From positions 1 to 26,080 of IMG/VR virus record IMGVR_UViG_3300027710_000118: a DNA stretch of 26,080 bases; one strand, given 5' to 3'. The DNA comes from a virus. Below the pieces are notes generated by a model. It ran no database searches and was not told the origin of the DNA. It saw nothing but the letters and a program-made list of their open reading frames with translations. Below are positions 1 to 26,080 of the stretch, one piece after another; position 1 is the stretch's first letter, and the number at the start of each line of letters is the position of its first letter. A program made the position numbers and the translations under genes.

Positions 1-1013
1 CTTTTCTCTATAAACCTAGATCCGCCATTATCAAGAATTTTCTTTTTATAAACTACTTTCTTTGTAGTCTTATAATTGAAATACATTAACGTACACGTGT
101 CTCTTGAAAATACACTATTCTCATAAAATTGAGCAACATTATAATAATCATACCAACCTTGACTATACTGAGTTATCTCTTGCAACTGCTCTTTAGTCAA
201 ACTTTGGTCTATCTTCATCAACTCTGTTATCGGCAAAGTTTTAATCTCTCCCCAATAAAAACAATCTCTGAAATAAGGGTCTTCAGTATAACTATAAACC
301 ACATTCGCAGGATCAACATAAGATATTTTAATTCCTGCTCCTTGAAGAAATTCATGTTTAGCAATAGAAATACCAAGTACTGTAGCATCATAATCAAGTC
401 TTTTACGAACCTCATCATAATGGTTTTCATCAAACATTGTATTGATAGCCTCTTCTTCGGCAATCTCAATAGCAGGCTTGTAGTTTAATTGCATATACAA
501 TGATAATTCCTCATCATTGTTAGGTAACTTTTCAGGGTCCATTATAAATGGATTTGCACCCGATAGCTCTTGTATTTTAGTTAAAGCTTCTTTACCAACC
601 ATTTGAGATTCTACTAACTCTTGATGCTTGTTTCTTTTTGCTTGAGACATTGCATCTTGAGAATATGCTTTAACTTTAAAAAGTCTATTTGACATTCCAT
701 TTACGATAATGTCAACAAACTTTGGTATTACAGGAACAGGTGTCCAATCTAAATTTAGATATGATAAGTCTCCATCAATAGCTAATTCATTCTTATATTT
801 AGCAACAGACTGCTCGCCTCTCGCATAAAGTCTTAATCTATGGAACTCTCTCCATTGACCATAATATCTACAATTGCTTCCATCTTTTCTAAACCACTCA
901 TATTGAATAGCTTGACCTACTTGTAACCCAAATTGTTGAGAAGCTTTAACCGCATCAGTAGCTAACTGACTCGGAAAGGCTGACGATGTTATATCTATTA
1001 CTACGTTTTTCAT
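1..1013 (-). CDS. Portal protein, N-terminal part (C-terminus beyond window)
   Basis: Translating the minus strand from the ATG at 1013 gives an open frame of 337 codons that runs off the left edge. It begins MKNVVIDITSSAFPSQ and includes stretches such as YYGQWREFHRLRLYARGEQ and DWTPVPVIPKFVDIIVNG. These have the arrangement of tailed-phage portal proteins: an N-terminal helical part, then a Trp-Pro-containing strand leading into 'P.F.d.ivng...r'. A portal forms the dodecameric ring at one capsid vertex through which DNA is pumped. The start overlaps the terminase stop as ATGA, and portal directly after large terminase is the usual phage order. No motif proves the assignment; it rests on family resemblance and position. 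Confidence 0.75.
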   Translation of the reverse strand, partial: MKNVVIDITSSAFPSQLATDAVKASQQFGLQVGQAIQYEWFRKDGSNCRYYGQWREFHRLRLYARGEQSVAKYKNELAIDGDLSYLNLDWTPVPVIPKFVDIIVNGMSNRLFKVKAYSQDAMSQAKRNKHQELVESQMVGKEALTKIQELSGANPFIMDPEKLPNNDEELSLYMQLNYKPAIEIAEEEAINTMFDENHYDEVRKRLDYDATVLGISIAKHEFLQGAGIKISYVDPANVVYSYTEDPYFRDCFYWGEIKTLPITELMKIDQSLTKEQLQEITQYSQGWYDYYNVAQFYENSVFSRDTCTLMYFNYKTTKKVVYKKKILDNGGSRFIEK

Positions 1014-4000
1014 GTAATTATTTGACTTGTTGTTCCTTCATTCGAATACCTTGCGAAGTTAACAATAATTTTTGAATCTTTTTTCTCGGGCAAATATAAA
1101 TGCTTTTGATTGGCCATAATAGCCAATCCTGAACTAATAGAAGCATCAAATTTTGTCCTGTCGTTTATGTCAAACTTTGCCCAATCCTCTAATGTTCTTA
1201 TGAATGGCATAGTTCCCATTTCATCAGAATCTCTATAAGCACCCGCCAAATCAAATCCAACATATCTCTCTATGTAAGACTCGATTGCAGAAGCGTGAGA
1301 CTGCTTTACATCTTCAGATGAGTTTGGAATACCCCCAAGTTCTCTCTCTGTCTTTGTTAGTTTATTGTATTGTTTATCAGGTCTATTCAAACAATAATTC
1401 CTATACCCTCTATTTTTAAAATGATACAACAACCTAGGTTTGTTGTTCTCTATAAGAATTGGCATACCATAAAACACACAAGCCATTAATACCTCCTCAA
1501 AGAATATCTCTGCTGTTTGAGGTCTTGCTATGTACTCAAGAAAAAACTCGTTTACAGGAGCTTCATCCATGTGAAATTTAGTAAGACCATGAAGTGAACC
1601 ATTAGACCCTCTACCTCCAACTACTGCGGATATATCATAAGAGTCACAACCAAAAGAACCTAAGTGTTCATTGCCGGGATACTTAGATCCATTTCGTACA
1701 TGAACATTATTTTGAAGGTGCTTTGCAGGTGTCCAACTTACCAAGAACCTACCCCTTGAATCAGGGGTGAATATAACTTTAGTATCTTTAGCTCCATCTC
1801 TCCAATGAAACGAACCTCTTGTTAAAAAATGTTCTTTAACCAAACTATCGTTATAATCAATCTGCTGATATATCTTTGTAAGGTTGAACAAAGATTGTTT
1901 GCTCTCATCTCTAAACGCATGTGATGTTGTTCTAGGGAACTGACGATAAAATTCATTTAAAGCATCAGAATCGCTTTTTAAAGAATCAACCTCTGCTTCC
2001 CAATACTCAACAGCTCCATTTTTTATCATCGTACCATCAACTCCCTTTACAGGCGTCTCCGGTTTGTAAAACACAGGCATACCATAGATATCTATAAAAC
2101 CTTCCATGTTCCACTCCATAGGAATAAACAAGCCGTATAGACCACTTTTGGTTTGACCATTAGCATTACGACTTCCTACCATTGAATCTTCATATAGGTC
2201 TTTGTAGTTTTGACCTCCTTTTGATAATGCATTTGAGGTCGAACCCATCATACACTTTCCAATAATCTTACTACCTAATCTAAGACAAGTTTTGGTAACT
2301 CGCCAATTGTTTTGAATATTATTTGGTTTAACCCATTTTGCACTATTCATACTTACAGTGAAGTCCGAAAGAATTAATTTTCTTTCATCATCATTATCTG
2401 CATCAACTTGAATACCTACATATTCTCCTTTGTCAAGATACTCTACAGATACTTTATTTCGCCTACCTGTAGTTATTGGTTCGTAATCTTCAAACGATTT
2501 CTTTTTTGTTATTAATGGTATTCTTGATAATTCTCCCGATAAACTTATTCTATAAACTTCTGTATTATAATTCGATTTATAATTTTGTACATTTCCACAA
2601 CTTATTCCACAAGAAAGAGCTAATATTCTTATTTGTTCTATTAAATCTTTTCTGCTCATTCCAATAGAAATTATATTCTTTTTTTTATCAGAGTATCCAT
2701 CTGTCTCAATCAATCCTGCTAACAATTGAAGTCTTGATTCAATAGAAGATTTCATATAGCTATCAGGTATGTGTTTATTATTATAAACTCCAATGTCTCG
2801 TAATTGAGAATTTATTCCTTTAAATGCAAATTCAATAATTTTAGCACAGTCTGATTTCTTTAATTCAAAAGGAATGTTTTTCATTTGAGCAATCATTCCT
2901 AAATACTCTAATATTTCAGGTTCTTCTTCTTTATTTACAAGTATTGTAAAAGATGATGATCTGCCATCTCCAAGCCATAAGCCTAAAAGATATGGAGGCA
3001 TTCCTTCAAATTTATCTGACATTTCAATTCCCTTAGAAACAACCCTTGTTAGGTGCTGTTTAACAAAAGATGATTTACCTAAATATTCTTTAGGTGTCAT
3101 TATAACTTCTTCGTGCCTTTTGCTTTTTTTTCTTGAGTTAAATATATACCTGTTAAATACTAATCTATGGTTTTCTGTTACAATATAATCTTGTCCGTAA
3201 GGTTGTTTAACTAAATATCTATCAGTTTCACCTGAAACTTTTTTCATTACAGTCTTTATTTTACCTCCTTCAACCATAACCCTATCTCCAATATTTATAT
3301 CTTTAATAGGTTTAAATTCAAAATCTTCTGTAAGTATCAATGTATCAGGAGCATAACACTCGTCATGAGCTAAAAATATAAGCTTTTCTCCATCATAGGA
3401 GTTCTCTTCTGTATTCTTCCAATCTATTGATGTGTCCAAACCATCTATGGCATCATTATCTATGTCATACATGTTTTTCTTTGTAATCTTAGATGCCGGT
3501 ACACGGAAAGCCAACTCTGTCTTTGGCTTGTCCATACCATCCATAATTGGTTTAAAGAAGAACGGAAGTCTATTGTTTATAGGAACAACTTTATCAGTAA
3601 ACATCTTCTTAGCATCGGCTCCTGTTTTTGACAAGATACCAATCCTTGCATCTCTTGCAAGTGTCCCTATATTCACACACTCAGACGATGACATAAATGA
3701 AAATCCTGAACGTCTAATCTTTAAGTATATCATTCCAAAACTTCTCTCATCTGCCTTACATGCTTCCCAAAAAATCCAATATATTCTATTAGCTTCACGA
3801 AAGTCAGGGTATCCAATATCTATACTAGCCCATTGAAGGTACATATAATGAGAGCCCGTAATGTAAGTTGGAGTACCATTATTCATAAACCAAAAACCTT
3901 GATCTCTAAAATCAAATTCATTTTCAATGTAATCAACCCATCTGTTTTTAAATTCAGCTGCCATTTCATTCCATTGGAATATAGATTGTATTCTTGAAAG

Positions 4001-4270
4001 TTCTTTAGGGATTGGTTGTCTTTCCCAATACTGTTCAGCTTTTGAATTACTTCTTTTAAAACAATCTTTTGGTGTTTTAGGAAGAGCGATATTAAGTCCT
4101 GATATATTGATTATATCTCCTATCTCTCCTGTCTTTGATATTACTACAACATCATATTGTTCGTTGTATCCATATATCCAAGACTTATTACTGTTTTTCT
4201 TAGTAATAGCATTAGAAGGTATATGGTCCCTTACTATGGTGTAGATATTATTTTGACCTTCTTTCTGCAA
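1010..4270 (-). CDS. terL: Terminase large subunit precursor interrupted by an intein
   Basis: The 1086-residue product is a DNA-packaging motor protein. Host-protein residues 1-304 carry the ATPase: a Walker A-like segment KIRRSGFSFMSSS (about 184-196) and Walker B LIFLAHDE (297-304). Residues 305-642 are an intein (listed separately). Residues 643-1086 continue the ATPase (SAKWVKP) and hold an RNase H-like headful nuclease with likely metal-binding acids D876 (FGCDSYD), E941 (LIENN) and D1042 (KFDAS). Excision would give a 748-residue TerL with AHDE-SAKW joined, close to the DE(A/S)xKW pattern seen in related terminases. The start overlaps the upstream small gene by 23 bases, and the stop overlaps the portal start. 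Until the intein leaves, the Walker B glutamate is not in its proper context, so packaging ATPase activity should depend on splicing. Confidence 0.93.
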   Translation of the reverse strand: MQKEGQNNIYTIVRDHIPSNAITKKNSNKSWIYGYNEQYDVVVISKTGEIGDIINISGLNIALPKTPKDCFKRSNSKAEQYWERQPIPKELSRIQSIFQWNEMAAEFKNRWVDYIENEFDFRDQGFWFMNNGTPTYITGSHYMYLQWASIDIGYPDFREANRIYWIFWEACKADERSFGMIYLKIRRSGFSFMSSSECVNIGTLARDARIGILSKTGADAKKMFTDKVVPINNRLPFFFKPIMDGMDKPKTELAFRVPASKITKKNMYDIDNDAIDGLDTSIDWKNTEENSYDGEKLIFLAHDECYAPDTLILTEDFEFKPIKDINIGDRVMVEGGKIKTVMKKVSGETDRYLVKQPYGQDYIVTENHRLVFNRYIFNSRKKSKRHEEVIMTPKEYLGKSSFVKQHLTRVVSKGIEMSDKFEGMPPYLLGLWLGDGRSSSFTILVNKEEEPEILEYLGMIAQMKNIPFELKKSDCAKIIEFAFKGINSQLRDIGVYNNKHIPDSYMKSSIESRLQLLAGLIETDGYSDKKKNIISIGMSRKDLIEQIRILALSCGISCGNVQNYKSNYNTEVYRISLSGELSRIPLITKKKSFEDYEPITTGRRNKVSVEYLDKGEYVGIQVDADNDDERKLILSDFTVSMNSAKWVKPNNIQNNWRVTKTCLRLGSKIIGKCMMGSTSNALSKGGQNYKDLYEDSMVGSRNANGQTKSGLYGLFIPMEWNMEGFIDIYGMPVFYKPETPVKGVDGTMIKNGAVEYWEAEVDSLKSDSDALNEFYRQFPRTTSHAFRDESKQSLFNLTKIYQQIDYNDSLVKEHFLTRGSFHWRDGAKDTKVIFTPDSRGRFLVSWTPAKHLQNNVHVRNGSKYPGNEHLGSFGCDSYDISAVVGGRGSNGSLHGLTKFHMDEAPVNEFFLEYIARPQTAEIFFEEVLMACVFYGMPILIENNKPRLLYHFKNRGYRNYCLNRPDKQYNKLTKTERELGGIPNSSEDVKQSHASAIESYIERYVGFDLAGAYRDSDEMGTMPFIRTLEDWAKFDINDRTKFDASISSGLAIMANQKHLYLPEKKDSKIIVNFARYSNEGTTSQIIT
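2345..3358 (-). mobile_element. Intein with LAGLIDADG homing endonuclease, inside TerL Walker B
   Basis: This in-frame segment encodes 338 residues, Cys305 to Asn642 of the TerL precursor. Block A starts CYAPDTLILTED; block B has the TxxH motif in VTENH (residues 365-368). Two LAGLIDADG helices are visible, LLGLWLGDG (428-436) and LLAGLIETDG (516-525), with catalytic acids likely D435 and D524. The C-terminal blocks read YVGIQVDAD and LILSDFTVSMN, followed by Ser643 as the +1 nucleophile. The penultimate residue is Met641, where most inteins have His. The family self-excises from the precursor, and the endonuclease cuts intein-less alleles to spread. Insertion directly after the catalytic Asp-Glu pair places it in a highly conserved target site. 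Confidence 0.92.
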
Positions 4271-4532
4271 ATCCTTGTTTTGAATCAGTTTTATTAATAC
4301 CTTTTTCAGATAATTCTATGCCTTCTTTCTCAGATTCTATTCTATTTAAAATCTCGAATGCATCAAATATAGCTAATTTTTTTGTAGCAGCAGCATTTTT
4401 TAATTTATCTGCTGCCAATTCACCTCCAATATCATCAATATTTAAGATAGGTTCTTCAGCTACTTTTATTAACTCAAGAACTGCCTTATGCCCGGCAGAA
4501 ATAATTTTTAGTTTTGTTTCTTTAGGTGTCAT
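4248..4532 (-). CDS. Small protein upstream of terL, candidate small terminase subunit
   Basis: The 94-residue product is mainly helical and charged, with LKIISAGHKAVLELIKVAEE near the start and KLKNAAATKKLAIFDAFEIL in the middle (about 43-62). It lies immediately upstream of terL and overlaps it by 23 bases, the usual position for a terminase small subunit (DNA recognition for packaging). The size suits a small TerS, but no helix-turn-helix is obvious, so the function is inferred from position. It could instead be another conserved packaging accessory protein. Confidence 0.55.
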   Translation of the reverse strand: MTPKETKLKIISAGHKAVLELIKVAEEPILNIDDIGGELAADKLKNAAATKKLAIFDAFEILNRIESEKEGIELSEKGINKTDSKQGFAERRSK

Positions 4533-4536
4533 ATTA

Positions 4537-5103
4537 TTATCTATAAAACATTACATATACCATTCTGCCTTCTTTCCAACCGGTGTTTGGATATTTACTA
4601 TGAAAGTAATTTGAAGGGTACATAAGAGCACGATTAGGCCTATACCCTACTACAGAATGTAAATCCCAATTATCTAAGTTATTCGCTTCGTCTGAAAGAA
4701 ATCTATCTGCTTCTTCATTAGGAACATCTAAAGGCATTTCATATCCTACATCTTTATGTTTCCAAAAAGCTGTTCCGTGCAATCCTTCTTTTGTAGATGG
4801 AGAGATATATAACACAAGTGCTCTTTCGGGTCTAATGTCTCCTACTTTTGAATCTGCGTGGATTCTCCAATCAGTATCAAACTCTTCAGTTGCCACTCTA
4901 AAAAATCCTAACAAACATTCTCGTTTAGTTTTGTCTATGTTGCTTAATTTATCAACAATAAAATCATCAAATTCTTTATTGCTATATTGAACCCAAAACT
5001 TTTTATCTCCTACTTCAACTTCTTGAAATTGATTACTTAATAAACTATTATAAACATAGTTATAAATATCTTCTTCTAAAAAATCATCTATAATATTTAT
5101 CAT
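4537..5103 (-). CDS. 2-oxoglutarate/Fe(II)-dependent oxygenase
   Basis: The 188-residue protein has the signature of the prolyl-4-hydroxylase-like double-stranded beta-helix family: an iron-binding HxD (H82-A-D84 in RIHADSK), a distal His (H168 in NYFHSKYP) and an Arg for 2-oxoglutarate (R180 in EGRMVYVMF), in the right order and spacing near the C-terminus. Such enzymes hydroxylate protein side chains or small molecules using O2 and 2-oxoglutarate. Phages of several groups carry them among structural genes; the substrate is unknown. The gene overlaps the next upstream gene as ATGA (5100-5103), so it should be expressed late. A virion protein as substrate is an inference from context only. 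Confidence 0.85.
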   Translation of the reverse strand: MINIIDDFLEEDIYNYVYNSLLSNQFQEVEVGDKKFWVQYSNKEFDDFIVDKLSNIDKTKRECLLGFFRVATEEFDTDWRIHADSKVGDIRPERALVLYISPSTKEGLHGTAFWKHKDVGYEMPLDVPNEEADRFLSDEANNLDNWDLHSVVGYRPNRALMYPSNYFHSKYPNTGWKEGRMVYVMFYR

Positions 5104-5663
5104 AACTTCATTGTTATTTGATGATCATACATTCTGTATAACTTCTCTCCATCAATATTAAATTCATATTCACTATCAGGCACGAAACAAACCGAATCTC
5201 CGGCTTTAATTCCTTTAGTTGATAAGTACTCATTTGGATACTTCATAATTCCCATTAATGGTTCTTCCGAGAAAGGCTTGGAGATGTATGACTCTACTGT
5301 GGGGATTGGTTTAACAAAGCAATACCTATCGTATGCATACCATGTATCGCCTTTTTTATACATAAAAAATTGATCTATTTCAATAAAGAATAAATCTTCT
5401 TTGAAGAAACTTTTGCCACTTTTTTGTCTGCCTTTAATGTCATTATAAAATTTGAATACATTATGATGCACAAGAAGTATATCTCCTATTGATATATTAC
5501 CGGTATATCCTAATGGTATTTCAACAACCTCAGCATATCTATTAGAGAACTTATGATCTTCTTCTGATGTACTGACTATAAATTCAATACCACCGATGTC
5601 TTTTGTGTTGTCATAGCGTTTACCATTTACAGGCTTTGCTATAAAATAAAATGGAGATTTCAT
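5100..5663 (-). CDS. GroES-like-fold protein, possible two-domain co-chaperonin relative
   Basis: The 187-residue protein seems to hold two GroES-like beta-barrel segments. The first includes AEVVEIPLGYTGNISIGDIL (about 44-63), comparable to the GroES core where a variable loop is followed by 'v..GD.vl'. The second is GIKAGDSVCFVPDSEYEF and DGEKLYRMYDHQITMKL (about 151-187), comparable to the GroES C-terminus. Between them lies a 50-residue insertion. The likeness is weak at the residue level and based on pattern, so co-chaperonin activity is not certain; a structural role is possible. The same phage encodes a separate standard GroES (16907-17164) and GroEL. The start shares a base with the upstream stop (TAATG). 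Confidence 0.45.
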   Translation of the reverse strand: MKSPFYFIAKPVNGKRYDNTKDIGGIEFIVSTSEEDHKFSNRYAEVVEIPLGYTGNISIGDILLVHHNVFKFYNDIKGRQKSGKSFFKEDLFFIEIDQFFMYKKGDTWYAYDRYCFVKPIPTVESYISKPFSEEPLMGIMKYPNEYLSTKGIKAGDSVCFVPDSEYEFNIDGEKLYRMYDHQITMKL

Positions 5664-5887
5664 TAAAAATTTATATTATATTCGATTGAAATAGGCACTG
5701 TAGGACTAAACTCCTTCCACAAAACTACCTCTTCTTTTTCATTTATAATATATATTAATACATTTTTTTTGTCATTTATCTTAATTAAATGGATTTCATT
5801 ACTATCTCCAAGCACTTTTTGACCCACAATGTAATGCATTGCACCGCTTTTATAATCAGGTCCTATTGATATTTTTCGTATATCCAT
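5663..5887 (-). CDS. Small conserved phage-type protein, function unknown
   Basis: The 74-residue product begins MDIRKISIGPDYKSGAMHYI and continues VGQKVLGDSNEIHLI, then alternating hydrophobic beta-strand stretches and the end FSPTVPISIEYNINF. No catalytic motif, signal or membrane segment is visible. The 'KISIGPDYK..AMHY.VGQ' pattern recalls small proteins encoded near tail and packaging genes in other phages, but I cannot name a function. It lies between the tail-fibre region and the GroES-like gene and is coupled to the latter by a TAATG overlap. Confidence 0.75.
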   Translation of the reverse strand: MDIRKISIGPDYKSGAMHYIVGQKVLGDSNEIHLIKINDKKNVLIYIINEKEEVVLWKEFSPTVPISIEYNINF

Positions 5888-5923
5888 TTAATTTAATAAC
5901 TTATCTAATGTTTCTTTGCTCAT
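5888..5923 (-). CDS. Possible 11-residue mini-ORF linking two genes
   Basis: An ATG overlapping the preceding stop (TAATG at 5925-5921) opens an 11-codon frame, MSKETLDKLLN, whose TAA ends directly before the ATG of the next gene at 5887. It fills the whole gap between two coupled genes, so it may serve as a translational relay. It is too short to prove as a gene and may have no product of its own. Confidence 0.25.
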   Translation of the reverse strand: MSKETLDKLLN

Positions 5924-6090
5924 TATTCTATTGCACCTTCGTAAAATTCTCTTGTTTCAAAATTGAAATATGGCTTTTCATATAAAACAGTTAATAGTTC
6001 ATCTATTGCTATTTCATTTTCTTGCAATACATATTCTACTGCTGTGCAATACATAAACTCTCCTGTTATTCCGTTGACTATTGATTTCAT
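5923..6090 (-). CDS. Small acidic hypothetical protein (55 aa)
   Basis: This frame, below the usual length cutoff, starts MKSIVNGITGEFMYCTAVEY and ends FETREFYEGAIE. It is acidic and probably folds as a helix plus short strands; no motif is recognised. Support for coding comes from TAATG junctions on both sides: its start shares a base with the tail-fibre stop at 6090, and its own stop overlaps the next ATG at 5923. It lies in a row of coupled late genes. Confidence 0.7.
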   Translation of the reverse strand: MKSIVNGITGEFMYCTAVEYVLQENEIAIDELLTVLYEKPYFNFETREFYEGAIE

Positions 6091-9000
6091 TAGTTTGTGA
6101 TATTAAATAAATTAGGCGTAACACTATCAGCAATATTTGTTATTTGAACTGTAAAAAATAAATATAATGTATTTGCAGTATTGTAAGGAGTATTATTATA
6201 AACATTTGTCAAAACAGTAGCTTCATCAGTAATTGTGTTTGTAGCAGAAAATATCATTCCGTATAAATTACCGCCATTTAACATAAAGTTTCTTTTTAAA
6301 ATTAATGCATTTGCAGTAGTGGTTAACATACCAGCTAATGTAACTGCTCCGGTAAGTGTGTTTGAAGTATTTATTTTTATTCTTAATGTAGAACTTATAG
6401 CAGTTGCTTTATTTGCACCATAGATAACCTTCATAACATCTGAAGTATTAAAAGTACCACCAACAATAGTTGCAGTAGCTACAATAGTTTCAGCTACTGT
6501 TCCTGTGTGAGCAGTTGTATTTGTTTGTATAAACTTATAAGGTGTATAACTTAAAGCATTTTGTTTTAAAGCTAATCCTGTATTAACCGCGTTTACAGTT
6601 GGATATTTAGTTGCACTTGCTGTTAAATCAGTTTGTTTATTAGCGACATCTTCAGGAGTGTATCCAATTATTGTTGGTATTGAAGCTGTCTTCCACTGCG
6701 CAGGAGAAACTGTGTTGTCGTACCAAAGTGTATCTTTTAAAGTAGGACTTTGTGCTTGTACATTATGTAGCTCTTGGAGCTCATATCCGTTTTGTACCCT
6801 TACATACATTCTTCCCGCTGCTCCATTACTTGCTGTTGTTACAACCCCAAGGTAAACTAAGTGATTAGGCGCAAAAGGTTTAACGTTTGTAATTGTTCCT
6901 GCTGTTGCACCAAGATATACAGCATCTCCATCTGCCCAAGTTGATGTTGGAAGAATACTTAACCCATCCAACAAACCTTGCATCATTATAAGTCCCTTTT
7001 GATTAGCTGCAATAGATGTAGATAATACTAATCCAACTGTTTGAGCAGATGTTGCATCCGATGTGTTAAACGCCCTCTTAACCGTCATCCTATCTCCTGT
7101 TCCACTAAAAGCAAACACAGGCATTCCCTTGGTTAAAGTTACAGAGTCATCATTTGTAACATAAGAAAACAAACTATTTGGAGCAGTTCCAATTACTTGA
7201 AAGTGATTATTTGTTGAATTATACACACAAAGCATTTCGCCTCCTGAAATAATATCACCACCAATTAAAACTCCATCATTATTTCTATACAAAGGTATCG
7301 CACCTAATGAGTTAATATTTAATGTAGCCCCCGTAGTATTTCCGTTTGTGAATCTTATCAAATAAGCATCAGCATCATTATAAGCAGCAACACCTGTAAC
7401 TGTTGCCGTATATGTATCTGTACCTGCAGCGGTTGCGTGAGGTATTCCGCCCCCTGACGCACTTGCATTTAATGTTCCTCCTGATAAAGTTAATCCTGTT
7501 CCAATAGTTATCTCCTCCATAACACCTGTGCCTGCTGTGCTTCTACCAATAAGTTTATTAGTAGCCATAGATGTAGATATATCAGGTGTTGCACCTCCTG
7601 ATGAGGTTATAGGAGATGTTGCTGTAACAGATGTAACACCTCCGCTAGGAATATCTGAAAGTAAAGCTACTGTACCACTTGCATTTTGAAGTGTTTGAAT
7701 ATTTGTACCTGTAATAGTACTAGGCGATTTTAAGTAAAGACTACTACCACCGGCTCCTATAAATCCAATATCATTATTTGTAGATATTGATATTTGTTTA
7801 CCTGTAAAAGTGTCCGCAAGATAAATATAGTTATTTGCTAAAACTACTGAAAGGGGTGACACTCCAATATTCTGAAGAAATATTACGTCTGTAGTAGTAT
7901 TACCTGCAGTTGTAACCTGCTGCAATGTTGGTATTGTTATACTTGGAAATGTAGCAAATGTACCATCTCCTCTAATATATTGAGATATTGTACCCGTTGG
8001 ATAAGGATAATAAGTTGTAGTATCTAATGCAAATGTTCCTACAGCAGTCATCTTTACAAACGGTGTTCCTGTGGTCCATGTAGGGTAATTTAATGCTCCC
8101 CAAGTACCAACTGTTGGTATTGTGGGCTTGTTTAATATTTGATTATTACCACTTGTCGCATTCCAATCAGATGGTTGTTGCACAAGCGGATAACCTGCAC
8201 CAAGATTTGTCCAATATAATGTATTGGTTGGTAACAATGAATCATTACTAGCGATACATCTGTAAATATTACCACTATAATAAACAACGTCTCCAATAAC
8301 ATATTGATTACCTGTTGCAGAAATGTGATCTGTTGTAAATGGTAGCGCAGTAGTTATAGACCCGGTAGGAATATCAGAAAGTAAAGCTATCGTGCCTGAT
8401 GCGTCAGGAAATTGCCAAGACCTTGTGTTCGTTAGCAAATCTGATCTTAAATTTCCATCACCTGCAGCAGTTTGGAATCCTATACTTGCATCTTGATAAA
8501 TATAAACATAATTTATTGTATCAGTTATTTGTAGACCACTAAGGGGGTGATATAAAAAATTATAATTAGCATCATTGTTATCACTAATCCCAAAATCATA
8601 TCCATCTGAATATAAGTTTCCTGATATTATGCCCCCAACAGTTATTGTATCTGTAGTTATTGCACCTGCTGTTGTAACTTGCTGAAGTGTTTGAGAACCT
8701 CCGCCTGTAGTAACAGAACCATCTGCCATTAAATACTGTAGGTTTGTACCTCCTGTTTTAATAAATGAAGTTGCAGTTACATTACCTGTTAGATTGATAT
8801 TATTTATTGCAGTATTACCAACAGATAATACATCGCCCAATCCCGGTGTTGTTGTTGCAGGAGCATTTACCCATCTTATACCTGATGCTGTTTTTGAAAG
8901 AAATTGACCTGTTGTTCCAATGCCTGTGGTATCGTCTTGTATATTGCCCGGTATTATTCTTGTTGAAGTAATATTTCCAACAAGAGTTATACTCTGAGTA

Positions 9001-9386
9001 GCTGTATTCCCTGAATTAAGAACTGCCTGAAGATTATCTACCGGCAAATCAACCCAATTTATGCTTACAGCTCCTTTACTAAGAAATTGAAAAGGCAATC
9101 CTTGACTACCACTTGTATCCTCAATATTATCAGGCTTTATTAATGTGGTATCAATAGTTCCTGTTAATGTAATATTTTGAGTAGCAATATTCCCTGCATC
9201 AAGTACTGCTTGTAAAGTAGCAGCAGGAAAGTTACCTGAGAATAACTGCAACAACTCCCCTAACGAAAAGTTCTTTGTCGCAAGAGGAGTAGCTGATGGT
9301 GTTGGTCGAGGAGCTTCTGTCCCTATTAACCTATCGCTTAATTGTAAAGGTGTGTCCGCTAAGGGGTAAGTAGCTATCTTCGACAT
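6090..9386 (-). CDS. Large tail fibre / receptor-binding protein
   Basis: The 1098-residue protein is Thr/Ser/Gly/Asn-rich, with few charges, as in trimeric fibres. The N-terminus (MSKIATYPLADTPLQLSDRL, then LATKNFSLGELLQLF) resembles the start of the next upstream gene product and is probably a virion-attachment domain. Degenerate repeats follow, e.g. LQAVLDAGNIATQNITLTG, LQAVLNSGNTATQSITLVG and LQQVTTAG. Around residues 350-395 YVIGDVVYYSGNIYRC with later YWTNLG looks like a small carbohydrate-binding (CBM5/12-like) module. Residues about 740-880 (KGMPVFAFSG, WADGDAVYLG, VQNGYELQELH) match a domain common in phage fibres. The C-terminal 130 residues, beta-rich and ending in FNITN, are the likely receptor-binding tip. 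No chaperone-type autocleavage domain is evident. Confidence 0.88.
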   Translation of the reverse strand: MSKIATYPLADTPLQLSDRLIGTEAPRPTPSATPLATKNFSLGELLQLFSGNFPAATLQAVLDAGNIATQNITLTGTIDTTLIKPDNIEDTSGSQGLPFQFLSKGAVSINWVDLPVDNLQAVLNSGNTATQSITLVGNITSTRIIPGNIQDDTTGIGTTGQFLSKTASGIRWVNAPATTTPGLGDVLSVGNTAINNINLTGNVTATSFIKTGGTNLQYLMADGSVTTGGGSQTLQQVTTAGAITTDTITVGGIISGNLYSDGYDFGISDNNDANYNFLYHPLSGLQITDTINYVYIYQDASIGFQTAAGDGNLRSDLLTNTRSWQFPDASGTIALLSDIPTGSITTALPFTTDHISATGNQYVIGDVVYYSGNIYRCIASNDSLLPTNTLYWTNLGAGYPLVQQPSDWNATSGNNQILNKPTIPTVGTWGALNYPTWTTGTPFVKMTAVGTFALDTTTYYPYPTGTISQYIRGDGTFATFPSITIPTLQQVTTAGNTTTDVIFLQNIGVSPLSVVLANNYIYLADTFTGKQISISTNNDIGFIGAGGSSLYLKSPSTITGTNIQTLQNASGTVALLSDIPSGGVTSVTATSPITSSGGATPDISTSMATNKLIGRSTAGTGVMEEITIGTGLTLSGGTLNASASGGGIPHATAAGTDTYTATVTGVAAYNDADAYLIRFTNGNTTGATLNINSLGAIPLYRNNDGVLIGGDIISGGEMLCVYNSTNNHFQVIGTAPNSLFSYVTNDDSVTLTKGMPVFAFSGTGDRMTVKRAFNTSDATSAQTVGLVLSTSIAANQKGLIMMQGLLDGLSILPTSTWADGDAVYLGATAGTITNVKPFAPNHLVYLGVVTTASNGAAGRMYVRVQNGYELQELHNVQAQSPTLKDTLWYDNTVSPAQWKTASIPTIIGYTPEDVANKQTDLTASATKYPTVNAVNTGLALKQNALSYTPYKFIQTNTTAHTGTVAETIVATATIVGGTFNTSDVMKVIYGANKATAISSTLRIKINTSNTLTGAVTLAGMLTTTANALILKRNFMLNGGNLYGMIFSATNTITDEATVLTNVYNNTPYNTANTLYLFFTVQITNIADSVTPNLFNITN

Positions 9387-9403
9387 TATGTATTTTTTAT
9401 ATT

Positions 9404-9667
9404 TTAAACAACAATTCTAATTTCACCTGTAGATGTTTGATATATTGAATTTACAGCAAGACCATCATCTATAGCCTCGTCATTATCTTCATATACAGGA
9501 AGATTGTTGTCTATTAACGTAACAAATTGATTTGTTGTTGTGGCAAGAGTAATTATATCTGCCAAAAGAAAATTCTTTGTAGCATTGCTGCCTGCTATAT
9601 CTGTCCCTATTACAGTATCATCAAGAATAGGAGCTGCTATTATAGGATATACACTAATCTTTGCCAT
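9404..9667 (-). CDS. Small tail-associated protein, paralogue of the fibre N-terminus
   Basis: The 87-residue product starts MAKISVYPIIAAPILDDTVI and includes GTDIAGSNATKNFLLADII. This aligns with the start of the neighbouring large fibre (MSKIATYP.., IGTE.., LATKNFSLGEL), so both probably share a virion-docking segment. The remainder ends in SIYQTSTGEIRIVV, a short beta element also typical of phage structural proteins. It may be a short fibre or a connector that shares the fibre's binding site. It is encoded directly upstream of the fibre with a 17-base gap. Confidence 0.7.
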   Translation of the reverse strand: MAKISVYPIIAAPILDDTVIGTDIAGSNATKNFLLADIITLATTTNQFVTLIDNNLPVYEDNDEAIDDGLAVNSIYQTSTGEIRIVV

Positions 9668-9673
9668 TTTATT

Positions 9674-10015
9674 TTAGTTTAAAGTTAATAGATATAGAAT
9701 CTTGTCTACTAAAGCAATCATCTCATCTATAATGTTTTGCAACTCTGATGGGTAATTGTTTCTCTCAGTATCAAGAGTTGAACGCAACTCTTTTAAGTGA
9801 GTAGTTGCATCTGTATTTTTTGACTCAGGAATAACTATCTCAACTCTTTTATTTCTACCAAAGTATGCTTCAGTAAATTTATCAGTCAAATCAAGTATAC
9901 CATCATAATAAGCGTTCAATGCTTTATGCTCTGCAAACGATGTCGTTTGAAGATGTGCGATGTGCATTGCATCTCTTGATTGGAACAATGTTCCTATAAG
10001 TTTACCCGGTGTCAT
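9674..10015 (-). CDS. Helical small phage protein, DUF5856-like
   Basis: The 113-residue protein is almost all helical. It begins MTPGKLIGTLFQSRDAMHIA and has HLQTTSFAEHKALNAYYDGI with LDLTDKFTEAYFGRN following, then two amphipathic helices to the C-terminus. The pattern 'F.sRd..H..Hlqt.s.a.H.ALn.fYd.i.dltD' recalls DUF5856 phage proteins and, more distantly, the four-helix bundle of Dps/ferritin-like proteins. A ferroxidase site cannot be confirmed. It sits between a coiled-coil protein and the tail genes, so a virion or assembly role is possible. Confidence 0.65.
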   Translation of the reverse strand: MTPGKLIGTLFQSRDAMHIAHLQTTSFAEHKALNAYYDGILDLTDKFTEAYFGRNKRVEIVIPESKNTDATTHLKELRSTLDTERNNYPSELQNIIDEMIALVDKILYLLTLN

Positions 10016-10017
10016 AA

Positions 10018-10248
10018 TTACTCTGTTTTTTGTGTTACTTCTCCTGTTTGAATATTGATAACAGCATTAGCTCCGTATTTCTCTATTAATAACTTTTCGT
10101 GCGCAGAGAACTGAGCTTTAATCTCATCAACAACTCTAATTAATGTTTGCTTTTGCAATTCAGCATCAGCAATTGCCATTTTTACTTTGTTAAACTCTGC
10201 GTTTAATTCTTGAATTTTTCCTAATTCTTCTTGTGTTACTTTTTCCAT
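10018..10248 (-). CDS. Coiled-coil small protein
   Basis: The 76-residue product is one long helix with heptad-like spacing (MEKVTQEELGKIQELNAEF through about residue 57), ending in a short tail, AVINIQTGEVTQKTE. There is no catalytic motif. Similar coiled-coil proteins with an 'iniqtGevt' tail occur among phage structural genes. A promoter-like element lies about 20 bases upstream, in the only clear break between the lysis genes and the tail genes, so it may be the first gene of a sub-operon running to the fibre. Confidence 0.72.
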   Translation of the reverse strand: MEKVTQEELGKIQELNAEFNKVKMAIADAELQKQTLIRVVDEIKAQFSAHEKLLIEKYGANAVINIQTGEVTQKTE

Positions 10249-10268
10249 TTTGATTTAATTTAATTGTA

Positions 10269-10276
10269 CAAATATA
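10269..10276 (-). promoter_or_regulatory. Candidate -7 promoter element (TATATTTG)
   Basis: The minus strand reads TATATTTG, matching the Bacteroidota -7 consensus TAnnTTTG, in the 34-base gap between the spanin gene and the coiled-coil gene. I see no good TTG at the -33 position, so this may be a weak or activator-dependent internal promoter for the tail genes. Confidence 0.4.
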
Positions 10277-10282
10277 TAAATT

Positions 10283-10750
10283 TTAAAATAATGTTTTGTT
10301 TATTCTTTTATAAGTGTAATATCCTAATGCAATAAGCAATAATATCAAAAGCCACCACCAATTATTTGATTGCTTATCAATGTCTTTTTTTATCATCTCT
10401 ATTTTTGCACTCTTTTTTACTGTGGTTTCAATTGAGGCTTTTTCAGACGTTTTTATTTTTGTAGTATCTACTAACACATTTTTTGTTTTTTTATGTCTTA
10501 TCTTTGCGTTTTTGTACTCTTTACCATTGATAGTAAAAGGTAAAGTAGTATCGATTGGTACAATCTCAATTTCATCAGTATCTGTAACAACACTAACGTG
10601 ATTATCTTGAGTAGTAACCACTTCTTTTTTTGTTACTGAAGTGCTGTCTGATTTAACTACAGAATTTACTTTATTTATATTTACTTTTCTCGAAGCACAA
10701 CTCGTCCCAAATATTGACAAAATTAGGGACATAATAATTATTTTTCTCAT
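10283..10750 (-). CDS. Unimolecular spanin (outer membrane lipoprotein with C-terminal membrane anchor)
   Basis: The 155-residue product has a lipoprotein signal (MRKIIIMSLILSIFGTSC, lipidated Cys18), a periplasmic stretch rich in Lys, Thr and Val, and one C-terminal transmembrane helix at about 131-146 (NNWWWLLILLLIALGYY) with a basic tail. A protein tied to the outer membrane by lipid and to the inner membrane by a C-terminal helix is the layout of a u-spanin, which fuses the two membranes in the last step of Gram-negative lysis. It follows the endolysin with a TAATG overlap, completing a holin-endolysin-spanin set. The call is based on topology and context, not sequence similarity. Confidence 0.82.
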   Translation of the reverse strand: MRKIIIMSLILSIFGTSCASRKVNINKVNSVVKSDSTSVTKKEVVTTQDNHVSVVTDTDEIEIVPIDTTLPFTINGKEYKNAKIRHKKTKNVLVDTTKIKTSEKASIETTVKKSAKIEMIKKDIDKQSNNWWWLLILLLIALGYYTYKRINKTLF

Positions 10751-11364
10751 TATCCTTTTATTTGTTTATAGAACTTGTTTGTTTGTACAATTCTATCTTC
10801 TAATCCATGCGTCCCACCATTTACACGTTTACTAATCTTTGTAATAGAATCAGTTGTAACACTTGTAGATAAAGGAAGAAGTCCATTCTTATTAAAAAAG
10901 AATAAAGCACTTTCTAAAAAGTATTTATCTTTAACAAGATTTGGATTAGCAACACAATCTTCTTTAATAAAAGTTGTAAATTCTTTATAATTATCTTTAC
11001 CTGTTAATTGAAGAGCTCCTCTTCCTCTGAATTTCCAACCATCACCACTTGCTTCATCTCCATTACCCATTCTTGATGCATATACTTTATTAGCAATCTT
11101 CTCAGGTTTTCTTTCATACTGCAATGCTACTGCTTCAGTAGGGAAATATTTTTTAAATATTGACATTAACCCTTTTACACCATAGTTTAAATTTTCTGTA
11201 TCAGCTGTAAATCCTGCAGATTCATGATGACATTGTCCTAATATGTGAGCTAATTGCTCATCTGTTACTTTCCATAGTTCTTTCATTTTAGCAAAGCTTG
11301 CTTTACCTAAAACACCATCAGCTGTTAATCCATTGGTAGCTTGGAATTCTGAAATCTTACTCAT
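10750..11364 (-). CDS. Endolysin, glycoside hydrolase family 19 type
   Basis: The 204-residue enzyme has a short N-terminal peptidoglycan-binding-like repeat (FQATNGLTADGVLGKASF, residues 7-24) followed by a GH19 (chitinase/lysozyme) domain. Likely catalytic Glu residues are E48 in CHHESAGF and E104 in GNGDEASGDGW; the substrate-cleft motif KFRGRGALQLTGKDNY is at about 111-126. GH19 endolysins cleave the sugar backbone of peptidoglycan. There is no signal peptide, so export needs the holin encoded two genes upstream. It is coupled by TAATG to the spanin. Confidence 0.92.
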   Translation of the reverse strand: MSKISEFQATNGLTADGVLGKASFAKMKELWKVTDEQLAHILGQCHHESAGFTADTENLNYGVKGLMSIFKKYFPTEAVALQYERKPEKIANKVYASRMGNGDEASGDGWKFRGRGALQLTGKDNYKEFTTFIKEDCVANPNLVKDKYFLESALFFFNKNGLLPLSTSVTTDSITKISKRVNGGTHGLEDRIVQTNKFYKQIKG

Positions 11365-11375
11365 TTTCTTATTTT

Positions 11376-12122
11376 TTATTTATTACTACCTTCTTGTGTG
11401 GCATATTTAATACCCATGATTGTACCAACTATTGAAAATGCATTAGTTAACAATACACTAAACATGTTACTCCATGTTGATCCAATTATTTGAGTTTCTT
11501 TATTTGTTATAATAGCTGCCCAATATAACATAGTAGTTATAACTCCAACCCCTAATATAACTGCCAAAGCACATTTAACAATTACTTTTATTAATTCATT
11601 TTGACTCTTTTTTAATACTAAATCTAAATCATTTAGAGCAGCATCTTTTTCTATCTCTATTGAATCTTTAAGTTTTTCAGATTTTTCTAATTCAATCTGT
11701 AAGTCTTTAGATAAAGCATCAATCTTATTTTTACTATTGACCATTTCTGTAATGTCAGTAGCAATCTTCATTATTTTTGTAATGGTATTGTTTTCATCAA
11801 AGATAGGATTATAAGTTGCTTGAAGGTATATTGGGCTACCATCAATCTTTTTTCTTTCAAACTCTCCTTCAAAGAATTTACCATCTCTTAATGTTTCCCA
11901 AAACTTTATATATTCGTCTGATTTTGAGTAATCATAACTAACAAATATACTATGATGTTTTCCAATAAGTTTTTCATGCTCATCTTCTTTAAAACCCATA
12001 GTCTTTAAAAAAATGGCATTTACTCCTAATATAAATCCCTCTAAATCAAAATAGATAATAGCATTACTCCTATTAATAGCCTCAAGACGACTCAACAACT
12101 CTTCTTTAGGTAGATTTTTCAT
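11376..12122 (-). CDS. PAS-domain membrane protein within the lysis cassette
   Basis: The 248-residue protein has a PAS sensor domain (about 10-127) of the kind found in BdlA/Aer-like receptors: AIIYFDLEGFILGVN, GKHHSIFVS, FWETLRDGKFFEGEFERK, then ATYNPIFDENN and MKIATDIT. A charged coiled coil follows (about 128-178), then two transmembrane helices (about 180-205 and 218-240) with a short C-terminal tail. There is no kinase, methyl-accepting or cyclase domain, so the output must be the helices themselves. It lies between the holin and endolysin genes, 4 and 11 bases away. A role as a holin regulator (antiholin) or second holin that responds to redox, oxygen or a small ligand is an inference from architecture and position. 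Confidence 0.82.
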   Translation of the reverse strand: MKNLPKEELLSRLEAINRSNAIIYFDLEGFILGVNAIFLKTMGFKEDEHEKLIGKHHSIFVSYDYSKSDEYIKFWETLRDGKFFEGEFERKKIDGSPIYLQATYNPIFDENNTITKIMKIATDITEMVNSKNKIDALSKDLQIELEKSEKLKDSIEIEKDAALNDLDLVLKKSQNELIKVIVKCALAVILGVGVITTMLYWAAIITNKETQIIGSTWSNMFSVLLTNAFSIVGTIMGIKYATQEGSNK

Positions 12123-12125
12123 AGA

Positions 12126-12557
12126 TTATGCAATATCGTCAATATTTGATTTAACTTCTTTTGCTCTAAGAAAGGCTCTTTTTAATAGTTTCCAAATGTC
12201 AATTTTAAAAGTTTCTTCAATGTTCTCTTTTATAGATACCAACTCTACAAAAATTAAAAGTATAGCACATATTTTTGTAAACATATATGTTATACCAAAT
12301 GACCTAATTATAAATTCATTCAAAACATATTTATCTATAACGAATAAGAATAAAATACATACTTCATATAATGCCATCTTTGATATTATATTTGATAGAA
12401 CCCTACTTCTAATACTGCTCCAACCTTTTAGCTTTACACTTTTAAATATTCCTGTAAAAGTGTCTAAAACTATTGCTGCAGCTACAGCTATTAAAAGTCC
12501 TTGTATTGGCACAAATAATAATACTATTGATGACAATATATAATTAATGTATTTCAT
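12126..12557 (-). CDS. Holin, phage holin family 4-like
   Basis: The 143-residue protein has three to four hydrophobic helices (about 5-31, 62-77, 87-107) and a basic, helical C-terminus. The segment AAAIVLDTFTGIFKSVKLKG with SSIRSRVLSNIISK after it matches the pattern of Bacteroidota/Firmicutes holins ('D...Gi.ka......sS......K'). Holins make the inner-membrane lesion that releases the endolysin and set lysis time. The start shares a base with the preceding stop (TAATG at 12559-12555), and the PAS protein gene follows 3 bases later. Confidence 0.8.
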   Translation of the reverse strand: MKYINYILSSIVLLFVPIQGLLIAVAAAIVLDTFTGIFKSVKLKGWSSIRSRVLSNIISKMALYEVCILFLFVIDKYVLNEFIIRSFGITYMFTKICAILLIFVELVSIKENIEETFKIDIWKLLKRAFLRAKEVKSNIDDIA

Positions 12558-12691
12558 TATCTTCCCTGTCCTCTGTACGCTTTCACGTAGTTCTTACTCG
12601 TTTTCAGTGTACTAGTTTTAGTCTTAGATGCTACTCCTGACTTCTTTGGTTTAGATTGATAAGCACTCTCTTGCTGTTTAATCTTTGCCAT
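12557..12691 (-). CDS. Small basic protein (44 aa)
   Basis: This short frame starts MAKIKQQESAYQSKPKKSGV and ends YVKAYRGQGR. It is rich in Lys, Ser and Thr, with no hydrophobic core, and is probably disordered and nucleic-acid binding or virion-internal, like the other tiny basic proteins upstream. It is coupled by TAATG to the holin start and begins one base after the stop of the preceding gene, which supports it as a real gene. Confidence 0.7.
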   Translation of the reverse strand: MAKIKQQESAYQSKPKKSGVASKTKTSTLKTSKNYVKAYRGQGR

Positions 12692-12692
12692 C

Positions 12693-13163
12693 TTACCAAA
12701 GAGCTAAAGCATTACCGCCTGAAATCAATTTTATAATCTGAACAGGCAAAACAGTTCCTTTAATTAAACCTTTAAACTCAACCTCATCTCCTCCTATGGT
12801 TACAACAATATAATCACCCTCCTCGCCAATATAAAGATAACATCCTTGATTGCCAAGTCCCGATTGAGGAGATGCCTGATATACTTTATAATCGTATCCT
12901 AATGAAAACAAATTTGCATTTAAAAGCAATGTATTTTCATCAATAACCTCTACAACTGTAACCATTATTGCATTAAAAACATTAATAACAATATCTCCTG
13001 TCTTGACTCCATTTGTTACAAACAAAGCATTTGCATCAATAAGTTGGGATGGTCCTGAGTTTGTAGTTGTTCCTGATTCTATTACAGTTGGATATGGTAT
13101 ATTAGCATCAGTTGATGCATATACTCTTAATGCTCTTGAAAATGTTGTTTTGAATACTGACAT
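12693..13163 (-). CDS. Beta-rich virion-type structural protein
   Basis: The 156-residue product starts MSVFKTTFSRALRVYASTDA and has IPYPTVIESGTTT, LFVTNGVKTGDIVINV and VVEVIDENTLLLNANLF, ending PVQIIKLISGGNALALW. The pattern of a Thr/Gly-rich N-terminus, 'f...GV..GDiV.n', and a C-terminal 'P..v..v......alW' is seen in small structural (spike or tail) proteins of many marine phages. No enzymatic residues are seen. It is the first larger structural gene after the tiny-protein cluster. Confidence 0.65.
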   Translation of the reverse strand: MSVFKTTFSRALRVYASTDANIPYPTVIESGTTTNSGPSQLIDANALFVTNGVKTGDIVINVFNAIMVTVVEVIDENTLLLNANLFSLGYDYKVYQASPQSGLGNQGCYLYIGEEGDYIVVTIGGDEVEFKGLIKGTVLPVQIIKLISGGNALALW

Positions 13164-13164
13164 G

Positions 13165-13341
13165 TTATTGTGTTTTATATAATATTTTGTTTACCAATAA
13201 GTTTGGATCATTTAGCTTTTCTTTTCTTGCTCCACAACCACAGTCTTTACCTGTAGCTTTTGAAACAGTATCTACTGCCTTTTTAATTCCTGTTGCAGCT
13301 GTTATTTTCTCAATTGTGTCTCCTAATCCTTTTGATTTCAT
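13165..13341 (-). CDS. Small protein with CxC motif (58 aa)
   Basis: This frame reads MKSKGLGDTIEKITAATGIK, then KKAVDTVSKATGKDCGCG and ARKEKLNDPNLL. The 'GLGDtIekit.atGIKk.v......GkdCGC..Rk.kLN' arrangement is familiar from small proteins of Bacteroidota phages; the function is not known. The CGC pair could bind metal. It starts 12 bases after the preceding gene (stop-to-start in the minus direction) and ends 2 bases before the next start. Confidence 0.75.
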   Translation of the reverse strand: MKSKGLGDTIEKITAATGIKKAVDTVSKATGKDCGCGARKEKLNDPNLLVNKILYKTQ

Positions 13342-13353
13342 TTTGTAAAGATA

Positions 13354-13692
13354 TTAAATTTTTGAAACTTTTTTACCCATGCCTACTTTTGTTTTTTCAG
13401 CTTTCTTAGAAGCCAATTTTGAAGGACTTATCTCTGATATAGTCTTCGGTGTTTTTGACGATACTTTTACTTTTGGTCGGCAGTATTCATTACTTCCTCC
13501 TGCACCACATGCTTTTCCTGTCTTAGTATCTGTCCACTTCTCTTTTTCCCATCTCTTTAAAGATGTTCCTGCCTCTGTTTTCCTAACCGAACCGGATCCC
13601 TTGCGACATTTAGCAATCGCTTGAGAAGCTCTTGCAGATGGAAAGACATCGTACTGCGCTTTTACTTTTGTATAACATGCATCTTTTGGCAT
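13354..13692 (-). CDS. Basic conserved viral protein (SARASQAIAKCRK type)
   Basis: I place the start at 13692 (MPKDACYTKVKAQYDVFPSA), one base after the upstream stop, rather than at the further upstream in-frame Met at 13725. The 112-residue product has FPSARASQAIAKCRKGSGS, TSLKRWEKEKWTDTKTGKAC and CRPK. This arrangement (Cys-Tyr-Thr-Lys-Val-Lys, SARAS.AI.KCRK, then RW..EKW....G..CG) occurs in phage and giant-virus small proteins of unknown function. The Lys/Ser-rich C-terminus (KASKKAEKTK-like) is likely disordered. Four Cys suggest metal binding; DNA binding in the virion is possible. Confidence 0.78.
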   Translation of the reverse strand: MPKDACYTKVKAQYDVFPSARASQAIAKCRKGSGSVRKTEAGTSLKRWEKEKWTDTKTGKACGAGGSNEYCRPKVKVSSKTPKTISEISPSKLASKKAEKTKVGMGKKVSKI

Positions 13693-13693
13693 C

Positions 13694-13804
13694 TTATTTC
13701 TTTTTTGTAGGTGGCTTTGATACATTTCCTTTTAGAAACTTCATCTTGCCATCTAATGATTTTTTAGACTCGTATTGTTTTGCTTTCGCAATTACTTTTT
13801 TCAT
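13694..13804 (-). CDS. Tiny basic protein (36 aa)
   Basis: The frame MKKVIAKAKQYESKKSLDGK ... NVSKPPTKKK fills the space exactly between two genes: its ATG overlaps the upstream stop (TAATG at 13806-13802), and its stop lies one base before the next ATG. Fifteen or so of 36 residues are basic. Function unknown. Confidence 0.6.
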   Translation of the reverse strand: MKKVIAKAKQYESKKSLDGKMKFLKGNVSKPPTKKK

Positions 13805-14094
13805 TAGTATTTTCCTTTACGATTACTAGGATTACTTGTGGTTGAACCTCCCGGTCCTGCCCATAAGTTTTTACATGCCCAATATCTTGGGGTTAATTTA
13901 TCATTAGCTGTATCACAACTATGTCTTGCTTTAAAACTTCTTCGAGCAGCAGGACTATAGTTGTTGCCATAGCCTTTAGCTCCGAAGTGAAGGAGTTTTT
14001 CTTCTCCTCCACTACAAGCTTTTACCATCTTTTTCTTTCCCGGTCTGTCCGAAGCAGTCGGACGGTTGCATTGCATTTTAGACTTGTCAGCCAT
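13804..14094 (-). CDS. Small basic conserved phage protein (YGNNYS...PRYWACKNLW type)
   Basis: The 96-residue protein contains FGAKGYGNNYSPAARRSFKA, RHSCDTANDKLTPRYWACK and NLWAGPGGS. This arrangement (aromatic-Gly-rich 'DYG.NYSd.AR.SF.ARH.C..A.dK.tpRYWacknLW') is widespread in marine and Bacteroidota phages, often next to structural genes, with unknown function. Cys8, Cys27, and the two Cys near the C-terminus with His could form a zinc site. The stop overlaps the next start (TAATG). Confidence 0.78.
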   Translation of the reverse strand: MADKSKMQCNRPTASDRPGKKKMVKACSGGEEKLLHFGAKGYGNNYSPAARRSFKARHSCDTANDKLTPRYWACKNLWAGPGGSTTSNPSNRKGKY

Positions 14095-14097
14095 GAC

Positions 14098-14235
14098 CTA
14101 TTGTCTAAATGCTCTTGTATTATGTCCCGGAAATTTATCAACTTCAACTGTCTCTACAACAGGAGTCTCATCTACTACAACTGTTGTTTCTACAACGATA
14201 GTCTCTTCTACAGTGTCTTCTTTTTTCTTTGCCAT
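14098..14235 (-). CDS. Acidic tiny protein (45 aa)
   Basis: The product begins MAKKKEDTVEETIVVETTVV and ends VDKFPGHNTRAFRQ. Unlike its basic neighbours it is acidic, with Val/Thr/Glu repeats encoded by near-repetitive codons, and a conserved-looking PGHNTRAFRQ tail. The gap to the next gene is 3 bases. Function unknown; the tail may be the functional part, as it is the only non-repetitive segment. Confidence 0.65.
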   Translation of the reverse strand: MAKKKEDTVEETIVVETTVVVDETPVVETVEVDKFPGHNTRAFRQ

Positions 14236-14240
14236 TTTTA

Positions 14241-14405
14241 TTAACAGTTTTTTTTCATTTTTATTCCTCCTGATTTAGCACCTGACATTACTTTGCTAGT
14301 AGCGCCTTTGCTATTTTGGTTGATGGATAATCTTTTGTTACCACCTGTTGTACTTGGTGCTTGCAAACGAGATGAACCCGGCAAGTTTGGAGTGTTTTTT
14401 GCCAT
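14241..14405 (-). CDS. Tiny protein with N-terminal NLPGSSRLQAP tag (54 aa)
   Basis: The frame starts MAKNTPNLPGSSRLQAPSTT and ends AKSGGIKMKKNC. The N-terminal segment matches the next upstream product (NLPASSKLKAP), though the rest differs. It is Ser/Gly/Lys-rich and probably unstructured. The ATG overlaps the upstream stop (TAATG at 14407-14403). Function unknown. Confidence 0.65.
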   Translation of the reverse strand: MAKNTPNLPGSSRLQAPSTTGGNKRLSINQNSKGATSKVMSGAKSGGIKMKKNC

Positions 14406-14545
14406 TATTTCTTCTTTGTTACTGATTTAACCATTCCTTTCATAGCTCCTACAACAGCTCCTTTTGCTGCTCCTTTCATAGCTCCTTTAACTGCAGGTGC
14501 TTTCAATTTTGATGATGCCGGTAAATTGTTTGTTGACTTTTTCAT
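14405..14545 (-). CDS. Tiny protein with NLPASSKLKAP tag and Gly/Ala/Lys helix (46 aa)
   Basis: The frame reads MKKSTNNLPASSKLKAPAVK followed by the repeat GAMKGAAKGAVVGAMKG and a basic end VKSVTKKK. The middle could form an amphipathic, membrane- or DNA-contacting helix. The tag matches the product of 14241-14405. It is coupled to that gene by TAATG. Function unknown. Confidence 0.65.
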   Translation of the reverse strand: MKKSTNNLPASSKLKAPAVKGAMKGAAKGAVVGAMKGMVKSVTKKK

Positions 14546-14564
14546 TTTGTTTGATATTTAGTTG

Positions 14565-14822
14565 TTATTTTTTTACTCTTTTTACAATCGTTTCAGTTGT
14601 TGGTCTGTGATATTGCTTTCCTAATGTGTTTTTTAAAGATGCCAATCCTTGAAGTTTATCAGCTCCTGTTTGAGTTCTTCTGCCTTCTTTTGAATTGGAT
14701 TTTCTTTCCTCTCTCTTAGCCTTCAACCTAGCAACTGATGCTTTTTGAAGTTCATCCAATATATTCACAGCTGTTGTAACAATTGGTGTTCGTGCTAATG
14801 GTGTATCTCTATTTTCTGCCAT
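14565..14822 (-). CDS. Basic protein with variant RDTPLA tag (85 aa)
   Basis: The product starts MAENRDTPLARTPIVTTAVN: the RPDTPLA tag of its neighbours with the first Pro missing. A helix follows (ILDELQKASVARLKAKREER), then a Lys/Arg-rich stretch ending TETIVKRVKK. It is strongly basic and probably binds nucleic acid. It lies 2 bases after the preceding stop. Function unknown. Confidence 0.72.
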   Translation of the reverse strand: MAENRDTPLARTPIVTTAVNILDELQKASVARLKAKREERKSNSKEGRRTQTGADKLQGLASLKNTLGKQYHRPTTETIVKRVKK

Positions 14823-14824
14823 GA

Positions 14825-15232
14825 TTATTTTGTATCTCTTAAAGATTCTCCTTTATTTGTTCGTCCTGTTGAACAACTTCCTTTAGATTCTCCTCTTTTA
14901 CAAGCCTTCCCTATTTCTAAACCTTCAACAGGAGCATCAGGTTTTTTTGCTTCTTTCTTGTACCATCTTTGGTACTCAGCTACGGTCATTCCTTTATTAG
15001 AAGCAGCTTTATTAATTTCAGCATCTCTTCTATTAGTAGCTTCTGTACTTACAGAATCTTTATACTGAAGAAAGCGTTCCATACCGCCTTTTTTAATAAG
15101 TTCTTTTTTCTTATTTCCTTTTTCTTCTATAGTCATTTTTTGCCAAGTTTTTGGCTTGATTGTATCCTGTACAAATCTTGGCTCAGGACTAGTTGCCAAT
15201 GGCGTGTCGGGTCTTCTTTGATTGATAGGCAT
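14825..15232 (-). CDS. Basic protein with RPDTPLA tag (135 aa)
   Basis: The N-terminus is MPINQRRPDTPLATSPEPRF. The body is helical and basic (KMTIEEKGNKKKELIKKGG, AEYQRWYKKEAKK), and the C-terminus holds two Cys in GKACKRGESKGSCSTG. The 'GKxC' theme also occurs in the products of 13165-13341 and 13354-13692. Its start shares a base with the upstream stop (TAATG at 15234-15230). Function unknown; a virion-internal or DNA-associated role is inferred from charge and position. Confidence 0.75.
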   Translation of the reverse strand: MPINQRRPDTPLATSPEPRFVQDTIKPKTWQKMTIEEKGNKKKELIKKGGMERFLQYKDSVSTEATNRRDAEINKAASNKGMTVAEYQRWYKKEAKKPDAPVEGLEIGKACKRGESKGSCSTGRTNKGESLRDTK

Positions 15233-15504
15233 TATTTCTTCTTTTTAGGATTTAAGTTTCTTTTAGTAGCTTCTTCATATCCACGCATCCCTTGTTTGGT
15301 TTTCATATCGTAAGCCGGCAAAATAGACTTTCCTTCTACTGCTCTCTCAAAACCTTGTTTGTAGTATGAACTATCTGTAGCTGTTGGAGTATATGGTTTA
15401 TCTTTGAAGAAACCTCTTGTGGTTGTCTTCATATTGCTATAATTCGGAGTCGGGCTATCTGCTAATGGCGTATCCGGTCTTTTTGTTTTTGGTTTTTCTT
15501 GCAT
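15232..15504 (-). CDS. Basic protein with RPDTPLA tag (90 aa)
   Basis: The N-terminus is MQEKPKTKRPDTPLADSPTP. The rest includes YTPTATDSSYYKQGFERAVE and MKTKQGMRGYEEATKRNLNP, ending KKKK. The segment 'SxYYKQGFERAVEGK' resembles 'SADYRSGFKSGLKGK' in the product of 16164-16445, so these two are paralogues beyond the tag, and both start MQEKPK. Function unknown. Confidence 0.75.
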   Translation of the reverse strand: MQEKPKTKRPDTPLADSPTPNYSNMKTTTRGFFKDKPYTPTATDSSYYKQGFERAVEGKSILPAYDMKTKQGMRGYEEATKRNLNPKKKK

Positions 15505-15506
15505 GA

Positions 15507-15719
15507 CTATTGTTGTTGAGGTTGTTGTTGAGGTTGTTGTTTTGCTATCTTAGCAGCACCCATCTCAGCTACTTGTTTTATAGCTGCATCAGCAGTAGCT
15601 TGAAATTTATTCATAGGCATTGATCCCAATTCATTACTAGGTTGCAATCCTGAGCTAACAGGCATTGGTTCAGGTGTAGCCGCTAATGGAGTGTCAGGTC
15701 TGTTTATACTTGATTTCAT
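15507..15719 (-). CDS. RPDTPLA-tagged protein with Gln/Pro tail (70 aa)
   Basis: The N-terminus is MKSSINRPDTPLAATPEPMP. A helix lies at about 38-62 (NKFQATADAAIKQVAEMGAA), and the C-terminus is a QQP repeat (KQQPQQQPQQQ), encoded by near-perfect TTGTTGTTGAGG-type repeats on the plus strand, prone to slippage. It is less basic than its neighbours. Function unknown. Confidence 0.72.
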   Translation of the reverse strand: MKSSINRPDTPLAATPEPMPVSSGLQPSNELGSMPMNKFQATADAAIKQVAEMGAAKIAKQQPQQQPQQQ

Positions 15720-15730
15720 ATTATTTAGTT

Positions 15731-16162
15731 TTATGCTAATCTACCCTTTTTTTGTGATACTAAACCTTTTTTATCAGAATCACTTAATTCTTTTTTGCTT
15801 CCTGATGTTACGTTGTAATAGTTTGCATTTTTGTTTCTACGTTGCATTGTATCAGTACTATCTTTTACAAACTCTCTTCTTAAATTTTCTCTGCTTCCTT
15901 GAGACCCTGTAGTAGATGTTTTTATAATCTTATTTTTACTATCTACAATAACAGAGTTACTTCTTTTGTCATTAGCAGGAATAAATTTTTTCTCGTATGG
16001 CTTAGCTGTAGCTCTACCATTTCTTACATCTAATCCCGATGGAGTTTTACCTACCATCTCATTAGTATCTTGAGTCTTTTTTGCTTTATCATATCTTGGT
16101 GTTAAAGAAAATTCAGCCTCAGGTGTAGCAGCTAACGGAGTGTCGGGTCTGTTTGTTTTCAT
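15731..16162 (-). CDS. Basic RPDTPLA-tagged protein (143 aa)
   Basis: I choose the ATG at 16162 (MKTNRPDTPLAATPEAEFSL) because it lies one base after the upstream stop and puts the tag near the N-terminus, as in the paralogues; an in-frame ATG at 16231 would overlap the upstream gene by 68 bases. The protein is polar, with segments TPSGLDVRNGRATAKPYEKK and SRENLRREFVKDSTDTMQRR, and a basic end VSQKKGRLA. Likely disordered. Function unknown. Confidence 0.74.
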   Translation of the reverse strand: MKTNRPDTPLAATPEAEFSLTPRYDKAKKTQDTNEMVGKTPSGLDVRNGRATAKPYEKKFIPANDKRSNSVIVDSKNKIIKTSTTGSQGSRENLRREFVKDSTDTMQRRNKNANYYNVTSGSKKELSDSDKKGLVSQKKGRLA

Positions 16163-16163
16163 A

Positions 16164-16445
16164 TTATTTTTTTTTAATAGCGTTTTGGCCTTCCCATCTA
16201 CCTTTTTCAACGTATTCGTTTGTGCCTTCATATTTTTTACGTAAATCTGAAACTTTCTTTCCCTTTAAACCACTCTTAAATCCTGATCTGTAATCAGCAC
16301 TGTCTCTAGCTGTAGCAGGAGTCTTTGTGTCTCTTCCCTCTGCACTATTCGTAGCAGTTCTTGCTAATCCTAAATTCTTATAAGTAACTTTAGGCTCAGG
16401 AGTTGGCGCTAACGGAGTATCAGGTCTTTTTGGCTTTTCTTGCAT
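16164..16445 (-). CDS. First tagged small basic protein of the leftward operon (93 aa)
   Basis: The N-terminus is MQEKPKRPDTPLAPTPEPKV. The body contains SADYRSGFKSGLKGKKVSD and LRKKYEGTNEYVEKGRWEG, ending AIKKK. It is a paralogue of 15232-15504. It is the first gene after a well-formed leftward promoter (16476-16507), so the whole tiny-protein cluster and the late genes beyond may be read from here. Function unknown. Confidence 0.76.
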   Translation of the reverse strand: MQEKPKRPDTPLAPTPEPKVTYKNLGLARTATNSAEGRDTKTPATARDSADYRSGFKSGLKGKKVSDLRKKYEGTNEYVEKGRWEGQNAIKKK

Positions 16446-16472
16446 GATTATTATTTTTAATTAATAACTTTG
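16440..16472 (+). promoter_or_regulatory. Rightward promoter for the winged-helix gene
   Basis: On the plus strand, TAACTTTG (16465-16472) matches TAnnTTTG with TTG at 16440-16442, a 22-base spacing. The gene starts at 16498. The two polymerase footprints overlap with the leftward promoter, so only one can be used at a time. Confidence 0.6.
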
Positions 16473-16475
16473 TAG

Positions 16476-16507
16476 CAAATATATAAAAAAAAATCAAATG
16501 AAATCAA
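16476..16507 (-). promoter_or_regulatory. Leftward promoter for the late operon
   Basis: On the minus strand, TATATTTG (16483-16476) matches the Bacteroidota -7 consensus TAnnTTTG, and TTG (16507-16505) lies 21 bases upstream at the -33 position. The first leftward ATG is at 16445. The element lies 3 bases from the -7 box of the opposing promoter. Confidence 0.65.
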
Positions 16508-16941
16508 ATCAAGAAGATTATATGAAATATTGGAGAGTAATTCGCCAATTCGCAAAAGTAAGATACGAACTAACTCAGTCAGACCTTGACATGATGTTTT
16601 TCTTATACTCTGAAAAATATTTCGATAAAGCAAAGTTTGCAGAGTATGATACCATACTGAATTGGGACGTGAATAGATTTGAGAGCCTAAGAGCAAGAGG
16701 ATGGATCGAAGTGTTTAGACCAAGGCTGAAGAATAATAAGGCTCTATACCAACTTTCAATCAAGGCGCGAAGAGTAATTCAGTCTATGTATAGAAAAATG
16801 AGTGGGGAAGAAATCCCCACTAGTAATTCATTTAATAAGATGTTCCTGAAGAATGTATCCTATACCGATAAAGTCTATCGTGATATGATTATCAAGATGA
16901 ACGAAGCTATAAAACAACAACGACATCAGACTCCCGAATAA
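16498..16941 (+). CDS. Winged-helix DNA-binding protein, candidate regulator
   Basis: The 147-residue protein has helices at about 9-42 (MKYWRVIRQFAKVRYELTQS; DLDMMFFLYSEKYF), a helix-turn-helix region (DWNRFESLRARGWIEV-type, about 56-72) and a wing with ALYQLSIKARRVI (82-94), as in MarR-like proteins. It is a lone rightward gene between leftward blocks, with its own promoter overlapping that of the late operon, so it may control that switch or itself. An alternative start is the Met at residue 9. Its last 35 bases overlap the end of the convergent groES gene. Confidence 0.72.
   Translation: MKSNQEDYMKYWRVIRQFAKVRYELTQSDLDMMFFLYSEKYFDKAKFAEYDTILNWDVNRFESLRARGWIEVFRPRLKNNKALYQLSIKARRVIQSMYRKMSGEEIPTSNSFNKMFLKNVSYTDKVYRDMIIKMNEAIKQQRHQTPE
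16794..16821 (-). terminator. Leftward intrinsic terminator after groES, inside the opposing gene
   Basis: AGTGGGG (16801-16807) and CCCCACT (16815-16821) form a perfect 7-bp stem with a 7-base loop. On the minus strand it is followed by CATTTTTCT (U-tract at 16798-16794). It lies 86 bases past the groES stop and is encoded within codons 101-108 of the convergent gene. Confidence 0.7.
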
Positions 16942-17164
16942 TCGTACACTGCTCTCCGTTGATTAGCATTGTGAAACTATGGCTTTTGTCATAGTATATC
17001 TCGTCATCTTTCTTTATGTTCAATACATCAGTCCCTGATGCCATAACAAGCGCGCGTTTGTAACGAAATTGGTTTACATCTTCGGCAGATAGTATCATAC
17101 CCGATTGTGTTTTCAATTCCTCTTCAACTATTTTGATAACTATAAATTTCCCTATTGGTTGCAT
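16907..17164 (-). CDS. groES: Co-chaperonin GroES
   Basis: The 85-residue product has the length and pattern of Cpn10: MQPIGKFIVIKIVEEELKT, a mobile-loop region with SGMILSAED (about 21-29), ALVMASGTDVLNIKKDDEIY and the C-terminal INGEQCTIIRESDVVVVL. GroES caps the GroEL ring and closes the folding chamber. It starts 5 bases after groEL. The order groEL then groES is the reverse of the usual bacterial groES-groEL. It may be needed for folding of the phage's large structural proteins. Confidence 0.88.
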   Translation of the reverse strand: MQPIGKFIVIKIVEEELKTQSGMILSAEDVNQFRYKRALVMASGTDVLNIKKDDEIYYDKSHSFTMLINGEQCTIIRESDVVVVL

Positions 17165-17169
17165 AGCGT

Positions 17170-18780
17170 TTATATTTGCTCGTATGAACGAGCCATTGTT
17201 ATAATTGCATTGGTACTCAAGATTGTGGTGGCTACACTCACAGCATTTTGTAATGCTGAACGTGTTACTTTGAGTGGGTCAATAACACCCATCTTAATCA
17301 AGTCACCGTACTCTTTTGTTTTCAGATTATACCCATGACCTAGCTCTATGCCAACAGGATACACGTCTGATGGCTTCAATCCCGCGTTTGCCAAGATTTG
17401 TTGGAACGGAGCCATCAATGCATCTCTGATAATTACAACAGCCGTATTGTGCTCAGGACTTTTATCCTCATCAATCTGTAAAGATGCACTCTCCTCAAGC
17501 AACGCTTTCCCTGCACCGGGTAATATACCCTCCTCTAGTGCTGATCTTACTGCGCAAACAGCGTCATCAACCCTGTCATATAGTTCTTTTTGCTCCAAGT
17601 CGGTCTGTCCACCAACAAATATAACACCTACTCCACCTGTTAGTGACGCTATACGCTCCAATAAGAAGTCCTTATCAGCCTTTTTAGTGGCACTTTTGTA
17701 GTTATCACGTAGTTGTACTACCCTTTCGTCAATTAAGTCCTGTTTTGACCTTGTATTTGACTTTATGATTATGGTTTTGTCGTTACTAACGATGATTTTT
17801 GAAGCATGACCCAAGTCACCGAAGTTAATAATGCTCAAATCGTCCCCTGTTTTCTCACTGAAGTAGGTAGCACCCAAGCTTACAGCTATATCATGCATCA
17901 ATTCGTGTTGCTTGTATCCGAAACTAGGCGGTGCAACCGCACATATCTTCACATTCCCCTTCATAACGTTAGCCGCCAACGTGTTTATCACAGGAGCAGC
18001 ACAAGGAGCTATAATCAACAGCTTCTTTCCTTCGCTAATAATTGGTTTCAATATGCTCTCTATCTGCAATATGTTCGATACCTCCATATCAGCTACCAAT
18101 ACCATAACGTCCTCAAACACACACTCGTCTTTCTTCTGATCATTGATGAACATCGGACTCAAATACCCTCTGTCAAACTTCAATCCCATAGTGGTCTCTG
18201 CATACGTCTCATCATTTTGGCTTTTCTCCACCGTTACAATCCCTGTCTTGCCAACATCTTTATAAACCTCAGCAATTATCCTCCCAATCTCTTTGTCATT
18301 GTTCGCAGAGATTGAAGCTACATCAATAAGCATACTGTTAGTAACCTTCTTACTCTTCTTCTTTAGATTCTCCACAATCTTGTCGCTTATCTCCACCATG
18401 TTGCGAAGCACCTCCGTTCTGTTATGGTGTGGCTTGATATGCTCAAGTCCTCCCAATACCAATCCTTCAGTAAGTACAATAGCAGTTGTAGTACCATCTC
18501 CCGCAGAAGTAGCAGTCTTATCAGCAGCCTCCTTCATCATACGAACCGCAAGGTTCTCCGAAGGGTCAAGTAAGTAAATTGATTTTGCAACAGTGACACC
18601 ATCTTTAGTAACCGTGATGCCATGAGTATGTTCAGGAGATTCAATAAGTACAGTATTACCATTTGGACCTAATGTACTCTTTACAGCTTTCGACATTTTT
18701 ACAACGCCACTAACTAATTTCTTTCTTCCCTCTTCTCCAAAACATAAATCTTTAGGAGAGTAACCTTGATTGTCTAACAT
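17170..18780 (-). CDS. groEL: Chaperonin GroEL
   Basis: Starting at the ATG at 18780 gives 536 residues, MLDNQGYSPKDLCFGEEGRK, in line with GroEL N-termini; an in-frame Met at 18903 would add 41 unrelated residues that cover the promoter. ATP-binding motif TSAGDGTTTAIVL has D95; the second nucleotide motif EEGILPGAGKA is at 416-426, and D406 (VDDAV) matches the catalytic Asp. The apical domain is complete. The C-terminus ends NAIITMARSYEQI, without the GGM repeat tail. It refolds proteins in the cytoplasm with GroES. Full-length phage GroELs are uncommon but known. Confidence 0.95.
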   Translation of the reverse strand: MLDNQGYSPKDLCFGEEGRKKLVSGVVKMSKAVKSTLGPNGNTVLIESPEHTHGITVTKDGVTVAKSIYLLDPSENLAVRMMKEAADKTATSAGDGTTTAIVLTEGLVLGGLEHIKPHHNRTEVLRNMVEISDKIVENLKKKSKKVTNSMLIDVASISANNDKEIGRIIAEVYKDVGKTGIVTVEKSQNDETYAETTMGLKFDRGYLSPMFINDQKKDECVFEDVMVLVADMEVSNILQIESILKPIISEGKKLLIIAPCAAPVINTLAANVMKGNVKICAVAPPSFGYKQHELMHDIAVSLGATYFSEKTGDDLSIINFGDLGHASKIIVSNDKTIIIKSNTRSKQDLIDERVVQLRDNYKSATKKADKDFLLERIASLTGGVGVIFVGGQTDLEQKELYDRVDDAVCAVRSALEEGILPGAGKALLEESASLQIDEDKSPEHNTAVVIIRDALMAPFQQILANAGLKPSDVYPVGIELGHGYNLKTKEYGDLIKMGVIDPLKVTRSALQNAVSVATTILSTNAIITMARSYEQI

Positions 18781-18804
18781 TTGATTTGATTTAAAATTAC
18801 AATG

Positions 18805-18836
18805 CAAATATATATTTTTTTCATATACAATACAAA
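18805..18836 (-). promoter_or_regulatory. Promoter of groEL-groES
   Basis: On the minus strand, TTTG (18836-18833) and TATATTTG (18812-18805) are 20 bases apart, matching the full Bacteroidota -33/-7 consensus. The groEL ATG is 25 bases downstream. This supports the start at 18780. Confidence 0.75.
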
Positions 18837-18838
18837 TC

Positions 18839-18886
18839 GCGAATTGAGAAGTGCGAATTGTCTCGATGATAATCTCGCTTTGCGAG
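18839..18886. promoter_or_regulatory. Repeats upstream of the groEL promoter, possible operator
   Basis: GCGAATTG occurs twice as a direct repeat (18839-18846 and 18853-18860, 14 bases apart), followed by the palindrome CTCGC-TTT-GCGAG (18874-18886). They lie just upstream of the -33 element. Regulatory use is an inference; the sequence is not the CIRCE element that controls bacterial groE. Confidence 0.35.
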
Positions 18887-19082
18887 TTTATGTCGGATGT
18901 CAATTTTAGGTCTCCCTATATATATATATATAAATATACCTCCTTTAGTTTTTTCCCCACTATATTTCCTTCTTTTTTTCGACATTTTCGACATTTAAAG
19001 AATAAATAGTTAATAATCAAATAGTTAGAAAAATTGAGTCGTCGCAAAAACGTCGTAAAATATAACCGGAAATGTCAATTAT

Positions 19083-19112
19083 AAAAAAAAAGAAGGACTT
19101 TTAGGTCCCTCT
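19083..19112 (-). terminator. Leftward intrinsic terminator after the 80-aa gene
   Basis: On the minus strand AGAGGGAC pairs with GTCCTTCT (8 bp, one G-U) across a 6-base loop (19099-19104), followed by eight T. It is 21 bases past the stop of 19133-19375, so that gene is a single-gene unit separate from groEL. Confidence 0.8.
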
Positions 19113-19132
19113 CATTTTTTTGTTGGTCTTGA

Positions 19133-19375
19133 TTAATCACACTCAGAACATTCTCCCATCTCAGACAGCATTTCTCCCATAGCATTTCCTCTTGCTATAA
19201 TCGAAATTTTCTCCGCCTGTTTCATGGCTTTTCTTGCTTGAGCAGCCTGTACAATTCCCGACTGTCCATCAGGTCTGTTGTTAATCAACATACCATCATT
19301 CACAGTTAAACCACTCAAAGAACCATTTGGTCTCTGTTGGTAAATACTGTTCGATAAATCTAATCTCTGTTTCAT
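19133..19375 (-). CDS. Small hypothetical protein with ECSECD tail (80 aa)
   Basis: The product begins MKQRLDLSNSIYQQRPNGSL and has a central helix AAQARKAMKQAEKISIIARG, ending MLSEMGECSECD. The C-terminal CxxC with acidic residues could bind metal. It is a single gene with a TATATTTG element 23 bases upstream and a terminator downstream. Function unknown. It is the first leftward gene from the control region. Confidence 0.7.
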   Translation of the reverse strand: MKQRLDLSNSIYQQRPNGSLSGLTVNDGMLINNRPDGQSGIVQAAQARKAMKQAEKISIIARGNAMGEMLSEMGECSECD

Positions 19376-19397
19376 CTTGCGAAATTTTAAAGTTAGA

Positions 19398-19405
19398 CAA
19401 ATATA
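19398..19405 (-). promoter_or_regulatory. Candidate -7 element for the 80-aa gene (TATATTTG)
   Basis: The minus strand reads TATATTTG, matching TAnnTTTG, 22 bases before the ATG at 19375. I see no clear TTG at -33. Confidence 0.5.
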
Positions 19406-19549
19406 GTGATTTAGATAATAGCAGAGTTTGGGTAGTACCTACATTTTGCGATAAGAACCCAAATCAGAAAGTCGATTTTATTTCGCATGGGGGGCTATCG
19501 TTTCCGAAAACGCTTTCCCGATTTTTTGGCGTTTTGGTATTGGTTGCAT

Positions 19550-19641
19550 GGTTCCATTGGTTCCGGTTCCGTTTCTATTGGTTCACCTTTGCCGGTTCCG
19601 GTTCACCGGTTCCATTGGTTCCGGTTCCATTGGTTCCGTTT
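19550..19641. repeat. GGTTCC repeat array in the control region
   Basis: Within about 92 bases GGTTCC occurs eight times, plus two GGTTCA variants, mostly as GGTTCCATT or GGTTCCGGTTCC blocks. One 21-base block recurs exactly at 19550-19570 and 19608-19628 (58-base period). The region has higher GC than its surroundings. It is within the gene-poor stretch 19376-19976 between leftward and rightward blocks, so it could be a replication origin, protein-binding array or recombination site. The long frames through it are low-complexity and unlikely to be genes. Confidence 0.75.
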
Positions 19642-19894
19642 CCATTACTTATATATTAATCAAAACTTTGTTCGGTTCCTGTAATGCTCGAGACTTGTCC
19701 CGTTTAAACTTTGTACTATTTATAAGGCTTTGCAGAGTTTAATACTTTGCTTTGTCCCTATCTTATATTTTTATCCTATAATATAGTATAATATGAACAT
19801 TTAAAAAACCCTTATAAACAAAGGCATTTATATATAATTTTAGGCAAAATCAAAAAAAAGTTACATAAATATTTTTTTTATCCGATATTTATTC

Positions 19895-19902
19895 TATATT
19901 TG
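19895..19902 (+). promoter_or_regulatory. Candidate rightward promoter -7 element (TATATTTG)
   Basis: TATATTTG on the plus strand matches TAnnTTTG and lies 74 bases before the first rightward gene (ATG 19977). No clear TTG is at -33; T-rich sequence is there instead. It probably drives the first early gene and perhaps the RNA region beyond. The rest of 19642-19894 shows no other feature I can support. Confidence 0.5.
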
Positions 19903-19976
19903 TACTCGAGTTAAGGAATTGATAACGCCATTTCAACTTTAATTCATTGAAAATCAACAAATTAAATATTAAAATC

Positions 19977-20255
19977 ATGGAAACAAAAGTAACAATTCAA
20001 AATGTAAGAAACGTAAACAATGCAAAAAAAGAGCAAAACAAAACAATCGGAGGTATTATTTCAAATATCTTAACACTAGACAAAAATAGTTTAGAGAATA
20101 AGGAAGATAAAAGTATTATTGATTTTTTAGTTAAGGCAAAAAAAGATAGTAATACATATAAATTGTTATGCGATAACGTTAAACTACACTACAAAACAAA
20201 TTTACCTAATCAATATGCAGTACTACAAGCAGTAAAAGTTATATTAAATAAGTAG
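19977..20255 (+). CDS. Small basic hypothetical protein (92 aa), first rightward gene
   Basis: I start at the ATG at 19977 (METKVTIQNVRNVNNAKKEQ), preceded by the leader TTAAAATC that recurs before other rightward genes; a TTG at 19947 would extend the frame. The product is Lys/Asn-rich and helical, with IIDFLVKAKKDSNTYKLLCD and QYAVLQAVKVILNK. No motif is recognised. Its position next to the control region suggests an early protein. Confidence 0.72.
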   Translation: METKVTIQNVRNVNNAKKEQNKTIGGIISNILTLDKNSLENKEDKSIIDFLVKAKKDSNTYKLLCDNVKLHYKTNLPNQYAVLQAVKVILNK

Positions 20256-20390
20256 TAATTATCTTACATTTTCAGAGTGCCTACTTTGTTGAGAATAGAC
20301 AAAGGTAAAAATCGAATTTTTGCACTCTACAAAAGTGGTTTTATTGTGTTACACTAGATTAACACAAAATTTATAAAAGTATCTTAAATT

Positions 20391-20461
20391 GTAGCTCCTA
20401 GAGTGCAAATGTAGAAACGTAAACTTTTATAAATAGTATTAAATGTAGCTCCTAGAGTGCA
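20391..20461 (+). repeat. Direct repeat GTAGCTCCTAGAGTGCA with an inverted partner
   Basis: GTAGCTCCTAGAGTGCA occurs at 20391-20407 and 20445-20461, 54 bases apart, each preceded by similar TAAAT sequence. TGCACTCTA at 20321-20329 is the exact complement of the 3' part of both, and AGAGTGC occurs once more at 20274. The first copy is in the loop of the 20369-20434 stem. The copies could compete for pairing with 20321-20329. Confidence 0.7.
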
Positions 20462-20740
20462 TTTAGTGACTGTTATTTGAAATACTGACAAAACTTTTTA
20501 TTCACTACCTTAAAAAAGTAGTGGTATAAACATATCCACTAAGTTAACTTTTTAGGTGAGAGTGTAGACCCGCGGTAAAACCGAAGGCACTCAACTATTC
20601 AATTAAGGCGAAGCATTCCTATATCCAAACGACTATCGATGTTTGGACGCAAAATTTATAGGTAATTGAATAGTTATATGAAAGCGAAAGATAGTAAAAA
20701 ATGTACGCCTATTTTATATAGGCAATAGACTGACAAACCA

Positions 20741-20769
20741 AGCCATAACAATATAGTTGTGGCTTTTTT
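20741..20769 (+). terminator. Rightward intrinsic terminator of the noncoding RNA
   Basis: AGCCATAAC (20741-20749) pairs with GTTGTGGCT (20756-20764) over 9 bp with one G-U and a 6-base loop, followed by a T-tract to 20769. This ends the structured region cleanly before the tRNA-like element. Confidence 0.85.
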
Positions 20770-20792
20770 ATATATAACTAAATGAATGAGTT

Positions 20793-20829
20793 CCTTGTAT
20801 GCTTGTGGCGAAATCCCATAAAAACAAGG
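20793..20829 (+). other. Stem-loop with 5-bp stem and 7-base loop
   Basis: CCTTGT (20793-20798) pairs with ACAAGG (20824-20829). Inside it TGTGG (20804-20808) and CCATA (20816-20820) pair over 5 bp (one G-U), leaving the 7-base loop CGAAATC, the dimensions of an anticodon arm. It lies 11 bases before the tRNA-like element. Function unknown. Confidence 0.45.
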
Positions 20830-20839
20830 TGGAATATAT

Positions 20840-20902
20840 AACGTATTTGGTGGAGTAACAATATACTATCCAACATAGTGCAGTTCGATTCTGCAATACG
20901 TT
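20840..20902 (+). other. tRNA-like element with acceptor and T arm only
   Basis: AACGTAT (20840-20846) pairs perfectly with ATACGTT (20896-20902), a 7-bp acceptor stem, and TGCAG-TTCGATT-CTGCA (20879-20895) is a textbook T arm with a 7-base loop, directly abutting it. The 32 bases between (about 9 fewer than in a normal tRNA) do not give D and anticodon arms; alternatives are TTGG/CCAA with AGTA/TACT, or ACTAT/ATAGT. CCA is not encoded. It may be a degraded tRNA or a tRNA mimic. It is 21 bases before the ATG at 20924. Confidence 0.5.
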
Positions 20903-20923
20903 CTAAACTTAAATTAAAATCAA

Positions 20924-21154
20924 ATGGACTATTTAACATTTAAACAACTGTATCCATATAGAGATACCAAACGCAAAATCATAAACGATTTGAAAAGCGA
21001 TGTAAAAGAATTGGAATACCGTATTAATGCAGTGAAGCCACAAATTGAGAATAAAGGCTTTGCTCATTTGTATGGCGAAGTGTATAGAGTTAAAGACTTA
21101 AGAGAATTAGAAAGTGAATTGGAATATACAAACAAATTAATAACCGAAATTTAA
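20924..21154 (+). CDS. Small coiled-coil protein (76 aa)
   Basis: The product begins MDYLTFKQLYPYRDTKRKII and is mostly helical with a coiled-coil pattern (VKELEYRINAVKPQIE; LRELESELEYTNKLITEI). The start ATCAAATGGAC is shared with the next gene. No motif is recognised. It opens the compact series of tiny rightward genes. Confidence 0.7.
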   Translation: MDYLTFKQLYPYRDTKRKIINDLKSDVKELEYRINAVKPQIENKGFAHLYGEVYRVKDLRELESELEYTNKLITEI

Positions 21155-21158
21155 TCAA

Positions 21159-21284
21159 ATGGACAATTTAGTAAAGACAGTTGAAATGGTAGTTAAAGTT
21201 CTGCAGGTTCAACAAGAAATCATTGACGCATTATCAAAAGAAGTAGAAACTCTTAAGAAAAGAATAGATGAGACCAAGAATTAA
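21159..21284 (+). CDS. Tiny leucine-zipper-like protein (41 aa)
   Basis: The frame MDNLVKTVEMVVKVLQVQQE ... LSKEVETLKKRIDETKN is a single amphipathic helix with hydrophobic residues every three to four positions, enough for a short coiled coil. It begins 4 bases after the previous stop with the same AATCAAATGGAC start context, and its end overlaps the next gene by 17 bases. Function unknown; oligomerisation with the preceding coiled-coil protein is possible. Confidence 0.65.
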   Translation: MDNLVKTVEMVVKVLQVQQEIIDALSKEVETLKKRIDETKN

Positions 21285-21447
21285 AAACAAAGTAAATGTT
21301 CAGTCAGTCATAGACAGCATTGAGCGAAGAGTAAAAGTTTACACTGAATGCATTAGAGACATAATGCAAAGTGAACAGGTGGAGTACCAACAAGCGAAGC
21401 GTTTAATTAGTTTGCGTACGGCAGACAGAATAATTTTTAAATCATGA
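21268..21447 (+). CDS. Small basic protein (59 aa)
   Basis: The frame starts MRPRIKNKVNVQSVIDSIER and ends QAKRLISLRTADRIIFKS. It is basic and helical. It overlaps the 41-aa gene by 17 bases and the next gene by ATGA (21444-21447), a sign of translational coupling. Function unknown. Confidence 0.6.
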   Translation: MRPRIKNKVNVQSVIDSIERRVKVYTECIRDIMQSEQVEYQQAKRLISLRTADRIIFKS

Positions 21448-21626
21448 GACAAAAAGTGTGGGAGATATGGTTCATATCTTCATTAACAGTATTTGGTAGC
21501 CTATTTTTTGTAGGCACATTGCCCGGGAGTGTAGAAGCGTTCCCGAATTTCGCATGGTTCTTTATACCATCGGTAATCAATTTATTAATCTGCCTATACT
21601 ACGGCACAAAAGACTCAACACTATGA
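21444..21626 (+). CDS. Small membrane protein (60 aa)
   Basis: MRQKVWEIWFISSLTVFGSL opens a first membrane helix (about 6-26), and PNFAWFFIPSVINLLICLYY forms a second (about 34-53), with a short polar loop between. The size suits an early phage membrane protein, e.g. one acting on the host envelope or in superinfection control, but nothing identifies it. Both ends use ATGA overlaps. Confidence 0.7.
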   Translation: MRQKVWEIWFISSLTVFGSLFFVGTLPGSVEAFPNFAWFFIPSVINLLICLYYGTKDSTL

Positions 21627-21778
21627 GAACAGAGATAACAGACATTCAAAAGTGGCTCAGAGAGTACAACAATCCCACATCAAAAGACGAGTGGACAAAG
21701 GCACTAAAAGCACTTGAGAAAGTGCATAAGAAATACGGAACAATAGACATAAACATAATTAAACAATTAATATCATGA
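21623..21778 (+). CDS. Tiny helical protein (51 aa)
   Basis: I start at the ATG at 21623 (MRTEITDIQKWLREYNNPTS), which overlaps the previous stop, rather than at an upstream in-frame Met at 21554. The product is helical with EWTKALKALEKVHKKYG and ends IIKQLIS. Both ends overlap neighbours as ATGA. Its ending resembles that of 22137-22334 (LKELIS), and both stop in ATATCATGA. Function unknown. Confidence 0.6.
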   Translation: MRTEITDIQKWLREYNNPTSKDEWTKALKALEKVHKKYGTIDINIIKQLIS

Positions 21779-22113
21779 AATTTATAATAGACAGACCGAT
21801 TAAGAATTCGTATTCAGAGGAATTTACATACGAGCAAACCAATGACTACTTGTGGTGCGAAGACGAAGAAAAAAGACATTTTAAGGAATTAGAATGGATT
21901 GAACCCAATAAAGAAATAATAAGTGGCTACATTGATGCCTTTAGTATATGCCATAGAATTAAGAAAGATACCATTGAACTTATAGAAGTCAACACACTTG
22001 AAGAACTGTATGCCATTACTAAAGAGAACGATGGCAGAATAGTATTCGGAACGCACAAAGGATACGAAGGTGTAGATGGTTGGATAGAAATATACGACGA
22101 TTATAGAGAATAA
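21775..22113 (+). CDS. Acidic hypothetical protein (112 aa)
   Basis: The product begins MKFIIDRPIKNSYSEEFTYE and includes LWCEDEEKRHFKELEWIEP, LIEVNTLEELYAITKENDGR and GWIEIYDDYRE. It is strongly acidic, a mixed alpha/beta fold is likely, and no catalytic motif stands out. It starts in the ATGA overlap of the preceding gene. Acidic early proteins often mimic DNA or bind host factors, but there is no direct support for that here. Confidence 0.65.
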   Translation: MKFIIDRPIKNSYSEEFTYEQTNDYLWCEDEEKRHFKELEWIEPNKEIISGYIDAFSICHRIKKDTIELIEVNTLEELYAITKENDGRIVFGTHKGYEGVDGWIEIYDDYRE

Positions 22114-22136
22114 ACAATTTAAAACCAATTAAAATC

Positions 22137-22334
22137 ATGAACGAATTAAAAGATTACATCGAGAAAGAATTGAAATCACTCGACAGAGGTATTGTTGCTA
22201 CTCCGGATACGAGAGAGCATTTAGAAAATTTTGCCAAGGCAAACAAAGGTTCAATGGACATCATACTAATGCAGATGTCTATGAACTATGGGTATAAAAT
22301 TGCATTAGAAAACCTTAAAGAATTAATATCATGA
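22137..22334 (+). CDS. Small helical protein before the amidoligase (65 aa)
   Basis: The product reads MNELKDYIEKELKSLDRGIV ... MDIILMQMSMNYGYKIALEN ... LKELIS. It follows a leader AATTAAAATC. The ATGA overlap at 22331-22334 couples it to the amidoligase gene, so it could be an accessory subunit. No motif is recognised. Confidence 0.65.
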   Translation: MNELKDYIEKELKSLDRGIVATPDTREHLENFAKANKGSMDIILMQMSMNYGYKIALENLKELIS

Positions 22335-23530
22335 ACTATTCAGAAGTAAAAAAGCTATTCGAGTTATTCGATGGCAGTAAACATCAAGTAAAGAGAGCAA
22401 TAAACTCAATCAATGAAGAGTATGTAACCATTGATGAGATGCTAAACGAAATGTACTTCCAACATGGGAGTTATTACTATTCGTGTGATGACTATGTAAC
22501 TACACACGATGGCGATGTGCTTTATCGAGACGATGCATTTTGGTGCGAGGGTAATGAAGAGTACTACCATACAGATCAAATGGTGCGTGTGTACGAGGGT
22601 AGAAACGAGGGTTGGTATAGTCAGAGTTATGTTGACAACAATGATGAGTTCGCATACTTCGATGGTGAGTACTACGATGACTGTGCTAGAGACAGACACG
22701 ACATTGTGTATGTAGAGGACACAGACGAATGGGCTTATCGAGACAATGTATACTACCATGAGGACAGAGGTTACCACTCTTATCCTGATGATACCGAGGA
22801 GTATGTTCGTGGATACCATAATGGTAGCTATCGAACTTTGTACTTTAGCAATAGACCAAAATACAAGATTGGCTTTGAGATAGAGAAAGAAGATGAGGAT
22901 GTACGTAACTCAGTAGACATTGATAGCTTTGAGTCTTATACCAACTACCAATGGCGTAAGGAGAAAGATGGTAGCTTATGTGATGACTCAGGTTATGAGC
23001 TAATCAGTCCTACCTTTGAGTTCAATATCAATAAGATATTCGAGCATATCGAGAGCAATGATGAGTTAGTCAAGCATATCAATGCGAGACATACCAAGTC
23101 ATGTGGTGGGCATATCCATTTGTCAGAAGATGGACTGTCGGGCGATCAGTTGTTCGAGAAGATCAAGGGTTATACTCCATTGTTCTATGCCTTGTACTAC
23201 GGCAGAGTAGATAAGAACTACTGCAAAGGTAAGAAGAACGATGACTTGCAGAAAGATAATGAGAAGTACCAAGCTATCAAGATACATCACGATAGGGTTG
23301 AGTTTCGTATCATCAGTGCAGTACCGAGTGTCAACACATTGAAGTGGAGAAGTAAGTTACTTATGATGGCTATACAGAACCCTACTGATGACGTTATCAA
23401 AGCGTACTACAATGTAGATACCAAGTTCACCAAGTTACTCAAGCAAGTGTATAATGAGGATAAGCTTCAAGACTTGAAGCATAGGTTCATAAACTACACA
23501 CAACAATTCGAAGGATTAGATATTAAATAA
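22331..23530 (+). CDS. Phage amidoligase (glutamine-synthetase/GCS-like fold)
   Basis: The C-terminal 220 residues show the amidoligase motifs: KIGFEIEKED (179-188), EKDGSL (211-216), GYELISP (221-227), CGGHIHLS (258-265), LYYGRVDKNYCK (288-299) and VEFRIISA (323-330). The family forms amide bonds between a carboxylate and an amine with ATP, as glutamate-cysteine ligase does. The N-terminal part (about 45-170) is a Tyr/Asp/Glu-rich repeat, with YYYSCDDYV, FWCEGNEEYYH, YFDGEYYDDC and WAYRDNVYYHEDRGYH, that resembles the zinc-ribbon repeats of such phage proteins but with most Cys lost. The next gene is a class II glutamine amidotransferase, a partnership reported for phage amidoligases. The substrate is unknown; a peptide or cell-wall component is plausible. 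Confidence 0.82.
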   Translation: MNYSEVKKLFELFDGSKHQVKRAINSINEEYVTIDEMLNEMYFQHGSYYYSCDDYVTTHDGDVLYRDDAFWCEGNEEYYHTDQMVRVYEGRNEGWYSQSYVDNNDEFAYFDGEYYDDCARDRHDIVYVEDTDEWAYRDNVYYHEDRGYHSYPDDTEEYVRGYHNGSYRTLYFSNRPKYKIGFEIEKEDEDVRNSVDIDSFESYTNYQWRKEKDGSLCDDSGYELISPTFEFNINKIFEHIESNDELVKHINARHTKSCGGHIHLSEDGLSGDQLFEKIKGYTPLFYALYYGRVDKNYCKGKKNDDLQKDNEKYQAIKIHHDRVEFRIISAVPSVNTLKWRSKLLMMAIQNPTDDVIKAYYNVDTKFTKLLKQVYNEDKLQDLKHRFINYTQQFEGLDIK

Positions 23531-23549
23531 CAATTAAAAATTAAAAATC

Positions 23550-24359
23550 ATGTGCATAGCAATTTTAAACACAAAGAAAGCAGGTAGATTACCAAAGTCC
23601 CACATCAAGAACTCATGGGACAATAACGAGATGGGTTCGGGACTATTGTGGACTAACAATGGCAAACTTCACGTATTCAAAACGTACGTATACGATGAGT
23701 ACATTGACAAGTACAATGAGTTACGAGATGACAAAGATGTCGGCAGTATAGTGCTTCACTTCCGTATAGCCACTAGTGGTTACAAGGGTGAGCATAACCT
23801 TCACCCATTCTTAGTCAATGACAACTTAGGGTTTGTACACAATGGTGTCATCAAGGGATTGGGTAACAAGGAGTTCTCCGATACCTATGAGTTCAACGAT
23901 ATGCTCAAGAAATTCAAGCATGACTTCACTACGTGTGACATGAGTAAGTACTTCATATCAGAGTACATCGGGTATAGTAAGTTAGTGTTCTTAGCTGCTG
24001 ACGATAAGCATACTATCATCAACGAAGAATTGGGCAAATGGGTTGATGGCAATTGGTACTCAAACGATTCGTACAAGCAGTACAATGACTATTCATACTA
24101 CGGCAACACAAAAGTGTCAAAGTCAAAAAAAGACACAGTCTGCGACACCTTAGACGATTGGGATTTAGAGTGGGGATATGGTGGCGTGGACTACGTAAGT
24201 GCTGATGACGAGTGGACAATGTATGAGTACATCTGCGACATCTACGGACTTGATCCCGATGTAGAAGCAACATGGGAAGACATTGAGTACTACATGGTGC
24301 TGCACAATGTTCAAGACATAACGGGATTGTATAAAATATTAACCGACGATATATCATAA
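23550..24359 (+). CDS. Class II glutamine amidotransferase (Ntn hydrolase)
   Basis: The product starts MCIAILN, with Cys2 as N-terminal nucleophile after Met removal. Family motifs follow in order: GSGLLWTNNG (29-38), LHFRIATSGYKG (69-80), HNLHPF (82-87), FVHNGVI (95-101), SDTYEF (110-115). These enzymes release ammonia from glutamine, usually for a partner that makes an amide. The partner here is likely the amidoligase encoded 20 bases upstream. The C-terminal 80 residues (e.g. DDWDLEWGYGGVDYV) are acidic and unlike known GATase domains. Preceded by the leader AATTAAAAATC. Confidence 0.88.
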   Translation: MCIAILNTKKAGRLPKSHIKNSWDNNEMGSGLLWTNNGKLHVFKTYVYDEYIDKYNELRDDKDVGSIVLHFRIATSGYKGEHNLHPFLVNDNLGFVHNGVIKGLGNKEFSDTYEFNDMLKKFKHDFTTCDMSKYFISEYIGYSKLVFLAADDKHTIINEELGKWVDGNWYSNDSYKQYNDYSYYGNTKVSKSKKDTVCDTLDDWDLEWGYGGVDYVSADDEWTMYEYICDIYGLDPDVEATWEDIEYYMVLHNVQDITGLYKILTDDIS

Positions 24360-24361
24360 CT

Positions 24362-24667
24362 ATGATGAACACATTATTAAACATAGAAGAGTCCCCGATG
24401 TTCGGGGATTCTTTAAGTATCAGCCTAAGAGATGGCTATTGGAGAATCAACAATAAGCCATTGGCTAATTGCAGTATTGTCAAGCAAACTTTGTTCGACC
24501 AATACTTAAAGATGAAGCTTATCAAGTTACCAATCGTAAGAGAGAGTAGCTTCAAGCACAGAGCTTCGTACATAAAGGATACGTACAACTATTCCTTTAA
24601 GATACGTGAGCAGAATTGGATTGGAGACTATCCAAACATTGAGTCAGTAACCTTTAATCGTAAATAA
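24362..24667 (+). CDS. Hypothetical protein (101 aa) with a strong hairpin in its 5' coding region
   Basis: The frame begins MMNTLLNIEESPMFGDSLSI (start at 24362; a second Met at residue 2, a third at 13) and contains RDGYWRINNKPLANC, KMKLIKLPIVRESS and SFKIREQNWIGDYPN. It is probably a small alpha/beta protein; no motif is recognised. It follows the GATase by 2 bases, so it may belong to the same pathway. A 12-bp hairpin (24387-24413) spans codons 9-18; a start at Met13 would lie within it. Confidence 0.65.
   Translation: MMNTLLNIEESPMFGDSLSISLRDGYWRINNKPLANCSIVKQTLFDQYLKMKLIKLPIVRESSFKHRASYIKDTYNYSFKIREQNWIGDYPNIESVTFNRK
24387..24413 (+). promoter_or_regulatory. 12-bp hairpin in coding sequence, possible attenuator
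   Basis: AAGAGTCCCCGA (24387-24398) pairs with TCGGGGATTCTT (24402-24413), one G-U, with a 3-base TGT loop. It is the strongest short hairpin in the rightward operon, lies 28 bases past the GATase stop, and is followed by only TTTAAG, so full termination is uncertain. It could reduce expression of the downstream gene or be an RNA processing site. Confidence 0.5.
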
Positions 24668-24668
24668 A

Positions 24669-24839
24669 ATGAAGAAGTATTTAGTATGTTATTGGGTTGA
24701 GCGTAACGATGTTGCGACAGACCTTGAGGATGTTGTCGAGGCAGACAATATCAGTGAAGCACTTGATAAGTTCAAGGCTTCAAAAGTATTCAAATCAATA
24801 AATAGTATTAGCGAAATAATAAACTTTAATTTTATATAA
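24669..24839 (+). CDS. Small hypothetical protein (56 aa)
   Basis: The frame MKKYLVCYWVERNDVATDLE ... DNISEALDKFKASKVFKSIN is below the usual length cutoff but well placed (1 base after one stop, 2 bases before the next start). The pattern of a beta strand with Cys-Tyr-Trp, then 'v.aDN..EAL.kf' resembles small ferredoxin-like 'YlV...v.A.s..eAl..v' domains of phage proteins. Function unknown. Confidence 0.6.
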   Translation: MKKYLVCYWVERNDVATDLEDVVEADNISEALDKFKASKVFKSINSISEIINFNFI

Positions 24840-24841
24840 TA

Positions 24842-25102
24842 ATGAAAAAATCAATTTTAATTTTAGCAGTGGCGATGTCGTCACTAAGTTGTTCAACAGA
24901 CAGCAACACTCCTACAGAAAACCCTCCAACAGATTGTAATTGTGGGTTGGTAACTCAATCAAGTTCCTTCAACATAGTAAATGGGCAAGGTGGTGTTAGT
25001 GTATTCTCAGTTATTAAAATAAAAAACAACTGCACAGGTGAGATAGTACAGATCCAAAGAGATGGCAATATACCGGTGGGTGTTCAAATATGTAACTACT
25101 AA
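24842..25102 (+). CDS. Lipoprotein with flavobacterial-type signal (86 aa)
   Basis: MKKSILILAVAMSSLSC is a lipoprotein signal with lipidated Cys17. The following STDSNTPTE resembles the Ser/Asp lipoprotein-export signals of Bacteroidota that place lipoproteins on the cell surface. The mature part contains CNCGLVTQSSSF, NGQGGVSVFSVIKIKNNCTG and ends VQICNY, with four Cys that may form disulfides. A small phage-encoded surface lipoprotein could block a receptor (superinfection exclusion), as for T5 Llp; this is an inference. Confidence 0.75.
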   Translation: MKKSILILAVAMSSLSCSTDSNTPTENPPTDCNCGLVTQSSSFNIVNGQGGVSVFSVIKIKNNCTGEIVQIQRDGNIPVGVQICNY

Positions 25103-25103
25103 A

Positions 25104-25130
25104 CAATTAGAAATTATGGGAAGATATTAG
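25104..25130 (+). repeat. Remnant start copy (MGRY-stop) upstream of the HNH gene
   Basis: CAATTAGAAATT followed by ATGGGAAGATATTAG (25116-25130) reads M-G-R-Y-stop. It closely copies CAATTAG-TT-ATGGGGCGCTAT at 25638-25658, the start of the next gene (MGRYYSG). The GGA AGA codons here are GGG CGC there: the same amino acids by other codons. It looks like the original start of that gene, split off by insertion of the HNH gene. Confidence 0.6.
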
Positions 25131-25147
25131 TAAATACCATATTAAAA

Positions 25148-25155
25148 TGTATCTT
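25148..25155 (+). promoter_or_regulatory. Candidate promoter -7 element of the HNH gene (TATCTTTG)
   Basis: TATCTTTG matches TAnnTTTG and lies 18 bases before the preferred HNH start at 25174. No exact TTG is at -33 (TTAG at 25127-25130 is near). A self-carried promoter would fit a mobile endonuclease. Confidence 0.4.
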
Positions 25156-25173
25156 TGTAAAAAATATAAAGTT

Positions 25174-25644
25174 ATGGTAGAAATAGAAAAAGATTATTTT
25201 GTTACTCAAGATGGCAAAGTATTTAGTAAAAGAAAGTTTAATAAACTTACTGAATTAAAATTATCAAAAACGGGACACGGAGGTTATGTTAAAGTTAGAA
25301 TAAATAACAAAGATTATTTTGTTCATAGACTTGTAGCTAAAGCATACATAATAAAACCATTTGATAAAGAAATTGTAAACCACATCAACGGAATAAAGCA
25401 TGATAATCGTGTGGAAAATTTAGAGTGGTGTACAAGGAGTGAAAATTCAAAACATGCATACGACATTGGTTTGCATAAACCATATAAAGACATAAAAGAT
25501 AAAGGAAATAACAAATTCTACAAGGAGTGGAATGATTTAATTAAAAAAGGAATATCAATGAGAAAAATTGCAAAACAATATGACGTTAGTCATAGAACAA
25601 TCGGGAATATATTAAAAAAGTTTAACAATCTGAAAATCAATTAG
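25174..25644 (+). CDS. HNH homing endonuclease (free-standing)
   Basis: From the ATG at 25174 (MVEIEKDYFVTQDGKVFSKR; a Met at 25147 overlaps the promoter element) the product has 156 residues. The N-terminus is NUMOD4-like, followed by an HNH domain: VHRLVAKAYI, IVNHINGIKHDNRVENLEW and CTRSENSKHAY. A C-terminal helix-turn-helix, ISMRKIAKQYDVSHRTIGNI, provides DNA recognition. The family cuts alleles lacking the element and spreads by repair. The coding sequence is more AT-rich than its neighbours. It is flanked by near-direct repeats (25104-25130 and 25638-25661) of the next gene's start. Confidence 0.9.
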   Translation: MVEIEKDYFVTQDGKVFSKRKFNKLTELKLSKTGHGGYVKVRINNKDYFVHRLVAKAYIIKPFDKEIVNHINGIKHDNRVENLEWCTRSENSKHAYDIGLHKPYKDIKDKGNNKFYKEWNDLIKKGISMRKIAKQYDVSHRTIGNILKKFNNLKIN

Positions 25645-25646
25645 TT

Positions 25647-26006
25647 ATGGGGCGCTATTATTCAGGAGACATAGAAGGTAAGTTTTGGTTTGGACTGCAG
25701 GCAAGTGATGCAGCGGGTAGATTTGGTGGCGAAGAGCGTGAGCCACAGTACATTGAGTACTATTTCGATGATGAACATTTAGAAGAAGTCAACGAGGAAA
25801 TTGATAGAATTATTACTACCTTAGGCGACAAAAAGAAAATCATTGATGACTTCTTTGAGAGTAAAATGTCATACCAAGATAAGGACTTAGAAGCCATTGG
25901 TATAACTAAGGATATACTTAGAGAGTATGCAGATTTAAAGTTAGGCATACAGATCCGGGACTGCATAGTAGAGTTCGGTCAATGTCATTTTGATGCAGAG
26001 TTATGA
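25647..26006 (+). CDS. Conserved phage-type protein MGRYYSGDIEG (119 aa)
   Basis: The product starts MGRYYSGDIEGKFWFGLQAS and is acidic, with YIEYYFDDEHLEEVNEEID, IGITKDILREYADLKLG and GQCHFDAEL at the end. The 'GRYYsGDIeGKFwF..Q.SddA..Fg..' start is known to me from small phage proteins of unknown function. The first four codons (GGG CGC) differ in codon choice from the remnant upstream of the HNH gene. The stop overlaps the next start (ATGA at 26003-26006). Confidence 0.75.
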   Translation: MGRYYSGDIEGKFWFGLQASDAAGRFGGEEREPQYIEYYFDDEHLEEVNEEIDRIITTLGDKKKIIDDFFESKMSYQDKDLEAIGITKDILREYADLKLGIQIRDCIVEFGQCHFDAEL

Positions 26007-26080
26007 GAACATATACAACAACAATAAGTAATCACGGAGGATTCACAGAAAACTATCATCGTATGAAAATAACAAAAGAC
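26003..26080 (+). CDS. Partial gene at the right edge
   Basis: An ATG overlapping the preceding stop opens a frame, MRTYTTTISNHGGFTENYHR ..., that stays open for 26 codons to the window end. Too short to assign. Coding is supported by the ATGA coupling seen throughout this operon. Confidence 0.6.
   Translation, partial: MRTYTTTISNHGGFTENYHRMKITKD

Follow-up and report, generated by a model that had tools for sequence, protein, structure and literature searches.

The stretch of DNA analysed here (the window) is the 26,080-base virus record IMGVR_UViG_3300027710_000118. Its late-type genes lie on the minus strand, and the plus-strand block that starts with a small basic gene, ORF1, is taken here as the early region. 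Directly downstream of ORF1, the first gene of this block, lies a structured noncoding RNA, followed by a tRNA-like element (TLS) that begins about 70 nt past an intrinsic terminator and stops about 20 nt short of the next ATG, at 20924 (Table 1). A phage GroEL gene is a neighbour of this locus. The terminase encoded in the window shares 80% identity with its counterpart in MW202828.1 (Manatee Spring podovirus) and 50% with those of the Flavobacterium elemoviruses; given these identities and the phage GroEL, the window phage is most likely a podovirus of Flavobacteriia. The RNA-carrying group consists of freshwater phages that probably infect Flavobacteria.

Table 1. Features of the RNA locus in the window
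Feature	Position	Strand	Remarks
Putative early promoter of ORF1 and the RNA, -7 box TATATTTG	19895-19902	+	Flavobacterium/Bacteroidetes-type
ORF1	19977-20255	+	First early gene; 92-aa basic protein, pI 9.6, predicted all-helical
5' three-way junction	20274-20328	+	P1, 7 bp, AGAGUGC/GCACUCU (20274-20280 x 20322-20328); P2 20283-20306; P3 20307-20321
Rest of 5' domain	20344-20482	+	Hairpin 20344-20367, 8 bp, UUGUGUUA/UAACACAA; 12-bp stem AUUUAUAAAAGU/ACUUUUAUAAAU (20369-20380 x 20423-20434) enclosing repeat hairpin 1 (20389-20408); repeat hairpin 2 (20441-20464); loop region UCCUAGA in both repeat hairpins
Junction motif GUUAUUUGAAAUACUGACAAAAC	20472-20494	+	Between the two modules; similar motif in L024, L033, L060, L022 and L056
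3' domain	20529-20700	+	Hairpins 20537-20558 and 20560-20592; 13-bp stem AACUAUUCAAUUA/UAAUUGAAUAGUU (20593-20605 x 20663-20675); inner stem 20618-20630/20641-20662; pseudoknot of six pairs, 20632-20637 x 20690-20695
Hairpin GCCUAUUUUAUAUAGGC	20707-20723	+	
Intrinsic terminator AAGCCAUAAC-N6-GUUGUGGCUU plus UUUU	20740-20770	+	Hairpin 20740-20765 plus T-run
Hairpin with 3' arm AGGUGGAAU	20791-20834	+	Directly 5' of the TLS
tRNA-like element (TLS)	20840-20906	+	Acceptor stem ACGUAUU/AAUACGU; D-like hairpin with UGG; T arm GCAG-UUCGAUU-CUGC; 3' tail UCUA

An earlier, sequence-only reading had proposed that the interval 20274-20770 is a structured RNA that holds no gene and ends in its own terminator. 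The interval folds to -126.8 kcal/mol, compared with -92.6 +/- 5.3 kcal/mol for shuffled sequences (z -6.45; none of 100 as good), and from the ORF1 stop to 20923 the plus strand contains no ATG-started ORF of at least 20 aa. The coordinates proposed were correct, the four long stems (7, 8, 12 and 13 bp) are all present at those lengths, the terminator and the nearby tRNA-like element are found where Table 1 lists them, and covariation in homologous regions, the check that the reading had set, proved to be strong (see below). The region is a genuine, previously uncatalogued structured RNA of 500-650 bases. What has to be revised is its end at 20770, given that the conserved hairpin and the TLS (~20790-20906) form part of the cassette. 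A long-range pairing in the minimum free energy fold, between 20275-20281 and GGCACUC at 20585-20592, is rejected; covariation speaks instead for two local structures, the three-way junction and the hairpin 20560-20592.

Several other features of the genome are recorded in their own right. The terminase large subunit gene (1010-4270, minus strand) is broken by a Hint/LAGLIDADG (intein-like) insert. Adjacent amidoligase-like and class-II glutamine amidotransferase-like genes (22331-24359) are conserved across the group, and in sister phages an amidoligase-like gene (motif CGGHI) occupies the RNA locus itself. Irregular GGTTCC/GGTTCCATT repeats lie at 19540-19660, between the divergent gene blocks and upstream of ORF1, and GGTTGCCGTT-type repeats take the equivalent position in two relatives (L010 and L011); these are possible origin or regulatory repeats. 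The sole gene called by ARAGORN in the window, a tRNA-SeC at 6889-6976, lies inside a 1098-aa reading frame and is taken as spurious.

The locus in related phages

Relatives were collected by a scan with a 399-aa protein, which yielded L010 and L011, and through an alignment of phage GroELs, which yielded 47 loci; L002 also has ORF1 and the 5' portion of the RNA. Twelve distinct phages (the window, L002/L039, L010/L014, L011/L015, L021, L022, L024, L033, L048, L055, L056 and L060) share the layout promoter, basic ORF1, structured noncoding RNA, (terminator), TLS and next early gene; the L024 contig ends inside the RNA. The RNA spans 450-700 nt and folds below shuffles in all 12 phages (z -2.1 to -6.6, 25 shuffles each). 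About 18 sister phages carry one gene of ~215 aa and one of ~290-305 aa in place of the RNA, with no confident Pfam match for either protein, and L054 is different again.

The ORF1 protein is basic in 12 of 12 phages (pI 9.6-10.1), with identities to the window copy that range from 18 to 92%. Its AlphaFold model is all-helical (mean pLDDT 72) and has no fold match in the PDB, and searches of Pfam and PHROGs gave weak matches only, with no confident family. Position and size suggest that all twelve proteins belong to one family, with weak sequence support between the most distant types.

In 9 of the 12 phages, the 160 nt upstream of ORF1 contain the Bacteroidetes-type promoter consensus, TANNTTTG; the window has no such box between ORF1 and the RNA. 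The RNA would be transcribed from the promoter upstream of ORF1 and co-transcribed with this gene. The earlier suggestion of a phage regulatory or structural RNA expressed early fits as far as position is concerned (first cistron of the plus-strand block, with a promoter-like box upstream), but the RNA probably does not form a transcription unit of its own, and it is a mosaic of two modules, not one rigid family.

In 1.2 kb, two terminator-like sites are found, one of them the terminator of the window, compared with 0.3 expected in shuffles. Equivalents are present in L011, L022, L055, L056 and L060, and in L002 and L033 the U-run sits on the pre-TLS hairpin; inspection of L010, L021 and L048 recognised no terminator, though the RNA and the TLS are present. 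A terminator downstream of the RNA is therefore recognised in 8 of 11 phages and not in every member.

Conserved pairing and exchange of modules

The architecture of the three-way junction is kept with different paired sequences in L002, L024, L048, L056 and L060. P1 reads ACGGGUG/CACCCGU in L024, AGGGGCU/AGCCCCU in L048 and GCCCGUA/UACGGGC in L060 and L056, each junction having a second and a third hairpin of its own; P1 and P3 are also kept in L021 and L055, where P2 is not clear. For single sequences the signal is modest, shuffles as good being found in 1/200 cases for the window, 0/200 for L048, 2/200 for L056, 4/200 for L060 and 9/200 for L024. The rest of the 5' domain (20344-20482) is 95% identical in L002 and about 70% identical in L024, the latter with compensatory changes (CUC/GAG to UUC/GAA and GUG/CAC to GCG/CGC); the UCCUAGA repeats form hairpins in the window, L002 and L024.

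The 3' domain was aligned for a small set of four sequences, the window, L060, L022 and L033. Over 58 pairs, including the pseudoknot, the downstream hairpin and the T arm, 99.1% of cells are paired, and 14 pairs have changes on both sides, a number reached in 0 of 500 shuffles. When the structure is slid by 1-3 columns, pairing falls to 36-43%, with 0-3 pairs changed on both sides, a large contrast in spite of the few sequences. RNAalifold also paired columns 28-37 and 359-369 of alignment A6; this pairing was weak and U-rich and was omitted. A covariance model of the 3' domain (R1) matches only L022, L060 and L033 among 52 sources; because it finds no further members, the remaining phages are read as carrying different 3' modules, not diverged copies detectable by R1.

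The TLS is present in all 11 phages whose contig reaches its site, 10 of them with a recognisable T-loop and one with a variant. Across these 11 phages, 95.9% of cells are paired, and 8 of 11 pairs have changed on either side of the helix at once (26 cells, 0/500 shuffles). The acceptor stem is followed by a tail of the form N-C-(U/A)-A, with the C and the final A invariant, and TGGA.T within the AGGUGGAAU arm of the preceding hairpin is likewise invariant. The acceptor stem and a T arm with a UUCRA loop are those of a tRNA, and both covary. Only 16-32 nt separate the acceptor stem from the T arm, and ARAGORN finds no tRNA at the site. As there is no anticodon arm and the element is short of full length, it is filed as tRNA-like and not as a tRNA. 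Scored against the Rfam tRNA model, the L010 element reaches 34.2 bits (gathering score 29) and those of L011 and L002 about 16. A strict TLS descriptor matched only RNA-carrying phages and none of the 18 sister phages that lack the RNA. In L048 (about 2083-2132 in upstream-of-GroEL coordinates), the acceptor and T stems are kept and the T-loop is replaced by AGCGAAA, a loop that L021, L024, L048 and L055 also have in their three-way junction hairpin.

Comparison of the parts of the cassette across phages points to exchange. Phages with similar ORF1 proteins tend to have similar 5' domains (Mantel rho 0.34, p 0.009), a tendency that does not extend to the 3' domain (rho -0.13, p 0.83). Similarity in the 3' domain goes with similarity at the TLS end (rho 0.55, p 0.004) and is not correlated with similarity in the 5' domain (p 0.78). 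On the basis of these correlations, the cassette behaves as two modules, ORF1 plus 5' RNA and 3' RNA plus TLS, joined near the conserved motif at 20472-20494, an apparent recombination joint. No 5' module and no 3' module is shared by every phage of the group. The co-segregation is broken in L033, which combines an L055-type ORF1 with an unrelated 5' domain, and, given that ORF1 and the 5' domain adjoin, linkage alone could explain it, at least in part. Between the window and L002, the first module is 87-95% identical (5' domain 94.8%, ORF1 86.7%), compared with about 72-73% in the flanks, which points to a recent exchange; high identity of the 5' domain is thus not, on its own, evidence of constraint.

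Hammerheads and tRNA-like elements at cistron borders

One base past the ORF1 stop, L010 has a type I hammerhead (3445-3494) with stems of 5, 5 and 7 bp and an intact core (CUGANGA...GAA...A-U H, with the three stems); the cut is predicted between 3489 and 3490. Its Rfam score of 22.5-22.8 bits is below the gathering score, and 880 Mb of random sequence of the dinucleotide content of the group contained no equally good type I hammerhead. At the equivalent site, 12 nt past the ORF1 stop, L022 carries a second, smaller TLS. The window as a whole has no match to descriptors of hammerhead types I-III, and the 5' end of its RNA has no recognisable cutter, neither hammerhead nor TLS, but only the three-way junction, which contains no CUGANGA/GAAA catalytic core.

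Fifteen sister phages without the RNA (L027-L030, L034-L036, L040, L042, L044, L047, L050 and L057-L059) have early genes separated by type III hammerheads, 1-3 of them per locus, which typically follow a stop codon by 26-38 nt and often precede the next ATG by 20-24 nt; one passes the Rfam threshold. The early operon of these phages is apparently punctuated by ribozymes. Since the TLS occupies the place where these hammerheads sit, we infer that it would be a cutting signal for host tRNA enzymes.

Further candidates were noted elsewhere in the group. In L054, a GroEL-bearing phage, a type I hammerhead (1018-1065, minus strand) overlaps a stop codon about 20 nt before the next gene. The cultured Flavobacterium phage elemoE 6-9C, a possible laboratory system, has a hammerhead-like motif with a CUGAAGA core some 25 nt ahead of its first early gene (L064, about 2098-2155, minus strand; NC_055854.1, about 18,097-18,154). 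The leader of this elemovirus, with a z of -1.1, is no more stably folded than its shuffles, and an analogous RNA is therefore not claimed for it. In L007 (MW202828.1), neither the RNA nor hammerheads were found, and a palindrome, GTGTCGTTAACGACAC, recurs between most early genes (13700-16000), perhaps as an intercistronic signal or operator of its own. A match to the hammerhead descriptor on the minus strand of L002 lies inside the GroEL coding sequence and is taken as a chance match.

Clustered hammerheads that flank single genes have been described in phages, with the proposal that they divide long transcripts into mRNAs of gene length (Perreault et al. 2011; PMC3088659). The relatives of the window phage show exactly such elements, and in L010 the RNA begins with one, whereas the window has a TLS at the corresponding place, beside a long structured RNA. 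Theta ribozymes, found partly in Bacteroidota phages, adjoin phage tRNAs and so combine ribozyme and tRNA processing (PMC10879173). They have an HDV-like fold and process real phage tRNAs, unlike the present TLS, which has no anticodon arm and accompanies a new RNA body. In eukaryotes, a tRNA-like element directly 3' of the noncoding RNA MALAT1 (mascRNA) lets RNase P make the 3' end. The position of the window TLS would allow 3' end formation by RNase P in the same manner; the difference is that the window also has an intrinsic terminator upstream of the TLS.

Known RNAs, competing explanations and possible function

Searches of Rfam with the whole 26-kb window gave no match at the gathering threshold, OLE and 6S included, and only chance-level matches up to E 10; the GOLLD and ROOL models matched neither at the gathering threshold nor when relaxed to E 10 in the window, L010, L011 and L002. 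As no Rfam family matches, the RNA is neither GOLLD nor ROOL, which bears out the doubt of the sequence-only reading about both. At the DNA level, the region has no similarity in 50,697 phage records and 72,556 plasmids, the noncoding RNAs of L022, L021 and L033 and the ORF1 of L055 have no match in phages, and the 3'-domain pattern and the ORF1 profile find nothing in 84,980 bacterial and archaeal genomes. A second match of an exact 18-mer repeat scan, in the 223-kb contig L003, lies in an unrelated context and is taken as coincidental. No report of the RNA was found in a literature search that covered a minority of subscription journals and, among preprints, those in PubMed Central. In the literature searched, the composition, with a partner gene, exchangeable modules and a built-in TLS, is an undescribed variant; in kind, this is a large ornate phage RNA like GOLLD and ROOL.

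The explanation we prefer, with a confidence that is about evenly balanced, is an early trans-acting RNA of ~500 nt that is co-transcribed with ORF1, cut or terminated from the early transcript, and probably assembled into an RNP with the ORF1 protein. Host polymerase would start at the TANNTTTG promoter upstream of ORF1, as the motif suggests, and the transcript would carry ORF1 and then two independently folding RNA modules, the structure of which is established by covariation. Formation of the 3' end would be due to the intrinsic terminator or, where polymerase reads through it, to a host RNase P/Z cut at the TLS, to judge from its anatomy and position, so that the next early mRNA would start near the TLS; a terminated window RNA would not need the TLS, given that the terminator precedes it. 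In two relatives, a cutter at the 5' end may be provided by the hammerhead (L010) or the second TLS (L022). The released RNA would act in trans with the ORF1 protein, most likely bound to the 5' module, as suggested by co-segregation, in some fast-evolving early task, speculatively host takeover or counter-defence. Covariation, the noncoding nature of the RNA, the fixed gene-RNA-TLS order, the 5' processing elements, the hammerheads between early genes of sister phages, the co-segregation of ORF1 with the 5' domain and the basic character of ORF1 all speak for this trans-acting RNA. Arguments against it are the terminator ahead of the TLS in the window, the 5' end there with no recognisable cutter, the adjacency of ORF1 and the 5' domain, the exception of L033, and an ORF1 model of pLDDT 72 that matches no PDB fold.

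The main rival, which we consider unlikely, is cis-acting antitermination. In phage lambda, a small basic protein encoded by the first early gene, N, acts with an adjacent RNA site, nut, and a terminator, and among lambdoid phages N and its nut site are exchanged together. Under this explanation, ORF1 would be the N-like protein and the RNA a large nut/put-like loading site for read-through of the 20740-20770 terminator into the early operon. The parallels are a first early gene for a small, basic, fast-evolving protein, followed by a structured RNA, a strong terminator and early genes on the same strand, and the joint exchange of ORF1 type and 5' RNA type. However, the RNA is about ten times as long as a nut site, three of 11 phages (L010, L021 and L048) have the RNA and the TLS with no recognisable terminator, and in L010 the RNA would be separated from everything 5' of it by the hammerhead that directly follows ORF1.

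That the RNA is just a long structured 3' UTR or intercistronic spacer, with folds that only protect or punctuate the early mRNA and no function in trans, appears distinctly improbable. Co-transcription with ORF1 is likely, and the TLS and hammerheads of the group do occupy intercistronic positions, with the next ATG about 20 nt further on. For punctuation, however, 500 nt of covarying structure with a pseudoknot would be superfluous, given that the sister phages punctuate with 50-nt hammerheads, and between the window and L002 the 5' domain is more conserved than ORF1.

Very doubtful, in our view, is an RNA-only assembly of the GOLLD/ROOL kind, in which a large ornate phage RNA oligomerises and has no role in cis. 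GOLLD is a large structured RNA of phages and prophages, located near tRNAs and known from metagenomes, with a conserved 3' part and a variable 5' part; ROOL is a phage-encoded RNA of about 500-660 nt with many stems and pseudoknots, located near tRNA genes (PMC12286853). The window RNA resembles both as a large phage RNA with many stems, a pseudoknot and a tRNA-like neighbour, with ROOL in its size, and with GOLLD in having a variable 5' and a more conserved 3' part. Apart from the negative covariance-model searches, it differs from GOLLD in being shorter, in its two independently exchanged modules and in its tie to a small basic protein gene and an anticodon-less TLS, and from ROOL in its gene context, the first early cistron, and in a built-in TLS that takes the place of tRNA islands; the lack of a 5' or 3' module shared by all phages of the group also argues against this kind of assembly.

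Chance folding of an AT-rich intergenic region, in which palindromes can yield long perfect stems and whose antisense strands also fold below shuffles, is refuted by compensatory changes far above the shuffled and slid controls, together with the z of -6.45, and retains practically no probability.

Returning to the trans-acting RNA, we tentatively suggest, at clearly less than even confidence, that the locus represents a new kind of RNP cassette. This would be a mosaic early RNA, with a 5' module matched to a cognate small protein, a 3' module that is swapped independently and interchangeable cutters that free it from the early transcript, either a self-cleaving hammerhead or a host-processed TLS, and within one phage lineage the cassette would alternate with a protein-coding module and hammerhead punctuation.

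A large, covariation-supported RNA family absent from Rfam 15 thus joins the few known from phages, such as GOLLD and ROOL. Unlike these two, the RNA has a linked candidate protein partner and built-in processing signals, which makes its function directly testable, and the pairing of ORF1 with the 5' module yields a simple, decisive prediction of cognate binding. The alternation of hammerheads and TLS at cistron borders offers a natural experiment in the cutting of phage early transcripts into functional pieces.
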